Assembly: GCA_023150475.1 (NCBI GenBank)
Contig: JAKLKU010000007.1
Span: forward strand, 1 to 64,000
Direction of reading: 5' to 3'
DNA: 64,000 bases
DNA from: Planctomycetota bacterium
GTDB taxonomy: Bacteria > Planctomycetota > UBA1135 > GCA-002686595
Both the position numbers and the translations under genes were made by a program. Under the pieces are notes generated by a model. The model searched no databases, was not told the origin of the DNA, and saw only the letters and a program-made list of their open reading frames with translations. Of this stretch, positions 1 through 64,000 are shown in pieces (the stretch's first letter is position 1; the number at the start of each line of letters is the position of its first letter).

Positions 1-10
1 GCCAGACAAA

Positions 11-75
11 GACCGCCACAACCCGTTTTGGTTTCAGCCGCGCCCGAATTTTCGGCGCAACGACGCGGGGCAGTA
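11..75 (-). promoter_or_regulatory. Repeated promoter-like element, copy 1
   Basis: On the minus strand this 65-base stretch begins with TACTGCC, carries CGTTGCGCCGAAAAT, then AACC, 16 bases and GTC. A second copy with the same internal spacing lies at 50205-50269 (about 42 of 65 positions identical by my count). AACC-N16-GTC resembles an ECF-type -35/-10 pair. It starts four bases after the stop codon of the sigma-factor gene and would drive a gene beyond the left edge of the window. The promoter reading is inference; the repeat is seen. Confidence 0.4.
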
Positions 76-78
76 TCG

Positions 79-3000
79 TCAGCGGGCGTTCGACACGATC
101 GTCGCCGTCGCCGCAAGCGTCGTCGCGCCGTCCGCCGCATCCGGCGGGATCTCGAGGCGCAGTGCTTCGGCGCCGGTCGGCTCGATCACGAGCGTCGTCG
201 TCGCTGCTGGGATCGGCAGAGCGTCGAGCGCTTGAGGCGCTGGGAAGAACTCACGGCCGAACGGCGCGCCCCAGTTGGGCCGTAGCTCCTGCAGCCAACC
301 GTGGTCGATTGCGCCTGCTTCGCCGGTATGCAGATAGAGGACCTGGCGGTTCGGGTCGGAACGCATGCGTCCGCCTTCGAGCGTCCCGGAGAATGCGAGT
401 TGCACGCGGCCGCCCGCGTCGAACGCCGTGATTCGGACGTGGCCCGACCAAGGCTCGGCGAATTCGTCGGTGGGGCCGAGGCGGAGTTCCGTGCGTTCGC
501 CGTTGACCAGCGAAAGCGCGAGCCAGCGGCGGGCGAGTTCGACGTCGTGTCCCTCGAGGACCAACGTCTCCTCGACGCTCGTTTCGCGTGCGAGGTCGAC
601 TTCGAACACCTGCGGTTCGCGGATCACGGGCGTCGAGACGGCGAGCCGCACGCGCCGCGCGGGCAAACCGTCGAGCCGCGCTTCGCCGCGCGGTCCGAGT
701 TGGATCGCGCTGCGTCGTTCGGAGGCTCGCACGCGCACCGCGAGTGGCGAGTCGTCCTCGTCGACGATCACCAGCGTCGCGTACGTCACCGGCCGGCCGC
801 GCGGGTCGACGACCCGCACGCGCAGGCTGCGTTCGGGCTCGAGCTCGACGTCGAGCGCGTGCACGCCGACGTCGAGGCCGCGCAGCAAGCGGGTCCACGG
901 TGCGTGCCCGGGAGCCTCGACGTGGACCAGCCAATCGCCGGCCGCGCCCAGCGCGAGCCGGAACTCGCCGCGCGACGTTCCCGTGCCGGGCTCGATGGTG
1001 GTCGTCACGCGGCTCGTGCGCGTCTCGGTGTCGTTCGGCAGCGCCGTGATCGTCGCGCCGGCGAGCTCCGCGCCGCGTGCCGCCCGCAGCTTGCCCGCGA
1101 GCACCACGCCGCTCGCGTCGTCGGCGCGCAGCACGAGCTCGATGTCGGTGCGGTGCGCGCCGACGAGTTCGTTGAGCTCCGGCGCGGCGCGTTCCGCGGA
1201 CCGCACTTCGAGCACGACTTCTTCACGCGCGAGCTCCGTGAAACGGAACTCGCCGTTCGAGTCGGTCTTCGTGCGCGCGAGGTCGAAGTACTCGTGCTGA
1301 TGGCCGACGCCGAAGCGCTCCAAGTCGTCGCTCGGCGGCGTCGCGCGCGCGGTGACGATCCGACCCGCGAGTCCACGGCCCGCATCGTCGCGCACGCGAC
1401 CGGTGAGGCTGCGCCCGGTGTCGAGCACGATGCGTCGCGTCGGCGCGTCGCGGGCGATTTCGAACGGTCCGGCGAGGCGGCCGGCGTGACCCGGCGCGGA
1501 GAGCGAGAGCCATGCCGCCGTGCCCGAGCTCGCGCCGTCGAGCACGATGCGACCCTCCGCGTCGGTGACCACGGTCTCCTTCGAACGACTCGCGCCACGT
1601 TCCGCGTTGGCCGAGCGCAACACGCGCGCGCGCGCGCCGGCGATCGGCTCGCCCCGTTCGTCGACGACGACGAACTCTGCCGGCACGGACTCCGCGAGTT
1701 GCAGCAGCAGCCGTTCGACGGGCGCGTGGACGCTGCGCGTCGTCGTCGCGAAGCCGCGCTTCTTCACCGTCAGTTGGTAACGGCCTTTCGGCGCCCGCTC
1801 GAACTCGAAGCGGCCGTCGAAGCGCGTCGTCGCTTCGAACGAGTCGCGCGCGGCGAACCACGAGTCGGCATGCGAGCTCGAGCGGAAGTCGGCGTCGCCG
1901 CGCGAACGTTCGAGCACCAGCGTGGCACCTGCGAGCGCGTTGCCGTCGCGGTCCTGCACTTCGCCGGCGATCGGCGCCGGTTCGTCGAGCACGAGCTCGA
2001 GGGCCGCGATCGAACGCGCGACCGGCAGATCGGCGATCCACACGTCCGCGGCCGCGCGTTCGTCGCTTTCGGCGAACAACGCGAAACGCCGGGGCAAGTG
2101 GTCGAAGTGGAACGTCCCTGCGGCGTCGGCGGTCGCCGTCGCGAGTGGCGCGAGGTCCCGCGCGGGCTCGTCGTCGTCGTCGAGCGCGTACGCCGTGATC
2201 CGCGCCGCGACCAACGCTTCGCCGAAACGATCGATCGCGCGGCCGTCGACGGAGGTCGAGCCTTCGACCGCGATCGTCCACGGGCCGGGAAGTTCGGCGC
2301 GCTCCGTCGGCGCGAGCCGAGCCGCGTGAGCGAGCGTCGCCGGCGTCGCGTCGATCGCGAGCGAGAAGGGCCGATCCAGCGGCCAAGGCAACGCGAACGC
2401 GCCGTCGCCGTCGGTCGCGCGCTCGACGCTTCGACCGTCGAGTGCGTCGAGCGTCACGCGCGCTCCCGCGAGCGGCTCACCGTCGTCGCGACGCACGATT
2501 CGCACGGCGAGCGTCGGCAGCGTCGGGCCCGCGCTGGTCTCCCTCGGCGCCGCGGCCGCGCTCGAGCTCGCCTGCGGTTCGATCGCGGCGCCCGTTTCGG
2601 CCGGGGCCGAGCGTTCGAGCGCCGCGACGGCCTCGGGCGGCGCCGACGCGCGCGTCAGCGCGAACCACAGGAGGATCGCGCAGCCGACCAGCGCGACGCC
2701 GCCGGTCGCCCAACGCGCGGCGCTCGCGCCGTCGGCGAGCGGCACGCCGCCGGTTGGCGCAGGCAAGGTCCAGAGGAACAGCGACGAGGCCCAACGCGGC
2801 GTGTCGTTGCCGTACTCGCGATCGAGCCGAGCGCGCAACAGCGCCATCGCGCGTTTGACCCGCGTGCGCGCCGTCTCGACCGGCACACCGAGGCGCGCCG
2901 CCATTTCGCGCGGCTCGAGGTCCTCGTAGAAGCGCAGCACGATCGCCGAGCGGTAGGGCTCGTCCATCTCTTCGACGGCGCGCACGACGTGGGCGCGCAC

Positions 3001-3342
3001 TCCGTCGCGTTCGGCGACTTCGGCGGGCGAGAGCTCCGAACGATCGTCTTCGAAGAGCGACTCGTGCTTCTCGCGCCGCACGCGGTGCCGGTGCGTCTGC
3101 ACCACGCGGTTGTGCACGACGCGGGCGATCCACGAACGCAGCGGCGCGTTCGGCTTGCGCGGCCGACGGATCGCCGCGAGCAGCGTTTCCTGGAAGACGT
3201 CGTTGGCGAGCTCGTCGTCGCGCGCGAGCTTCTTCGCCAACGAACGGATGAACCCTTCTTCGGCCAGGACCTCGTCGAGCGGGCTCGCCGGTCCCCCGGA
3301 ACTCCCGAAGCTCGGGGGGCTCTTGATCGGTTCGATCTCCAT
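79..3342 (-). CDS. ECF sigma factor fused to a membrane segment and carboxypeptidase-regulatory-like repeats
   Basis: A 1,087-residue protein. Residues about 33-90 look like sigma-70 region 2 (ANDVFQETLLAA, RSWIARVVHNRV). Residues 119-172 look like region 4 with its helix-turn-helix (MAARLGVPVETARTRVKRA). A single hydrophobic segment follows at about 211-229. The remaining roughly 850 residues are repeated beta-rich units of the type GEPLAGARVTLDALDGR...TDGDGAFAL, typical of carboxypeptidase-regulatory-like (CarboxypepD_reg) domains. I chose the ATG at 3342 because an upstream extension to 3609 is low-complexity and overlaps the divergent gene; GGAGAG lies about 12 bases upstream. With no signal peptide, the sigma part should be cytoplasmic and the repeats extracytoplasmic, which would make one protein both sensor and sigma factor. 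No separate anti-sigma gene is adjacent. A soluble relative lies at 4574-5218. Confidence 0.9.
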   Translation of the reverse strand: MEIEPIKSPPSFGSSGGPASPLDEVLAEEGFIRSLAKKLARDDELANDVFQETLLAAIRRPRKPNAPLRSWIARVVHNRVVQTHRHRVRREKHESLFEDDRSELSPAEVAERDGVRAHVVRAVEEMDEPYRSAIVLRFYEDLEPREMAARLGVPVETARTRVKRAMALLRARLDREYGNDTPRWASSLFLWTLPAPTGGVPLADGASAARWATGGVALVGCAILLWFALTRASAPPEAVAALERSAPAETGAAIEPQASSSAAAAPRETSAGPTLPTLAVRIVRRDDGEPLAGARVTLDALDGRSVERATDGDGAFALPWPLDRPFSLAIDATPATLAHAARLAPTERAELPGPWTIAVEGSTSVDGRAIDRFGEALVAARITAYALDDDDEPARDLAPLATATADAAGTFHFDHLPRRFALFAESDERAAADVWIADLPVARSIAALELVLDEPAPIAGEVQDRDGNALAGATLVLERSRGDADFRSSSHADSWFAARDSFEATTRFDGRFEFERAPKGRYQLTVKKRGFATTTRSVHAPVERLLLQLAESVPAEFVVVDERGEPIAGARARVLRSANAERGASRSKETVVTDAEGRIVLDGASSGTAAWLSLSAPGHAGRLAGPFEIARDAPTRRIVLDTGRSLTGRVRDDAGRGLAGRIVTARATPPSDDLERFGVGHQHEYFDLARTKTDSNGEFRFTELAREEVVLEVRSAERAAPELNELVGAHRTDIELVLRADDASGVVLAGKLRAARGAELAGATITALPNDTETRTSRVTTTIEPGTGTSRGEFRLALGAAGDWLVHVEAPGHAPWTRLLRGLDVGVHALDVELEPERSLRVRVVDPRGRPVTYATLVIVDEDDSPLAVRVRASERRSAIQLGPRGEARLDGLPARRVRLAVSTPVIREPQVFEVDLARETSVEETLVLEGHDVELARRWLALSLVNGERTELRLGPTDEFAEPWSGHVRITAFDAGGRVQLAFSGTLEGGRMRSDPNRQVLYLHTGEAGAIDHGWLQELRPNWGAPFGREFFPAPQALDALPIPAATTTLVIEPTGAEALRLEIPPDAADGATTLAATATIVSNAR

Positions 3343-3472
3343 GGAGCGCGGGCGGCTCTCCCCAACCCGGCTCCCCAGTATCGCCGGCCGACCGGTGGGT
3401 GGTTCAAGTTCGCAGTAAGGTTGCGCCGGCCGAGCTCGGGCCGGGAAGGAAGTACCCTGTGTCGGGGCGCAC

Positions 3473-4105
3473 ATGCTCGAGCGTTGGTCCGACGAAACGA
3501 AATGGGCCGTCAGCGAGGCCCGCCGAGCCGCCGCAGGGGCACCCCGGGCGGCGGTCGACGACGTGCATCTGCTGATCGGCGTGTTGGCGGATCCAGCGAT
3601 GCGCGCCACGCACTGCCTCGAACGCCTCGGCGCGGAAGTCGAAGTTCTGGTGGCGCGCGCCTGGGCGCTGCTCGAGGGTCGGGCGGCCGAGTTCGACGCT
3701 CCGCGGGAGGGCTCCTCGCCGTCCGGCCCCGAGACCGAAGCAGCGAAAGGGGAGCACGAGCCTGCGGACTGGGCCTCCCGCGGGCTGCGCGTCCTGGAGC
3801 TCTCAGAGCGGGTCGCGAGCGAGCTCGGCCACCGCGAAGTCGGCAGCGATCATCTCCTGCTCGCGTCGTTCCGCGCAGGCGGCGACGCGGCCGAGCTCCT
3901 GGTCGAGCTCGGCGTCGAGGACGACGCGCTCGTGCGTGCGTTGCTCGACGAACGCCGCGCGCGGCTCGAGGCGGAGGCGGTGCGAGCGCTCGAACCCATG
4001 GTGCGGGTCCTGCGCGACGCGAGCGTCGTGTGCGAGCGTGCCGGCTCGCCCGAGCTCGCCGCGGAGCTCCGGGCGTTGCTCGCCGGCTTGGAGCGACCGC
4101 GGTGA
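3473..4105 (+). CDS. Stand-alone Clp N-terminal (ClpR) domain protein
   Basis: A 210-residue protein made of two Clp-N-like repeats without any AAA+ ATPase domain. The first repeat (about residues 1-60) has ERWSDETKWAVSEARRAA and VDDVHLLIGVLADP; the second (about 103-165) has LRVLELSERVASELGH and VGSDHLLLASF. These match the ClpA/ClpC substrate-recognition fold (helix, then 'HLLLGL'). An acidic, flexible linker joins the repeats. It probably binds proteins or adaptors rather than unfolding them. It is divergent from the membrane-fused sigma factor, and its TGA overlaps the GTG of the next gene (GTGA), so the two are translationally coupled. Confidence 0.75.
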   Translation: MLERWSDETKWAVSEARRAAAGAPRAAVDDVHLLIGVLADPAMRATHCLERLGAEVEVLVARAWALLEGRAAEFDAPREGSSPSGPETEAAKGEHEPADWASRGLRVLELSERVASELGHREVGSDHLLLASFRAGGDAAELLVELGVEDDALVRALLDERRARLEAEAVRALEPMVRVLRDASVVCERAGSPELAAELRALLAGLERPR

Positions 4106-4557
4106 AGTACGCGCTCGGCGTGCTCGCGCTCCTCGTGTTGCTGGGCTTCGTGTGGTTCTCCCGCGAGCCGGCGTACCGTCCGCTGACGGTCGCGCTCCAA
4201 GCAGACGCGGCGACGCCCGACTCGCGGCGCGAAGGTCCGTTCGAGTGGTGGTCGACGAGCGCGAAGCACGAGCCCGTGTTCCTCGAAGTCGGCAAGTTCG
4301 AAGTGACGCCTCGGCGCGTGCATCCGAGCACCGATTCGGCCGGCAGGTCCGCGCTCGGCATCGAACTGCCGAAGAGCGACGGATCGCGCCTCGGCGATTT
4401 CACGGCACGACACGTCGGACGAACGCTCGTGATCCTTTTCGAGGGCCGCGTGGTGATGCTCGGTGCGCTCGAGGAACCGTTGAATCGGAACTTCGCCGTC
4501 GCAAGCGCTCTCATGCCGGCAGAGATCGCCGAGTTGCGCCGTCGGTTGACGGAGTGA
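4102..4557 (+). CDS. Membrane-anchored protein with a SecD head-like domain
   Basis: A 151-residue protein starting at a GTG that overlaps the preceding stop codon. Residues 2-17 (YALGVLALLVLLGFVWF) form an N-terminal membrane anchor. The C-terminal part (FTARHVGRTLVILFEGRVVMLGALEEP, then a final helix MPAEIAELRRRL) resembles the P1 head subdomain of SecD/SecDF, where the pattern is 'hvGr.lAivldg.vv..p.i..pi'. The export-related assignment rests on this pattern only. The coupling with a Clp-N protein suggests a shared role at the membrane, perhaps in protein quality control, but that is inference. Confidence 0.6.
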   Translation: MKYALGVLALLVLLGFVWFSREPAYRPLTVALQADAATPDSRREGPFEWWSTSAKHEPVFLEVGKFEVTPRRVHPSTDSAGRSALGIELPKSDGSRLGDFTARHVGRTLVILFEGRVVMLGALEEPLNRNFAVASALMPAEIAELRRRLTE

Positions 4558-4573
4558 ACGCGACGCTCGCGGC

Positions 4574-5218
4574 TCAACCTTCGCGCGCCACGCGGCCCGA
4601 GCGGATCCAGGCTGCTTCACGCAGGCGATTCCTGGCGATCCGCTCGGGCGCGTGCGCCGGCGAGCTCTCTTCCTCGGGCATCAACGACATCAACGCGCCG
4701 GCCCAGACTCGGTCGCCGTTCGCACGGCGATCGAGCGTCTGGCGCAGGCGCTCCAATCCCCGTTTGAGACGCGTGCGAACGGTCTCCACGGGACACGCGA
4801 GCAGCGACGCGATCTCCCTCGGCTCGAGCCCCTCGTAGTAGCGCAGCAAGATCACGGTGCGATACGGCTCGTCGATCCGTGCGAGCGCTTCGACGACCAA
4901 GCGCCGCGCTTGTTCGCGTTCGAGATCGTCGGTCGGCGAAGGCAAGGTCTCCGACCGCGCGGTGTGCATCTCGCGCCGTTCGCGGCGCTCGCGTGCGCGA
5001 AACGACTGGATCGCTCGGTTGTACGTCACCCGGGCGAGCCAGGCGCGCACGGTCTCCCTCGCGCGCGGCGGATGTTGGAGCGCCGCGAGCCACGTGTCCT
5101 GCACGACGTCGTCGGCCAGGTCTTGGTCGTGCACCAGTTTCCGCGCGAGTGCGCGCAGGAAACGCTCGTGGTGCACGAACTCGTGCGCGCGGGCTTCGTG
5201 GGAAGGTCTCGGATTCAT
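4574..5218 (-). CDS. ECF-family RNA polymerase sigma factor
   Basis: A 214-residue sigma-70 ECF protein. Region 2 is at about residues 20-82 (ARKLVHDQDLADDVVQDTWLAAL, RAWLARVTYNRAIQ) and region 4 at about 105-162 (YRTVILLRYYEGLEPREIAS, then CPVETVRTRLKRGLERLR). Its sequence is close to the sigma part of the membrane-fused protein at 79-3342, but it stops some 50 residues after region 4 and has no membrane segment. I chose the ATG at 5218 because the frame upstream to 5410 has no sigma-like sequence. No anti-sigma gene is adjacent. It lies 235 bases downstream of the ABC ATPase genes on the same strand. Confidence 0.85.
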   Translation of the reverse strand: MNPRPSHEARAHEFVHHERFLRALARKLVHDQDLADDVVQDTWLAALQHPPRARETVRAWLARVTYNRAIQSFRARERRERREMHTARSETLPSPTDDLEREQARRLVVEALARIDEPYRTVILLRYYEGLEPREIASLLACPVETVRTRLKRGLERLRQTLDRRANGDRVWAGALMSLMPEEESSPAHAPERIARNRLREAAWIRSGRVAREG

Positions 5219-5453
5219 GGCCTCGGACGCGGCCACGAACGAGCTCACGGCGAACGGAACGCGGCGAGCGGAGTCGGGTTCGAGCGCGAGCTCGATCCGT
5301 GGCGCATCTCGGTGGTGTCCGAGGCCAGCGCGCGAGTTTTCGGATTCTCGCGGAAATTCCGGGACGGCATCGACTCGATGCGCGGACGGCGGCACGAGCG
5401 TGTGGGACATGGCGGGGGCGGGCGCTTAGCCCGCCACCCTTGCGCCGGTCACG

Positions 5454-6512
5454 CTACGCCTTCGCGCTCCGAGCGGCGGCGTGCGGGAAGCAGAGCACCC
5501 GCGTCGGCTCGAGCCGGGGGCGCAGCTCGTCGCCGACTCGCGCGGCGAACGTCCGTGGCACGAGCACGTGCAGGTGCTCGTCGCCGAACGCGAGCAGCAA
5601 CACGCGCGTCGGCCCGGTGTCCTCGACGACTTCGACCCGAGCGGCGACCGGGCCGCCGTCCGGCAAGACGTGTTCGGCGCGCACGCCGAGCGTCGCGACG
5701 GTGTCGGCGGGCCGTGGGCATTCGACGAGCGGCGTGCCGCTCGCCGTGCGCCACCAACCGTCGCTCCAACGCGCTTCGAAGAGGTTGATCGCGGGGCTGC
5801 CGAGCTGCCGCGCGACTTCCGGCGAGTTCGGCGCCAAGTAGACGTCACGCGGCGCGCCCGACTGCAACACGCGGCCTGCCGCCAGCACCACGACGCGGTC
5901 CGCCATCGACAGCGCTTCCGCTTGGTCGTGCGTCACGTAAACGAGCGGCGTGCCGAGCGAGCGCACGAGCTCGACCAATTCGACGCGCAGCGACTCGCGC
6001 AGCTTCGCGTCGAGGTTGGTCAGCGGCTCGTCCATCAGGAAGAGCTTCGGCCGGCGCACGATCGCGCGTCCGATCGCGACGCGCTGCATCTCGCCGCCGG
6101 AGAGTTGACGCGCGGGCCGTTCGAGCAAGTGCGGGATGCGCAAGCGTTGCGCCGCTTCGTCGACGCGCGCCGTGATCTCGCTCTCGGCGAGCCCGCGGCC
6201 GGGCGCGCGCAGCGGAAACGCGAGGTTCTCGCGCACCGTCCAACTCGGGTAGAGCGAGAAGTTCTGGAACACGAGCGCGACGTCACGTTCCGCCGGGGAC
6301 ATGTGCGTCGCGTCGCGACCACCGAGCCGCAACGAGCCCGAATCCGGCGTTTCGAGGCCCGCGATCGTGCGCAGGAGCGTCGTCTTGCCCGCGCCGGTCG
6401 CGCCGAGCACGACGACGATCTCGCGTTCGCCGACCTCGAGGTCGACGCCACCCAGCGCCACCGTCGCGCCGAAACGCTTGACGACGCCCGAGAGTTCGAG
6501 CGCGGCGCTCAC
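5454..6512 (-). CDS. Carbohydrate ABC transporter ATP-binding protein (MalK/UgpC type), second copy
   Basis: A 352-residue ATPase of a CUT1-type sugar importer. It shows Walker A (GATGAGKTT), a Q-loop (LVFQNFSLYP), the ABC signature (LSGGEMQR), Walker B (LFLMDEPL) and the switch histidine (YVTHDQAEA). A C-terminal TOBE-like regulatory region follows (LGVRAEHVLPDGG). The start is a GTG at 6512 that overlaps the stop of the preceding ATPase gene (GTGA). Two different ATPases in one operon suggest a heterodimer that serves the permease pair at 14185-15917. The substrate cannot be read from the sequence. Confidence 0.9.
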   Translation of the reverse strand: MSAALELSGVVKRFGATVALGGVDLEVGEREIVVVLGATGAGKTTLLRTIAGLETPDSGSLRLGGRDATHMSPAERDVALVFQNFSLYPSWTVRENLAFPLRAPGRGLAESEITARVDEAAQRLRIPHLLERPARQLSGGEMQRVAIGRAIVRRPKLFLMDEPLTNLDAKLRESLRVELVELVRSLGTPLVYVTHDQAEALSMADRVVVLAAGRVLQSGAPRDVYLAPNSPEVARQLGSPAINLFEARWSDGWWRTASGTPLVECPRPADTVATLGVRAEHVLPDGGPVAARVEVVEDTGPTRVLLLAFGDEHLHVLVPRTFAARVGDELRPRLEPTRVLCFPHAAARSAKA

Positions 6513-7603
6513 GCGGACCTCCGCCCGCTCGTCGGATCGAAGAGCCGCACGTGCGCGCCGTCGAACTCGAGCGCGACTTCTTCGCCCAGCGCGCTCGGCG
6601 CGTTCGCGTCGCCGCGCGCGACGATGCGGCCGAGCGGCGTGTCGACGTGCAGCGAGCGCGACGAACCCAAGTACTCGTCGACGATCACTCGGCCGCGCCA
6701 TGCGCCGTGCGCCGTCGCGGTCGGACGAGCCGCACGCACGAACTCGGCGCGCACTCCGAGGATCGTCGGACCGCTGCGCGCCGTGCGCGACACGGCGAGC
6801 GTGAGCTCGGTGCCGCCGGACGTCGCACGTGGATGGAAGCGCGGACCCTCCGGATGCTCGCGCACTTCGCCCTCGACGAAGTTCATGCCCGGGCTGCCGA
6901 CGAACTTGGCGACGAACAGCGTCGCGGGCTCGTCGTAGACTTCGAGCGGCGGCGCGTCTTGCAGGATCACGCCGTCCGCCATCACGACGATCCGATCGGC
7001 GAGGCGCAGCGCCTCTTCCTGGTCGTGCGTGACGTAGACGGTGGTCACTCGCGACGCGAGCTGCCGCGCACGGACGAACTCGCACATCTCGAGCCGTCGA
7101 TCGGAGTCGAGCGTGCCGAGCGGCTCGTCCATCAACCACGCCGCCGGCTTGCGCACCATCGCGCGGGCGAGCGAGACGCGTTGTTGGTCGCCGCCCGAGA
7201 GCTCGCGCGGCATGCGCGCGAGCAGCGCGTCGAGCCCGAGCTCGTGCGCGACGTCGCGGACCATCGCCTGACGTTCGGCGCGGGGCATGCCGCTCGCTTC
7301 GAGCGGGAAGCCGATGTTCTCCGCGACCGTGAGGTGCGGATAGAGCGCGTAGAACTGGAACACGAACCCGACGTCGCGCTCCGACGGCCGCAGGTGCGTC
7401 ACGTCGCGGCCCGCGAGCCGGATCGTCCCGCCGGTCGCGAGCTCGAGCCCGGCGATCATGCGCAGCGTCGTCGTCTTGCCGCAGCCCGACGGGCCGAGCA
7501 GGACGACGAACTGGCCCTCGTCGATGGCCAGGTCGACGCCTTTGACGGCGCGCGTGCCGTTCGGGTAGGTCTTCTCGACCTTCGAGAGCTCGAGGAAGCT
7601 CAC
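6509..7603 (-). CDS. Carbohydrate ABC transporter ATP-binding protein (MalK/UgpC type), first copy
   Basis: A 364-residue ATPase with Walker A (GPSGCGKTT), Q-loop (FVFQFYALYPH), signature (LSGGDQQR), Walker B (AWLMDEPLGTLD) and H-loop (YVTHDQEEA), followed by a TOBE-type C-terminal domain (ILGVRAEFVRAARP). The start is a GTG at 7603 overlapping the stop of the small membrane protein gene. It is coupled again by GTGA to the second ATPase, so 7836-5454 reads as a tight three-gene operon. It probably pairs with the second ATPase under the two permeases encoded about 7 kb upstream on the same strand. Confidence 0.9.
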   Translation of the reverse strand: MSFLELSKVEKTYPNGTRAVKGVDLAIDEGQFVVLLGPSGCGKTTTLRMIAGLELATGGTIRLAGRDVTHLRPSERDVGFVFQFYALYPHLTVAENIGFPLEASGMPRAERQAMVRDVAHELGLDALLARMPRELSGGDQQRVSLARAMVRKPAAWLMDEPLGTLDSDRRLEMCEFVRARQLASRVTTVYVTHDQEEALRLADRIVVMADGVILQDAPPLEVYDEPATLFVAKFVGSPGMNFVEGEVREHPEGPRFHPRATSGGTELTLAVSRTARSGPTILGVRAEFVRAARPTATAHGAWRGRVIVDEYLGSSRSLHVDTPLGRIVARGDANAPSALGEEVALEFDGAHVRLFDPTSGRRSA

Positions 7604-7836
7604 GCGCGTTCCTCGTGAGGTTGCGCCCCCGGTGCCGAAGAGCGCGCGGAAGAGCGCGCCGGCAAGTGCGCCGCGAAGATCTGCGCCAGCGTCGAGACGA
7701 GCGTGACGAAGAACCCGACGCGGAACCCGCCCGACCACCAAGGTTGCAGCAGGATCGCGACGCCGACCGCCATGCCGACGAGCGTCAGACGATCGAAACG
7801 CTCGCCGAGCGTCGTGTTCCGCGCACCGTCCGACAT
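7600..7836 (-). CDS. Small membrane protein in the ABC ATPase operon
   Basis: A 78-residue protein with two hydrophobic stretches (LTLVGMAVGVAILLQPWW and VGFFVTLVSTLAQIFAA) joined by a short loop, so it probably spans the membrane twice. It is the first gene of the ATPase operon and its stop overlaps the GTG of the first ATPase. I do not recognise a family. Its place in the operon suggests an accessory role in the sugar importer. A TAGACT element nine bases before the ATG may be its promoter -10. Confidence 0.65.
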   Translation of the reverse strand: MSDGARNTTLGERFDRLTLVGMAVGVAILLQPWWSGGFRVGFFVTLVSTLAQIFAAHLPARSSARSSAPGAQPHEERA

Positions 7837-7845
7837 CGGCGCGCG

Positions 7846-7851
7846 AGTCTA
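7846..7851 (-). promoter_or_regulatory. TAGACT -10-like element next to a start codon
   Basis: TAGACT on the minus strand lies nine bases before the ATG at 7836. It is one of six similarly placed TANNNT hexamers in the window and may give a leaderless or nearly leaderless mRNA. No convincing -35 is seen. Confidence 0.3.
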
Positions 7852-8000
7852 GCGAGGCTCGCGGCCCGCGCGAGGGCCGGGGCGAGCGCGATCGGCCGGA
7901 TGCGCAGCGGGCCGGCGCGTCGTACGACGCTCCGGCCCAGCGAGCCGACGTCGCACCACCCGCGGGCGGTGCGACGTCCGAGCGGGAAGTCAACTCGCGT

Positions 8001-9656
8001 TCAGGGTTGGATGCGAGCGCGCAACGCGTTGGTGAGGCCCGTCGTGCTCGGGCTCGCCTGATCGCGCGTCCAGTACTGGCAGTACATGTCGAAGCCGGCG
8101 ACCAGCACCGGATCCGCGCCCGACTGGATCAGCGCGTTGACGTCGTACGTGTACGTGCCGAGGCAGTTCGAGCCCGAGCCGGTCGACGTCTGCACGCTGG
8201 TGCGTTTGATCGGCGCTTGCACGCACAACGTGCCGCCTTGGAACGGCGCGGAGTTCGGGCCGTAGCCGTAGAACATCAGGCCCGGCTTCGCGGCGAGCAC
8301 CTGGTTCGCGCCGACTTGGAACGGGCTCGCGCTCGTGGCGCTCGCGACGCCGCTCCACGTGATCGCGGGCGTGCAACCGAGGCTGTTCTGCTTCGCGACG
8401 CAGTACGCTTCGACCGCCGCGGGATCGAAGCTCCAGATCCACATGCGGCCGATCTGTCCGAACGCGATCGACGGCGAGCCGCCGACCACCGTGTCGCCTT
8501 GCATCGCGACCGCTTCGCCCAGCGTGTCGCCGGTGAACATCGGGTTGCCGAGCAGCTCGAGCTCCTCCGACCACGTCGCGCCGTCGAAGTCGTAGACCTT
8601 GACGCATCCGTTGCCGACCGGCGTGACGCTGTCGTAGTTGTACGCACCGACGACCGCGCGGTTCGCCGACACGTCGACCGACCAGCCGAACCAGTCGCCC
8701 GAGTCGGTGCCGGCGCCGCTGAGGCGGCCCTTCTGCACCCAGTTCGCGCCGACCTTGTCGAAGACGTAGGCCGCGCCGGTGTTGATGTTCTCGCCCGGAG
8801 CTCCGACGACCACGCGATTGCCGTCGAGCGCGATCGACGAGCCGAGCTGCGCCCACGCGACGTACGGCGTCGCTTGCAGCTTCGCCTCTTGCGACCACGT
8901 CGAGCCCGAACGCGCGAACACGTACGCCGAGCCGGTGCCGATCGTCTGACCGCCGTCTTCGTAGGTGGTGCGAGCGCCGATGACGAGCCGATTGCCTTCG
9001 ATCGCCACCGACGAGCCGTTGCGGGCGCCGAACGTCGTGTTGGCGCCGGCGAGTTTCGCGACTTGCGTCCACGTCGAACCGACGAGGTCGAAGACGTACG
9101 CCGCGCCGCGGCCGCCTTCGTTGTTGTACGTCGCTTGCGGCGCGCCGACGACGAACGTCGAGCCGCTGACCGAGACCGACCAACCGAACTCGGCGGACTG
9201 CAGCGGATCGCTCGCTTGGACCTTCTGCACTTGCGTCCACGTCGTGCCGGTGCGCGTGAAGACGTACGCGGCGCCTACGCCGGGCGAAGTCTGGTAGTAC
9301 GCGCCGATCGCGCCGACGACCGCGACGTCGCCGTCGAGCGCGACCGACCAACCGAAGTAGTTGCCCGTCGCCGGATCGCTCGGCGAGAGCGTCGCTTCCT
9401 GCGTCCACACGCCAGCGACCTTGCGGAACACGACCGCGGCACCCGACATGCCGCCGGCGCCGGGGTGCGGTACGCCGACGAGCGCCGTGTCGCCGTCGAG
9501 CGCGACCGAGTGACCGTAGCCGCAGTTCCCGCCGAATTGCGTGAAGCTGTTGAACGCGGCTTCCTGGAGGTAGCTCCACTGCGCTTTGGCGTCGGGAGCG
9601 AGCGCGACGGCGACGGCCGGCGCGAGGACGAGTGCGAGAGAACGAATCGAACGCAT
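8001..9656 (-). CDS. Secreted FG-GAP-repeat beta-propeller protein with type A C-terminal domain
   Basis: A 551-residue protein with a signal peptide (about residues 1-25, ending in DAKAQ). At least seven integrin-like FG-GAP units follow, seen as repeats of 'FGxSVALDGDxxVVGAP' and 'GAAYVF...GxxWTQxAKL' over residues 30-410. The last roughly 130 residues form a separate domain that begins YCVAKQNSLGC and has PFQGGTLC, YDVNALI and QYWTRD. The same domain ends three other propeller proteins here (16048, 20971, 48025). It is probably a cell-surface or extracellular protein; the C-terminal domain may serve in sorting or anchoring, which is inference. Confidence 0.85.
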   Translation of the reverse strand: MRSIRSLALVLAPAVAVALAPDAKAQWSYLQEAAFNSFTQFGGNCGYGHSVALDGDTALVGVPHPGAGGMSGAAVVFRKVAGVWTQEATLSPSDPATGNYFGWSVALDGDVAVVGAIGAYYQTSPGVGAAYVFTRTGTTWTQVQKVQASDPLQSAEFGWSVSVSGSTFVVGAPQATYNNEGGRGAAYVFDLVGSTWTQVAKLAGANTTFGARNGSSVAIEGNRLVIGARTTYEDGGQTIGTGSAYVFARSGSTWSQEAKLQATPYVAWAQLGSSIALDGNRVVVGAPGENINTGAAYVFDKVGANWVQKGRLSGAGTDSGDWFGWSVDVSANRAVVGAYNYDSVTPVGNGCVKVYDFDGATWSEELELLGNPMFTGDTLGEAVAMQGDTVVGGSPSIAFGQIGRMWIWSFDPAAVEAYCVAKQNSLGCTPAITWSGVASATSASPFQVGANQVLAAKPGLMFYGYGPNSAPFQGGTLCVQAPIKRTSVQTSTGSGSNCLGTYTYDVNALIQSGADPVLVAGFDMYCQYWTRDQASPSTTGLTNALRARIQP

Positions 9657-9751
9657 GACGGACTCCTGAGATGGGGGGACTCGTACGGCACGGGCTCCCC
9701 GTGCTCGGAAGGCCCCATCCAGGCCCGGTCCGCGGCGTGACGCAGGACTCG

Positions 9752-9796
9752 AAAAAAAACGGGAACGCCGCTCCGCGGGGTGCGGAACGGCGTTCC
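9752..9796 (-). terminator. Rho-independent terminator of the helical lipoprotein gene
   Basis: A perfect 9-bp stem, GGAACGCCG with CGGCGTTCC (9762-9770 and 9788-9796), with extra inner pairing CCGC/GCGG, is followed on the minus strand by eight T (A run at 9752-9759). It lies 48 bases after the stop at 9845. Confidence 0.85.
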
Positions 9797-9844
9797 AGGT
9801 GCGCGCGCGGGGCCGACGGCCGGCTCCCCGAGCGCGCGACGGGC

Positions 9845-10276
9845 TCAGCCGCCGACGAGCGACTTGACCTTGTCGAGCAGCGGCTGGAGGACCTTCATGA
9901 TCTCCTCGTTCGACGAGAACTTCGCCGTGACGTCGGAAACCATCTTCTGGATCGACGCCGTGTCGAGGTTGCCGGCGAGCTTGTCCTTCAAGCCGCCGAG
10001 TTGGTCGAGCATCGGCTGGAACTTCGCGACGAGGTCCTTGGCGCCTTGCGCGTCCTTCAGACCTTCGAGTTCCTTGCCGAGGTCGGTGAAGAGCGTCGAC
10101 GCGTTGCTCTTCAGCGCTTCCGGCGTGAGCTTGGAGAAGTCGATGCTCTCGAGTTTGGCATTCGCGCCGTCGACGGCCGCGTTCGCTTGTTCGGTGAGCG
10201 ACTTGGTGTCCGCCTCGCTCTTCGAGCAGGCGGCGAGCGGAACGAGCAGGGCGAGCGGCAGAACGAAGTTCTTCAT
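9845..10276 (-). CDS. Small helical lipoprotein of unknown function
   Basis: A 143-residue protein with a lipoprotein signal peptide ending in the lipobox LAAC (Cys at about residue 17). The mature part is almost wholly predicted helix: KSLTEQANAAVDGANAKLE, then amphipathic stretches rich in Lys, Asp and Leu up to the end LLDKVKSLVGG. I do not recognise a family. It is a single gene with its own strong terminator just downstream and may be a periplasmic outer-membrane-associated lipoprotein. Confidence 0.75.
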   Translation of the reverse strand: MKNFVLPLALLVPLAACSKSEADTKSLTEQANAAVDGANAKLESIDFSKLTPEALKSNASTLFTDLGKELEGLKDAQGAKDLVAKFQPMLDQLGGLKDKLAGNLDTASIQKMVSDVTAKFSSNEEIMKVLQPLLDKVKSLVGG

Positions 10277-10531
10277 GGGTGTCCTCTTGGGTTCGAGCTA
10301 ACGGGACACGGACGCGCCAGTGCGCCCGACCGCGAGCGTTTGGGGGGAACCATGATCCATTCGTGAGCTCGCGAGTCCAGCGACGAGGCCGTTAGACGCG
10401 CGATTCGTCCCACGCGGTGTCCGGCCGCTCGCGGCCGCCGGGGAGCTCGCCCCCGCGCGCGCGAGAGCGCGAAGCGTGCATCCGCCGGCCGCCGCCGTGC
10501 GAACCAAGGGCTCCGAAAGGGGCCTTGTCTC

Positions 10532-11128
10532 ATGCTCGAAACGCCGTTTCCGTTCGCGCGCTGCGTGCTCGTCGCCTGCCTCGCCGTGTTGCCGTTCGTC
10601 GCTTCCTGCGCGTCGGCGCCGATGGCGACCGTGCCGCGCGTCGACATCCCGCGCTTCATGGGCGACTGGTACGTGCTCGGCGCGATTCCCGCGGAGCAGG
10701 AGGCGCAGGCGTTCAACGGCGTCGAGAGCTATCGCTTGCGCTCCGGCACCGACGACGTGATCGAGACCACGTACGTGTTCCGCGACGGCGGTTTCGACGG
10801 CGAGCTCGTGAAGCTCGAGCCCGTTGGCTACGTCGACGAGGAAGGCGACGGCGCGCGCTGGGGCATGAAGTTCTGGTGGTGGCAGGGCCCGTTCCGTCTC
10901 GAGTACTTGGTGGTGTGGCTCGACGCCGACTACACGCGCACGATCATCGGCCGCTCGAAGCGCGACTACGTCTGGATCATGGCGCGCACGCCGGAGCTTC
11001 CGGAGTCGGAGTGGAACGAGCTCGTGCGCGTCGTCGGCGAGCTGGGTTACGACACGACCAAACTGCGCCGCGTCCCGCAACGTTGGGGCAGCGCGCCCGA
11101 CGTGTCGCCGAGCGAACGCACACCGTGA
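10532..11128 (+). CDS. blc: Bacterial lipocalin (Blc-like) lipoprotein
   Basis: A 198-residue protein with a signal peptide and lipobox (FVASCAS). The first conserved lipocalin block is clear (IPRFMGDWYVLGAIP; the GDWY/GxW motif), followed by the alternating beta strands of the barrel (VIETTYVFRDGGFDGELVKL). The later strand YLVVWLDADYTRTIIGR and the helix LPESEWNELVRVVGELGYD match the Blc family ending, '...R.p.....y..l......GYd...l..v.Q'. Blc-type lipocalins bind fatty acids or lysophospholipids at the outer membrane, often under envelope stress. Confidence 0.9.
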   Translation: MLETPFPFARCVLVACLAVLPFVASCASAPMATVPRVDIPRFMGDWYVLGAIPAEQEAQAFNGVESYRLRSGTDDVIETTYVFRDGGFDGELVKLEPVGYVDEEGDGARWGMKFWWWQGPFRLEYLVVWLDADYTRTIIGRSKRDYVWIMARTPELPESEWNELVRVVGELGYDTTKLRRVPQRWGSAPDVSPSERTP

Positions 11129-11200
11129 TCGCGAGGCGCTCGCGCGTTCGCCGATCGTGTGGCGGTGGTACGCTCGCGCCCGCGGCTCGCGCCGCGACGC

Positions 11201-12265
11201 ATGCGGACCGACGAGCCCGTTTGGAGCGCCAAGCAACGTCGCCGTGCGCGGCGGGTGTTGCTCGCGGCCTCGCTCGTGCTCGCGAGCGCCGCGTGGACCG
11301 GAGCGTGTGTCGTGCTCGACGCGCTCGGCTTCGTCGAGTCGCCGCTCTTGCCGACGGTCGCGGGGCCGGAGTCGCCGGAGCTGCTCGCGCGCGTGCGCGG
11401 CTCGCTCGCCATTCACGGCTACGGCGCGGACGGTCGTTTCGAGCTCCGCGAACTGCCGGACGGTGCGTCGAGTGAGCTGCGGCTCGTGGACGAGTGCGTC
11501 GCGGGTGCGGCGAGCCGTGCGGGCAACGTCGTGGCGTTGGTCGTCGCTACACGCCGCGGCGGCGGTCGCGGGCGTGGGTACGAGCTCCGCGTCGCGCCGC
11601 TCGATCGTCCGAACGAGTCGTTCGTGCTCGCGAGCGGTGCGGGCGAGCTCTTGAACTCCGCGGTGGCACTCGATGCGACCGGAAGCTGGCTCGCGGTCGC
11701 TCGGACGACGCGTGACGCCGAGTTCCACGCCTCGCGTTCCGAACTCGAGCTCTTCGATCTCGAAGAACGGCGCGCCGTGTGGTCGCGACCGCTGGAGCGC
11801 GTCGGTGCACTCGGTGTACTCGCCGGGTCCCGTGCGGTCGTGTTCACGGACTTCGACCGCGCCGAGCCCGTCGTGCGCTTGCGCGCGTTCGACGGCGCGG
11901 AGCGCCCGCTTGCGACGGGCACGTTCTGTGCGCTCGACCGCGAGCACGAGCTCGGCTTGCTCTTCGAGGCCGAGCGCTTCCGATGCGTGGCGCTGTCCGA
12001 CGGCGCGGAGCTCGTGGCCGACGCCCGTTTGCCCGGGCTCGCCGGCGCGGTGATCGGGCTGGTCTCGTTCGACGGGCCGAATTCGTCGAACGTGCTCGCG
12101 CTCTACGAAGCGCTGCCGACCGAGGGCGCGAAGCAGGCGCGGCATCGACTCGGCCTCCGCGGTCCGTCGCCGTTCTCGACGCTCAAAGTCGCCGACCTAC
12201 GCACGGGCTCGTTCGCCACGCTCGTCTCGCAACCGCTCGAGACCGGCTCGTTCTTGTTCGACTGA
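11201..12265 (+). CDS. Hypothetical membrane-anchored protein
   Basis: A 354-residue protein if translation begins at the ATG at 11201; an in-frame upstream start at 11159 would add 14 residues. An N-terminal membrane anchor (about residues 16-39, VLLAASLVLASAAWTGACVV) is followed by short beta-like segments such as LRVAPLDRPNESFVLASG, SWLAVARTTRDAEF and AVVFTDFDRAEP. These suggest a beta-propeller-like extracytoplasmic domain, but no family is recognised. It may form a unit with the FG-GAP lipoprotein gene downstream. Confidence 0.65.
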   Translation: MRTDEPVWSAKQRRRARRVLLAASLVLASAAWTGACVVLDALGFVESPLLPTVAGPESPELLARVRGSLAIHGYGADGRFELRELPDGASSELRLVDECVAGAASRAGNVVALVVATRRGGGRGRGYELRVAPLDRPNESFVLASGAGELLNSAVALDATGSWLAVARTTRDAEFHASRSELELFDLEERRAVWSRPLERVGALGVLAGSRAVVFTDFDRAEPVVRLRAFDGAERPLATGTFCALDREHELGLLFEAERFRCVALSDGAELVADARLPGLAGAVIGLVSFDGPNSSNVLALYEALPTEGAKQARHRLGLRGPSPFSTLKVADLRTGSFATLVSQPLETGSFLFD

Positions 12266-12795
12266 ACGAGTCAAGCTCAGGTCGGCGGTGGCATCGATCC
12301 TCGGCGCTTTCGTCGATCCTCGGGGGCCGGCTCCTTCGGCCCCGGTCGACATCACGCGACTCGAGGGGCTCGCTCCGGAGCCTTTGCTGCAAGCGGGTCT
12401 CGGTGGCGCCGAGCGCGTCCGAGTGCTCGCGCCGAACGCATTCACGCGCGTCGACTTCGAGCTCCTCGACTAGCGCGAGCCGTGCGGCGCGATCACGATG
12501 CTTGCAGTGACCGGCCTGTGACCGAATCGACCGATCGAGCGCGGTTCGACGAGATCTGCCGCGTTCCACCGAGCGCGCGAGGTACTGCCCGCCGCACCGA
12601 TTGACGGCCGCGCCGCGCGCGCGGAGGATCACTCGCGTCGTGATGGAGTGCGAAGTGAAGCGACGGCGGGGTTCGAGTGCGGCGCTGTGCCGAGACATCG
12701 ACTTCACGCTCGTCGGTGCGCGCCGTGTCGGCGGCACCTCGCCGCGTCGGCGAACGGCGACGAGGCCGCCCGCCGCCGCGCACCGCGCCGACTCT
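12266..12795. other. Intergenic stretch with one doubtful small ORF
   Basis: Between the anchored hypothetical protein and the signal-peptide start chosen for the next gene. It contains one small open frame (12288-12473) and GGAGG at 12623-12627, which could serve starts at 12640 or 12643 if the next protein is longer than I propose. No terminator, repeat or RNA gene is seen. Confidence 0.4.
12288..12473 (+). CDS. Possible small protein or gene remnant, 61 residues
   Basis: The frame has the GC-rich third positions of local genes, especially in its second half (LAPEPLLQAGLGGAERVRVL, ending VDFELLD). It has no recognisable family and no clear ribosome-binding site. It could be the tail of a decayed gene or chance. 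Confidence 0.3.
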   Translation: MASILGAFVDPRGPAPSAPVDITRLEGLAPEPLLQAGLGGAERVRVLAPNAFTRVDFELLD

Positions 12796-14091
12796 GTGGG
12801 CATCCGCGGGCGCTCGCGTGCCGTGCTCCTGACGGCATCGATGCTTGCGCTCGCGGCATGCAGCGTCGACGAGCCGGGCTCGAGGGCTTGCACGCTGTGT
12901 GTCAGCGCGCCCGTGGAGCTGGGGCCGGCCTGTCGTCCGCCCGTGCAGTCCGGCTGCGATTGGAATCACGATGGCGTGCGCGACCTCCTGGTTGCTTGGC
13001 GGCCTCGGACGGAACCGGATGGTGTCGTGTACCTGGAGGCCATCGCGACGGACGGCGCGACCGTCTCCTCGCGCACGCGCATGACGGCCCCGCTCGGCGA
13101 TTCACGTCGGACGCCCGTCGTGACACCCGTCGGCGACCTCGACGACGACTCCCATCTCGACGCGACGTGTGTCGTGCGAGAGCCGCGGCGAGGCGGTTCC
13201 AACCTCATCGCTCTCTCGTCTCGGTCGGTGTCGTCGATCGCGTGGCAGGTGCTCGTTCCAGGTGCCGCGGTCGTTGCGTTGGATCGCTTCGACGAACTCG
13301 ACGCGAATCGTGACGGCGTGGCGGACGTCGCGATCCTCTGCGGTCTGTCGTCGAACGACGAGGACGGCGGCGCGCTGGACGTTTCGGGAAACCTCCCTGA
13401 GGTTCGCGTCCTCTCCGGGGCGGACGGATCTGTCGTCTGGACGCGAGCTTGGCCCGGTGCCGAAGCCCCGCCACTCGCGCTGTGCGTCGGAGACGACGTG
13501 GATCGCGACACGATCGCCGAGCTCGTGATTGGGCGGCCGTTCGCTCGCGGCGCGAGCCGCGTGCAGTTCCTGAGCGGCGCTTCCGGTGAGCTCGTGCGGG
13601 AGCGCGGTCCCGAACGGGGCCTGGACCACCTCGGCGATCGCGTCGAGTTCCTCTCGGTCCGCAACTCGCCGCGCCGACTAGCCTTGGTCGGCGGCGAGGA
13701 CGGGTTCAGCGTCGAGTCGAGCAACGACGACGCGGGCTACGCGCTCCGACTCGAGGAGCGCGGCGAACCGTGGAGCGCATCGGGCGCGGTGCTCGTGCCC
13801 GACAGCGACGGCGACGGTGTCATGGAACTCGGCAGCTGCGACATGGCGTTGAGCCGTGCCTGGTCCGGTGAGCTCGCGACGGCGGTCAGGATCTGGAGCG
13901 GCGCCACGGGCCGAGTGCTCGCCGAAACGAGCCTCGACGCGTGGGACGGGCCGCCACCCGCGATGTGCGTGCTGTGGAACTCGACGGGTGCGACGGACTC
14001 CATCGCCATTCCCATCGGAGACCGCGTGTGCATCTACTCGTTCCGGTCCCTTGCGACGATCGGCCGCGTCGAGCGGAGCGCGGCAGACTAG
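12796..14091 (+). CDS. FG-GAP-like lipoprotein
   Basis: About 431 residues from the GTG at 12796. I chose this start because it places a lipoprotein signal peptide (GRSRAVLLTASMLALAAC) at the N-terminus. In-frame starts at 12640/12643, with GGAGG upstream, would add about 52 residues before it. Calcium-binding-like FG-GAP motifs occur at intervals: DWNHDGVRDLLVAW, DLDDDSHLDATCVV, DANRDGVADVAILC, DDVDRDTIAELVIG and DSDGDGVMELGSCD. The protein is probably an outer-membrane or surface beta-propeller. It resembles the lipoprotein at 46261-47697 in layout and ends without the C-terminal domains found in the other propellers. Confidence 0.75.
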   Translation: MGIRGRSRAVLLTASMLALAACSVDEPGSRACTLCVSAPVELGPACRPPVQSGCDWNHDGVRDLLVAWRPRTEPDGVVYLEAIATDGATVSSRTRMTAPLGDSRRTPVVTPVGDLDDDSHLDATCVVREPRRGGSNLIALSSRSVSSIAWQVLVPGAAVVALDRFDELDANRDGVADVAILCGLSSNDEDGGALDVSGNLPEVRVLSGADGSVVWTRAWPGAEAPPLALCVGDDVDRDTIAELVIGRPFARGASRVQFLSGASGELVRERGPERGLDHLGDRVEFLSVRNSPRRLALVGGEDGFSVESSNDDAGYALRLEERGEPWSASGAVLVPDSDGDGVMELGSCDMALSRAWSGELATAVRIWSGATGRVLAETSLDAWDGPPPAMCVLWNSTGATDSIAIPIGDRVCIYSFRSLATIGRVERSAAD

Positions 14092-14184
14092 CGCCGACGA
14101 TCGCACGGAGGCTCACGCGGCGACGCGCGCCGCTGCAGTGCGCGCGGTGCAGCGGGACCGATCGGCTCCGTCGAGCCGCGTCGC

Positions 14185-15048
14185 TCACTGCTTGATCGTG
14201 CCGAACGTCATGCCGCGCAGGAGGTGGCGGCGGACCAGCACGGTGAAGAGCACGATCGGGGCCACGAAGATCAGCGCGCCCGCCGCGATCTGCGGCCACG
14301 GCATGCCGGCGATGTTGCCCTGCAGGCCGGCGAAGTACGCCGGCACCGTGATCGCGCCCGACGCGTTCAACGTCATCGCGAAACCGTACTCGTTCCACGC
14401 CGAGATCAGGCAGAACACCGCGGTCACCGCCATGCCCGTGCGCGCTTCGGGCAGGATGATCTTGCGGAACGCGGCGAGCCGCGAGTAGCCGTCGACCAAC
14501 GCTGCTTCCTCGAACGCGCGCGGGATCTCGTCGATGAAGCCCTTCATCAACCACACGGCGAGCGACAGGTTGAACACCGTGTAGAGCACGATCAGCCCGA
14601 GGTGCGTGCCTTGCAGGTCGAGCGTGCGGTACATGATCAGCACGGGCACGACGACCGCGAGCGGCGGCATGAAGCGCGTCGACAGGATGAAGAAGAGCCA
14701 GTCCTTCTTCGCTTTGAAATCGAAGCGCGAGAAGCCGTACGCCGCGAGCGTGCCGAGCGCGACGGCGGCGAGCGTGCTCGCGAGCCCGATGAGCAGACTG
14801 TTCGCGAGGTGCTCGAGGAAGCTCGCTTGGGCACCCGCGTGCACGCTCGAGAGCTCGGCGTAGCTTTCGAGCGTCGCGCGGAACGTCAACGACCGAGGAT
14901 CCTCGCTCGTTTGCGCCGCCGGAAGGAAGTTCGGGTGCAGTCGGATCGTGTCGTCGCGCGACTTGAACGACGACAACGCCATCCACGCGAGCGGCAGCGT
15001 CGCGACCAACAAGTAGAGGCCGATGACGGCGCGTCGAAGTGCGTTCAC
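14185..15048 (-). CDS. Carbohydrate ABC transporter permease (MalG/UgpE type)
   Basis: A 287-residue inner-membrane permease with about six membrane segments. The EAA loop, which contacts the ATPases, is present (EEAALVDGYSRLAAFRKIILPEARTG). Its sequence fits the CUT1 family's second permease. The GTG start at 15048 overlaps the stop of the upstream permease gene (GTGA). It should pair with the permease at 15045-15917, the ATPases at 5454-7603 and the binding protein at 23216-24568. Confidence 0.9.
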   Translation of the reverse strand: MNALRRAVIGLYLLVATLPLAWMALSSFKSRDDTIRLHPNFLPAAQTSEDPRSLTFRATLESYAELSSVHAGAQASFLEHLANSLLIGLASTLAAVALGTLAAYGFSRFDFKAKKDWLFFILSTRFMPPLAVVVPVLIMYRTLDLQGTHLGLIVLYTVFNLSLAVWLMKGFIDEIPRAFEEAALVDGYSRLAAFRKIILPEARTGMAVTAVFCLISAWNEYGFAMTLNASGAITVPAYFAGLQGNIAGMPWPQIAAGALIFVAPIVLFTVLVRRHLLRGMTFGTIKQ

Positions 15049-15917
15049 GCGGGCCTCCGCTGCAGCCGTTCCATGTAGCGGGTGAACACCGTCGCGACGG
15101 CGATCACGATCACCAGTACGAGGCACGCGAAGGCGCTGCCGAGTCCGAGCTTCCCGTCGCGGAAGGTCACTTGGTAGAGCAGCGTCGACAAGGTCTGCGT
15201 GTTCTCGTCGTTCGGGCCGGTGATCGCCATGACGAGGTCGAACTGCTTCAGCGCGTCGGTGGTGCGCAGGAGCACGGCGAGGCCGAGCAGCGGCGTGCAC
15301 AACGGCAGCGTGATGCGCCGGAACACGGTCCAGGCGCTCGCGCGATCGATCTCCGCGGCCTCGTAGATCGACGGCGGGATCGAGTTGAGGCCCGCGAGCG
15401 CGATCAACGTCATGAACGGCGTCCACATCCAGACGTCGATCAGGAGCATCGACGCGAACTTGAGCGGCCCTTCGGTCAGCCACTGCGGCTCCGGCAGTCC
15501 GAACGCGCCGAGCGTGTGGTTCAAGATCCCGTAGTTGCCGTTCAGGATCAGGTTCCAGAAGAGCCCCATCACGGCGGGGGAGAGCATCATCGGCACGAGC
15601 AGCGTCGTCATCACGACGGCCTTGCCCTTGAAGTCGCGTTTCAGTGCGAGCGCGAGCGAGAAGCCGAGCACGAGCTCGAGCGCCACGGCGAGGAACACGA
15701 AGAGCGCCGTCAGCCTTACCGCTTGCGCGAATTGGGGGTCGGTGAAGACGCGGGTGAAGTTCGCGACGCCGACCGAGCGAGTCTCGCCGCCGACGAGCTG
15801 CGCGTTGGTGAACGCGAGGACGACGTTCCAGACCAACGGGAAGACGTTGAATGCGACGAGCAGCAACAAGGTCGGCCCCACGAAGGCCCACTTGAGTCCG
15901 CCACGCTCGTTGCGCAT
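15045..15917 (-). CDS. Carbohydrate ABC transporter permease (MalF/UgpA type)
   Basis: A 290-residue permease with an N-terminal membrane segment (AFVGPTLLLLVAFNVFPLVWNV), six segments in all, and an EAA loop (YEAAEIDRASAWTVFRRITLPLCTPL). The region LVMAITGPNDENTQTLSTLLYQVTF is typical of the first permease of CUT1 sugar importers. It is followed by the second permease with a 4-base overlap. It is divergent from a secreted propeller gene, and the ATPase genes lie about 6.3 kb downstream on the same strand rather than adjacent. Confidence 0.9.
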   Translation of the reverse strand: MRNERGGLKWAFVGPTLLLLVAFNVFPLVWNVVLAFTNAQLVGGETRSVGVANFTRVFTDPQFAQAVRLTALFVFLAVALELVLGFSLALALKRDFKGKAVVMTTLLVPMMLSPAVMGLFWNLILNGNYGILNHTLGAFGLPEPQWLTEGPLKFASMLLIDVWMWTPFMTLIALAGLNSIPPSIYEAAEIDRASAWTVFRRITLPLCTPLLGLAVLLRTTDALKQFDLVMAITGPNDENTQTLSTLLYQVTFRDGKLGLGSAFACLVLVIVIAVATVFTRYMERLQRRPA

Positions 15918-16047
15918 CGGGGGCTACTCGTAGCGTGCGGACATGGAGGTACGCCAGTCCGCAGACGCGCCCGGTGCGGAATTCGCGTCCACAGGGGACA
16001 CTGAAGGGTGCCGGCGCGTTGGTTCCCGGCGGAAAGCAGGTGCCCGC

Positions 16048-17811
16048 ATGTTCGCGCGTCGTTCCATTCCCGCGTCACGGCTCGTTCTCGACTGCACTTC
16101 GATCCTCGTCGCGCTCGTGGCGTCCGGCGCGGCGCTCGCGCAAGGCACGCAGCCGATTGTCACCGCGTCTTCGGCGTTCGGCGGCGGTCCGTCGAACGGA
16201 CACAGCGCCCAGCCGTACCTGTCGCCTGATGGGCGGTGGCTCGGCTTCATCACTGCGGCGACCGATGTCGTCGCCGGTGACTCGAACGGAGCGATCTGGG
16301 ACGTCGTGTTGGTCGACCGCACGAACGGCGCGCGGCAGATCGCGATGCGCAACCTCTTCGGCGCGCAGCCGGACGGCGACTGTTTCTCGCCGCGGGTCTC
16401 CGACGACGGTCGTTACGTGTCGTGCTTGTCGATCGCAGCGAACTTGGCATTCGGCGACACCAACGGAACGTACGACTACTTCGTTCGCGACCTGACCACC
16501 GGCAACGTCGAGCGTGCGACGCTCGGCGCGAGCGGTTCGGAGCCTTCCTACGTGCTCACAGCCGGCATCTCGCCGAACGGACGAGTGGTCGCGTTCGTCT
16601 CCGACGATCCGACGCTGGTGCCTGGCGACACCGGTTCGTTCTTCGACGTCTTCGTCCGTGATCTCGACGCGAGCACGACCGTGCGCGTCGAAGCGTTCGG
16701 CGGCGGCGATCCCGATGCGGACTCGTTCTACCTCGGCGGACTATCCGCGGACGGCCGGTACGTGCTCTTCAGCAGCTACGCGTCGAATCTCGTCGCCGGC
16801 GACACCAATGGCGCCGAGGACGTGTTCCTGTTCGATCGCACGAACGGCGCGCGCGAAGTGCTCAGCGTCGATCCGGCGGGCACGCCCGTCGGCGCCAGCG
16901 CGGAGTACGCGGCGCTGACCCGCGACGCTCGTTTCGTTTCGTTCAGCGGCCCCGACGCGTTGGTCGTGGGCGACGTGAACGGCGCGTTCGACGTCGTGCT
17001 GCGCGATCGATCGATCGGCGTCACCTCGCTCGTGAGTCTCGGGAACGGCGGCGTCCCGGCGGACTTCGGGGGGTACGAGCCGTCGCTTTCCAGTGACGCG
17101 CGCTACGTCACGTTCACTTCGATCTCGAGCACGTTGACCGCGAATGCGCCGTCGACGCACTCGATGAACCGCGCGTACTTCCGGGACCGCCAACTCGGGA
17201 CGACCACGATGCTCGACGTGAGCTCGATCGGCGAGATTTCCGCGTCCGGCGCGGCTCAGTCCGTGATTTCGGGCGACGGCCGCGTGATCGCGTTCACCGC
17301 GGACGATGCCGATCTCGCGCCCGACGCCGCGCTCGGCTTCAACAGCGTCTTCCTGCGCGACTTCAGCGTGCCGCAAGGGCCCGTCGCTTACTGCACCGCG
17401 AAGACGAACAGCCTCGGTTGCACGCCGAGCCTCTCGTTCAGCGGCACGCCGAGCGCGAGCGCGGGCAGCGGCTTCGTCGTGCAGGTGGGCTCGGTGCTGA
17501 ACCAGAAGCTCGGGCTGCTCGCATACAGCTTGAGCGGACCACGCGGCGTGCCGTTCGCCGGAGGCGTGTTGTGCCTCGACACGCCGCTCGTGCGCGGCGT
17601 GTTGCAGTCGTCCGGTGGTTCTTTGCCGCCGACGCACGATTGCAGCGGCTCGTACTCGGTCGACTTCAACGCGCACATCGCGTCGGGCTCGGACCCCGAG
17701 CTCCAAGCCGGCGAGTTCGTGTGGTGCCAGCAGTGGAGTCGCGACAGCGGCTTCACCCCGCCGAACAGCGTCGGCTTGAGCTCGGCGTTGTGGTTCTGGA
17801 TCGCCCCGTGA
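16048..17811 (+). CDS. Secreted PD40/TolB-like propeller protein with type A C-terminal domain
   Basis: A 587-residue protein. The signal peptide ends near residue 32 (ASGAALAQG). Repeats of about 60 residues follow, with the pattern 'SxDGRYVxFxSxAxNLVxGDTNGxxDVFxxDRTNG', i.e. PD40/WD40-like blades with Asp-rich loops. From about residue 450 it ends in the type A domain (YCTAKTNSLGC, PFAGGVLCLDTP, VDFNAHI, CQQWSRD). The start is the ATG at 16048 that opens the signal peptide. A close relative with a different C-terminal domain lies at 18525. Confidence 0.85.
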   Translation: MFARRSIPASRLVLDCTSILVALVASGAALAQGTQPIVTASSAFGGGPSNGHSAQPYLSPDGRWLGFITAATDVVAGDSNGAIWDVVLVDRTNGARQIAMRNLFGAQPDGDCFSPRVSDDGRYVSCLSIAANLAFGDTNGTYDYFVRDLTTGNVERATLGASGSEPSYVLTAGISPNGRVVAFVSDDPTLVPGDTGSFFDVFVRDLDASTTVRVEAFGGGDPDADSFYLGGLSADGRYVLFSSYASNLVAGDTNGAEDVFLFDRTNGAREVLSVDPAGTPVGASAEYAALTRDARFVSFSGPDALVVGDVNGAFDVVLRDRSIGVTSLVSLGNGGVPADFGGYEPSLSSDARYVTFTSISSTLTANAPSTHSMNRAYFRDRQLGTTTMLDVSSIGEISASGAAQSVISGDGRVIAFTADDADLAPDAALGFNSVFLRDFSVPQGPVAYCTAKTNSLGCTPSLSFSGTPSASAGSGFVVQVGSVLNQKLGLLAYSLSGPRGVPFAGGVLCLDTPLVRGVLQSSGGSLPPTHDCSGSYSVDFNAHIASGSDPELQAGEFVWCQQWSRDSGFTPPNSVGLSSALWFWIAP

Positions 17812-17830
17812 CGGCGGCGCGCGCGGCGAC

Positions 17831-18376
17831 TCAGAAGCCGTAGGACACCGCGCCGCTGCCGGGCACGTAGACGTAGCCCGCCGAGTTGTCGGCGTTCGAC
17901 GCGCCGTGCGCGTACGTCGACGACCACGAGTTCCACGCGTCGCCGGTCGGAACCTGCCATGCGCCGGAGTTCGCGTAGCCGAGCGCGTCCAAGTCGAACG
18001 CGCCGGCGCCGTGCCAGGTCTCGACGCCCGCGGCGTATCCCCAAGCGCCCCAGGCTCCCAGGTCGGTGGCCGGTGCGCCGAATTCGTGGCCTCCGCGGAC
18101 CTCGGTGTCGCGCGCGAGCTGCGCGGCGATCCAGGCGAGTTCCTCCGGGCTCCAGCCGGCCGCGGTCACGTCCGCGAGCGCCGCAGCCTGCGCAGCGAAG
18201 CCGCTCGACCGTTCGTTCACCGAGAAATCGGTGACGCCGGCGTGGCGGCCCGCCGCGGAATGCGGTGCTTCGGAGCACGCTTCGAGCATCACGAGCGAGC
18301 CGCCGCCGAGACCGAGTGCCAGGCCGAGGCAGACGCGGAGGAGCGGGGCGGACGTGCGTTGGGCGGTCGGTTTCAT
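17831..18376 (-). CDS. Secreted or lipid-anchored hypothetical protein
   Basis: A 181-residue protein with an N-terminal hydrophobic export segment (VCLGLALGLGGGSLVML) and a possible lipobox (MLEACSE). The mature part has a helical stretch (SPEELAWIAAQLARDTEVRG) and an aromatic, Gly/Ala-rich end (AWGAWGYAAGVETWHG, YVYVPGSGAVSYGF). I do not recognise a family. It is divergent from the propeller gene at 18525 and convergent with the one at 16048. Confidence 0.65.
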   Translation of the reverse strand: MKPTAQRTSAPLLRVCLGLALGLGGGSLVMLEACSEAPHSAAGRHAGVTDFSVNERSSGFAAQAAALADVTAAGWSPEELAWIAAQLARDTEVRGGHEFGAPATDLGAWGAWGYAAGVETWHGAGAFDLDALGYANSGAWQVPTGDAWNSWSSTYAHGASNADNSAGYVYVPGSGAVSYGF

Positions 18377-18524
18377 GGTGTATGTTTCCTTCCACGTCCG
18401 GGAAACCGGGGGCGGTTCCGACGCAACGGCGGAAATCGACCTGAACCGTTAGGCTCGTCCCGAGCGTTCCCTCGGGCGTCGCGGTCGAAGTCGGCCGCTC
18501 CGTCCGCTGCCTCAGGAGTCTCCG

Positions 18525-20261
18525 ATGCGTCTCGCCCTCCGCTCGTCGTGCGTCGCCGCGTGTGCGGCATCCGCGTTCGCCCAGACCTCGCTGGTCACGC
18601 TCTCTTCGAGCGGCGCGCAGACCGACCAGGGCAGCCTCTATCCCGAGCTCTCGCACGACGGCCGGTTCGTCGCGTTCCAGAGCTCGGCGACCAACTTGGT
18701 GCCGAACGACACCAACGGCTCCCCCGACGTGTTCCTCCACGACCGGGTCCTCGGCGAGACGATTCGCGTCAGCGTCGGCACCGGCGGCGGCGAAGGCGAC
18801 CAAGGCGCGCTCGAGCCCGCGATCTCGGCGGACGCGCGTTTCATCGCGTTCTTCTCCTACTCGACGAACCTGGCGCCCGGAGACACCAACGCGGCGCCCG
18901 ACGTGTTCGTCCGCGACGTCGAGCTCGGGCTCACCGAGCTCGTCAGCCGCTCGAGCGCAGGCGTGCTCGGCGACGATGCGAGTCGTTACGCGTCGATTTC
19001 GGGCGACGGCCGCTACGTCGCGTTCGAGAGCAAAGCGACGAACCTGGTCGCCGGCGACACCAACGGGTTCCGCGACATCTTCGTGCACGACCGTCTGCTC
19101 GGCACGACGGTGCGGGCCAGCGTCGATGCGACGGGCCTCGAAGCGAACGGTCAGAGTCTCGACGTCGCGATCGCGCCGACGGGCCGATGGCTCGCGTTCG
19201 AGAGCTCGGCGACGAACTTGGTGACCGGCGACACCAACGGGTTCACCGACATCTTCCTGAAGGACCTGCTGACCGGCGCGATCTCGCGCGTCAGCGTCGA
19301 TTCCGCCGGCTTCGAAGCGAACGGCGAGAGCCTCGATCCTTCGATCGCGAACAACGGCCGCTACGTCGCGTTCTCGAGCTACGCGTCGAACCTCGGCGTC
19401 CAGGACACCAACGGTTTCGCGGACATCTTCCTCCACGACGTCATCGCCGGTTCGACCGTGCGGATGAACATCTCCGGTTCCGGCAAGGAAGGCGACGCGG
19501 ACAGTTTCGATCCGCAGATCAACCCCGACGGCACGCACACCGTCTACTACACGGACGCGTCGAACCTCGATCACTACCTCGCCAACGTCTACATCGTCGA
19601 GACGGTCACCGGCATCAACGAGCGTGTCAGCATCGGCAGCGCCGGACAGGTGACGACTCAGGGCAGCTACTGGCCGGCGCTCTCCGCCGACGCCCGTTGG
19701 GTCGCGTTCGACAGCTTCGATGCGAACTTGGTCTTCGCCGACGCGAACGGGGTCCGCGACGTGTTCGTGCACGATCGGTCGAGCCCGTTCACGCCGTTCT
19801 GCTTCGGCGACGCGGCGAGCTCGGTCGTTTGCCCGTGCGCGAACCACGGCGTGGCGAAACATGGCTGCGAGAACTCCGCGACCACCGGCGGCGCGACGCT
19901 CGAGGCCTTCGGCGATCCGGCGAACGACTCCGTGCGGCTCGTCGCGACGCGCGAGCTCCCGAGTGCGCTCTCGTTCGTCATGCAGGCGCCGGCCGTGCAC
20001 GCGAACCCGAAGCCGTTCGGCGACGGCTTGCTCTGCATCGGCGGCACGCTCAAGCGACTCTACGTGAAGAACGCGACCGGCGGCGCGCTCTCGGTGCCCG
20101 GGGCGAGCGACCCGTCGATCCAGACCCGTTCGGCGGCGCTCGGCGATCCGTTGACGCCCGGCGTCACGCGCTACTACCAGATCTACTACCGCGATCCGGC
20201 GGCGACGCACTGCACGGCGGGCACGTTCAACCTGACCAACGCCGTCGCGATCACTTGGTGA
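18525..20261 (+). CDS. Secreted PD40/TolB-like propeller protein with type B C-terminal domain
   Basis: A 578-residue protein with a short signal peptide (ending SAFAQT, about residue 20). Blades of the form 'SxDGRYVAFESxATNLVxGDTNGFxDIFxHD' repeat to about residue 415. The C-terminal domain of about 155 residues begins CFGDAASSVVCPCANHG and includes GGATLEAFGD, FGDGLLCIGG, TRYYQIYYRD and a final NLTNAVAITW. The FG-GAP protein at 56662 ends in the same kind of domain, which differs from type A. The protein is probably extracellular or surface bound. Confidence 0.85.
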   Translation: MRLALRSSCVAACAASAFAQTSLVTLSSSGAQTDQGSLYPELSHDGRFVAFQSSATNLVPNDTNGSPDVFLHDRVLGETIRVSVGTGGGEGDQGALEPAISADARFIAFFSYSTNLAPGDTNAAPDVFVRDVELGLTELVSRSSAGVLGDDASRYASISGDGRYVAFESKATNLVAGDTNGFRDIFVHDRLLGTTVRASVDATGLEANGQSLDVAIAPTGRWLAFESSATNLVTGDTNGFTDIFLKDLLTGAISRVSVDSAGFEANGESLDPSIANNGRYVAFSSYASNLGVQDTNGFADIFLHDVIAGSTVRMNISGSGKEGDADSFDPQINPDGTHTVYYTDASNLDHYLANVYIVETVTGINERVSIGSAGQVTTQGSYWPALSADARWVAFDSFDANLVFADANGVRDVFVHDRSSPFTPFCFGDAASSVVCPCANHGVAKHGCENSATTGGATLEAFGDPANDSVRLVATRELPSALSFVMQAPAVHANPKPFGDGLLCIGGTLKRLYVKNATGGALSVPGASDPSIQTRSAALGDPLTPGVTRYYQIYYRDPAATHCTAGTFNLTNAVAITW

Positions 20262-20319
20262 CGACGTCGCGGCGCTCGCGCCGCGGCGAGCTGACGAACA
20301 CGCACGGAGCGCGGGACCG

Positions 20320-20387
20320 AAAACGAAAGACCGCGCCCAGGGAGCGCGGTCCGCAAAACAAAGGACCGCGCTCAGGGAGCGCGGTCC
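20320..20387 (-). terminator. Tandem duplicated rho-independent terminators
   Basis: Two near-identical hairpins, GGACCGCGCT/AGCGCGGTCC (20363-20387) and GACCGCGC/GCGCGGTC (20329-20351), are each followed on the minus strand by a T-rich tract (20355-20362 and 20320-20328). The unit of about 35 bases is directly repeated. They sit just after the DUF3332-like gene and can also insulate the convergent propeller gene. Confidence 0.8.
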
Positions 20388-20412
20388 GGGTCTTCACGCT
20401 GCAGCGCGCGAA

Positions 20413-20649
20413 CTACTTGCCTTCGCCTTTCCAGAACTCGATCGAGTTGAAGACGATGATGTCGGCGAGGTAGCAGACGCCGTAGACCGGGATGATGTTG
20501 AGGCCGAGGAAGATCGCCTCGTTGCCCCACTTGCTGTTGGTCACCTTCCCGTTCCAGTCGTGCAGCTTGTTCCAGGTGTTGTTCGGGCCGTAGCAGGCAC
20601 CGCAGACGAGGGCGGCCGCGATCGCCAGGCCGGAGAGCTTCTTCTTCAT
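20413..20649 (-). CDS. DUF3332-like small lipoprotein
   Basis: A 78-residue protein. The signal peptide ends in the lipobox VCGAC (Cys at about residue 19). The mature part matches the DUF3332 pattern: a conserved Trp-Asn stretch (HDWNGKV), then NEAIFLGLNIIPVYGVCYLADIIVFNSIEFW. It probably sits in the envelope with one hydrophobic segment. The start is the ATG at 20649; the longer frame upstream is not export-signal-like. Tandem terminators follow. Confidence 0.8.
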   Translation of the reverse strand: MKKKLSGLAIAAALVCGACYGPNNTWNKLHDWNGKVTNSKWGNEAIFLGLNIIPVYGVCYLADIIVFNSIEFWKGEGK

Positions 20650-20970
20650 GGTCGTTGCTTTGGAATGCGTCTTGGTTGGGTCGCGGGAAACGTCCCGTCG
20701 ACGTGACCCGTAGGTGTAGCGATTCGCCCGACCGACTTCCACGGGCCGGATGGCCTTCCAGAGCGTCCAGAGTCGATTCTCACGGGCGTTAGTGGGGCTC
20801 GCGCGGTCCGCGTGGTGCCCTCACCCGCAATCGGACGGAGCCGATTCTTCGCGCGACGTTGAACCCCGATCGCGGACCACGGCATTCGTGACTCGGGTCG
20901 CCGCGCGTCTTCCGTCCGCCCTTCGGCGGCTGGACGGCGTGCGCATCACGCGCTCTGGGAGCTCGCATCC
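20650..20970. other. Divergent intergenic region
   Basis: 321 bases between the divergent DUF3332-like and VCBS propeller genes, so it should hold both promoters. I see no convincing -35/-10 pair, operator dyad or RNA gene. Confidence 0.4.
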
Positions 20971-23139
20971 ATGCCGTTCCACGCATTCGTCCGGCGTTCG
21001 CAGGTGCTCGTGTTCGTCGTCGGGACGTGCGCCGTCGCTCGAGCGCAGACGTACCAAGTCGATGCGACGCGCATCCCGCAAGGCGCGCCGTCCAACAGCT
21101 CGTTCTCGGAACACGTCGCGTTCGCCGACGTCGACCAGGACGGTGACTTCGACGCTGCGTTCGCGAACGGCGGCGATTGCTGCAACCAGCAGAACCGGTT
21201 GTGGGTGAATCAAGGCCTCGCCCAAGGCGGTTCGATCGGCTTCTTCGCCGACGCGACGACGACGCGTTTCCCGAACGTCCTGGACGACAGTCGCGACATC
21301 GAGTTCGTCGACGTCGACAACGATTGGGACGCGGACCTCTTCATCTCCAACACGTCGCAGGTGTCCAACCAATCGAATCGTTGGTGGATCAACGTCGGCG
21401 GCGCGCAAGGCGGGAGCACCGGCTTCTACCAGGACCAGACCGCGACGCGGTGGGTCAACGTCGGCGTCAACGACGGCGTGACGACGTTCTCGTCGGTGGC
21501 GCCGAGCGTCGCGCTCGCGAGCGGCGGCTTCATCGATTGGTCGTGCGACTCGAGCTTCGCGGACCTCGACGACGACGGCGACCTCGATCTCGTGCAGTCG
21601 ACGTACGGTCTGCTCTCCGCCGGCAACACGCCGGCGCGCATCTTCCTGAACGACGGCTCGGGTTTCTTCGAAGAGTTCAACCCGAGCGGTTTCCAGCTCA
21701 CCGGCAGCGCGATGGCGGACGGCGCGCCCGGTCTTTGGTGCGAAGGCCTGCAGCAGCAGGACACGACCGACACGACCGGCCAGTTCTGCGACGTCAACGA
21801 GTTCTCGGTCTCGATCGACCTCGGCGACTTCGACGGCGACCTCGACGTCGACATCCTCCACGGCAACAAGTACGACACGCCGCGCACGTACCACAACCGC
21901 TTCGTCGAACGAGGTGGCGTGCTCGGCTTCCGCGACGTCAGTCACGCTGTGATGCCGCCGAATTGGGCGCCGGGTGTCGGCAGCTACGAGCAGGAGCTCG
22001 GCGACTTCGACGACGACGGCGACCTCGACCTCTACGGCGTCAACTGGGCCGACCTCTGCGACAGCACGTTCCGGAACGACGGCGCGGGCGTGTTCTCGGC
22101 GCCGACGACGATTCCGACGTCGTGCGGCCGCGACAACGAAGTCGATTTCGTCGACTGGGACAACGACGGCGACCTCGACGTGGTGCTCGCCAACGACACG
22201 GGCCAGGAGCGCGCCTACCAGAACCCCGGCGCCGCGGGCAACTTCGTCTACCAGCCGTCGAGCGGCGTGTTGCCGGCCGACGCGACGAGCTCGCTCGGCG
22301 TCGACGCGTGTGACGTCGACCACGACGGCGATTGGGACCTGCTCGTCGCCAACGACTTCGGGGTCGGCAACACGTTCCTCTTGAACACGACGCAAGCGCC
22401 CGACGCGACGGCGCCGCGCCTCGCGCGGCTCGCGCAAGCTCCCGATCGAGCGCCGAGCGCCGCGCCCACGATCGTGCGCGTCCAGGTCTACGACAACGCG
22501 CCGTGGTACGCCGTCGAGAGCTACGTCGTCGAGCTCGAGTACCAAGTCGACGGCGGCGCGTTCACCGCCGTGCCGATGCGCTTCGCCGGCGGGCAGATCT
22601 TCCGCGGCGAGCTCCCCGGTGCCCTCGTCGGCACGATCGGCTACCGCGCGAAGGCGGTCGATCGCGCGGGCAACGTCGGCAGCACCAACGTGTCGACGTA
22701 CGTCGCGACGGCGCCGTGCTCCGGCTCGCTCACGACGTACTGCACGGCGAAGACGTCGAGCGTCGGTTGCCTGCCGACGATCGGTTGGACCGGCACGCCG
22801 AGCGCCAGCGCCGGTTCTGGCTTCACGATCACGTGCACGAACGTGCGCGAACAGAAGAGCGGCATCCTCTTCTACGGGGCTCAACCGCTCGGCGCGACGT
22901 TCCAGGGCGGACACCTGTGCGTCAAGCCGCCGACGAAGCGCACGCCGCCGCAGGATTCGGTCGGCTCGGCGCCGTGCAACGCGACGTACGCGTTCGACTT
23001 CAACGCGTTCGTCGCGGGCGGCACCGACCCGAACCTCGTGCAAGGCGCGCAGCTCTACGTGCAGTGGTGGATGCGCGACCCGCAGAGCCCGAGCACGACC
23101 GGCCTGTCGAACGGACTCGCGTTCGTCCTCTGCCCCTAG
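20971..23139 (+). CDS. Secreted VCBS/FG-GAP protein with type A C-terminal domain
   Basis: A 722-residue protein with a signal peptide ending near residue 26 (AVARAQT). Asp-rich VCBS repeats bear calcium-loop signatures: DVDQDGDFDAAF, DVDNDWDADLF, DLDDDGDLDLVQ, DFDGDLDVDIL, DFDDDGDLDLYG, DWDNDGDLDVVL and DVDHDGDWDLLV (residues about 50-460). A fibronectin-like beta segment (about 490-585) precedes the type A domain (YCTAKTSSVGC, TFQGGHLC, FDFNAFV, QWWMRD). It is probably a surface adhesin-like or scaffold protein. Confidence 0.85.
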   Translation: MPFHAFVRRSQVLVFVVGTCAVARAQTYQVDATRIPQGAPSNSSFSEHVAFADVDQDGDFDAAFANGGDCCNQQNRLWVNQGLAQGGSIGFFADATTTRFPNVLDDSRDIEFVDVDNDWDADLFISNTSQVSNQSNRWWINVGGAQGGSTGFYQDQTATRWVNVGVNDGVTTFSSVAPSVALASGGFIDWSCDSSFADLDDDGDLDLVQSTYGLLSAGNTPARIFLNDGSGFFEEFNPSGFQLTGSAMADGAPGLWCEGLQQQDTTDTTGQFCDVNEFSVSIDLGDFDGDLDVDILHGNKYDTPRTYHNRFVERGGVLGFRDVSHAVMPPNWAPGVGSYEQELGDFDDDGDLDLYGVNWADLCDSTFRNDGAGVFSAPTTIPTSCGRDNEVDFVDWDNDGDLDVVLANDTGQERAYQNPGAAGNFVYQPSSGVLPADATSSLGVDACDVDHDGDWDLLVANDFGVGNTFLLNTTQAPDATAPRLARLAQAPDRAPSAAPTIVRVQVYDNAPWYAVESYVVELEYQVDGGAFTAVPMRFAGGQIFRGELPGALVGTIGYRAKAVDRAGNVGSTNVSTYVATAPCSGSLTTYCTAKTSSVGCLPTIGWTGTPSASAGSGFTITCTNVREQKSGILFYGAQPLGATFQGGHLCVKPPTKRTPPQDSVGSAPCNATYAFDFNAFVAGGTDPNLVQGAQLYVQWWMRDPQSPSTTGLSNGLAFVLCP

Positions 23140-23215
23140 CGACGGAGGTGCGTTCCTCGCGCGTCGCCGAGCCCGAGGCACGGGGGCTCGGCGCGCGTGA
23201 CCGAGTCGCGGCCCG

Positions 23216-24568
23216 CTACTTGAGCAGGCCCGCCTCGCGCAGGATGCGTTCCTTCTCGTCGGCGAGCTTGTGCAGCGCCTCCAGCGTGTCCATCTGGCCG
23301 TCCACCGCCTGACCGACGTACTTCTGCGTCACGTTCATCAGCTCGTTGAAGCAGGGCACGTTCCAGAAGTCGCGCATCGTGTCGATCGAATCGGCGAACG
23401 GCGCGTTGTAGGGCGTCTTCGCGCGGAACTCAGGGCTCGCGAGGATCGCGGTGTTCGCCGTGAAGCCCGCGGGCTTGGTGATCCACTTCTCTTGCGTCTC
23501 GCGCTTCAGGAACCACGCGATGAAGTCCTTGGCGAGCTGCTGCTGTTCGGCCGGGATGCGCGTCGAGATCGACAAGCCTTGGCCGCCGAGGCTCGCGATG
23601 CGTTTGCCGTCTTGCGCGGGCACGGTCGCGAACCCGACCTTGTCCCCGAACTTCGCTTGGATGCCGGGGAAGAACGCGAAGTAGTTGAGCATCATCGCGG
23701 TCGAGCCGTTGGCGAACGCCTCGAGCGCTTCACCGTAGTCGAGGTTCTCCGACTTCTTCGGTCCGAGCGCGATCAGCTTCTTGAAGCGCTCGATCGCCGC
23801 GACGGTGCCCGGCGTGTCGAGGAAGCCCTTGACGCGGTACGAGCCTTCCTCGTGCCACATCCCGCCGTGCGACCACAACAGGTTTTGCAAGCCCATCGTC
23901 AGCGCGTCGTACGCGCGGCCGGTGGTCATCACGCAGCCGTAGCGCTTCTCGTCGGGACGGAAGAAGAACTGCGCGACCTGCTCGAATTCGTCGAACGTCG
24001 TCGGCACGGTGAGCTCGCGCCCGAACTTCGCCTTGAAGGCATCCTTCTCCTTCGGATCCTCGAACCAGTCCTTGCGATAGCAGAGCCCGACGGCGTCGGT
24101 CTCGCACGGCGCGGCGAACCACTTGCCGCTGTTCTCCGGGTACTCGCAGAGGTACTTCGCGGCGCGGCCGTGGATCGACTTCAGGTCGACGACGGTCGGC
24201 AGCCAATCGGTGAGCTCGAGATAACAACCGCTCGTCGCGCCGCGGCCGATCCATTGGCTGTCGCCGATCACGATGTCGAACGCGGTGCGCGAGTTGCCGA
24301 ACTCGAGGAAGACCTTGTCCTGGTAGCTCGAGAGCGGGATCTGCTGGACTTCGACTTTGACGCCGGTCGCCGCTTCGTACTCCTTGCCGAGCTCTTGGAG
24401 TCCCGTCGCGGGATCCCATTGGAACCACCAGACCTTGAGCGACTTCGCGGCCGGCGAGGAGCCGGTGACGATCACTTCGCTGCTTTCCTTTCCGCACGCG
24501 ACGAGCGCGAGCGCGGCGAGGAACGCGAGCGACTTCGAGAGCCAGGACGTGACGGCGGGGGACTTCAT
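23216..24568 (-). CDS. Carbohydrate ABC transporter substrate-binding lipoprotein
   Basis: A 450-residue extracellular solute-binding protein (family 1). The lipoprotein signal ends in ALVACGK (Cys at about residue 25). LKVWWFQWDPATGLQELGKEYEAATGVKVEV is the usual first strand-helix of sugar-binding proteins, and later parts (VPTTFDEFEQVAQFF, LAKDFIAWFLKRETQEKW) fit the family. It is the third gene of a minus-strand operon, 15 bases after the PEP-hydrolase-like gene. The permeases and ATPases for it lie farther downstream on the same strand. The substrate is unknown, probably a sugar or sugar derivative. Confidence 0.92.
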   Translation of the reverse strand: MKSPAVTSWLSKSLAFLAALALVACGKESSEVIVTGSSPAAKSLKVWWFQWDPATGLQELGKEYEAATGVKVEVQQIPLSSYQDKVFLEFGNSRTAFDIVIGDSQWIGRGATSGCYLELTDWLPTVVDLKSIHGRAAKYLCEYPENSGKWFAAPCETDAVGLCYRKDWFEDPKEKDAFKAKFGRELTVPTTFDEFEQVAQFFFRPDEKRYGCVMTTGRAYDALTMGLQNLLWSHGGMWHEEGSYRVKGFLDTPGTVAAIERFKKLIALGPKKSENLDYGEALEAFANGSTAMMLNYFAFFPGIQAKFGDKVGFATVPAQDGKRIASLGGQGLSISTRIPAEQQQLAKDFIAWFLKRETQEKWITKPAGFTANTAILASPEFRAKTPYNAPFADSIDTMRDFWNVPCFNELMNVTQKYVGQAVDGQMDTLEALHKLADEKERILREAGLLK

Positions 24569-24583
24569 CGCGGGGACCCTTTC

Positions 24584-25444
24584 CTACTTCTTCGACTTCA
24601 GGGGACGGCGACGGATCGCCTTGAACTCCTCGGTCTGCGCGAGGATCGCGCGTTCGGTCGGCAAGCGCTCCATCGAGCTCGCGCCGTAGAAACCGTCGAC
24701 GCCGGTGCAGCGATCCATGATGTACTGCGCGTCCTCGGGCTCGGCGATCGGACCGCCGTGGCAGAGCACGAGCACGTCCTTCCGCGCCTTCTTCGCGACG
24801 GCGACCATGCGCTCGATCTTCTTCACCGAATCGTCGAGCGTGAACACCGTGTGCGCGCCGATCGAGCCGCCGATCGTCGTGCCCATGTGCGCGACGACGA
24901 TGTCGGCGCCGGCTTCGGTCATCCAACGCGTCTCTTCCTCGGTGAAGACGTACGGCGTCGTCAGGAGGTCCATCTCACGCGCGAGGCGCACGACCTCGAC
25001 TTCTTGGCGGTACGAGATCCCGGTCTCCTCGAGGTTCAAGCGCACGTTGCCGTCGAAGAGCCCGACGGTCGGGAAGTTCTGGATGCCCGCGAAGCCGAGC
25101 TCGCGGAGCTCGCGCAGGAAGAGCTTCGGGATCATGAACGGATCGGTGCCGCAGACGCCGGCGAGCACGGGCGTGTGCTTGACGACCGGCAACACCTCGA
25201 ACGCCATCTCCTTGACGATCTGGTTCGCGTTGCCGTAAGGCATCAGGCCGGACATCGAGCCGCGGCCCGCCATGCGATAGCGGCCCGAGTTGTAGATGAC
25301 GATCAGGTCGATGCCGCCCTTTTCCTCCCACTTGGCGGAGATGCCGGTGCCGGCGCCGCCGCCGATGATGGGCTCGCCGCGCTTCACTTGCGCGCGCAGT
25401 CGTTTCAGGATGCCGGTGCGGGAGTTGTCGATCTTCGTGGTCAT
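24584..25444 (-). CDS. Phosphoenolpyruvate hydrolase-family TIM-barrel protein (Tm-1 C-terminal-like)
   Basis: A 286-residue TIM-barrel protein of the PEP-hydrolase/PEP-mutase-like family (PF09370). It contains [62 protein letters not shown] and [18 protein letters not shown]. Its ATG overlaps the stop of the UPF0261 gene (ATGA), so both are made together. In plants the two families occur as the two halves of one protein (Tm-1). The biochemical role is unsettled; next to a sugar importer it suggests a step in catabolism of the imported compound. Confidence 0.88.
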
Positions 25445-26712
25445 CGGTGGGTCGTTTTCGGTGCGGTGGCGGCGAGCAGCGAGAGCAGCGCGTTCGCGAG
25501 TGCGTCGGCGAACGCCGGATCGTTGATGTGCATGTCGAGTTCTTCGACGCGTGTTTGGCCGGCGTGCGCGTGGATCGCGTCGAAGAGCGCTCGGCGCGCC
25601 GTCGGATCGTCGAACGACTGGCCTTCGCGGTCGATCGCGGAGACGCCGCGCCGCGGCAGGACGATGCGCGCCGGGCCACGCGAACGCGCGACTTTCTGGG
25701 CGAGCTCGCGGCCGAGCGCCGCGTTCTCCTCCGCCGTCGTGCGCATCAGCGTCACGTTGGCGTTGTGCACGTGGAACTTGCGTTGCGCGAACTTCGCCGG
25801 GACCGTCTCGCGCGCCCAGAAGTTGACCATGTCGAGCGCGCCGACCGACACGACCTGTGGCACGCCGAGCTCGGCGGCGGCGGTCAAGCGCGTCGGGCCG
25901 GCCGAGAGCACGCCGCCGACGAGTTCGTCCGCGAGCTCGGTCGTCGTCACGTCGAGCACGCCGGCGATCACGCGCTCGCGAACCAGTGATTCGAGCGTCT
26001 GGCCGCCGCTGCCGGTCGCGTGGAAGACGAGCACTTCGTAACCGGCGGCTTCGAGCACGGAGCGCGCGCGTTCGACGCACGGCGTGGTCACGCCGAACAT
26101 CGACGCGGCGATCAGCGGCTTGTCGGCGCTCGCCGCACCGGCTGCGCCTGGCGCACCGGCTGCGCCCGCGCCACTTGGCGCAGTGGCGCTTCCGCGCGCC
26201 ATGCCCGCCATCGCCTGCGCGGCGCGCGTGAAGACTTGCCGGCTGATGCGGTTGACGCCGGAGACGTCGACGATCGAGTTCAGCATCAGGATGTCCTTCG
26301 AGCCGACGAACGCGCGCACGTCTCCGGACGCCAGCGTCGACACCATCAGCTTCGGCACGCCGATCGGCAGCGCGCGCATCGCGGCCGTGCCGATCGTCGT
26401 GCCTGCGCCGCCGCCGATGCCGAGCACGCCGTCGACCTCGCCGCGGGCGTGCGCCGCGGCGACGAGCGCCGTCGCTCCGCGCGCCGCCGTGTTGACGGCT
26501 TCGCCGCGATCGTTGCGTCGTTGGAGCTCGGCGAGCGTCGTGCCGGCGGCTTCGAGCACGCGCTCGCGCGGCACGTCTGCCTTCGCGAGCGGAACCCCGA
26601 GGCAACTCGTGTCGACCAACACGACGGCGACGCCGAGTTCGCGCAGCGCGTCGCACACGAAACGCGCTTCGACGCCTTTGGTGTCGAGCGTGGCGAGGAC
26701 GTAGACGGCCAT
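25441..26712 (-). CDS. Tm-1-like ATP-binding domain protein (UPF0261)
   Basis: A 423-residue UPF0261 protein. It opens with [24 protein letters not shown], the family's first strand-helix. [19 protein letters not shown] is the nucleotide-binding loop, and [19 protein letters not shown] and [16 protein letters not shown] are also conserved. Residues about 175-200 are an Ala/Gly/Pro linker encoded by a locally repeated GC-rich tract. It heads an operon with the PEP-hydrolase-like gene and the sugar-binding protein. The start is the ATG at 26712, with GAGAAAG just upstream and TACGAT farther upstream. Confidence 0.88.
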
Positions 26713-26796
26713 GGGCTTTCTCGAAGACGCGCGATCGTAGCTTCGTCGACCGGGCGCGCACGCACTTCGTCGCAGACGAGCTCTCGCGAGCCGTGC

Positions 26797-26802
26797 TAAC
26801 CT
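26797..26802 (+). promoter_or_regulatory. TAACCT -10-like element
   Basis: TAACCT lies eight bases before the ATG at 26811, in the same context as other TANNNT start-proximal elements here. It may drive the aminotransferase/radical SAM cluster. Confidence 0.3.
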
Positions 26803-26819
26803 CGCGCCGGATGAAGCGG

Positions 26820-26899
26820 GTGAACCGTGCGAACGGGATTGACCGTGTGAACGGGGTTGCGGTGTGAACCAGGCGAACGGAGTGGACCGCGTGGACCGT
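26820..26899 (+). repeat. 18-bp imperfect tandem repeat across the aminotransferase start
   Basis: Units GTGAACCGTGCGAACGGG (26820), ATTGACCGTGTGAACGGG (26838), GTGAACCAGGCGAACGGA (26864) and GTGGACCGCGTGGACCGT (26882) encode V/I-N/D-R/Q-A/V-N/D-G/R. An 8-base partial unit at 26856-26863 shifts the frame. An 18-codon ORF from ATG 26811 reads the first units and its TGA overlaps the GTG at 26864. Confidence 0.8.
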
Positions 26900-28651
26900 G
26901 GGGCGCCCGACGCCGCCGACTTCGCGCGCACGGCGGAGCTCGTCGAACGCGCGCGTGCGCTCTTCGCGTACGGCGGTCTCGACGGGATCGTCGAGCGTCC
27001 GTTGCTGCACGAGGACGGCGCGTATCCGCAGTTCGCGGCGAGCGCGCGCGGCGCGGAGTTCACCGACACGTGCGGCCGCACCTACGTCGATTGGGTCAAC
27101 GGTTGGGGGCCGGTGATCCTCGGGTATCGGCATCCGGAAGTCGAAGCCGCGATCCGCGCGCAGTTCGACGCCGGCCCGACGCTCTCGTTGATGCATCCGC
27201 TCGAGCTCGCGGTCGCCGAGCGCATCGCGCGGCTCGTGCCGTGCGCCGAACGCGTCGCGTTCGGCAAGAACGGATCCGACGTCGTCGGCGCCGCCGTGCG
27301 GCTCGCGCGCGCGTGCACCGGCCGCGAACGCATCGCGCAGTACGGCTTCCACGGCTTCCACGATTGGTACGTGTGCATGCTGCCCGGTGTGCGCGGCGTG
27401 CCTAGGTCGACGCGCGAGCTCGTCACTGCGTTCCCGTACGGCGATCTCGGCGCGCTCGAGCGTCTGCTCGCGAAGCGCGACGTCGCGGCGGTCGTCATGG
27501 AGCCCGTGCGCGAGATCTGGCCGCCGTCCGGCTACTTGGAAGGCGTGCGCGAGCTCTGCACGCGCCACGGCACGCTGCTCGTCTTCGACGAGATCGTCAC
27601 GGCGTTCCGCATCGCGAAAGGCGGTGCTCAGGAGCGCTTCGGCGTCGTGCCCGACCTCGCGTGCGTCGGCAAGGCTTTGGCGAACGGTCTGCCGCTCTCG
27701 GCGCTCGTCGGCAAACGCGAGTTCATGCGCGTGCTCCCCGAGACTGGCTACGGCATGACGTTCCGCGGCGAGACGTTCTCGCTCGCGGCGGCGAACGCGA
27801 CGCTCGCCGTGATCGAGCGCGACGACGTGCCCGCGGCGCTCGCGCGCATCGGCGAACGCGCGCGCACCGGCTTCCGCGCGCTCACGGCGCGCCACGGCGT
27901 GTTCGCGAGGCTCGCCGGACCGCCGCAACGGATGACGTTCGAGTTCCACGAACGGCACGGCGTGTCCCCGATGGCTCAGCGCGAGCTCTTCTTGCTCGAG
28001 TGTTTGCGCCACGGAGTCTTCACCAACGGCAATTTGCTCGCGAGCGCCGCGCACGACGACACGGCGCTCGAGCGGACGTTCGCGGGCTTCGACGCGGCGC
28101 TCGCCGCGGTCGCACGAGCGCTGGCGGACGGCGCGGCGCCGGTGAGCCGGGCGGCGCATGGCATCGTGCATGGTTTCATCGAGGCGCTCGACGAACGGCC
28201 GAGGTCGCCGGCGCCGGACCATGCCGCGCGTGACGCGGGTAGCGGGCGCGCGGAGCGCTCGGGTCCCGACCCCGAACGCGTGCGTGACGACCCGGAACGC
28301 GCGAACGCCGGCGCCGGCGAAGTCGAGCTCTACCTCGACGGTTGGCTGCTGCTCGCCGACGGCGCGCCGGACGAACTCGTCGCGCGTGGACCCGGCGGCG
28401 TCGAGCTCGCTTGCGCGCGCGTCGCTCGACCGGATCTCGCGAGCGCGCATCCGACTCTGGTTCGACCGGAGACCGCAGGTTTCTCCGTCGCGTTGCCGGC
28501 GGAAGGCTTCGCCGACGCGACGAACTGGGACGTCACGCTCGTCGCGCGCCGCGCAGGTCGAGCCGCGTTCCACTGCCGCGTCCTGCGTCGGCGCGCAGTG
28601 GCCGTGCGAACGGGGCCGCACTCCATGGCGTCGGGCGCGATCCTGCTCTGA
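26864..28651 (+). CDS. Class III (GSA-type) aminotransferase with C-terminal glycan-cluster-type domain
   Basis: A 595-residue PLP enzyme. Residues about 20-440 are a class III aminotransferase close to glutamate-1-semialdehyde aminomutase: [46 protein letters not shown], and the PLP lysine in CVGKALANG (about K270). After a charged low-complexity linker, residues about 480-590 form an extra beta-rich domain ([34 protein letters not shown]) of a kind seen in glycosyl- and methyltransferases of polysaccharide clusters. The GTG start overlaps the stop of an 18-codon upstream ORF. It is followed by radical SAM genes. It probably makes or alters an amino sugar or amino-acid-like unit rather than haem precursors. 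Confidence 0.85.
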
Positions 28652-28871
28652 TCCGCGCGCCGCCGCCGGCGGCGGGAGTCGGAGCGCTGCCGCTCTGGAA
28701 GCTCGAATCGGCGCAACGCGTGGTACGCGCCGCGGGCGCATTCGAGTTCGCGCGCGTCGGCGCCGTCGCGAGGGCCGCGGACCCCGGCTCGCGCTCGCGC
28801 ACGTTCCGCGTACGCGCAGGTCCCGAATTCCGGGGGGTCGGGATACGGTAGACGGGGGAATCGACTCGCCG

Positions 28872-30449
28872 ATGACCGCACGCCCGCAGCACGTTTTCAC
28901 TCTCGACCAACGCGCGAACGGCGAACTCGCCGAGCGCGGGCTTCGCTGCGGCGTCGGCCGGGCGCTGCATCGGCCGACGCAGGTCTACTTGCAGATCGCG
29001 AGCGCGTGCAACCTCGCGTGCACGATGTGCAGCGAGGCGAACCGCCCGGAGGACGCTCGTTTCGGCCGCGGACTCGTTTCGTTCTCGCCCGAGCTCTTCG
29101 AGCGGCTCGAACGCGACGTCTTCCCGTGGTCGTCCGAGCTGATCCTCGGCGTCGGCGGCGAACCGACGTACTCGCCGAACTTCGTCGACTACGTGCGCCG
29201 CGCCGCGCGCGCGAACCAACGCATCCGCTTGGTGACGAACGGCACGTACCTCGAACGCGAAGCGGTCGCCGCGGCGATCGCCGAACACGTCGCGGAAGTG
29301 CGCGTCTCGATCGACGCGGCGAGCGAGCGGACGTACGAAGCGATCCGTGTCGGTTCGCGCTGGAAGCGGCTGTGCGCCGGTCTCGAACGGCTCTCGGAAC
29401 TGCGGCGGTCGGCTCCCTTCGGCCGAACGAGTCGTGTCGCGTTCTGTTTCGTGCTGATGCGCTCGAACGTCGACGAATTGCCGGCGTTCGTCGAGCTCGC
29501 GGCGCGTTTCGGCGCGGAGCGCGTCCATGCGCAACACGTGATCGCGATGACCGACGCGAGCGTCGGCGAGAGTCTGCTCGCCGAGCCGGAGCGCTACGAC
29601 GCGGCGTGGGCACTCGCGCGACGACGTGCGCACGAGCTCGGCGTCGCGCTCGAGGCTCCGCAGCCCTTCGGGGGCGGCCCGAACGCGATTCCGCGCGATG
29701 CGCGGACGCCGGAGTCGGCCGACGAGGTCGCGGCGCACGCCGCGGGACTCGATCCGGCGCTCGCGGGCTTCGCCGTGCCGTGCCGCAGCCCGAACCAAGC
29801 GATCGTCGTGTTGTACGACGGCCGAGTGTTCGCGTGTTGCCATCCGCTCGCGCACGAGAAGATGCAGCTCGGCGACCTGCGTCGGCAGAGTTTCGAGGCG
29901 ATCTGGAACGGACCGTCCGCGCGCTTCTTGCGCGCCGGCATGAAGACCGGTGACGCGCCGTGGCTTTGCCGCACGTGTTCGATCGTGCACTCGCCGCCGC
30001 CGGTCGCGGAAGTCGCGCGCGAGCTCGCCGGGAGCCCGACGCTCGCGGAGCACTACGCCGGCCGCGCGGAGACGACCGACGACGAGACGGCGCGGGCCGC
30101 GCTCGCCGAGTACGTGCGCGACTTGCGCCGCCACGCGGACGAGCTCGCGTCGGAGCGCGGACGACTCGCCGCGCACGCCGCGACGATCACGGAGGAACGC
30201 GACGCGCTCAAGGAGCACTCGGTGGCGATCACGAGCCAACGCGACGGTCTCGCCCGCCACGCCGCCAACCTGCAGGCGGAACTCGACGGCTGGAAGGCGC
30301 ACGCGCACCGTTCGTCGAGCGTCGACGCGTCGCGCGAGCCGCCGCGCGAGCGCGCGTGGCCCCTCGCTTTCCTGCGGCGCCTCTTCGCGTCGCGTGCGCA
30401 ACCGCTGCCGACCCGAGGCGACGGTCCGACCGCGGGAGGCCGGTCGTGA
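28872..30449 (+). CDS. Radical SAM/SPASM enzyme with coiled-coil tail
   Basis: A 525-residue enzyme. The [4Fe-4S]-SAM motif is CNLACTMC (about residues 49-56). The glycine-rich GVGGEPTY and the strand [16 protein letters not shown] follow the radical SAM barrel. A SPASM region (about 300-375) has [41 protein letters not shown] and CRTC. Residues 421-476 are four exact 14-residue units each starting with His (HA..L..ER..L..), forming a coiled coil. The stop overlaps the GTG of the next radical SAM gene. It probably modifies a peptide or glycan-linked substrate, with the tail as docking site. Confidence 0.88.
30132..30299 (+). repeat. 42-bp (14-residue) His-periodic coiled-coil repeats, four units
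   Basis: Codons for [42 protein letters not shown] and [14 protein letters not shown] run in register, each unit starting with His. The same periodicity recurs at 31705-31830 in the split SPASM protein. Confidence 0.85.
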
Positions 30450-31315
30450 CCGCGCCGCGCCGCGCGCCGACGCGCACCGACATTCCCGTGCTGCTCCGCG
30501 CTCGACCGCGCGAGATCTGGGTCGAGCTGACGTCGGATTGCAACGCGCGGTGCATCTACTGCTGCGTGAGCCAACCCGGATATCGAGGGAAGGACCTCGC
30601 GATGTCACCGGAGCAACTCGCGGACATGCTCGCGCCGTACGCACCGCCCGAAGTGCGCATCACCGGCCACGGCGAGACGACGATGCTCCCGCACTGGACG
30701 AAGACCGCGAAGCTCCTGCTCGAACGCGGTTTCGCCGTGACGACGAATTCCAACTTCGCCAAGGAGTTCAGCGACGACGAAATCGACGTGTTGTCGCGGT
30801 TCCGTTCGCTCGAGATCTCCTGCGACATCGCGGACGCCGAGCTCCTGCCGCGCGTGCGCCGCGGTTGTCGGCTCGAGCGCATCGAAGCGAACCTCGCGCG
30901 GATCGTCGCGACGTGCGAGCGCGAGTTCCGCGAGCTCCCGCACCTGAACATCAGCGCCACGTTGACCGACCTGACGATGCACGGACTTCCCGACCTCGTG
31001 CGTTGGGCGCACGCGCGACGCTGTCACGCGCTGGAAGTCGTCAACCTCGAGCGCTACCCAGCGCCGCCGGGTGGGCTCGCCTGGCGTCACCCGTCCGAAG
31101 CGGATCCGGAGCGCATGCTCGCGCTGATCGAAGAGGCGCGTGGCGTCGCGCGCGAACTCGGTTTCACCTTCCGAGTCCAACAAGGCCTGATCGACGCGTG
31201 CCTCGGCGTGCTCGGGCAGAAGAGCGAGCGGCCGTTCAACGAATGCGGCGAGTGCCGGCCGAACCCCACGAGCGGCGACGCACGCGCCGCCGACGTGAGC
31301 GAGGAGCGTCGATGA
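30446..31315 (+). CDS. Radical SAM enzyme lacking its SPASM domain
   Basis: A 289-residue radical SAM protein starting at a GTG that overlaps the preceding stop. The cluster motif is CNARCIYC (about residues 32-39), followed by ITGHGETTMLP (the GGE-like motif) and the barrel strands SLEISCDIAD and LPHLNISATL. It stops after FNECGECRPNP, which is where a SPASM domain would normally begin. The next gene, overlapping by ATGA, encodes that SPASM domain alone. Together they equal a complete enzyme split in two chains. Confidence 0.85.
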   Translation: MTAPRRAPTRTDIPVLLRARPREIWVELTSDCNARCIYCCVSQPGYRGKDLAMSPEQLADMLAPYAPPEVRITGHGETTMLPHWTKTAKLLLERGFAVTTNSNFAKEFSDDEIDVLSRFRSLEISCDIADAELLPRVRRGCRLERIEANLARIVATCEREFRELPHLNISATLTDLTMHGLPDLVRWAHARRCHALEVVNLERYPAPPGGLAWRHPSEADPERMLALIEEARGVARELGFTFRVQQGLIDACLGVLGQKSERPFNECGECRPNPTSGDARAADVSEERR

Positions 31316-31923
31316 CGAAGCAGACGTTCTGTCGCGTCCCCGGTCCCGGCGAGACGCGCGCGTGCATCGACCCGTGGATCTTCGTGTTCGTGCGCTCGAG
31401 CGGCGACGTCGACGCGTGTTGTCGGGGCGTGAAGATCGGCAACCTGAACGAACGCAGCTTCGAGGAGATCGTCAACGGGCCGGAAGCGATCGAGCTCCGC
31501 CGTCGAGTGCTCGCCGGCGACTTGCCTCCTGGGTGCGTCCTCTGCGCGACGCGCCCAGTGACGACCGTGGAGACGCTCGGCGCGCTGGTCGAGCACCTGG
31601 TCTACGACGCGGGCTTCGAGGAACAAGAAGAGCTGCGCCGCCGGATCCGCGAGCACCGCGCGGTGCGCTCGGATCTCCTGCGCGAACGCGAAGGGCTGCG
31701 CGGGCATGCGACGACTCTCGAGCGGCTGCTCGCCGACGTCCGCGCCCACGCGTCCACGCTCGAGCAGGAGCGACCGCACCTCCTCGCCCACATCGAGAAC
31801 CTCGAACGCGAACTCGCCGCGGCGCGCCACGCACTCGCCGCTCGGGACGAAGAAGCGCAACGGCGCCTGCGCCTCTTGGACCGCCTGCGGGCCTGGTTCG
31901 GACCAGGCCCGGCTCGCTCGTAG
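31312..31923 (+). CDS. Stand-alone SPASM-domain protein with coiled-coil tail
   Basis: A 203-residue protein. Residues 1-80 carry SPASM features: CRVPGPGETRACIDPWIFVFVRSSGDVDACC, IGNLNERSFEEIVNG and CVLC, ligands for an auxiliary [4Fe-4S] cluster. Residues about 132-173 are three 14-residue His-starting coiled-coil units like those of the fused enzyme at 28872. It overlaps the core radical SAM gene by ATGA. It is probably the partner chain of that enzyme; the shared tail repeats could let both enzymes join one complex. Confidence 0.8.
   Translation: MTKQTFCRVPGPGETRACIDPWIFVFVRSSGDVDACCRGVKIGNLNERSFEEIVNGPEAIELRRRVLAGDLPPGCVLCATRPVTTVETLGALVEHLVYDAGFEEQEELRRRIREHRAVRSDLLREREGLRGHATTLERLLADVRAHASTLEQERPHLLAHIENLERELAAARHALAARDEEAQRRLRLLDRLRAWFGPGPARS
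31705..31830 (+). repeat. 14-residue His-periodic coiled-coil repeats, three units
   Basis: HATTLERLLADVRA, HASTLEQERPHLLA and HIENLERELAAARH are encoded in tandem, matching the pattern at 30132-30299. Confidence 0.75.
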
Positions 31924-32009
31924 ACCGAAAATCTCGAACGAGTCGAAGCAAGTCCCGTGACGTCGGCATGGGACCCTCGGCTCGCTCTCTCGAACCCGGA
32001 GGAACCCCG

Positions 32010-33269
32010 ATGTCTCGTCTCTTCGCGCTTCGTCCGTTCGCTTCGTTGGCCGTTGGATTGCTCGTCGCGTCGGCCCGCGCCGACGTCACCGTGCTCGGCA
32101 AACCCGGCCTGGGTTCGTTCACCACGTTCCAGGCCGCGATCGACGCGGCGAGCGACGGCGACACGTTGCTCGTCGCCGCCGGCACCTACAACGGCAACTT
32201 CACGATCGACGCGAAGTCGCTGACGCTGCTCGGCAGCGGCGTGGTCCAGGTCAACGGCAAGGCGCGCGTGCAGAACGTCGCCGCGAACGTCGTCGTCGCG
32301 TTGGTCGAGCTGCGCATCACCGGCCCGAACGTCAGCGGGTCTGGAGCGCCACTGCACGCGCTCGAGCTCACGAACTGCGCCGGCAATCTCCGACTGCAGG
32401 ACTGCACGATCGTCGGCGGCAAGCCGAACGACTCGTTCTCCGGAGCCGGCGTCTGCGGCGACGCCGTCGTCGCCACCGGCTGCCCACGCGTGATGCTCGT
32501 GCGGAGCACCGTGACCGGCGGCTACGCCGGGTACTTCTCGGGTTATCAGGCGGTCCGCGGCGGCAACGCGATCACTTCCACGAACAGCGCGCTCGCGTTG
32601 TGGAGCTGCACCGTGCGCGGCGGCAAGGGCTCGGACGAGACGTGGCCGTCCGGCGGCGACGGCGGCGATGCACTCGCGCTCCAGGGCTGGGGCGCTTTCG
32701 TCTCCGGCGGGTCGATCCAAGGCGGTTCGGGCGGCGGCGGTGACTACATCGGCTGCACGACGTCCGGCAACGGCGGCAACGGCGTGGTGATCACCGGCGC
32801 GCAACTCGACCTGCTCGACGTGTCCGTGCTCGCGGGTGGCAAGGGCACCTTCGGACCGTGCGGCCTCGGTCAAGACGGTGAGCCACTCATTGCATCCAAC
32901 GCGATCGTCGACGTCCTGCAGGGGCTCGCGCGCGAATTCGACTGCCAGGATCGCGTCGTGGACGGCGGCGCGTTGACGTGGAACTTCGAAGGCGAGCCCG
33001 GCGATCGCGTGTTCATGCTGCAGAGCGCGGTGCCGACGTTCCAATTGGCGCCGGCGATCGGCATCGCGAGCGTGCCGTGGCCGTGGAAGCTCGCGGTCCA
33101 GCCGCTCGGCACGCTCGACGCGACGGGGAAACTGACGACCTTCCGCGGCCTCGGCGTCTACGACGGGCCGCTCGCGGGCTGGCACACGACGCTCCAGCCG
33201 CTCTTCGTCTCCACGAACGGCAAGAAGTACCTCGGCACTCCGCGGCAAGTGCTCGTCGAGAACCTCTGA
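32010..33269 (+). CDS. Secreted right-handed beta-helix protein
   Basis: A 419-residue protein with a signal peptide (to about residue 24, LLVASARAD). The region FTTFQAAIDAASDGDTLLVAAGTYNGNF is the usual opening of pectate-lyase-like or parallel beta-helix proteins. Gly-rich short strands follow (NLRLQDCTIVGG, SALALWSCTVRGGKG, VSGGSIQGGSGGGG). No catalytic residues can be named. GGAGGA six bases before the ATG supports the start. A strong hairpin follows the stop. It is probably extracellular and may bind or act on polysaccharide. Confidence 0.8.
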   Translation: MSRLFALRPFASLAVGLLVASARADVTVLGKPGLGSFTTFQAAIDAASDGDTLLVAAGTYNGNFTIDAKSLTLLGSGVVQVNGKARVQNVAANVVVALVELRITGPNVSGSGAPLHALELTNCAGNLRLQDCTIVGGKPNDSFSGAGVCGDAVVATGCPRVMLVRSTVTGGYAGYFSGYQAVRGGNAITSTNSALALWSCTVRGGKGSDETWPSGGDGGDALALQGWGAFVSGGSIQGGSGGGGDYIGCTTSGNGGNGVVITGAQLDLLDVSVLAGGKGTFGPCGLGQDGEPLIASNAIVDVLQGLAREFDCQDRVVDGGALTWNFEGEPGDRVFMLQSAVPTFQLAPAIGIASVPWPWKLAVQPLGTLDATGKLTTFRGLGVYDGPLAGWHTTLQPLFVSTNGKKYLGTPRQVLVENL

Positions 33270-33279
33270 CCGAGCTCGA

Positions 33280-33315
33280 CGCGTGGTGCGACCGAGGAGC
33301 TCGGTCGCCCACGCG
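33280..33315 (+). terminator. GC-rich hairpin after the beta-helix gene
   Basis: GCGACCGAG pairs with CTCGGTCGC around GAG, extended by CGCGTGG with CCACGCG. It starts 11 bases after the stop codon. There is no T tract, so termination is likely but not certain. Confidence 0.5.
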
Positions 33316-33361
33316 CGCGTCCGGCGGTCGGGCACACGTCCGACGAGCCCCGGAGAAGGAG

Positions 33362-33390
33362 CTGACCTCCGTCGTTTCGAGGCGTAGCAT
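33362..33390 (+). promoter_or_regulatory. Sigma-70-type promoter of the ThuA-cytochrome gene
   Basis: CTGACC (33362-33367), a 17-base spacer and TAGCAT (33385-33390) form a -35/-10 pair nine bases before the ATG at 33400. Transcription would start almost at the start codon, giving a nearly leaderless mRNA. Confidence 0.5.
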
Positions 33391-33399
33391 CGGCCCGCC

Positions 33400-36300
33400 A
33401 TGGGTCGAACCGCATCGTTCGTTCGGGTCGTCTTCGCGTTCGTGTTCCTCTTCGTCGGTCTCGCCGCGGCGGCCGACGCCCAAGCCAAGCAGCCGCTACG
33501 GGTCTTCCTGCGCGGCGGGCCGAAGACGCACGGGCCGAGCGAGCACGAGCACACGCTCTGGATCCGCGAGTGGACGCTGCTGCTCGAGAAGCGTGGCGCG
33601 CAAGTCGCAGGCGCGCCGCGTTTCCCGACGCCGGCGGAGCTCGAGCGCACCGACGTGCTGGTGATGTACGCGGCCGAAGGCGGCTCGATCCACGGCGACG
33701 AGCGTGCGTCGCTCGAGAAGTTCCTCGCGCGCGGCGGCGGGCTCGTCGTCCTGCACGACGCGCTCTGCGGCGACGACCCCCACTGGTGGAAGACGGTGAT
33801 CGGCGGAGCGTGGGAGCACGGTGTCGCGAAGTGGTGGAACGGCGACGTCGGCGTGTACCTGCAGGACTTCGACCACCCGATCACGCGCGGCGCCGCGAAC
33901 TTCATCTTCGAAGACGAGATCTACTACAAGCTGCACATGACCGAGGACGCGCACGTGCTCGCCGCGAGCATGCACACGGTCTTCGACATCGAGCCGCAGA
34001 TGTGGACCGTCGAGAAGGCGAACTACCGCGCGTTCGTCTCGGTCCAAGGGCACTTGTGGAAGTCGTTCGAGCATCCCGCATGGCGCGGAATGCTCTTGCG
34101 CGGCATCGCCTGGGCGGGGAAGCGCGACGCCGATCTCCTGACCGACGCGGAAGAGCGCAATTCGCTCGCGTACCCGCCCGGCGGACCGATCGAACCGAAA
34201 CTCGCGTCGCGCAAGCTCGAAGTCGATCCCGAGTTCCGGCTCTCGCTGGTCGCCGCCGAGCCGTTGGTCGTCAAGCCGATCTCGCTCGACTGGGACTCGA
34301 AGGGCCGCATGTGGGTCGCGATGACGCCGGGCTACCCCGACAAGGCGCGCTTCTCGAAGAAGCCGGCGCGGGATCGCATCGACGTGCTCGAGGACGTCGA
34401 CGGCGACGGCGCGATGGATCGCGCCAGCACGTTCGCCGACGGGCTCGATCTCGTCACGAGCTTCGTGTTCCATCGAAACGGCGTGATCGCGAGCGCGTCG
34501 CCCGAGATCTGGTGGCTCGGCGACCAGGACGGCGACGGCAAGTGCGACGAGCGCAAGGCGCTCTTCACCGGCTTCGGTTACGGCGACACGCACGCGGTCG
34601 TCTCGAACCTGCGGTGGGGGCTCGACGGTTGGATCTACGCGACGCAGGGCTACTCCGGCGGCGCGAGCGACGTCTCGAGCGGGCCCGACTTCGGCGCCAA
34701 ACGCTTCGGCCGCATCGGCAACGGGCTCTTCCGTTTCAAGCCGGACGGCAGCGCGATCGAGATGGTGTCGAGCTACGGCTCGAACACGTGGGGCCTCGAC
34801 TTCGACTGGGACGGCGAGCTCTTCTTCACGATGGCGAACGGCGCGCACCTGCGGCACGTCGTGTTGCCCGAACGCGCGCTCGCTGCCGGGCGCCTCGAAG
34901 GCGTCGAGACCTGGACCGACGTGCCCGATCACGACCGCGTGTTCCCGCTCTTCCGCGCCGAACTCCCGCCGTACGTGCAGATCGACTTCGTCGGCGGCTT
35001 CACGGGAGCGTCCGGTTCGTGCGTGTACACCGGCGGCGCGTGGCCCGAGAAGTACGACGGCGCGCACTTCGTGTGCGAGCCGACGGTCAACCTCGTGCAC
35101 GTCGACTTCTTGCGCCACGAAGGTGCGACGTTCCGCGGCTCGAAGGAGAAGGGCAAGGAGGAGCGTGAACTGCTCGCCGCGAGCGACCTCTGGTTCCGGC
35201 CGGTCCACGCGCGAGTCGGGCCCGATGGCGCGCTCTACGTGCTCGACTTCTACAACCAGGCTTGCGTGCACAACGACACGCGCGGGCCGAAACACGGACC
35301 GACCAACGCGGCGTTGCGCGCCGACCGCGACCACACGCACGGACGCATCTGGCGGCTGCAGCACCAGGACGCCCGCAAGATCGTGCCGCCGCAGATCGCC
35401 GGGATGCTGCCCGCGGACCTCGTCGCGACGCTGCAGAACCAGAACCGTTGGGCGCGGATGGCCGCGCACCGGGCGATCGTCGACGATCCGTTGTTCGGTG
35501 CGAAGGAGGAGCTCGAACGTCTGCTCGCGACGGCGAAGTCGCGGCCGGCGCGGCTGCACGCGTTGTGGGCGCTCGCCGAACGCGGCGTGCCGCACCCCGA
35601 AGTCGCGAAGGACGCGGAGCCCGCGTTGCGCCGCAACGCGTTGCTCGCGTTGCTCGAGTACGCGCCCGACGCCGCCGCGCCGTGGCAGACCGCGCTCTAC
35701 GACGCCGATCGGCGCGTGCAACTCGCGGCGCTCGAAGCGGCGGCGCGCGCGGACGGCACGGCTCCGTACCTCGTCGACCTGTTCACGACGCTCGACGATC
35801 CGTGGTCGAGGTCCGCGATCGTCGCGGCCGTGGCGCGCGACACCGAAGGTTTCCTGACCGCGGTGCTTTCGTCGCCCAAACGCGCCGAGCTCACCGCGCT
35901 CGCCGCCGCGGCGGGCGCGGCGGTCGGCCGCGCGCGCGAAATGCGCGAGCTCGAACGGTTCTTCTCGAGGCTCGCGACCACCGCGCGCGCCGCCGAGTCG
36001 AGCGGCGGCCTCGTGGGCGCGGCGCTGCTGACGCTCGGCCGCGCGTGGAAGGACGCGCCGGACTTCCGTGCGAGCACCGGGCTCCTGACGAGCCTCGAGA
36101 CGCTCGTGACGTCTCCGCACGCGGAGGACGCGCTCGCCGCGCTGCCGTTCGCCGTGCGTTGGAATCGCGACGCTGCGCTCGACGCGGCGATCGACGCCGC
36201 GAGCGCGCGGCTCGCGCAAGCTCTCGACGATCCGTCCGCGACGCTCGAGGCGCGCCAGCGCTTCCTGCGCCTGCTCTTCGCGTTGCCGTCGCGTCGCGCC

Positions 36301-38364
36301 GACGCGATCGCGGCGAGCGAGAAGCTCTTCGCGCCGAGCGTCGCGCCGGAGCTGCGCGCGACGGCGATCGAGGAGCTCGCGCGCGCCGGCGACGACGGCT
36401 CGGGAACGGCGCTCGTGCGCGCGTTGCCGACGCTCGGCGGCCGCCAGCGTGAGCAAGCCCTCTCGGCGATCCTGTCGCGCGCCGGCTCGGCGAAAGCGCT
36501 GCTCGCGGCGATCGACGCCAAGGCGTTGACGCCGCAAGAGCTCGGTCCGCGCGGCATCGACGCGCTCCGTCAACACGCGGATCCGACCGTCGCCGAAGCG
36601 GCGCGCGCGCTCTTCGAACGCCTCGGCGGCGCGACCGCGAAGAAGATCGACGAGCTCGTCGCCGAGCTCGAACCGACCGTGCTTGCGCCCGGCGACGTCG
36701 TGAGCGGCAAGAAGGTCTTCGAAGCGAACTGCGCGAGTTGCCACGTCTTCCGCGGCGTGGGCGGCAAGGTCGGACCCGACCTGACCGGCATGGGCACGCA
36801 CGGCGCGAAGGAGCTCCTGCCCGTCGTGCTCGACCCGAACCGCAGCGTCGAAGCCGCGTACGTCGAGTACATCGCGGTGACCCAGGACGAACGCATCTTC
36901 ACGGGCGTGCTCGTGCGCGACACGGCGGCGAGCATCGTGCTGCGCAGCGCCGAAGGCGACGTCGAAGTCCCGCGCGACGAGCTCGAGTCGCTGAAGTCGA
37001 GCGGCCGTTCGCCGATGCCGGCGGGCTTCGAGTCGCTCGGCGGTCCGGCGTTGCGCGATCTCTTCGCGTACTTGGGATCCGGCTACGAAGGCTTCCGCAC
37101 GCTCGACCTGCGCTCGGTCGTCAACGTCTCGTCGCGCCTCGGCATGTACGACTCGCGCTACGACCCCAATCCCTTCGAGTTCGTGAAGTGGGGCGTGCAG
37201 GAGATCGGCGGTGTGCCGTTCGACGTGCTCGACCCGGCGAATCCGAGCCAGCGCAACGTGCTCGTGTTGAAGGGCGGTTCGGGCGGGCCCGATTGGCAGT
37301 GCCACCAATACGTGCAGAAGGTCGAGCTCCCGCTCGGTTACGCGGTCGCTCGCGTGCACGTGCTCGGCGGCATCGCCGGTTGGGGCTTCCCGTTCCACGG
37401 CAGCACGAAGGAGATCGCGAAGTGGACGTGGAAGTATGCCGACGGCCAAACCGAAGAAGTCGTGCTGCGTGACGGCGTCGAGTTCGCCGACTGGATCGGT
37501 CGCCGCGACGTGCCGGGCTCGAAGTACGCCGAAGGCGTCGTGCGCGAGGACAGCGCGGGGCAGGTGCGCACCTTCGTGCTCGCGCCGAAACGCAGCGTGC
37601 CCGTCGCGAGCATCGTGCTCGAGAGCTTCGACAACGACCTCGCGCCGACGTGGGTCGCGCTGACCGCCGAGCTCCCGGGCGCAAACGCGACGACGACGAC
37701 GGCGCCGAGCGCGACCCCGGCGCCGCGAGCGGTCGACGAACTCGTCGTCGGCGGCGGCTCGAGCCACGACTTCGCGCGTTGGTACGGCGAAGTCGACCTC
37801 GCGACGCTGAAAGCCGCCGGCGCGCGTTCGATCCGCTACACGGAAGCGACGTACGAGCTCGCGGGCGCGCTCGGCGCGGCGCAGTGGCTCGCGCTGTCGA
37901 CCAATCAACCGATCGACGCGGATTCGCGTCGCGCGCTCGCGGCGTTCGTCGGCCGCGGCGGCGCGCTCGTCTTGTTGCATCCGGCGACTTGGTACAACTG
38001 GGCCGACTGGCCCGAGTACAACCGCGAGCTCGTCGGCGGTGGCGCGCGAGGCCACGAAGCCTACGCCGAGTTCGAAGTTCGGATCGTGGACCCGGCGCAT
38101 CCGCTCGCGGCTGGCGTCGCACCGACGTTCCGCGTGAAGGACGAGCTCTACCAATTCGAGCGTGATCCGCGGGGGGCCGAGATGCACGTGATCGCCGTCG
38201 GTCGTTCGCTCTCGACCGGCAAGGAGTATCCCGTCGTGTGGACCGTCGCTCGCGCGAACGGCCGGACCGCGTGCATCACGCTCGGACACGACGGCGCCGC
38301 TCACCAGGACCCGAACTACGTGAAGCTGCTCGCGAATGCGCGAGCCTGGACGCTCGAGCGCTGA
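33400..38364 (+). CDS. PVC-type ThuA / dehydrogenase / HEAT / cytochrome c protein
   Basis: A 1,654-residue secreted protein. Signal peptide to about residue 27 (AAAADAQA). Residues about 32-245: ThuA-like, trehalose-utilisation fold (PLRVFLRGGPKTHGPSEHEH, GLVVLHDALCGDDPHWWK). About 270-660: membrane-bound-dehydrogenase-type propeller (FRLSLVAAEPLVVKPISLDWDSKGRMWVAM, FYNQACVHNDTRGPKHGPTN). About 660-1090: Ala-rich HEAT-like helices. C1111-x-x-C1114-H1115 (CASCH) binds haem c and is followed by GGKVGPDLTGMG. A jelly-roll-like part precedes a second ThuA-like domain at about 1440-1654 (FARWYGEVDL, GGALVLLHPATWYNW). It probably oxidises a carbohydrate in the periplasm. Start: ATG nine bases after a -10 element. 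Confidence 0.9.
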   Translation: MGRTASFVRVVFAFVFLFVGLAAAADAQAKQPLRVFLRGGPKTHGPSEHEHTLWIREWTLLLEKRGAQVAGAPRFPTPAELERTDVLVMYAAEGGSIHGDERASLEKFLARGGGLVVLHDALCGDDPHWWKTVIGGAWEHGVAKWWNGDVGVYLQDFDHPITRGAANFIFEDEIYYKLHMTEDAHVLAASMHTVFDIEPQMWTVEKANYRAFVSVQGHLWKSFEHPAWRGMLLRGIAWAGKRDADLLTDAEERNSLAYPPGGPIEPKLASRKLEVDPEFRLSLVAAEPLVVKPISLDWDSKGRMWVAMTPGYPDKARFSKKPARDRIDVLEDVDGDGAMDRASTFADGLDLVTSFVFHRNGVIASASPEIWWLGDQDGDGKCDERKALFTGFGYGDTHAVVSNLRWGLDGWIYATQGYSGGASDVSSGPDFGAKRFGRIGNGLFRFKPDGSAIEMVSSYGSNTWGLDFDWDGELFFTMANGAHLRHVVLPERALAAGRLEGVETWTDVPDHDRVFPLFRAELPPYVQIDFVGGFTGASGSCVYTGGAWPEKYDGAHFVCEPTVNLVHVDFLRHEGATFRGSKEKGKEERELLAASDLWFRPVHARVGPDGALYVLDFYNQACVHNDTRGPKHGPTNAALRADRDHTHGRIWRLQHQDARKIVPPQIAGMLPADLVATLQNQNRWARMAAHRAIVDDPLFGAKEELERLLATAKSRPARLHALWALAERGVPHPEVAKDAEPALRRNALLALLEYAPDAAAPWQTALYDADRRVQLAALEAAARADGTAPYLVDLFTTLDDPWSRSAIVAAVARDTEGFLTAVLSSPKRAELTALAAAAGAAVGRAREMRELERFFSRLATTARAAESSGGLVGAALLTLGRAWKDAPDFRASTGLLTSLETLVTSPHAEDALAALPFAVRWNRDAALDAAIDAASARLAQALDDPSATLEARQRFLRLLFALPSRRADAIAASEKLFAPSVAPELRATAIEELARAGDDGSGTALVRALPTLGGRQREQALSAILSRAGSAKALLAAIDAKALTPQELGPRGIDALRQHADPTVAEAARALFERLGGATAKKIDELVAELEPTVLAPGDVVSGKKVFEANCASCHVFRGVGGKVGPDLTGMGTHGAKELLPVVLDPNRSVEAAYVEYIAVTQDERIFTGVLVRDTAASIVLRSAEGDVEVPRDELESLKSSGRSPMPAGFESLGGPALRDLFAYLGSGYEGFRTLDLRSVVNVSSRLGMYDSRYDPNPFEFVKWGVQEIGGVPFDVLDPANPSQRNVLVLKGGSGGPDWQCHQYVQKVELPLGYAVARVHVLGGIAGWGFPFHGSTKEIAKWTWKYADGQTEEVVLRDGVEFADWIGRRDVPGSKYAEGVVREDSAGQVRTFVLAPKRSVPVASIVLESFDNDLAPTWVALTAELPGANATTTTAPSATPAPRAVDELVVGGGSSHDFARWYGEVDLATLKAAGARSIRYTEATYELAGALGAAQWLALSTNQPIDADSRRALAAFVGRGGALVLLHPATWYNWADWPEYNRELVGGGARGHEAYAEFEVRIVDPAHPLAAGVAPTFRVKDELYQFERDPRGAEMHVIAVGRSLSTGKEYPVVWTVARANGRTACITLGHDGAAHQDPNYVKLLANARAWTLER

Positions 38365-38390
38365 ATTCCCCGGCGACTCGCCGAATCACG

Positions 38391-38801
38391 ATGTGTCAGC
38401 ATCATTTCCTGCGTTTCGTCACTTCTGCCGAGGCCGAAGTCGAAGTCCTGCCGTGGGGGCCGCACGAATGGCTCGCGAGGGCGGGATTGACGGATTCGAA
38501 GCTGTTGCAGCTCGTGCGCGTCAAGATGCCGCCCGGCAAGGCGCATGCGTTCCATCGCCATCCGTGCATGGAGGAGCTCCTCTATTACGTCGAAGGCCGC
38601 GCCGAGCAGTGGGTCGGCCGCGAGAAGCGCATCTTGCGGGCCGGTGACGTCGCGCACGTGCCAATGAACGAAGTCCACGGGACCTACAACGTCTTCGACG
38701 AGCCCGTGACGTTCCTCGCGGTCCTTTCGCCCGCCGTGATCGACGGGCCGGCGCTGATCGACGTGTCGGCGGAAGAGCCCTGGCGTTCGATCCGCGGTTA
38801 G
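38391..38801 (+). CDS. Cupin-domain protein
   Basis: A 136-residue single-domain cupin. The first metal-binding box is KAHAFHRHPCMEELLYYVEGRAEQWVG and the second is LRAGDVAHVPMNEVHGTYN; they supply His, His, Glu and His ligands. It starts at the ATG at 38391, only 26 bases after the ThuA-cytochrome gene, and may be co-transcribed with it. It could be a sugar isomerase or a small-molecule dioxygenase; the sequence does not decide. No signal peptide, so cytoplasmic. Confidence 0.8.
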   Translation: MCQHHFLRFVTSAEAEVEVLPWGPHEWLARAGLTDSKLLQLVRVKMPPGKAHAFHRHPCMEELLYYVEGRAEQWVGREKRILRAGDVAHVPMNEVHGTYNVFDEPVTFLAVLSPAVIDGPALIDVSAEEPWRSIRG

Positions 38802-39024
38802 CGTCGCTGCGCGGCATTCGAGCCTCGCGAGGACGCGGCGCACGCGTCCGATCGGTGCGCCGGGAATCACTCGAGACTTGGTGAAAAAGCTCCACACGGT
38901 TTTCGGAGTCGTGTCTAGGCTCTGACCCGTCTCGAGCGTCGTCCTGCCGATCGCTCGCAGCTTGCGAACCGACCGTCGATCGGCGCTCGTTCCCCACAGC
39001 ACCGGTTTTCAGAAGGAGATGGAG

Positions 39025-42000
39025 ATGACGTCTTCCGTCAGAGGATCCGTGTTTGCCGGCTCGGCGACACGGTGGGTGATGACCGCGGGATGCGCGACTC
39101 TGCTCGGCAATCTTGCACTCGCGAGCGACGTGCAAGTCGCCGTCAAAGACGCTTACGGCTTCCTGCTGCCGAACTCGACCGTGCGTTGGCACGACCAAGG
39201 CGGCGCCTGGCAGAAGGGTGAGCACGCGGGCGATGGCACCGTGACGCTGCGCAATGCGGCGACCAAGGTGACACTCGACGTCGAACATCCGTTCTACGGG
39301 CACCAACAGTTCGAAGTGTCGGTGCCGAGCGACGACCAAGGCGTGCTCGAAGTCGTGCTCGGTGCTCAGGGCACACAAGCGAAGTTCAAGAGCTCGCGCA
39401 TGTTGGTCGCTGCGCAAGGCTCGACGACTGCCGCGAACGGATCGCCGAGCTGCGCGAGCGGCGTCGGTTGTCAGTTGCCGGATCAACTGGGTCACGGCGC
39501 GTCCGGCACGCTCGCAGCGACGAGCGACTTGAATCCGGGCGCGAACTTCCGCGTCGCCGAGAACGTCAGCACGACGAACGCGGGCAACCTGAGCTCGGTC
39601 TGCTGGTGGGGCATCTACTTCAACTTCGGTTCGGGCAGCGATTGCGGCCCCGGACCGGGCGATCAATTCACGGTCACCTACTACAACGACGACGGCGGCG
39701 GCACGGTGCCGGGCACGGTGCGCGCCGGTCCCTTCTCGGTGACTGCGGCGAAGTCGGCGACGGGCAACGTCGTCTGCGCGGGCACCACGTGCATCGCCGA
39801 ATGGCAATTCGAAGCGACGCACGCGCCGTTCGCCGTCAACGCCGGTGAGTGTCTCTGGGTCGAGATCACCAACAACACGCAGACGGGCAGTTGCTTCTGG
39901 CTGTGGAGCGCTGCGCCGGGCGGCGACGGCCGTTCCGCGCAATCCGTCGGCGGCGCGTACGCGGCGACCGACTACGACCTCGCGATGTGCGTCGACGTCG
40001 CGATCGCGCCGGACGGCTGCGGAGCTCCGCCGCCGCCGGCGAACGACGACTGCGCGAACGCCACGGCGATCTCCGGAGTCGGCACGTTCACGTACGACAA
40101 CACGGCCGCGACGACCGATGGTCCGGGACACAACGAATGCTTGTCCTCGGGCCAAACCGGCATCGATCGCGATCTCTGGTGGTGCTGGACCGCGCCTGCG
40201 AGCGGTGACTTCCAAGTCGCGACCTGCAGTCTGACGACGACCGACAGCAAGCTCGCCGTCTACGACGGCTGTGGTTGCCCGGTCGCGAGCCCGATCGTCT
40301 GCAACGACGATTCGTGCGGGCTGCAGTCCGCCGCGACGTTCACGGCGGTCGCCGGCAATCAGTATCTGATCCGCGTCGGCGTGTTCCCCGGCGCCGCGGG
40401 CGGCTCGGGTGGTTTCTCGATCGTCGGCTTCGCCGTGCCTTCGAACGACCTCTGCGTCGACGCGATCCACGTCGCCGTGCCGTCGGTGACGACGGGCACG
40501 ACCGACTTCGCGACGGTCGACTCCGACGTCGCGAGCTGCTCGGTCTCCAACTCGTCGCCGGGCGTCTGGTACTCGGTCACCGGCACGGGCAACACGCTCA
40601 CCGCCGATCTCTGCGACGGCGCCGCCACGTACGACACGAAGCTCAGCGTCTACTGCGGCGACTGCGGCGCGCCGGCCTGCATCTCGGGCAACGACGACTC
40701 GTGCGGACTCCAATCGAGCGTGACGTGGTGCTCGCAGCTCGGCGGCAACTACTTGATCCTCGTCCACGGCTTCGGTGGTGAGAGCGGTCCGTTCGATCTG
40801 CGGATCACCGACACCGGCTCGAGCTGCACGCCGACGATCAACTGTCTGCCGAAGGGCGCATGCTGCCTCGACGCGGGTTGCCAATTCGTCGACGCGGCGA
40901 CGTGCGCCGCGCTCGGCGGTCAATTCCAAGGCCCGGGCACGGACTGCGGTGTCGTGACGTACACCGCCGCGACGTGCACGCAGGCTTGGGAGGACATCTC
41001 GCTCGTCGGCACCCAGCTCTTCCTCGGTGACGACGACGGCGTCGTGATCCCGCTGACGTTCCCCTTCAACTTCTACGGTGTCGCGCAGACCCAGGTCGGG
41101 ATCGGCTCGAACGGCTACTTGACCTTCGGTCCGGTCGTCGACGAGTTCTCGAACCAGACGTTGCCGAACATCACGGAGCCGAACGACGTCATCGCGCCCT
41201 TCTGGGACGACCTCGATCCGACTTCCGGCGGAGCGATCTACTACAACTTCAGCGGCGTGGCTCCGAACCGCGCGCTCGTCGTTTCGTGGATCGGTGTGCC
41301 GCAGTTCAACACCGGCGACTCGAACACGTTCCAAGCGATCCTCTTCGAGAACTCGAGCCGCATCAGCTTCCGTTACCTCGCGACGTCCGCCGAAGGCTTC
41401 GCGGGTGACTACACCATCGGCGTCGAGAACGCGGCGGGCAACAGCGCGACCACGTTCCCGGCGAGCAGCCTCACGCCGGGCCTCTGCGTCTCGATCGTCC
41501 CCGACAGCACCGCGAGCGATTGCCCCGCGAACGCTTCGGTCGACGTGACGCCGGGCTTCTGCCCGAACCCGTTGAACCCGGATTCGCGCACGGCCGTGCA
41601 GGTCGCACTGGTCGGCACGCCGAGCTTCGACGTCGGCCAAGTCGACTTCGCGACGTTGCAGTTCGTGCGCACGGATCGCATCGGCGTGTCGGTCGCGCCG
41701 TACCTCGGGCCCCCGGGCCCGAGCTCGCGCTTCGAAGACACGGCGACGCCGTTCTTCGGGCCGGTCGGCCAGTGCACGGCCGCGGGTGCGGACGGCACGC
41801 TCGACGTGTCGCTCTACTTCCGCGTCGAGGACGTGCTCTCGGCCTTCGAGCTCTCCGGCCTCGCCTTCGGTACGCAAGTGCCGGTGACGGTGACCGGCAA
41901 GCTGCTCGACGGCACGCCGTTCCACGGCGACGACGTGCTCACGCTCGTCCCGCCGCCCGGTTCGGTCAACCTGCGCATCCACTCGAACCTGCCGGACGCC

Positions 42001-42258
42001 TTCGTCGAAGTGTCGCCGCGCGACCTCGTCACCGACGGTGACGGCTGGGCTCCGTTCCAGCGCTGGTTCCCCGCGGGCACGGCCGTGACGTTGACGGCGA
42101 CGCCGGATCCGACGGCGCCGTTCTTCGGCTGGCGCGTCGGCGGTCAGTTCGTCGCGACGCCGACGATCACCGTCGACCTCGCGCAGACGACCGACGTGTG
42201 GGCGCTCTACGGCAAGCCTCGCGCGACGGGCTCGGTGAGCGGACCGAAGTTCCACTGA
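39025..42258 (+). CDS. Large secreted multidomain protein (PPC-like and nidogen-like domains)
   Basis: A 1,077-residue protein. I chose the ATG at 39025 because AAGGAG lies six bases before it. The signal peptide ends near GNLALAS. Residues about 35-140 form a first beta domain (VQVAVKDAYGFLLPNSTVRW). Two prepeptidase-C-like beta domains follow, with NDDCANATAI, RDLWWCWTAPASGDFQV and SCGLQSAATFTAV, then a repeat of the same. A nidogen-like segment (about 655-830) has GVVIPLTFPFNFYG, IGSNGYLTFGP and DVIAPFWDDLDP. The last part has CPANASVDVTPGFCPNPLNP and paired strands. Cys-rich and probably disulfide-linked; a surface or matrix protein. Confidence 0.85.
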   Translation: MTSSVRGSVFAGSATRWVMTAGCATLLGNLALASDVQVAVKDAYGFLLPNSTVRWHDQGGAWQKGEHAGDGTVTLRNAATKVTLDVEHPFYGHQQFEVSVPSDDQGVLEVVLGAQGTQAKFKSSRMLVAAQGSTTAANGSPSCASGVGCQLPDQLGHGASGTLAATSDLNPGANFRVAENVSTTNAGNLSSVCWWGIYFNFGSGSDCGPGPGDQFTVTYYNDDGGGTVPGTVRAGPFSVTAAKSATGNVVCAGTTCIAEWQFEATHAPFAVNAGECLWVEITNNTQTGSCFWLWSAAPGGDGRSAQSVGGAYAATDYDLAMCVDVAIAPDGCGAPPPPANDDCANATAISGVGTFTYDNTAATTDGPGHNECLSSGQTGIDRDLWWCWTAPASGDFQVATCSLTTTDSKLAVYDGCGCPVASPIVCNDDSCGLQSAATFTAVAGNQYLIRVGVFPGAAGGSGGFSIVGFAVPSNDLCVDAIHVAVPSVTTGTTDFATVDSDVASCSVSNSSPGVWYSVTGTGNTLTADLCDGAATYDTKLSVYCGDCGAPACISGNDDSCGLQSSVTWCSQLGGNYLILVHGFGGESGPFDLRITDTGSSCTPTINCLPKGACCLDAGCQFVDAATCAALGGQFQGPGTDCGVVTYTAATCTQAWEDISLVGTQLFLGDDDGVVIPLTFPFNFYGVAQTQVGIGSNGYLTFGPVVDEFSNQTLPNITEPNDVIAPFWDDLDPTSGGAIYYNFSGVAPNRALVVSWIGVPQFNTGDSNTFQAILFENSSRISFRYLATSAEGFAGDYTIGVENAAGNSATTFPASSLTPGLCVSIVPDSTASDCPANASVDVTPGFCPNPLNPDSRTAVQVALVGTPSFDVGQVDFATLQFVRTDRIGVSVAPYLGPPGPSSRFEDTATPFFGPVGQCTAAGADGTLDVSLYFRVEDVLSAFELSGLAFGTQVPVTVTGKLLDGTPFHGDDVLTLVPPPGSVNLRIHSNLPDAFVEVSPRDLVTDGDGWAPFQRWFPAGTAVTLTATPDPTAPFFGWRVGGQFVATPTITVDLAQTTDVWALYGKPRATGSVSGPKFH

Positions 42259-42278
42259 TCCCACGCATCCAGACGACG

Positions 42279-42313
42279 CACCCCCGTCGCACGTCCGTCG
42301 TGCGGCGGGGGTG
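42279..42313. terminator. Bidirectional hairpin between convergent genes
   Basis: CACCCCCGTCGCACG and CGTGCGGCGGGGGTG pair over 15 positions (one G-T) around a 5-base loop, between the ends of the convergent genes at 42258 and 42343. There is no long T tract. Confidence 0.6.
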
Positions 42314-42342
42314 CTGTGTTCGCCGCGTCGGTCTCCGCCGCG

Positions 42343-42762
42343 TCACTCGCCGATGATCTTGACGAGCACGCGCTTGCGGCGGCGGCCGTCGAACTCGGCG
42401 TAGAAGACCTGTTCCCACGGACCGAAGTCGAGCTTGCCGGCGGTGACCGCGAGCACGACGCCGCGGCCGAGGATCTCGCGCTTGAGGTGAGCGTCGCCGT
42501 TGTCCTCGCCCGTGCGATTGTGGTCGTAAGCGCTCGTCGGCTCGTGCGGCGCGAGCTTCTCGAGCCAACGCTCGTAGTCGCGGTGCAACCCGCGCTCGTC
42601 GTCGTTGACGAACACGCTCGCCGTGATGTGCATCGCGTTGACGGCGCACAGACCCTCGCGGATCCCGCTCTCGGCGAGCGCACTTTCGATCTCGTCCGTG
42701 ATGTTGACGAACCCGCGGCGCGCCGGGACTTCGAACCAGAGCTCCTTGCGATGACTCTTCAT
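42343..42762 (-). CDS. yjbQ: YjbQ family (UPF0047) protein
   Basis: A 139-residue protein of the YjbQ/UPF0047 family, sometimes named secondary thiamine-phosphate synthase. It has [36 protein letters not shown], the conserved [10 protein letters not shown] and [13 protein letters not shown] near the end. Family members are compact trimeric proteins with a conserved His-rich pocket. The start is the ATG at 42762, which has TATCGT only six bases upstream and so may be leaderless. Confidence 0.9.
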
Positions 42763-42768
42763 GCCGCG

Positions 42769-42774
42769 ACGATA
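42769..42774 (-). promoter_or_regulatory. TATCGT -10-like element next to the yjbQ start
   Basis: TATCGT on the minus strand, six bases before the ATG at 42762. It belongs to the set of start-proximal TANNNT elements. Confidence 0.3.
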
Positions 42775-42860
42775 GCGCGCCGTGACGTGACTCGAACCGT
42801 CGGGAGGCCCCACCTCTCGCGCGCCGGCGCTAACCTCGGCCGCGGAGGTCTCGAGTTCCC

Positions 42861-43400
42861 ATGCGCAGCTTCGCCGTCACTCTCTTCGTCCTCGCGTCGT
42901 TCGTTGGTTGCGCCGCACCCGGCCGCTCGCCCACGCCGAGCGCGGCGGCGTCCGTCGAACCCGTCACTCCGATCGCCGAGCTCGCGCCCTTCGCGCCGCT
43001 GGTCGGCGGGACCTGGAGCGCGCCGTTCAACGACAAGGTGCACGACGAACAGTGCTTCGAGTGGGTCTACGGCGGCAAGTTCCTGCGCAACCTTCACTGG
43101 GTGAAGGACACGACCGGCAAGGTCGTCTACGAAGGCGAGACGATCTACGCGTTCGACCCGCGCGAACGAGAGCTCGTCTGGTGGTACTGGAATGCGACCG
43201 GCGGCTTCATCGTCGGCACCGCGCAGTGGAGCGGGATGCATGCCGAATTCGTCGGCGAGAACCATGCGCCGGGGACCCAGACCGAACGTGTGCGCTCGAC
43301 CGCCGATCTCGGCGACGGCGAGTGGACGTCGACCGGTTGGTTCTGGAAAGACGGTGCGTGGGTCGAGCAGGGCAAGCGCACGTACCGCCGCGTCGAGTGA
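42861..43400 (+). CDS. Hypothetical lipoprotein with a lipocalin-like beta domain
   Basis: A 179-residue protein with a lipoprotein signal (LASFVGCAA, Cys at about residue 17). After a Pro/Ser/Ala linker come [48 protein letters not shown] and a C-terminal [17 protein letters not shown]. The pattern of a short 'G.W' opening followed by antiparallel strands resembles DUF1579-type or other lipid-binding barrels, but no firm family can be named. GGAGG about 12 bases upstream and TAACCT at 42831 support the start and promoter. Confidence 0.75.
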
Positions 43401-43600
43401 TCGGACCGGCACACTCGCGCCGGGCAACCCGCTCGCGATCCGTGTCGACGGGGCGCAGCAGACCGGCGGTCACGCCGGCGGGGAGCGGACGCTTCCCTTG
43501 CGCCCGGCCGACGATTCCTCCCACGACACAGACCGAGCTGCGCTCGCTCGGTTGCACGTTTACACGAATTTCGTGACCAACGAGAGGTGGCAGTAGGGGG

Positions 43601-44809
43601 TCAGCTCGTCTGCAGCTCGTTCGCGAGCCGTTCGAGGAAGTACCCGACGTCGGTGACGAGCCCGATCGCCTGCAACGTGCCGCGATTCCCCAGTTTGGTC
43701 GGCAGAGCTTCGGTCATGTCGACGGCGACCGTGCGCACCCGCGCGGGCAGGAGGTTGCCCACGGCGATCGAGTGCAGCGCGCTCGCGAGCATCAGGCACA
43801 CGCCGACGTTCTTGAGCGCCGCCGCATACGCCTCCTGCGCCTTCAGCACGTCGACGATCACGTCCGCGAGCGGCCCGTCGTCGCGGATCGAACCTGCCAG
43901 CACGAAGGGGACGTCCTTCTTCACGAGCTCGTGCATCACGCCGCTCTTCACGATGCCGCTCTCGACCGCGCGGCGGATCGAGCCCGCGCGGTTGACCGCG
44001 TTGATCGCCCAAAGATGGTTGCGCGAGCCGCCTTCGACGGCGCGACCGCTCATCTGGCACACGCCGAGGCTCGTGCGCAGCAAGCTCTTCTCGAGGTCGT
44101 GCGCGGCGAACGCGTTGCCTGAAAGCACGACGTCGACCCACCCCGCGCGCACGAGCTTCACGAGCGCGACGTCGCCGCCCGAGTGCACGATCGCCGGGCC
44201 GAGCACGTACGCGATGCGCTCGCCGCGCGCTCGGGCCTCGCGCATCGCCCGCGCCGCCGCCGCGACGACGACGTGCTTGTTCACTTCCATAGACACGTCG
44301 TTCGACATGAACCCGAAGTCGTTCTTCGAGCGCGAACGTTCGAGCGGTTTGACGCGGATCCCCGGACCGCGCAAGGCCACCGGCTCGCCGAGTCGCACGT
44401 GGCGTTGCTTCACGCAAGTCGGGACGCCGGCGCGCAGGACGAGCGCACAGTCCATCTTCTGTTCGGCGACTTGGACCCACTTGCCGTCCAGGCGGACGAA
44501 CGTGTCGAAGTTCGACGTCGAGTAGAACTCGTCGGGCAGGATGCCGTCGCGTTCCGCCGGCGCGAAGCTCGCGTCCTTCACGACGCTCGACGCGCCGAGG
44601 TAGGAGAGCTGCTCGAGGATGCGGTCGAGCGCATGCGGATCTCGTGCTCGCACCGCGAGTTCGGCGCTCGACGTCTCCTCGTTGGTCTTGCCGACCGTGC
44701 ACCGCAGGACTTCGAACTCGCCACCGCCTTCGACGATGCGTTGGAACGCGCGCCTCAGGATGTCCGAGTCGATGATGTGGCCTTCGAGCGTGACGATCTC
44801 TTGCACCAT
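43601..44809 (-). CDS. TIGR00300 (LOR/SDH-type) family enzyme, probable ornithine cyclodeaminase
   Basis: A 402-residue protein. Residues 1-95 form the LOR/SDH conserved domain (VTLEGHIIDSDILRRAFQRIVEGGGEFEVL, VGKTNEETSSAELAV). The C-terminal part binds dinucleotide and has GIRVKPLERSRSKNDFGFMSNDVS, YVLGPAIVHSGGDVAL, DVVLSGNAFAAHDLEKSL and TVAVDMTEALPTKLGNRGT. Archaeal and cyanobacterial relatives act on ornithine or in arginine degradation. It is cytoplasmic and divergent from the PPO-like gene. The exact reaction here is inference from the family. Confidence 0.85.
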   Translation of the reverse strand: MVQEIVTLEGHIIDSDILRRAFQRIVEGGGEFEVLRCTVGKTNEETSSAELAVRARDPHALDRILEQLSYLGASSVVKDASFAPAERDGILPDEFYSTSNFDTFVRLDGKWVQVAEQKMDCALVLRAGVPTCVKQRHVRLGEPVALRGPGIRVKPLERSRSKNDFGFMSNDVSMEVNKHVVVAAAARAMREARARGERIAYVLGPAIVHSGGDVALVKLVRAGWVDVVLSGNAFAAHDLEKSLLRTSLGVCQMSGRAVEGGSRNHLWAINAVNRAGSIRRAVESGIVKSGVMHELVKKDVPFVLAGSIRDDGPLADVIVDVLKAQEAYAAALKNVGVCLMLASALHSIAVGNLLPARVRTVAVDMTEALPTKLGNRGTLQAIGLVTDVGYFLERLANELQTS

Positions 44810-44937
44810 GGTGTTGCGAGCCGTAACGGCGTGTCGGGGTTTGCCGAGGGCGTGTCCGCGACCTCCGCGAGCCGTTGTAGCGAGCGCTGCGTCGATCGGG
44901 CAGTGCGTCTGCGTCCGAAGCGGTAGACGCGCGACGC

Positions 44938-46161
44938 GTGACGGTTGTTAACCTGCGCGACGTGCAAGACCTGATCGTGATCGGCGGAGGCATCGCGGGC
45001 GCGAGCTTCGCGTTCCACGCCGCGCGCGCCGGCGCTCGGCCGCTCGTGCTCGAAGCGGAAACCGAGGCGGGTGGATGCCTGACGACGGAGCGCGCGAGCT
45101 TCGGCTTCTGGTACGAGCTCGGCGCGCACACCTGTTACAACTCGTACGGCGCGTTCCTCGAAGTGCTCGAAGGCTGCGAGCTCATGAGCGAGCTGCAGCC
45201 GCGCGCGAAACCGGTGCTGCGGTTCCTCGACGACGGCCGCGTCCTGCCCGGCAAGAACCTCGGACTGCTGCTCTCGCAGTTCTCGAAGCTCGAGCTCCTC
45301 GGTGCGATCCCGCGCTGGTTCGGCGGCAGCCAGACGGGCGCGACCGTGCGTTCGTACTACTCGCGCTTCGTCGGCCCGAAGAACTACGCGCGAGTGCTCG
45401 GACCGATGCTCTCCGCGGTGCCGTCGCAGTGCGCCGACGAGTTCCCGGCGGACATGCTGTTCAAGAAGCGCCCGCGGCGCAAAGACGTGTTGCGCAGCTT
45501 CACGCTGAAGCGCGGCTTGCAGACGGCGGTCGAGCGCGCGCTCGCGCGGCCCGGCGTGACGTTGCGCACGAATGCACGCGTCGCGAGCGTCGAACGCGAG
45601 CCGCGCGGGTTCGTCGTCGTGCTCGAAACCGGAGAGCGGCTCGCCGCGGCGAAGCTCGCGCTCGCCGTGCCGCCGGGCGCCGCGGCGAAGCTGCTCGGAG
45701 GCGTCGATCGCGAGCTCGCGCGCCTCGCTGGTGGTCTCAAGGAGGCCGAGCTCGACACGCTGGGCTTCGCGGTGCGCGCGGAGCGCGTGCAGGTGCCGCC
45801 CGCGACCTTCCTGATCCCGTTCGCCGATCAGTTCCACTCGATCGTGACGCGCGACGTCGTGCCGGACCCGACGTGGCGCGGTTTCGCGGTGCATTTCCGA
45901 CCCGGGCTCGCGAGCGACGCGCGCATGCGCCGCGCGTGCGCCGTGCTCGGGCTCGCGCCGACGGACCTCGAAGCGGTGCGTGAACGCCGCGTGCGGCTGC
46001 CGTCGCCGGTGCTCGGCCACGCGGAGGTGGTGCGCGCGCTCGACGAGCGGCTCGCGAAGCTCCCGCTCGCGCTGACCGGCAACTGGTTCGGCGGCCTCGC
46101 GATCGAGGACTGCGTGCAACGCTCGAAGAGCGAGTGGCAGCGCCTCGCGGCGTCGGGCTGA
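44938..46161 (+). CDS. FAD-dependent oxidoreductase, protoporphyrinogen oxidase-like
   Basis: About 407 residues. The N-terminal FAD-binding Rossmann motif is LIVIGGGIAGASFAFHAARAG...LVLEAE, then GGCLTTERASFGFWYELGAHT. The C-terminal PLALTGNWFGGLAIEDCVQRS matches the last FAD-contacting motif of HemY/HemG-type oxidases. TAACCT at 44949-44954 lies seven bases before a second in-frame GTG at 44962 (VQDLIVIGGG), which may be the true, leaderless start. It probably oxidises a porphyrinogen or another tetrapyrrole-like or amine substrate. Confidence 0.85.
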   Translation: MTVVNLRDVQDLIVIGGGIAGASFAFHAARAGARPLVLEAETEAGGCLTTERASFGFWYELGAHTCYNSYGAFLEVLEGCELMSELQPRAKPVLRFLDDGRVLPGKNLGLLLSQFSKLELLGAIPRWFGGSQTGATVRSYYSRFVGPKNYARVLGPMLSAVPSQCADEFPADMLFKKRPRRKDVLRSFTLKRGLQTAVERALARPGVTLRTNARVASVEREPRGFVVVLETGERLAAAKLALAVPPGAAAKLLGGVDRELARLAGGLKEAELDTLGFAVRAERVQVPPATFLIPFADQFHSIVTRDVVPDPTWRGFAVHFRPGLASDARMRRACAVLGLAPTDLEAVRERRVRLPSPVLGHAEVVRALDERLAKLPLALTGNWFGGLAIEDCVQRSKSEWQRLAASG

Positions 46162-46260
46162 CCGCGCGAGCGAGCTCGAGCGCCGTGCGAACGCGCGCGA
46201 CTCGCGTGTCTCTCGCCGCGCGCGTCGTCCGAACGACGCGCAAGCGTGCTCGCGTCGTCG

Positions 46261-47697
46261 TCACTTCGCCGGCCGCGAAGTCGTCGTGTGCAAGCCGGCT
46301 TCGACCGCTGCGCGCAGCGAGTCACGACTCACGTGCAACGAGCCCGGCGCGCCCGTCGCCGTCCAGGTGTCCACGCGGCCGAATAGCACCGTGAGCTCGC
46401 CGGCTTCGTCGAGCAGGTACGGGTTCGATACGACCACGAGCTCGCGCCTCGCGCCGTGCTCGAAGCCGAGGCTCGCCGGCGGGATCGTGAATCCGAACTC
46501 GTCGACGTCGTTCGGCCGCTCGACCGTCCCGAGCGGTTCGCGCGAAACGCCCGAGAGCACCAGGATCGTCTCGGCCGGAAGTCCGCGTGTGGCGCAGAAC
46601 TCCTCGCGCGAGTCACCGTCGAAGTCCCCGATCGGCGCGAGCGACTGCCAAGGAGTCCACGTCTCGAGCGACGCGCCGTCCTTGCCGGACAGGATGCGAG
46701 CGGGGCCGTCGGAGCTGGTCGCCAGCACTTCGTCGATGCCGTCTCCGTCGCGATCGCGGATCGCCGCGATCTCGAAGCCCAGGAACTCGTCCGGTTCGCC
46801 GACGGCGCTCCACAGCGGCGCGAGATCGCGCCCCGAGTAGGCGTGGATCGAACCGCGCAGCTCGAGGAAGCCCGGTCCGTACGGCGCTCCGACGGCGACG
46901 TCCGAGATGCGATCTCGATCGACGTCGCCGATGCGGCTCGCGGCGACGCCGAACCCCAGATCGGCGAGTTCGACGTCGTGGGGATCCTCGTCGCCCCAGA
47001 CGACGCGCGGGCCGTCGGCCGCCGCGAGCATCCGACCGTCGCGTGCGGAGAGCACGAGAACGCACCCGGGAACGCCTTCGGAATACGCACCCTCGCCGCA
47101 CGCGATCAGGTCGCGTCGTCCGTCCCCGTCGACGTCGTCGCCGAGCGCGAGGCTCGAACCGAGGCCTGCACGCGGCGTCGGTCCGTACGTTTCCCAGATC
47201 GTCGCACCGCTCCGACCGGAGATCACGCGCACCGCGCCCGCGGACTTCCCGCCGCACGAGTCCTCCTCGAGGCCCAGCGCGAAGTCCGCACCGCCGTCAC
47301 CGTCGACGTCCTCGACCCCGAGCACGGACCAGTACGCCAAGAGCTCGCGTTCCCCGATTTCGTCGGGCTCGTCGCTGCGGTCCGTCGCTCGCGCTTGGAC
47401 GCGCAATCTAACGAGCGGCCGGCCGCTCGCGCCGGACACGATCCAGAGCTCGGGCCGCTCCGTTTCGTCGACCGGATCGAAGCGTGTGCGCAACGCGAGC
47501 TCGTCGGTGCCGTCGCCATCGACGTCGCCGATCACCGTGGCCCACCATCCCGAGTGCTGCGAGTCCGACGGTTCGAGGTCGTCGACGCACGCGAGCGCCG
47601 CTGCGCCCACGAGCAGTGCTCCCACCGCGACGGAGCCGTTGCGAGCCCGTGCACGGGTCCGGCAGCAAGCGTCCAAGCGAGCTTCGCAGAGAAGCAC
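46261..47697 (-). CDS. FG-GAP-repeat lipoprotein
   Basis: A 478-residue protein with a lipoprotein-type N-terminus (VAVGALLVGAAALACVDD, Cys at about residue 37). FG-GAP/calcium loops recur: DVDGDGTDELALR, DVDGDGGADFALG, DVDGDGRRDLIAC, DVDRDRISDVAVG, DRDGDGIDEVLAT and DFDGDSREEFCAT. It probably forms a seven-bladed propeller on the outer membrane. It resembles the lipoprotein at 12796-14091 and lacks the type A and B C-terminal domains. Convergent with the PPO-like gene. Confidence 0.8.
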   Translation of the reverse strand: MLLCEARLDACCRTRARARNGSVAVGALLVGAAALACVDDLEPSDSQHSGWWATVIGDVDGDGTDELALRTRFDPVDETERPELWIVSGASGRPLVRLRVQARATDRSDEPDEIGERELLAYWSVLGVEDVDGDGGADFALGLEEDSCGGKSAGAVRVISGRSGATIWETYGPTPRAGLGSSLALGDDVDGDGRRDLIACGEGAYSEGVPGCVLVLSARDGRMLAAADGPRVVWGDEDPHDVELADLGFGVAASRIGDVDRDRISDVAVGAPYGPGFLELRGSIHAYSGRDLAPLWSAVGEPDEFLGFEIAAIRDRDGDGIDEVLATSSDGPARILSGKDGASLETWTPWQSLAPIGDFDGDSREEFCATRGLPAETILVLSGVSREPLGTVERPNDVDEFGFTIPPASLGFEHGARRELVVVSNPYLLDEAGELTVLFGRVDTWTATGAPGSLHVSRDSLRAAVEAGLHTTTSRPAK

Positions 47698-48024
47698 GTC
47701 CCGAGCCTATCGCGAGTTCGAACCGCCGTCGCGCAAACTCGTCGCCGTCGCGCCCCGAGGGCAGCGCGCGGTGCGAGCGGCTTGACTTTGCGACACGCCG
47801 AGCCGCGCCCACGAACGGTCGGCGACGACGCTCGCGGCGCTCGATACGAACTCGCGGCGCTCGATTCGAACTCGCGGCGCTCGATACGACCTCGCGCAGC
47901 TCGATACGACCTCGCGCAGCTCGATACGACCTTGCGCAGCTCGAGACGAACTCGCGCAGCCACGCGGACTCGTGGTCCACATGGCTGCGCAACGGGCTCG
48001 AGCGTCGAAGTCGCTCGCGGCCGA
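47698..48024. other. Intergenic stretch holding the 20-bp tandem repeat
   Basis: 327 bases between two minus-strand FG-GAP genes. Apart from the tandem repeat at 47831-47960 I see no gene, terminator or clear promoter. All frames through the repeat stay open because of its composition, so the short ORFs here are not real. Confidence 0.5.
47831..47960. repeat. 20-bp tandem repeat, six copies plus a partial
   Basis: Full units start at 47841, 47861, 47881, 47901, 47921 and 47941, consensus TCGATACGA(A/C)CTCGCG(G/C)(C/A)GC, with a half unit at 47831-47840. Neighbouring units differ at one to four bases. There are no spacers, so it is a minisatellite. Confidence 0.9.
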
Positions 48025-49737
48025 CTACGGCGCGAGCAGGACCAACGCGGCGTTGCTCAGGCCGACCTTGTTCACGGCGAGAGCCGTGTCGCGGTACCAC
48101 GCCTGCACGTGGAAGATCGAACCTGCGCCGAGACCCTTGCTCTGCATGTAGGTGTGGGTGAACGTGTAGCTCAACACGCCGGTGCAGTCGGCGCCGCTCG
48201 AGCTGCCGCCGCTCGCGACGACTCCGGTGCGCGTCTGAGGCGCCGCGACGCACAACACCCCGCCCTGGAACGGCGTCCACAGCGGCGCCGCGTTCCAGAG
48301 GAACAGGCCGAACTTCTGGTTGATCACGTTCCCAGCGTGCACCGTGAAGTCGTCCGGGCCCGAGAACGACGTCGAGCCCGTGGAGTCGAGCGCCGGCACA
48401 CAGCCCTGCGAGTTCGTCTTGCCGACGCAGTACGTCGACGGCGACATCGGCGCATTCGCCTCGAACACGCGCGCGAACCCGTGCTGGCCGCCGTTCGCGC
48501 CGACGCCGCCCGCCGCGAAATCCGCGCGGCCGTCCGCATCGACATCGCCCAGCGACGCGACCGAGCGACCGAGGTAGTCCGACGCGTTGCCGATCGCGCG
48601 CCCGAGCTCCGCGCCGTTCGCGCCGGAGAGCACCGAGATCAGCCCGTCGTAGGTGGCACTCGAGTAACGGTACGTCTGAGCGCCGACGACGAGCTCACGG
48701 ATGCCGTCACCGTCGACGTCGCCGATCGCGGCGAGCGCGCCGCCGAACATGCCGCCGTTGACGGGGCTCGTTCGTTGCCACAACAACGCTCCACTCGCGA
48801 CCGAGTAGACGTACACCGAGCCGTTCGACGTCGGGTAGGGCTGATTCATCGCGCCGATCGCGACATCGGCCGAACCATCGCCGTCGACGTCGCCGACGTC
48901 GGCGAGCGCGTTGCCGAAGTCGATCTTGGTGCCGGGACCGGTCCAGCTCTGCAGGAGCGCGCCGCTCGCGCCGGAGTACACGTACACCACGCCCGAGTCG
49001 ACGAACGCACCGTTCTGATTCGGTGCGCCCACCAGCAACTCGTCCACGCCGTCGCCGTCGCCGTCCCCGAGTCGCGCGACGCGCACGCCGAACGAAGAAT
49101 CCGCTTGCGTCGGACCGACGATCGACCAGAGCGCGTCGCCCGTCGCACCCGAATGCGTCCGCACGAGTCCGCGGTTCGTGCCGCCGCCGTCGAAACCGTG
49201 TGCGCCGACCGCGAAGTCGGGCGTGCCGTCGCCATCGAGGTCGCCCAGGCCCGCGACGGAAACCCCGAACATGTCGAACGGGAGGTCGCCGTCGACGTGC
49301 AAGAGCTCGGCGCCCGTCGCGCCCGAGAAGATCTCGACGTAACCGGCCGTCCCCGGGAAGTCGTGACCGCCGCCACCGGCGAAGTCGGGCGCGCCGACCA
49401 GCACGTCGTGCACGCCGTCACCGTCGACGTCGCCGGCGTCGGCGACCGCGAACCCGAAGTCGTCGCCGCCGAAGTTGCCGACCAGCATGTGGATCGGTGC
49501 CGCGTCGAGACCGCGTCGAACGTACGCGCGTCCGGGCTCGATCGTGTTGTTCGGGTGGAACGGCGCACCGACGACCAAGTCCGCGAGTCCGTCGCCGTCG
49601 ACATCGCCGATGCCGGCAAGCGCGTCGCCCGCGCTCTCCTGCGGCAACTGCCCGTTGAACTGAGCGAGCTTGATCTGCGCCAGACCGGGCGCGGAGAGCA
49701 GGAGGAAGGCCAGAGGCGCCGAGCTTCGAAGGTGCAT
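48025..49737 (-). CDS. Secreted FG-GAP protein with type A C-terminal domain
   Basis: A 570-residue protein. The start is the ATG at 49737, which opens a signal peptide (LRSSAPLAFLLLSAPGLAQ). Seven FG-GAP blades carry DVDGDGLADLVVGAPF, DVDGDGVHDVLVGAPD, DLDGDGTPDFAVGAHG, DGDGDGVDELLVGAPN, DVDGDGSADVAIGAMN, DVDGDGIRELVVGAQT and DVDADGRADFAAGGVG. The C-terminal type A domain follows (YCVGKTNSQGC, PFQGGVLCVAAP, VQAWYRD, LSNAALVLLAP). It is probably a calcium-stabilised surface protein. Confidence 0.85.
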   Translation of the reverse strand: MHLRSSAPLAFLLLSAPGLAQIKLAQFNGQLPQESAGDALAGIGDVDGDGLADLVVGAPFHPNNTIEPGRAYVRRGLDAAPIHMLVGNFGGDDFGFAVADAGDVDGDGVHDVLVGAPDFAGGGGHDFPGTAGYVEIFSGATGAELLHVDGDLPFDMFGVSVAGLGDLDGDGTPDFAVGAHGFDGGGTNRGLVRTHSGATGDALWSIVGPTQADSSFGVRVARLGDGDGDGVDELLVGAPNQNGAFVDSGVVYVYSGASGALLQSWTGPGTKIDFGNALADVGDVDGDGSADVAIGAMNQPYPTSNGSVYVYSVASGALLWQRTSPVNGGMFGGALAAIGDVDGDGIRELVVGAQTYRYSSATYDGLISVLSGANGAELGRAIGNASDYLGRSVASLGDVDADGRADFAAGGVGANGGQHGFARVFEANAPMSPSTYCVGKTNSQGCVPALDSTGSTSFSGPDDFTVHAGNVINQKFGLFLWNAAPLWTPFQGGVLCVAAPQTRTGVVASGGSSSGADCTGVLSYTFTHTYMQSKGLGAGSIFHVQAWYRDTALAVNKVGLSNAALVLLAP

Positions 49738-50322
49738 GGTGAGGATCTCCGTGGAGTGACGACCCATTCCGGCCGCTCCCATTCGGGCGACGGCGATGCG
49801 ACGGTAGGGCGCTAGCGAAGGCCTGACATGACGCGGCGCGCCATGGGGGTTCACGGATCGTGGTCGACGGCGCGGGACCCGCCCGCGCGGTGAGCGACTC
49901 GCCGCCGACGGCGAGAAGACGATGCAGGAGGCCGCGTCTTGCGCCCCCGCGATTCTGGCACCGCACGTTGGATCAGGAAGTCCGCGTTCTTGGCATCGCC
50001 AGCGCGTTTCTCGGTCTCCGTGCACCCTTGCGGTGTGGGACGGCGGGTCCCGGGACACGCGGGACGCGTAGCGGGCGGACGCTCGGAAGCGACGGGCGCG
50101 CATCACACCGGCGCGCAGCGCATATTGGCGACGACCTCGACGGCAGCGCGTGCGACTCCCCGCGGGGATCACGACGGCAGAGACACCTCTGGGCTTCCAG
50201 AAAGGACTCGCCTGCGCGCGTTTGGTTGCACCCCGCTCGCGATTTTCGGCGCAACGTCGAGTGGCAGTACCCTTGCGAGTCCACGCGCCGCGCCCTGCTC
50301 GGCCGCCGCGGGCCGGCGCTGG
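49738..50322. other. Long non-coding or decayed stretch
   Basis: 585 bases upstream of the FG-GAP gene. It holds copy 2 of the repeated promoter-like element (50205-50269) but no reading frame with believable protein sequence downstream of it. It may be a long leader, a small RNA region or what is left of a lost gene. Confidence 0.45.
50205..50269 (-). promoter_or_regulatory. Repeated promoter-like element, copy 2
   Basis: Matches the element at 11-75: TACTGCC, CGTTGCGCCGAAAAT and AACC-N16-GTC in the same order and spacing (42 bases between the starts of TACTGCC and AACC in both). It lies 54 bases after the formylglycine-generating-enzyme remnant. The gene it once served, if any, is not visible. 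Confidence 0.4.
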
Positions 50323-50607
50323 TCAGCGACGCACGCTGTGCGCCGGGCGGACGCCGAGACTGCCGCTCGTCAGCGTCGGCAAGTCGTTGTTGCGGCCCGA
50401 CACGCGTGCGTACGACGCCGCGAACGTGAAACCGCCGCCGCGGAAGACCGGGCGCTGGGAAACTGCGTCGGACACGAGCGGATCGACGCGTCGGTCATGG
50501 GGCCACGCGGTACGGCGCGCGTCCGAGTTCCGCATGCCGAAGCCGGCGAGCAGAGCGTTCGGGCGCGCCGATCCGGCGCAGGTGACGGCGAGCCCGCGAA
50601 ACGTTTC
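50323..50607 (-). pseudogene. C-terminal remnant of a formylglycine-generating-enzyme-like protein
   Basis: An open frame ending at TGA 50323 reads LLAGFGMRNSDARR, then VFRGGGFTFAASYARVSGRN and GSLGVRPAHSVRR. The RGG..F/W, ...AR...RN and G.RP pattern is the usual end of FGE-sulfatase (SUMF1-type) domains. Only the last roughly 85 residues remain and no start is evident. The frame runs into the 3' end of the pirin gene on the same strand. It is probably a truncated gene left by deletion. Confidence 0.5.
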
Positions 50608-51496
50608 AGCGCAGGTCGAAGAGTAACGCTTCGAGTGCTCCGGGCGCCCCGAGTGCCCCGAGTGCTCCGAGTGCTCCGAGTGCTCCGAGTGCTCCGGCGG
50701 CGCGGATCGCGAGCTTGCCCGGCGTCTCGATGCTCGCGCCGTCGCCGGGTTCGAGCTCGACGCTCGGCTCGAGTCCGGCGTTGCCGATGCGCGCGCGGCC
50801 GCGGATCAGTTGCAGCCAGGCGCCCCGGCCCGGCGCGAGCTCGTGCTCGACCGTCTCGCCCGCGGCGAGCCGCACACGGTAGACGAACGCGTCTTGGTGG
50901 ATCGTCGCGCTCGCGTCGCGGCCGTCGGGCGAGATCAGCAGGACCTTGCGTGCGTCCGCGAGCTCGGCGCGCGGCTTCCATTCGGTGTAGCTCGGCTCGA
51001 GCCCGGCCCGTTCGGGCAGGATCCAGATCTGCAGGAAGTGGAGCCCGTGCTCACGCGACGGGTTGAACTCGCTGTGCGTGACGCCGCGGCCGGCGCTCAT
51101 CAGTTGGATCTCGCCCGGCGCGAGCACGCGGCCGTTGCCGAGGCTGTCCTCGTGTTGCAGCGCGCCTTCGAGCACGTACGAGAAGATCTCCATGTCGCGG
51201 TGCGGGTGCGTGGGGAAACCCGCGCCGGGCACGACACGATCCTGGTTGATCACGCGTAGCGAGCGGAAGCCCATGTGCGCGGGGTCGTAGTACTCCGCGA
51301 AGCTGAAGGTGTGGCGGCTGTCGAGCCAGCCGTGGCGGGCGTGACCGCGGTCCGCCGACTTGCGGACGCGGATCTTCGCTGCGGAAGTGCTGTCGGCCAT
51401 CGTGGGTGTCTCCAATCCGGCGAGGACGAGGGTCGCGGCAGCGGCACCGAGCAATCCTCGTCGTGTGGGGGAGGGTTGAGCTTGGAAAGCGTCCAT
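50606..51496 (-). CDS. Pirin family protein with a Tat signal
   Basis: A 296-residue bicupin of the pirin family. The core has HTFSFAEYYDPAHMGFRSLRVINQD, the metal site HPHRDMEIFSYVLEG and MSAGRGVTHSEFN; pirins include quercetin 2,3-dioxygenases. The ATG at 51496 gives a twin-arginine signal (TRRGLLGAAAATLVLAG), unusual because pirins are normally cytoplasmic. A later start at MADSTSAAK would remove it. The tail carries Gly-Ala-Leu triplets encoded by a 9-bp repeat. It is divergent from a LysR gene with a shared operator, so it is probably the regulated target. Confidence 0.88.
   Translation of the reverse strand: MDAFQAQPSPTRRGLLGAAAATLVLAGLETPTMADSTSAAKIRVRKSADRGHARHGWLDSRHTFSFAEYYDPAHMGFRSLRVINQDRVVPGAGFPTHPHRDMEIFSYVLEGALQHEDSLGNGRVLAPGEIQLMSAGRGVTHSEFNPSREHGLHFLQIWILPERAGLEPSYTEWKPRAELADARKVLLISPDGRDASATIHQDAFVYRVRLAAGETVEHELAPGRGAWLQLIRGRARIGNAGLEPSVELEPGDGASIETPGKLAIRAAGALGALGALGALGALGAPGALEALLFDLR
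50633..50695 (-). repeat. 9-bp tandem repeat in the pirin gene
   Basis: Seven copies of GAGTGCTCC (plus-strand sense, two with substitutions) encode repeated Gly-Ala-Leu in the C-terminal tail of the pirin. In-frame copy-number change would lengthen or shorten the tail without a frameshift. Confidence 0.9.
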
Positions 51497-51559
51497 GGGT
51501 TCGTTCGGGCCCAAGCTAAGCCGCAGAGCCCGGACGCTCCAATGCTTCTTGCTTCCGAA

Positions 51560-51582
51560 GGTCATGCCGCGCGGTTATGACC
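51560..51582. promoter_or_regulatory. LysR-type operator
   Basis: GGTCAT-N11-ATGACC is a perfect inverted repeat with the T-N11-A core of LysR regulators. It lies between the divergent pirin and lysR genes and ends eight bases before the lysR ATG, so it fits autoregulation plus control of the pirin gene. Confidence 0.8.
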
Positions 51583-51589
51583 TCGGGCC

Positions 51590-52486
51590 ATGGAGCTCGA
51601 TCAACTGCGCGGATTCGTTGCGGCGTCCGAGGAAGGCAGCATCTCGCGGGCCGCGGTCCGTCTGCACGTCACGCAACCGGCGCTGAGCCGCCAGATCGGT
51701 CGGCTCGAGCGCGAGCTCGGCGTCGATCTCTTCGCGCGCGTCAAACGACGCATCCATCTCACCGAAGCCGGTCGTTTCTTCCTCGTGCGCGCTCGCCGGA
51801 TCGTCTGCGACGCCGAAACCGGCGTGCAGCAGCTCAAGGAGCGCTACGGCCGCGCGAAGCGGGTCTTCCGACTCGGCGTGCTCTCGGCGTTCCTCGACGA
51901 CGTCGTCGCTCCGGCGGCGCGCGAGCTCGCGCGTTCGGCGCCGAAGGTCCGGCTCGCGCCGTTCGAGCTCACGCCGCGCGAGGCGCTCGATCGTTTGCGC
52001 GCCGGAGAACTCGACGCGGTGCTCTCGGGCAACGTCGACGCCGCCGAGCGCGAGCTTTTCGTCGTGCGCCGACTGGTGCGCCATCCGCTCGCGGCCGTGC
52101 TGCCCGCCGAGCATCGGCTCGCCGCGGCGCGGACGATCTCGCTCGCCGAGCTCGCGGACGACCCGTTCGTGTCGCTCTCCGATGCGTTCTTCCCCGGCCG
52201 GCGCGCGTTCCTGGTCGCAACCTGCGAAGCGGCGGGCTTCACGCCCGAGATCGCGCACGAAGTCGATTCGCTCGGCCTGTGTTTCGCCGCGGTCGCGGCG
52301 GGCGACGGAGTTGCACTTTCGCCGCACCACAGTCGCAAGTTGCCGCACGCGGGCTGCGTGTTCGTCGCGCTCGCGCCGCCGGTGCCGCAAGCCGAGCTCT
52401 TCCTCGTGCGGCCGCGCGGCGCGGCGGGCGACGAATGCGCGCGGCTCGAGCAGGCGCTCGCGGCGCACGCCGCGCGACTGGGGTAG
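51590..52486 (+). CDS. LysR family transcriptional regulator
   Basis: A 298-residue regulator. The N-terminal winged helix-turn-helix is typical (MELDQLRGFVAASEEGSISRAA, LHVTQPALSRQIGRLERELGVDLFAR, LTEAGRFFLVRAR). The effector domain spans about residues 92-295 (FRLGVLSAFLDDVVAPAAREL, LRAGELDAVLSGNVD, HPLAAVLPAEHRLA). It is divergent from the pirin gene with a T-N11-A operator between them. Its stop overlaps a TAGCAT element before the next gene. The effector cannot be inferred. Confidence 0.93.
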   Translation: MELDQLRGFVAASEEGSISRAAVRLHVTQPALSRQIGRLERELGVDLFARVKRRIHLTEAGRFFLVRARRIVCDAETGVQQLKERYGRAKRVFRLGVLSAFLDDVVAPAARELARSAPKVRLAPFELTPREALDRLRAGELDAVLSGNVDAAERELFVVRRLVRHPLAAVLPAEHRLAAARTISLAELADDPFVSLSDAFFPGRRAFLVATCEAAGFTPEIAHEVDSLGLCFAAVAAGDGVALSPHHSRKLPHAGCVFVALAPPVPQAELFLVRPRGAAGDECARLEQALAAHAARLG

Positions 52487-52489
52487 CAT
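52484..52489 (+). promoter_or_regulatory. TAGCAT -10-like element
   Basis: TAGCAT, which also contains the lysR stop codon, lies ten bases before the ATG at 52500. It is the same hexamer and context as before the gene at 33400. Confidence 0.35.
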
Positions 52490-52499
52490 CGACGCCTCG

Positions 52500-53540
52500 A
52501 TGACGCACACGGCACACCGTTGGGCTTGGTCGCTCCCCGCGCTCGCGCTCGGCGGGCTCGTCTGGGCCGCGCATCGAGCGCGCGCGAGCTCGGAGACGAC
52601 GCGCGCCGCGCTCGCGTTCGTCGAGCGGCTCGACGAGAGCCAGCGCGCGAAGCTCGAGTTCGCTTTCGGCGACGCGTATCGCCGCGACTGGCACTTCGTG
52701 CCGCGCGAACGACGCGGGCTCGCGCTCGCCGACCTGGATCTCGAGCAACGCGGGTGGCTGAAGCGTTGGCTCGACGCTGCGCTTTCGACGCGCGGCCTGG
52801 CGAAGGTCGACGGCGTGCTCGAGCTCGAGGCGCTCCTGCGCGAGCTCGAGTCGACGCCGGAGCGTCCGGCGATCGGCCGCGATCCCGACCGCTACGTGAT
52901 CGCGCTCTTCGGCGAACCGAGCGACAGCACGCCGTGGGCGTGGCGCTTCGAAGGTCATCACCTGTCGCTTTCGTTCACGGTGATCGATGGACACGTCGCG
53001 TCGACGCCGTTCTTCGTCGGCGCGAATCCGGCGCGCGTCCCGAGCGGGCCGCTGACCGGCAAGCGCCTGCTCGGCGAAGAGGAGGACGCGGCGCGCGCGT
53101 TCGTGAAGTCGCTCGACGACGTGCAGCGCTCCGTCGCGCTGCCCGCCGGCGAAGCGCCGGCCGACGTGCTGCTGCAGCCCGGCCGCAAGGCGAGCTTCCT
53201 CGAGCCGGCGGGCATCGGCGCGAGCGCGCTCGACGCGGCGCAGCGCGAAGCGTTGGTTTCCTTGGTCGAGCTCTACGCGTCGAACCTCGAGCCCGACCTC
53301 GCCGCTCACGCGCTCGCCGCGCTGCGGGACGACGGCGCGGAGAGCCTGCGTTTCCTCTGGCTCGGCGGAGTCGAAGACGGCGAGCCACACTACTGGCGCG
53401 TGCAGTCGCAGCGCTTCGCGATCGAGCTCGACAACACGCAGAACGGCGCGAACCACGCGCACACGTTGTGGCGCGACTTCGCGAATGACTTCGGCGAGGA
53501 CGATCTCACGCGTCACTACGCCGAGGAGCACTCGAAGTAG
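52500..53540 (+). CDS. DUF3500 family protein
   Basis: A 346-residue protein with an N-terminal export segment (WAWSLPALALGGLVWAAHRARA). It matches DUF3500: RAALAFVERLDESQRAKLEFAF, RDPDRYVIALFGEPS, the hallmark WAWRFEGHHLSLSFTVIDG, LLGEEEDAARAFVKSLDD and the end DNTQNGANHAHTLWRDFANDFGEDDL. The biochemical role of the family is not known to me; the conserved His and Asp residues suggest metal binding. A TAGCAT element ten bases upstream suggests its own promoter. Confidence 0.9.
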   Translation: MTHTAHRWAWSLPALALGGLVWAAHRARASSETTRAALAFVERLDESQRAKLEFAFGDAYRRDWHFVPRERRGLALADLDLEQRGWLKRWLDAALSTRGLAKVDGVLELEALLRELESTPERPAIGRDPDRYVIALFGEPSDSTPWAWRFEGHHLSLSFTVIDGHVASTPFFVGANPARVPSGPLTGKRLLGEEEDAARAFVKSLDDVQRSVALPAGEAPADVLLQPGRKASFLEPAGIGASALDAAQREALVSLVELYASNLEPDLAAHALAALRDDGAESLRFLWLGGVEDGEPHYWRVQSQRFAIELDNTQNGANHAHTLWRDFANDFGEDDLTRHYAEEHSK

Positions 53541-53548
53541 CGCTCGGA

Positions 53549-53797
53549 TCAGCCGAGGCGCTTCTCGAGCGCGGCGACGATCTCGTCCTCGTCCGGCCAG
53601 CCGCCGCCGAAGATCGCCTTCAGGAAGCTCTCGTCCTTCGACGCCACGAGCTCATCGTCGGCGAGGACGTCGAATTGGCCGGCGACGCCGCGCTCGAACT
53701 CGACGGTTAGGTCGAGCTCGTGCTTGATCTTCGCGGCGAGACTCGCCGCGCGGTTGCGATAGCCTCACGAACCGCAGAAGACGATGCGGACGCGCAT
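53549..53797 (-). CDS. SelW/Rdx-family selenoprotein (in-frame UGA read as selenocysteine)
   Basis: An 82-residue thioredoxin-like protein if the TGA at 53765-53767 (codon 11) is read as selenocysteine. The N-terminus MRVRIVFCGSU then GYRNRAASLA carries the CxxU redox motif of SelW/Rdx proteins at the right place. The rest fits the family: KIKHELDLTVEFERG, then GQFDVLADDELVASK and PDEDEIVAALEKRLG, ending at TGA 53549. Past the UGA no other stop or frameshift occurs. A hairpin starting 14 bases after the UGA fits a bacterial SECIS. It begins two bases after the stop of the Dabb gene and is surely co-transcribed. Ordinary gene callers stop at the UGA and miss it. Likely role: small thiol-selenol oxidoreductase. 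Confidence 0.88.
53732..53750 (-). promoter_or_regulatory. Bacterial SECIS-like hairpin
   Basis: On the minus strand CGCGGCGA pairs perfectly with TCGCCGCG around the loop GTC, beginning 14 bases after the in-frame UGA; the loop starts 22 bases after it. A G at the start of the loop and a distance of about 16-37 bases fit the bSECIS pattern that recruits SelB. Confidence 0.75.
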
Positions 53798-53799
53798 GA

Positions 53800-54102
53800 T
53801 CAAAAGTCGAACGCGATGACGCCGTCGAGTCCGCCGTCGAGCACCTTCAACACGGCGGCCTTCACTTTTTCGTGCTCTGGGTGGAAGAGGTAGAGGTCGC
53901 GTTCCTTCGCGTTCGTGAACGTCATCAGGAAGCCGTAGTTGAAGCCCTTGTTCAGACCCTCAGGCGACGAGTAGGGGCCCCACGCGTACGACTTCAGACC
54001 CTTGACGTGCTGCTTCATGCTCCCGATCGCGGTGAAGGTCTTCTCGATCGTCGCTTTGGACGTGCGCGGCTTGATGCGCAACAAAACCATGTGGTGGATC
54101 AT
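53800..54102 (-). CDS. Dabb (stress-responsive alpha/beta barrel) protein
   Basis: A 100-residue dimeric alpha+beta barrel (Dabb) protein. It opens with MIHHMVLLRIKPRTSK, the usual first strand with His, and has KGLKSYAWGPYSSPEGLNKGFNYGFLMTF, RDLYLFHPEHEKVKAAVLKVL and a last strand GVIAFDF. The start is the ATG at 54102. It is the first gene of a two-gene operon with the SelW-like selenoprotein. Dabb proteins include stress proteins and small heme- or aromatic-binding enzymes; the substrate is unknown. Confidence 0.88.
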   Translation of the reverse strand: MIHHMVLLRIKPRTSKATIEKTFTAIGSMKQHVKGLKSYAWGPYSSPEGLNKGFNYGFLMTFTNAKERDLYLFHPEHEKVKAAVLKVLDGGLDGVIAFDF

Positions 54103-54197
54103 CGGGGGCTCGCTTCGACTCGCGGTGGTTGGGGGAGCGCGCGATGGTAGCGCGCGGCCGCGCTTGACGCCTACGGCGGACGTCGGAGACTGGAGGC

Positions 54198-55163
54198 GTG
54201 GGCTCGCGACTCGCAACGCTGGCGCTCGTCGTCTCGGCCGCATGTACGCCGCGTGCGGCCGACGACGCCACTGCCGTGCTCGCCGCCATGGTCGCCGAAG
54301 GCAAGACGTTCCTCGTGCCCGCGGGCGAGCGCTGGCAAGTCGACGGGTTCGGGAGCGACTCGGACACCGTCGGTGCCATCGTGCTCGAGCTCAACGGCTT
54401 CACGCGCGTGACTGCGTGGCCGGCGCGCGACGGCCGGCGGATCGAGCTCGCGAAGCGCATCGAGCTCGCCGCGGGCGACCGGCTGAGCGTGCACGGCGGT
54501 GCGAGCGAGGAACTCGACGCCTATGCGAGGCTCGTGCGCGTGCCGGAGCGGCGCGACGAGCGTGACGCGACGCGCGCCACTGCCGAGCTCGCAGATTGGG
54601 AGACTCGCACCGGGCCGTCGACGCGCGTCGTGCGCGGCGACACCGGCGAGTACGCGCGGGCGAGTGCTTGTCTCTCGACGCGTGCAAGTTGTTGGGGCAC
54701 CGAACCGGAACGCGATGTCGTGCTCTGGGCGATCTGGGACGATGGCCTCGTGGTGTTCCGCGTCGAGCCGACGCTCGCACGCGGCGCATACGAAGTCGGG
54801 CGGGTCACGCGCGAGCGAGCGCGAGAACTCTGCGCGACCTGGGCGTCGTTCTTGCGAGAACTTCCACGCGACGCGCCGGGCGTGCGCGGCTTCGGCACCG
54901 CCGACATGCGTGTCGCCGTGGACGGCGAGACCGGGTTCGTCGCCGCGGAGTTCGCCGCCGACACGTTGCGCGAGTGGGTCGCGACCGGCCGCACGCCCAA
55001 CCCGTGCGAGCGCGAGCCGAGCGACGCCGTGTCGGAGCTCCACGCCTCCGTGTTCGCCGCCGCACGCGCAGGTGTCGCGTGCGAGTTTCCCAAGCTCACC
55101 CTCGACGGCCCGCGCCGTGCCGCGTTCGAAGACTGCCAGCCGTCGATCCGGAGCAAACCGTGA
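54198..55163 (+). CDS. Hypothetical lipoprotein
   Basis: A 321-residue protein starting at a GTG, with a short lipoprotein signal (LATLALVVSAACTPR). The mature part has no family I recognise: a beta-like N-terminal part (VGAIVLELNGFTRVTAW, RIELAAGDRLSVHGG) and later VVLWAIWDDGLVVFRVEP and RELCATWASFLREL. The last roughly 45 residues (ASVFAAARAGVACEFPKLTLDGPRRAAFEDC) recur as a fragment at 55867-56034. The stop overlaps the GTG of the next gene. Confidence 0.65.
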   Translation: MGSRLATLALVVSAACTPRAADDATAVLAAMVAEGKTFLVPAGERWQVDGFGSDSDTVGAIVLELNGFTRVTAWPARDGRRIELAKRIELAAGDRLSVHGGASEELDAYARLVRVPERRDERDATRATAELADWETRTGPSTRVVRGDTGEYARASACLSTRASCWGTEPERDVVLWAIWDDGLVVFRVEPTLARGAYEVGRVTRERARELCATWASFLRELPRDAPGVRGFGTADMRVAVDGETGFVAAEFAADTLREWVATGRTPNPCEREPSDAVSELHASVFAAARAGVACEFPKLTLDGPRRAAFEDCQPSIRSKP

Positions 55164-55870
55164 GCGCGCGCGACATCGACCTCGTGTCCGGCGGTTTCTT
55201 CGTGACGTGCAGCGTCCAGCCGAAACCCTGGCACGACTGCCAGTGGCTGCCGCGCGAGATCCTCTCGCTCAGCTCCTGCGTGGCACCGTTCCTTCCGGAC
55301 CTCTGGGCGTTCGAATGGGCGAGTCACCCGGAGGTGCACGGCGAAGCGGGGCTGCGCGCGTTCGGCTTGCCGCTCGAGTTGCGCTCGACGATCGAGCGGC
55401 GCGTTCGCGACGCGTATGCGCGCGGGCGACTCGGTGGGTCTTCGGTGTGGTACGAACGAGCCGCGGCACAGGAGTTCGTCGAGTCGCTGGGGGAGCACGG
55501 GAAGCGGCTGGTCGTGCTGGAGCTCGCGGTGCTCGGCGATTTCGTCGACACGTTGCTCGCGGAGCTCACGCCGAACGCCGGACAGTCGATCCCCGGTCTG
55601 ATCGAGCAGCTCCGCCGTCGTGCGGCCCCCGACCCCGTCGGTATCGATCGTGGGTGGGAGGCGCTCGGAGTCGACTACGGTTGCGAGATGCACTCGTGGG
55701 CGTGCAACGGACTGATCGCGCGGGCGGACACGGAACTCGGGATACGGACCGGCGCGCATGGGTTGTTGCGGTGCGAAGCCGATGCACGCGCCGTCGTCGC
55801 GTGGATCGAAGCGAACGAGCTGGGGGAGCCCGTGCTCTGGTTCCCGGGCCTGCTGAGGAGCATCGAATGA
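55160..55870 (+). CDS. Hypothetical protein
   Basis: A 236-residue cytoplasmic-looking protein starting at a GTG that overlaps the preceding stop. It has several Trp residues (WHDCQWLPREIL, LWAFEWASHPEVHG) and helical stretches (TIERRVRDAYARGRLGG, VLGDFVDTLLAELTPN). No family is recognised. It sits between a lipoprotein gene and a copy of that lipoprotein's tail, so the group seems to have arisen by duplication and partial deletion. Confidence 0.6.
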   Translation: MSARDIDLVSGGFFVTCSVQPKPWHDCQWLPREILSLSSCVAPFLPDLWAFEWASHPEVHGEAGLRAFGLPLELRSTIERRVRDAYARGRLGGSSVWYERAAAQEFVESLGEHGKRLVVLELAVLGDFVDTLLAELTPNAGQSIPGLIEQLRRRAAPDPVGIDRGWEALGVDYGCEMHSWACNGLIARADTELGIRTGAHGLLRCEADARAVVAWIEANELGEPVLWFPGLLRSIE

Positions 55871-56034
55871 CTGGTCCTGCGCGTGGTCCGTTGGGTCGCG
55901 CGGTCGAGCTCGACGTCGCCGTGCTCCCCGCCGCGCGCGAAGTCGTCGCGTGCGAGCTCCCGCAGCTCACCTTCGACGGCCCGCTCCGTTCCGCGTTCGC
56001 ACACTGCGCGCCGGTGGTGCGCACTAGGCGCTGA
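55867..56034 (+). pseudogene. Duplicated C-terminal fragment of the lipoprotein at 54198
   Basis: A 55-residue frame (ATG overlapping the previous stop by ATGA) whose VELDVAVLPAAREVVACELPQL and TFDGPLRSAFAHC parallel the tail of the 54198 protein (ASVFAAARAGVACEFPKL, TLDGPRRAAFEDC). The rest of the lipoprotein is absent and there is no signal peptide. It is probably the remnant of a tandem duplicate; expression as a short peptide remains possible. Confidence 0.6.
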
Positions 56035-56058
56035 CCGGTTCTCGATCGACCCGACCCG

Positions 56059-56565
56059 GTGTGTCTCTTCCTTCCGTTGCTGATCGCGTGCGGACTGCTG
56101 GCTTGGCGGTTCGAGCTCGAATCGCAGCTCGCGACGTGGAGCATCGTCGTCGTGCCTTCAGTCCTCGCCTACGTCGGCATCGTTGTCTCAGACTCGAGGC
56201 ACCGGGCTCGATTGCGCGCCGAGCGCGGGCCACGTACGTGGGAGGCCTTCGAGACGGAGTTCGCCGGATGCACGTATCCACCTGAAGCCGTTCGCGCGGC
56301 GTACGAGTTCCTCTCGCGGTATGCAGACTTCGCCTTGCGCAGGTCGGACGACCTACGGAGCGTGCTCTGCGTGGACGACGAGGACCTCGAAGACGATTTC
56401 GAGGAACGCTGCGCGCGGTTCGGCTGCTCCGACCACACGCGCTACACGGGTGTCATGACCGAGTTCACCGTCGAAGGCTACGTGCGGCTGCTGGCGCGCT
56501 TGCTCGGCGATCGTCCGCCGCCCGCGGGCTCGAACGTCTGTTCGAGCTCGACATCGAGCACGTGA
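56059..56565 (+). CDS. Hypothetical membrane protein, 168 residues
   Basis: Starts at a GTG 25 bases after the fragment above. Two hydrophobic segments lie at about residues 3-16 (LFLPLLIACGLLAW) and 25-42 (TWSIVVVPSVLAYVGIVV). A cytoplasmic helical domain follows (WEAFETEFAGCTYPPEAVRAAYEFLSRYADF, DDLRSVLCVDDEDLEDDFEERCARFGC). The second part is weakly like DUF1493 proteins. Role unknown. Confidence 0.55.
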   Translation: MCLFLPLLIACGLLAWRFELESQLATWSIVVVPSVLAYVGIVVSDSRHRARLRAERGPRTWEAFETEFAGCTYPPEAVRAAYEFLSRYADFALRRSDDLRSVLCVDDEDLEDDFEERCARFGCSDHTRYTGVMTEFTVEGYVRLLARLLGDRPPPAGSNVCSSSTSST

Positions 56566-56661
56566 CGAGCCGAGCCGAAGCCAGCGACGCGACGCAGGAC
56601 CCCGAGCGCGCCGCGTGCGCTCATGCTCCCGCGCGCTCGATCGCGCTCGCGGCGGGTTGGC

Positions 56662-58377
56662 TCACGGAGTGAACGTCACGGACACGGCGTTGGTCGTGTT
56701 CGCGCGACCGAGGCATGCGCCGAACGGCGCGTTGCGGACCCAAACTTGGAAGTATCGAGTGGTCCCCGGCGTGGCGAAGCCGGCTTGCTGCAGGTCGACG
56801 TTCCACGATGCGAGGCCGGGGGGCACGGTCGAACGGAAGCCGAGCGACAGACCGTTCGTCGGAAGGCAGGTCAACCCGTTGCCCAGAACCACCGTGCTCG
56901 ACGTTTGCGTCGGCGAGACGAGCAGCGCTTGCTTGGGGCCCGGCAGGAGGCGCCCGTACATCGTCAGGCCGTTCGTTGCGATGCTCCGAGAGCCGACTGG
57001 GAACAGGTTCCCTCCGTGCGGGAGATGCGCGTCACGGCAGCCCTCGTGCGAGCCGGCGTAGGAATCGTTGCCGCACGGGCACGCCAGCCCCGCCGAACCG
57101 TCGCCGAAGCAGAACAGCGTGGCGAGCGGCTCCGTGAGCTCGTCGAAGACGTGGACTTGGCCGGTGAGCGAGCCCGAAGGCGCGCCGACGATCACGGAGT
57201 TCCCCGCGAACTCGAGCGCGCGCCCAATCGCACCGCTGGGTGTCTTCGTGACCAACTTCTCGGACTCGACCCATGTGCCGCCACTGTCGCGGTAGAGGTA
57301 GACCGAGCCGGAGGAGCCCGAGTTCATGTCGTCCATCGGTGTCCCGACGGCGAGCTGAGTCGGGGTGAGAGCGACGGCGCTGCCGAAATCCATGTCACCG
57401 CCTTGTTTCATGTCGAGCGGCGAGACCTCCGTCTCGAGCGTCAGGCTCGCGCCTTGCCAGCGGTAGACGCTCACCGTGCCTAGCGTTTGGCCCAACGTGC
57501 CTCTCCGGTTCGTCGCACCGATGGCCACCAGATCCCCGTTGATCGCCACCGAGCTGCCGAACTGATCTTCGGAGTTCGGCGTGCTCGTCTGGAGGGTAGC
57601 GGCGAGGTTCCACGTCGTGCCCGTGCGCTCGAACGCGTACGCTCGTCCTGCGCGCGATTGCGTGCCTACATCGTCGCTGGGCGCACCCACGATCAGGCGA
57701 TCGCCGTCGAGCGCGACCGCCGTGCCGAAATGGGCCAGCGGTACGGTGCCCGCATCGCCCGTGAGCAAGGCTGCGAACGTCCAGACCGAGCCTTGGCGAA
57801 CCCAGAGCGTCACGTTGCCTTCGCCGATGACCGTCGTGTTCGCATCGGGGTCGCCGACGACCAGCGTGTCTCCGTCCATGTCCGCCGAGGCACCGAACGC
57901 GCGGGCCGCGGCGAGCGAGAGCTCCTGCTGCAACGACCAAGTCGCACCCGAGCGCTCGTAGATCCGCACGACGCCGACACTCGTCGGCGAGACCCAGTGT
58001 GTCGGCGCTCCCGCTGCCAGCACGTCGCCGAAGAGCGCGACGCTCGTCCCCATGCGATCGTTGGCGCTGAATGCGGGTGGCACGATCTCCTGCTCGAGTG
58101 TCCAAGCGCTGCCGTTGCGGCGATGGACCAGGACGGCACCGCTGTCCGCGCCGGCGGACGTGGCTCGCTGTGCCGCGCCGATGGCGAGCGTGTCGCCGTC
58201 GAAAGCGAGTGCGGATCCGAAGAAGTCTTGGAACTGCCCACTCGCAGGCGAGATCGTCGTCGTTTCGCTCCAGTCGAGCGTGATGCTTGCGCCTGTTTGG
58301 GCCCAAGCGGTACCCGCGAAGCCGGAGAGCAAACCCAAGCACACCCAGTGCGCGCGAGGCGCGGCGAATGCGAACAT
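56662..58377 (-). CDS. Secreted FG-GAP protein with type B C-terminal domain
   Basis: A 571-residue protein with a signal peptide ending in AGTAWAQT (about residue 27). FG-GAP blades repeat as 'FGSALAFDGDTLAIGAA', 'GTSVALFGDVLAAGAP', 'FGTAVALDGDRLIVGAP' and 'FGSSVAINGDLVAIGA' with 'GxVxVYxxxGxxWxLexE' strands. From about residue 415 it ends in the type B domain (CFGDGSAGLACPCGN, GGNLFPVGS, VVLGNGLTCLP, TRYFQVWVRN, final NTTNAVSVTFTP) shared with the gene at 18525. Probably extracellular. Confidence 0.85.
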   Translation of the reverse strand: MFAFAAPRAHWVCLGLLSGFAGTAWAQTGASITLDWSETTTISPASGQFQDFFGSALAFDGDTLAIGAAQRATSAGADSGAVLVHRRNGSAWTLEQEIVPPAFSANDRMGTSVALFGDVLAAGAPTHWVSPTSVGVVRIYERSGATWSLQQELSLAAARAFGASADMDGDTLVVGDPDANTTVIGEGNVTLWVRQGSVWTFAALLTGDAGTVPLAHFGTAVALDGDRLIVGAPSDDVGTQSRAGRAYAFERTGTTWNLAATLQTSTPNSEDQFGSSVAINGDLVAIGATNRRGTLGQTLGTVSVYRWQGASLTLETEVSPLDMKQGGDMDFGSAVALTPTQLAVGTPMDDMNSGSSGSVYLYRDSGGTWVESEKLVTKTPSGAIGRALEFAGNSVIVGAPSGSLTGQVHVFDELTEPLATLFCFGDGSAGLACPCGNDSYAGSHEGCRDAHLPHGGNLFPVGSRSIATNGLTMYGRLLPGPKQALLVSPTQTSSTVVLGNGLTCLPTNGLSLGFRSTVPPGLASWNVDLQQAGFATPGTTRYFQVWVRNAPFGACLGRANTTNAVSVTFTP

Positions 58378-58440
58378 GATGAACCTCCACGACCGACGGG
58401 AGAGTCGGTTCGTGAGCTCGATTCTACGTCGAACGCCGAA

Positions 58441-61400
58441 TCAGTGCGCGAGGAGGTCGAGCTCGAACTTGCGGAAGCGGACCTCGGTCGCGTCGCCCGA
58501 GTGCACTTGCAGGGCGACGATGCCCGAGAGCGCGCCCGCAGGGTCCTCGAGGTCGACGCAGAGTTGGTCGTTGAGCCACGTCTTCACGTGGTGGCCACGC
58601 GCTTCGATGCGGTAGCGATTCCAGCCGTCCTTCACGACGTGCTGCTCGCCGCTCTTCTCCCACACGAGCCCACGCCCGCCTTCTTCGTAGAGCTTGCCCC
58701 ACCAGCCCGGGCCGATGTCGGCTTGGTAGCCCTTCACTTCGCCGCCGGCTTCCGCGCCGAGCGGCTCGGTGCGGAACTGGACGCCGCTGTTGCCCGCGTC
58801 GTTCACGAGGCGCACTTCGAACGAGAGCGAGAAGTCGCCGAGCTCGTAGTCCGAGAGCAGGAACGAGTTGTGCGCGAGACCGGTCGTCTTGCCGACGAGC
58901 TCGCCTTGTTCGACGCTCCACACGGCGGCGTCGCCGGTCCAGTGCGCGAGCGTGCGTCCGTCGAAGAAGCCGCGCGCGTTCGCCGCCGTCGCGAGGATGC
59001 GCGTCTGGCCCGGATTCGCGAGGTACGCGACGAGGTCGACGATCTCGTCGGGTGAGAGCGGATCGAGCAGACCCTCGGGCATCGCGGAGTTCGGCGTGAG
59101 CACGCGTTCGGCGATGTCGCTCGGCGCGAGGTGCAGCACGTCGGTCTCGGTCGCGAGCTCGAGGCCGTCGGCGGTCTCGCGTTTCACGATGCCGGTCACG
59201 ATCTGGCCGGACTCGAGCTCGACGATCGTCGCTTGGTACTCCTTGCCGACGACGGCGCTCGGATCGACGACGTTCGAGAGCAAGTAGTCGAGGTCGGCGC
59301 GGTTCGAGCCGGTGAGATCGGGCCCGAGCTTGCCGCCGACTTCGAAGAGCGTGTGGCACTGCTGACAGGTGCGCGAGAACACTTCGCGGCCGCGCGGCAG
59401 CGAAGCACCCGCGCGCTTCTCGCTGCTGAGCAGGCCCTTCAGCTCGGTGATGCGCTTCTGTTTCTCCTCGGGCGTGTCGCGCACTTGGCCGAAGACGCGT
59501 GCGACGGCTTCGTCGACCGCGGGATCCTTCAGGTTGCGCAGGTTCTGCAGCGCGAACGCGCCGAAGTCCGTGCGCGGCACGGTGCCCGACTCGAGCGCGC
59601 CGAGCAGTTCGAGCGCCCACGCCGAACGCGCCGAGAGCGTGTTGAGCGCGGCGCGGCGATCGTCGAGCCCGAGCTTCGCGTAACGCGCGAGCACCGATTG
59701 CGCCGTCGCCGGATCGTCGTACGCGGCGAGCGCCTTCAGCGCGCGGCTGCGCAGCGCCTCGTCGTCGAGCAAGCGCAGCAACACGGGCGCGAGCTCCGCG
59801 TCCTTCGCGCCGAAGAGCGCGTCGAAGGCCTGTTCGCGCTTCTCGCGCGGCGCCGACGCGTCGGCGATCAGGCCGCGCAACGCGCCGAACGCCGACGAGT
59901 CGCCGTACGCGACGGCGATCGCGAGCGCGCGTTCGCGGACCGCGGCGTCGGACGAACGCGCGAGCTCCGCATACAGCGCCGGCCAGTTCTTCGGCACCGC
60001 TAGACCACGTTTCGTGCGCACGACCTCCGCGAGCTCGGCGAGCATCACCGTGCGACGCGACGCGTCCTGCTGGTCCGAGATCGCGTGCACCAGCGCTTCT
60101 TGGCACTGCGGCTCGTGCGCCGCGCGCCGCACGACGAAGTTCGCGACCAGCGGGATCGCGCTCTTCTCCGCCAACCCGAGCGCTCGTTTCGGATCGGCGG
60201 GCACCAACGGCTCGATCGCGTACCAGAGCATCAGCGGCAAGTTGTGGTCGCTTGCGTCCTCGCCGTGGCGCAGCAGCGCTTCGGCGATCGCCCAGCGGTC
60301 GTAGAGCCGCATCCGTTGGAGCGCGGCGGCGAGGTAGAGCCGCACGACCGGCGACTTCGTCCGGCGCGCGAGCTCGGTCAGCTCGTGGACGACCCACGTC
60401 GGAGCGTCGCGGTCCTCGAGCAGGAACTGGATCGCGAACGCGACCACGTATTCGTGCGGGCTCGAGAGTTGGGCCGCCGCGAGCTTCTGAGAGAGTCCGC
60501 CGCTCGCGTGCAACGCCCACAGCGCGCGCAGCTTGCGCCGCGGATCGGAGTTGCGCTCGAGGATGCCGCGCAGCGCACTTTCCGCGCGGCCGCCCGACTT
60601 GCGTTCGGCGAGCACGAGCCGCGCTTGGCGGACGAACCAGTCGTTCTGCTCGAGCTGCAGCTCGACGAGCTCGGCGTCGGAGAGCTTGCGCAGGTCGACG
60701 CGTTTCGGCGTGTGCTTGCCGAAGTTCGCGCGGTAGATGCGGCCGTTGGTGCGATCCCAACGCTCGACTTCGGTCCAGTGGCAAGCTTGTTTGTCGTACC
60801 AGTCGCTGAAGTACACCGAGCCGTCGGGCCCGTATTTGACCGTGATGCCGCGGAACCACGCGTCGTTCGCGAGCACGAAGTCCGGGCGGTGCGAGCCGAC
60901 GTAGCCCGAGCCCGACTTCGCGAGACCGTCGTTGTTCAGACGGTTCCCGTGGATGTTGCTCATGAAGATCGTGTTGCGGTACTCGGCGGGAAACGCGCCG
61001 CCGAGGTACACCATCGCGCCGCAGTGCGCATGACCGCCGCCGGCTTCGCCCGAACGGTTGTTGCCGCCGTGCGGCGTCGCGCCGAGGTAGTGGCGGTGGT
61101 CGGCGATCGTCTTCAGGTCGTCGAACACGTACGGGTCGAAGTGCGCGCCGGCCTGACGCTCGTAACGAGCGCCTTGGATCACGTGGTAGAGGTGGGGAAT
61201 GACGCACGCCGTGATGAACGCTTGGCCGTCGTCGTCGAAGTCGACGCCCCACGGGTTCGACGTGCCCCACGCGAAGACTTCGAAACGCTCCTTGGTCGGG
61301 TGATAACGCCACACGCCGGCGTTCAGCGGCACGCGTTGTTCCTTCGGCGTGCCCGGTTTGCCTACCAACGCGTCGGTGAACACGCCGTGGCAACCGTAGA

Positions 61401-64000
61401 GCCAACCGTCGGGACCCCACGTGAACGCGTTGAGCGTCTCGTGCGTGTCCTCGTAGCCGAAGCCGTCGAGCACCACTTCGGGATCGGAGTCGGGCACCAG
61501 GTCGTCGTTGCGGTCCGGGATGAAGTAGAGCTTCGGCGCCGCGCCGATCCACACGCCGCCGTGGCCGACTTCGAGACCGCTCGCGAGGTTGAGGTGTTCG
61601 ATGAAGATCGTGCGCTTGTCGAACGTGCCGTCGCCGTTCGTGTCCTCGAAGACGAGCACGTCGTCCTTGCCTTGGCCTTCGGGGCGTCGCTCGGGATACG
61701 TGAACGCTTCGAGCACCCAGAGGCGGCCCTTCGCGTCGAACGTGAACGCGATCGGTTGTTGCAGCTCGGGCTCGGCGAGCACGAGTTCGACCGACACGCC
61801 GGGGCGCGCCGTCATCGCGGCCGCGGCTTCCTTCGGCGGCAGGCCCGCGTGCAGGATCGGGTCCGGCGGCAGGATCGCCGGCACGCCGGCGGCGCGCGTG
61901 AAGCTCGGCTTCGACGCGTGGAGCCGGAAGTCGTCGAAGTTGAGATGGCCCCAACCGCCGGTCGCGTCGTCGGTCAGCTTGACGTAGAGCGTCGCGCCGA
62001 GCTCGTGGGTCAGGTCGACGACGACGCGCTGCATCGACTCGTAGTTCGCCGCCGACGTGCGGAACACGGTCTGGCCGTCGGTTGCGCGCACGAGCTCGAC
62101 GCGCTCGTCGTGGAACGAACCGCCGCCGACGAGGAAGCTCGCGAACGGCTTCGACACGACGAACGGTTTCGACGTCAGTGTCCCGCGCCGGCCGTCGCCG
62201 TGTTTCTCGAAGCCGCCGATCCAGAACTTGCCTTGGTGCAGCGACGCTTCGCGGCCGCGCGCGGTCACCGTGTCGCCTGCGACCGGCTGGTCGTCGAACG
62301 CGTTGCCGTCGGCCGTCCAGTCGCGCAGGTCGCCGGTCTCGAAGTCGGTGTTGACCGGCTTGCCGTCGGCGCCGAGCGGCAGCGAGCCCGCTTCTTGTGC
62401 TTCCGCCGCCGCGAGCGCCGCGAGCCGCGCGAGTTCCGCGTCGAGCGAGGTGTACTCGCCTTCATCGGGCGCAGCGCGACCATCGGGCTCCTCGTGCGGC
62501 CCACCGCGAGACGGCAGCGTGTCGTTCCATTCCGCCGCGAGTCGCTCCAGCTCCCGATCGAGCGAGCGGTACTCGGGCTCGTCGGACGCGGCTTGCGCGG
62601 TTGCCTCTCGGTCGTCGCGGGGCACTCGGGGCGCGGCGCTCGAACCGCTCTCGAGCGAGGCGAGCTTCGCGCCGAGCCACTCTGTCGTCGTCACCCGTTT
62701 GCCGTCCGGGAACTGCATCTCGTACGGGTCGCCGGAGAGCGACGACTTCGTCGCGCAGCGTTCGATGAAGTCGCGCGCCGACTTCACGGCCGAGTCGTTC
62801 TTCCACTTGCGGCGCAGGTGCTCCGCCGCTTCCTCGGCGGTGTGATCGTCACCGTTGCGCACGAACGTCGCATTCGACGCAGCGACGGCGGCGAGCAACG
62901 CTTCGATCTTCTGCGGCTCGGTGAGGGAGACCTTGACCGCCTTCTGGCGCGCGACGAACGTGCCCTTCTTGTTGCCGACGACCACGTCGCACTTGCCGTC
63001 GCCGTTGACGTCGCCTGCGACCACTTGCACGCCGACGCCGATGTCGTCGCTCGCGAGCTGCGGCACGAAGCGCACGTCGCCTGGCGCTTTCCGTTCGCAG
63101 CGGAACCAGTAGAGCCACGCTTTCGAACGTTCGCCGTCGGGATCGCCGGCGGCGCCGTGCGACCACCAACGTTTGCCGGTGACGACGTCCTGGACGCCAT
63201 CGGCGTCGACGTCGGCGAGCGCGAGCGCATGCAGTTCGCCGAACTGCACGCCGTCGAGCGACTCCTCCGGCTGCGACCCGAGGATCGTGCGCCGCTCGAA
63301 GTCGAGCACGCCGTCCTGCTTCGTCTGCCGCCACCACGCGAGACCGTAGTGGTGCGCGGCCATCGACGTGATCACGTCGGCCAGGCCGTCCGCGTCGACG
63401 TCGTGCACGAGCATCTGCGCGCCGCCGTATTGATCGGAGAACGCGAAGGCGTGGAACGTCCAGTCCGGATCGCCGGCGAGAGACGCGGGCTGTTCCCACC
63501 AACCGTTCGCGAGCAGCACGTCCGCGCGGCCGTCGCCGTTGACGTCGCCGACGCCGAGCCCGTGGGTGAAGCGTTGCAGACCGAGATCGCCGGAGAGCGT
63601 GTGCCACTTCCACGGCGCGGTCGGGTTCGCGGGCTCGGGCTCGGCCCAACCAAGGCGGCCGGCAGTGTGGCACACGAGCTCCGGCGTCGGATCGCCGACG
63701 AGCTGCGCGAACGTCGGCGATTCGTTGTCGGTGTGTTCGAGCACCAAGTGCTTCGCCCAACGTTCGTCCTTGCCGCCGGGATTGCGGTACCAGTGCGTCG
63801 CTTCGCCGGGGAATCCGACGGCGAGCACGTCGAGCCAACCGTCGCGGTCGAAATCGCTCGTGAACGCGAAGAAGTTGTCGGAGTAGTGCGCCGGGTCGAA
63901 CGGTTTGGGCTCGTAGAGCTCGTGCTTCTCGCGGAACTCGGGGCCGCGATACCAGTACGGGCCGCTGACGACGTCTTGTTTGCCGTCGCGGTCGAAGTCG
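58441..64000 (-). CDS. PVC-type VCBS / DUF5329 / dehydrogenase / HEAT / cytochrome c / DUF1080 protein (5' end outside window)
   Basis: More than 1,850 residues; the frame stays open to the window edge, so its start is not seen. In order: VCBS repeats with DVNGDGRADVLL, DVDADGLADVITS and DVNGDGKCDVVVG (64000-62960); a DUF5329-like helical segment (KIEALLAAVAASNATFVRNGDDHT, about 62935-62660); a carbohydrate-binding-like beta sandwich (NTDFETGDLRDW, about 62360-61920); a membrane-bound-dehydrogenase-type propeller (about 61860-60600); HEAT-like helices; haem c site CQQCH (59353-59367) with GGKLGPDLTG; and a C-terminal DUF1080/3-keto-disaccharide-hydrolase-like domain (FDGRTLAHWTG, GYQADIGPGWWGKLYEE). 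Probably an envelope carbohydrate oxidoreductase/hydrolase. Confidence 0.9.
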   Translation of the reverse strand, partial: DFDRDGKQDVVSGPYWYRGPEFREKHELYEPKPFDPAHYSDNFFAFTSDFDRDGWLDVLAVGFPGEATHWYRNPGGKDERWAKHLVLEHTDNESPTFAQLVGDPTPELVCHTAGRLGWAEPEPANPTAPWKWHTLSGDLGLQRFTHGLGVGDVNGDGRADVLLANGWWEQPASLAGDPDWTFHAFAFSDQYGGAQMLVHDVDADGLADVITSMAAHHYGLAWWRQTKQDGVLDFERRTILGSQPEESLDGVQFGELHALALADVDADGVQDVVTGKRWWSHGAAGDPDGERSKAWLYWFRCERKAPGDVRFVPQLASDDIGVGVQVVAGDVNGDGKCDVVVGNKKGTFVARQKAVKVSLTEPQKIEALLAAVAASNATFVRNGDDHTAEEAAEHLRRKWKNDSAVKSARDFIERCATKSSLSGDPYEMQFPDGKRVTTTEWLGAKLASLESGSSAAPRVPRDDREATAQAASDEPEYRSLDRELERLAAEWNDTLPSRGGPHEEPDGRAAPDEGEYTSLDAELARLAALAAAEAQEAGSLPLGADGKPVNTDFETGDLRDWTADGNAFDDQPVAGDTVTARGREASLHQGKFWIGGFEKHGDGRRGTLTSKPFVVSKPFASFLVGGGSFHDERVELVRATDGQTVFRTSAANYESMQRVVVDLTHELGATLYVKLTDDATGGWGHLNFDDFRLHASKPSFTRAAGVPAILPPDPILHAGLPPKEAAAAMTARPGVSVELVLAEPELQQPIAFTFDAKGRLWVLEAFTYPERRPEGQGKDDVLVFEDTNGDGTFDKRTIFIEHLNLASGLEVGHGGVWIGAAPKLYFIPDRNDDLVPDSDPEVVLDGFGYEDTHETLNAFTWGPDGWLYGCHGVFTDALVGKPGTPKEQRVPLNAGVWRYHPTKERFEVFAWGTSNPWGVDFDDDGQAFITACVIPHLYHVIQGARYERQAGAHFDPYVFDDLKTIADHRHYLGATPHGGNNRSGEAGGGHAHCGAMVYLGGAFPAEYRNTIFMSNIHGNRLNNDGLAKSGSGYVGSHRPDFVLANDAWFRGITVKYGPDGSVYFSDWYDKQACHWTEVERWDRTNGRIYRANFGKHTPKRVDLRKLSDAELVELQLEQNDWFVRQARLVLAERKSGGRAESALRGILERNSDPRRKLRALWALHASGGLSQKLAAAQLSSPHEYVVAFAIQFLLEDRDAPTWVVHELTELARRTKSPVVRLYLAAALQRMRLYDRWAIAEALLRHGEDASDHNLPLMLWYAIEPLVPADPKRALGLAEKSAIPLVANFVVRRAAHEPQCQEALVHAISDQQDASRRTVMLAELAEVVRTKRGLAVPKNWPALYAELARSSDAAVRERALAIAVAYGDSSAFGALRGLIADASAPREKREQAFDALFGAKDAELAPVLLRLLDDEALRSRALKALAAYDDPATAQSVLARYAKLGLDDRRAALNTLSARSAWALELLGALESGTVPRTDFGAFALQNLRNLKDPAVDEAVARVFGQVRDTPEEKQKRITELKGLLSSEKRAGASLPRGREVFSRTCQQCHTLFEVGGKLGPDLTGSNRADLDYLLSNVVDPSAVVGKEYQATIVELESGQIVTGIVKRETADGLELATETDVLHLAPSDIAERVLTPNSAMPEGLLDPLSPDEIVDLVAYLANPGQTRILATAANARGFFDGRTLAHWTGDAAVWSVEQGELVGKTTGLAHNSFLLSDYELGDFSLSFEVRLVNDAGNSGVQFRTEPLGAEAGGEVKGYQADIGPGWWGKLYEEGGRGLVWEKSGEQHVVKDGWNRYRIEARGHHVKTWLNDQLCVDLEDPAGALSGIVALQVHSGDATEVRFRKFELDLLAH

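What the first reader, a model, noticed from the sequence alone, without database searches (positions are those of the whole stretch)
53549..53797. Hidden SelW/Rdx-like selenoprotein gene with in-frame UGA and SECIS-like hairpin
Seen: an 82-codon frame starting two bases after the Dabb gene is intact except for a TGA at codon 11, exactly at the U of a C-G-S-U motif followed by GYRNRAASL. The rest keeps the SelW/Rdx pattern (GQFDVLADDELVASK, PDEDEIVAAL). A perfect 8-bp hairpin with loop GTC starts 14 bases after the UGA. Known: SelW/Rdx proteins carry CxxU or CxxC, and bacterial SECIS loops lie about 16-37 bases after the UGA with G at the loop start. Inference: this organism uses selenocysteine.
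Basis: partly seen in the sequence, partly recalled or inferred. Interest (0 to 1): 0.93.

Follow-up and report, generated by a model that had tools for sequence, protein, structure and literature searches.

The report
Hidden SelW-like selenoprotein gene
A small SelW-family gene in this Planctomycetota genome is interrupted by a UGA stop codon that is likely read as the rare amino acid selenocysteine; the gene is easily missed by annotation, but it is a member of an already known protein family.

Summary
On the minus strand (53797 to 53549) lies an 82-codon Rdx/SelW gene, intact except for UGA at codon 11, the U of C-G-S-U. The genome has selA, selB, selD and tRNA-Sec; its selD and an fdhA-like gene also carry in-frame UGA at Sec contexts. 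A search of 199 related genomes (own included) gave 73 matches in 68: 70 have UGA at this codon, 3 have Cys (this genome's second SelW paralogue and its two same-genus orthologues). The hairpin 14 bases after the UGA is kept by compensatory changes, many at wobble positions, scores in 22 of 22 UGA-bearing loci outside the model's training set, and is lost in the Cys paralogues. Within the genus the frame after UGA is under purifying selection (dN/dS about 0.2). The fold model matches solved SelW-family structures. So: a new member of a known kind, a bacterial SelW-like selenoprotein, in a longer subclade where all 30 genome rows have Sec (two database proteins there have Cys). Decoding and redox role are inferred. 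Side result: three relatives with UxxU, a form reported for eukaryotic SELENOW but not listed for prokaryotes in the review passages I read.

The parts
53549..53797 (-). selW-like CDS (82 codons plus stop), one in-frame UGA
   Evidence: translation with TGA read as U; Pfam Rdx 43.3 bits over cut-off 22.6; TIGR02174 37.4 over 34.2
53765..53767 (-). UGA codon 11, predicted selenocysteine
   Evidence: same position is TGA in 70 of 73 matches, own gene included
53765..53776 (-). CxxU active-site motif (C-G-S-U)
   Evidence: the two columns are invariant in alignment A3, 36 rows, U written as C (the three UxxU rows are not in A3)
53732..53750 (-). SECIS hairpin, 8 bp, loop GUC at 53742-53740 (A-GUC-U)
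   Evidence: -13.8 kcal/mol for the hairpin alone
53600..53632 (-). segment (about residues 56-66, ending FGGG) that the shorter SelW clade lacks
   Evidence: alignment A3
53800..54102 (-). Dabb-domain gene just upstream, two bases before the selW ATG (start codon chosen by me); possible co-translated partner in this genus
   Evidence: PF07876 68.4 bits; found upstream in both other same-genus genomes that have the gene, 94 and 91% identical, and in none of the other fetched loci at E 1e-3
52182..53540 (+). convergent DUF3500 gene (true start probably later); downstream neighbour, not part of the system
   Evidence: PF12006 257 bits

Best explanation
It is a SelW-like (Rdx family) gene whose in-frame UGA is predicted to be decoded as selenocysteine, which would give an 82-residue thioredoxin-fold protein with a CxxU site. 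Shown by sequence: the Rdx domain, the UGA at the U of CxxU, the conserved and covarying hairpin after it, the Sec machinery genes in the genome, and purifying selection after the UGA within the genus. Inferred: SelB carries Sec-tRNA-Sec, binds the A/G-GU loop of the hairpin while the UGA is in the ribosome, and Sec is inserted. Also inferred: ribosomes reach the ATG from the Dabb gene, whose stop lies two bases upstream; and the product is a small thiol/selenol redox protein, in which Cys8 and Sec11 can form a selenenylsulfide.
For: Sec machinery in G000: tRNA-Sec 72.7 bits (ARAGORN also calls tRNA-SeC, anticodon TCA), selB 337 bits, selA 497 bits, selD 326 bits with its own in-frame TGA in context AACAGUAGK, fdhA-like gene 671.1 bits over cut-off 666.25 with TGA in context NRTUHAPSV. 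TGA at codon 11 in 70 of 73 matches from 68 of 199 genomes, own included. Covariation on 65 distinct sequences: 92.7% of cells paired (shuffled 76.2), 74 cells changed on both sides (shuffled mean 26.4, 0 of 500 as high); pairs 21-33 and 24-30 join codon wobble positions. Loci outside the training set: 22 of 22 UGA-bearing ones score 24.6 to 66.2 bits at the UGA. Cys paralogues keep 2-3 of 8 pairs. dN/dS after UGA 0.11/0.44, 0.12/0.59, 0.05/0.27 within the genus. Database homologues P0005 and P0006 have Cys at codon 11. The hairpin meets the published bacterial SECIS rules (PMC13188914, section 5 read). AlphaFold model pLDDT 88.5 matches SelW-family structures, TM-score up to 0.84 by query length.
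Against: No protein-level proof. Single-sequence folding is not better than shuffles. Across genera dN/dS is higher, 0.41 to 0.76 in the seven pairs, so the selection evidence rests on the genus. The Sec trait is so common here (selA matched in 178 of 199, tRNA-Sec over cut-off in 176 of 199) that co-occurrence says little; 3 of the 68 positive genomes (G132, G152, G174) show no selA match, though each has a tRNA-Sec over cut-off. The stricter NCBIfam equivalog NF041051 is not reached (48.8 against 88 bits). Model R1 does not pick up selD on L055. By eye no clear ribosome-binding site precedes the ATG.
Confidence: 0.95

Rival explanations
1. A pseudogene: a nonsense mutation broke a CxxC SelW gene and the rest has not yet decayed.
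For: One TGA interrupts an otherwise intact frame; the genome has an intact Cys paralogue.
Against: The same TGA is in 70 of 73 matches, across families of the phylum; dN/dS about 0.2 after the TGA within the genus; the hairpin covaries.
Confidence: 0.02
2. The UGA is a true stop and a shorter protein starts after it, as gene callers wrote for relatives.
For: The protein database holds near relatives as 58-59 aa proteins starting after the UGA, P0003 and P0004.
Against: The stretch before the UGA and the CxxU motif are conserved, and the first strand and the active site of the fold would be lost.
Confidence: 0.02
3. The organism reads UGA as an ordinary amino acid such as Trp (a changed code).
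For: UGA is in frame in three genes looked at.
Against: Those UGAs sit at Sec sites of SelW, SelD and an FdhA-like gene; the Dabb and selW frames both end in TGA; homologues have Cys, not Trp, here; a tRNA-Sec with anticodon TCA is present.
Confidence: 0.005
4. A sequencing or assembly error made TGA from TGC.
For: The genome is a draft of 85 contigs.
Against: Two other assemblies of the same genus and many further ones have TGA at this codon.
Confidence: 0.005

Closest known systems
Bacterial SelW-like selenoproteins (Rdx, PF10262; TIGR02174 CXXU_selWTH)
   Same: Rdx domain, CxxU, one Sec, in-frame UGA with a SECIS directly after it; listed as CxxU with one Sec in PMC13188914 (passages); [quoted passage not shown]
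   Different: Belongs to a longer subclade (mostly G after U, GQFDV, GGGWPD tail) that is separate from the shorter CxxUN[YF] clade (97/93 support); misses the Campylobacter-type equivalog cut-off.
Mouse SelW (PDB 2npb) and bacterial relatives (3dex, 2p0g, 2fa8)
   Same: Same fold by model comparison and by sequence profile.
   Different: Foldseek identities of the 23 hits at E up to 0.001 are 15-30%; 3dex, the one shown in alignment, has Cys where Sec stands here.
fdhA-like SECIS of the same genome
   Same: R-GU loop: GGUCU in the fdhA-like gene, AGUCU here; spacing 18 and 22 bases (column count).
   Different: Different stem sequence; model R1, trained on SelW hairpins with the window's own among them, returned only the selW place in the genome (150 of 15437 candidates scored).

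Membership tests
SelW/Rdx family (PF10262, TIGR02174) | Profile match over the curated cut-off | tested here: met
   43.3 over 22.6; 37.4 over 34.2
SelW/Rdx family (PF10262, TIGR02174) | CxxU or CxxC after the first strand | tested here: met
   C8-G-S-U11; columns invariant in the 36 rows of A3 when U is written C
SelW/Rdx family (PF10262, TIGR02174) | Thioredoxin-like fold of SelW | tested here: met
   predicted model with U written as C, pLDDT 88.5; 23 PDB chains at E up to 0.001, all from the eight entries that the sequence profile also finds
SelW/Rdx family (PF10262, TIGR02174) | Thiol/selenol redox activity | not testable with these tools
   needs biochemistry
NF041051 SelTWH_Campy equivalog | Score over 88 bits | tested here: not met
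   48.8 bits
Bacterial selenoprotein gene | In-frame UGA at a site where homologues have Cys or Sec | tested here: met
Bacterial selenoprotein gene | SECIS: loop of 3-9 nt with G in the first two places, stem 4-16 bp, 16-37 nt spacing, energy at most -7.5 | tested here: met
   rules from PMC13188914 section 5; loop GUC, 8 bp, 22 nt, -13.8; covariation
Bacterial selenoprotein gene | selA, selB, selD and tRNA-Sec in the genome | tested here: met
Bacterial selenoprotein gene | Selenium in the product | not testable with these tools
   75Se or mass spectrometry needed

The most novel reading that the evidence does not exclude
The gene belongs to a SelW subclade that is an old paralogue of ordinary SelW and almost always keeps Sec. 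In this genus the ordinary paralogue swapped Sec for Cys and lost its SECIS while this one kept both, so it does a job for which Cys serves poorly. Elsewhere in the family Cys8 turned into a second Sec, apparently three times, making bacterial diselenide (UxxU) SelW proteins.
Probability: 0.35. Interest if true: 0.5.

Novelty: new member of a known kind. Interest (0 to 1): 0.33.

Why it matters
It shows a real gene that standard annotation can cut or lose at its UGA, and adds a well-supported SelW-like selenoprotein and a covariation-backed SECIS for Planctomycetota. The pair of paralogues in one genome, one Sec with SECIS and one Cys without, is a natural control for what Sec buys in SelW.

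Tried and rejected
Pseudogene, changed code, true stop with a shorter protein, and sequencing error were considered and rejected (see rivals). Rfam gave no match in the window at gathering scores and, for 53400-54300, six matches at E up to 10, all under their gathering scores. Single-sequence folding did not single out the hairpin. A search of the own genome with SECIS model R1 found no further place at E up to 1 (150 of 15437 candidates scored). The '2 TGA' rows G402, G374 and G445 turned out to have a second TGA at codon 71-72, the normal end, not UxxU. A first script printed minus-strand loci in the wrong orientation and was corrected. Rows dropped: the hairpin alignment A1 holds 66 of 70 UGA rows; L038, L046, L066 and L091 were left out because they have one more codon before the hairpin (with that shift they keep 8, 7, 8 and 7 of 8 pairs). 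A2 holds 25 of the 30 rows that a simple motif rule called the longer type: the same four and L078 were left out; that rule put L036 and L078 on the other side than the tree does. A3 holds 36 of the 73 matches.

Full report
What is there. The frame lies on the minus strand: ATG at 53797, 82 codons, stop at 53551-53549, with TGA at codon 11. The product, with TGA read as U, starts MRVRIVFCGSUGYRNRAASL. Pfam gives Rdx (43.3 bits, cut-off 22.6) and NCBIfam gives CXXU_selWTH (37.4, cut-off 34.2). The gene starts two bases after the stop of a Dabb-domain gene; that pair is kept in the two other same-genus genomes that have the gene and was not found at the other fetched loci.

Which organism. 

Does the organism use selenocysteine? 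Yes by gene content. The genome (5.94 Mb, 85 contigs, 91% complete) has tRNA-Sec, selB, selA and selD, all over cut-off. Two further genes have in-frame TGA at known Sec contexts (contexts recalled): selD itself and an fdhA-like gene. The fdhA-like hairpin has loop GGUCU at 18 bases; the selD one has loop GUG in a 7-bp stem at 33 bases. Model R1 does not find the selD hairpin, as expected of a model trained on SelW genes.

Relatives. In 199 related genomes (own included), 68 had 73 matches at E up to 0.001. Of these 73, 70 have an in-frame TGA at the U of CxxU, and 3 have Cys. In a phylum-wide draw of 392 genomes, 144 matched; of the 150 matches listed (the list was cut), 143 have at least one in-frame TGA and 7 have none. 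Of those 7, one is the genome's own Cys paralogue. Four others were fetched: two have Gly and two have Cys at the site. The remaining two were not read. Beyond the 70, the TGA position was read in 15 more loci and is at CxxU in 15 of 15. Near relatives are held in the protein database as 58-59 residue pieces that begin after the UGA (P0003, P0004), which is how such genes get lost; two more distant ones, P0005 and P0006, have Cys at codon 11.

The hairpin. On 66 UGA sequences (65 distinct), 8 pairs hold in 92.7% of cells, against 76.2% in shuffles and 28.8 to 51.0% when slid; 74 cells changed on both sides (shuffled mean 26.4, 0 of 500 as high). In the longer clade alone, 25 sequences give 95.5% and 14 such cells (mean 2.7, 0 of 500), while further pair types are not above shuffles (105 of 500). 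Pairs 21-33 and 24-30 join two wobble positions; the first switches among G-C, C-G, A-U and U-A, the second among C-G, G-C and A-U, so protein constraint does not explain them. Model R1 scores at the UGA in 22 of 22 UGA-bearing loci outside its training set: 24.6 to 66.2 bits; the two weakest, L115 and L132, have E of 0.003 and 0.004, and L111, L118 and L121-L124 are close to trained rows. Of seven loci without UGA, L054 and L137 score 18.6 and 18.9 bits and the other five (L052, L053, L136, L138, L139) give nothing at E up to 1; chance matches in the window reach 15.1 bits. The three Cys paralogues keep 2 or 3 of 8 pairs.

Selection and fold. After the UGA, codons 12-80 show dN/dS of about 0.2 in the three pairs within the genus; in the seven pairs that involve another genus it is 0.41 to 0.76. 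A model made from 18 sequences has pLDDT 88.5, and its 23 hits at E up to 0.001 are chains of the SelW-family entries that one search finds by sequence.

Tree. The gene falls on one side of a branch (97/93) with 32 rows that have mostly the longer tail: 30 from genomes, all with Sec, and the Cys proteins P0005 and P0006. The genome's own Cys paralogue falls on the other side, among Sec forms, so it most simply lost Sec (few columns, many open forks, root drawn at the midpoint). That agrees with the published view that SelW-like proteins have few Cys homologues in Sec-using organisms (PMC1794560, passages).

Extra Sec. Three matches (L035, L072, L080) have a second TGA at Cys8. They are the only extra in-frame stops read in the 73 matches, and no row ends early (shortest complete frame 71 codons), although a row has on average 19.8 codons one change from a stop. 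So errors are an unlikely cause. L035 lies in the longer clade; L072 and L080 lie apart in the other, on weakly resolved forks. UxxU SELENOW is reported for amphioxus and Ostreococcus (PMC7539508, passages). The 2026 review lists prokaryotic SELENOW-like as CxxU with one Sec (PMC13188914, passages). A search for 'selenoprotein W' with 'UxxU' gave three papers, and the passages I read in them name no bacterial UxxU SelW.

Prior work in the phylum. Sec genes and selenoproteins are known in Planctomycetes (PMC4807772, passages; 'SelW' does not occur in its main text, and its tables were not seen).

What is inferred. Decoding by SelB, coupling to the Dabb gene and the redox role rest on knowledge of the families, not on tests here.

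Noticed in passing
L035 (G131), L072 (G144), L080 (G128), codon 8 of each: SelW relatives with two in-frame TGAs (UxxU): possible bacterial two-Sec SelW proteins.
   Followed up: partly
L136 (G294) and L137 (G415): SelW paralogues with Gly at the Sec position (CVPG), in genomes that also have a UGA-bearing match.
   Followed up: partly
L052 1281-1499 (G000:C13:36280): The same genome's second SelW is a CGGC form without the hairpin: most simply a Sec-to-Cys change with loss of the SECIS.
   Followed up: yes
L140 (G000:C33:397573-399438): fdhA-like gene with in-frame TGA in the usual Sec context and an R-GU hairpin; a third likely selenoprotein gene of this genome.
   Followed up: partly
window 11504-11600 +: ARAGORN calls a 97-base tRNA-Pro(TGG), but Rfam reports nothing over gathering scores in the window; probably a false call.
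   Followed up: partly
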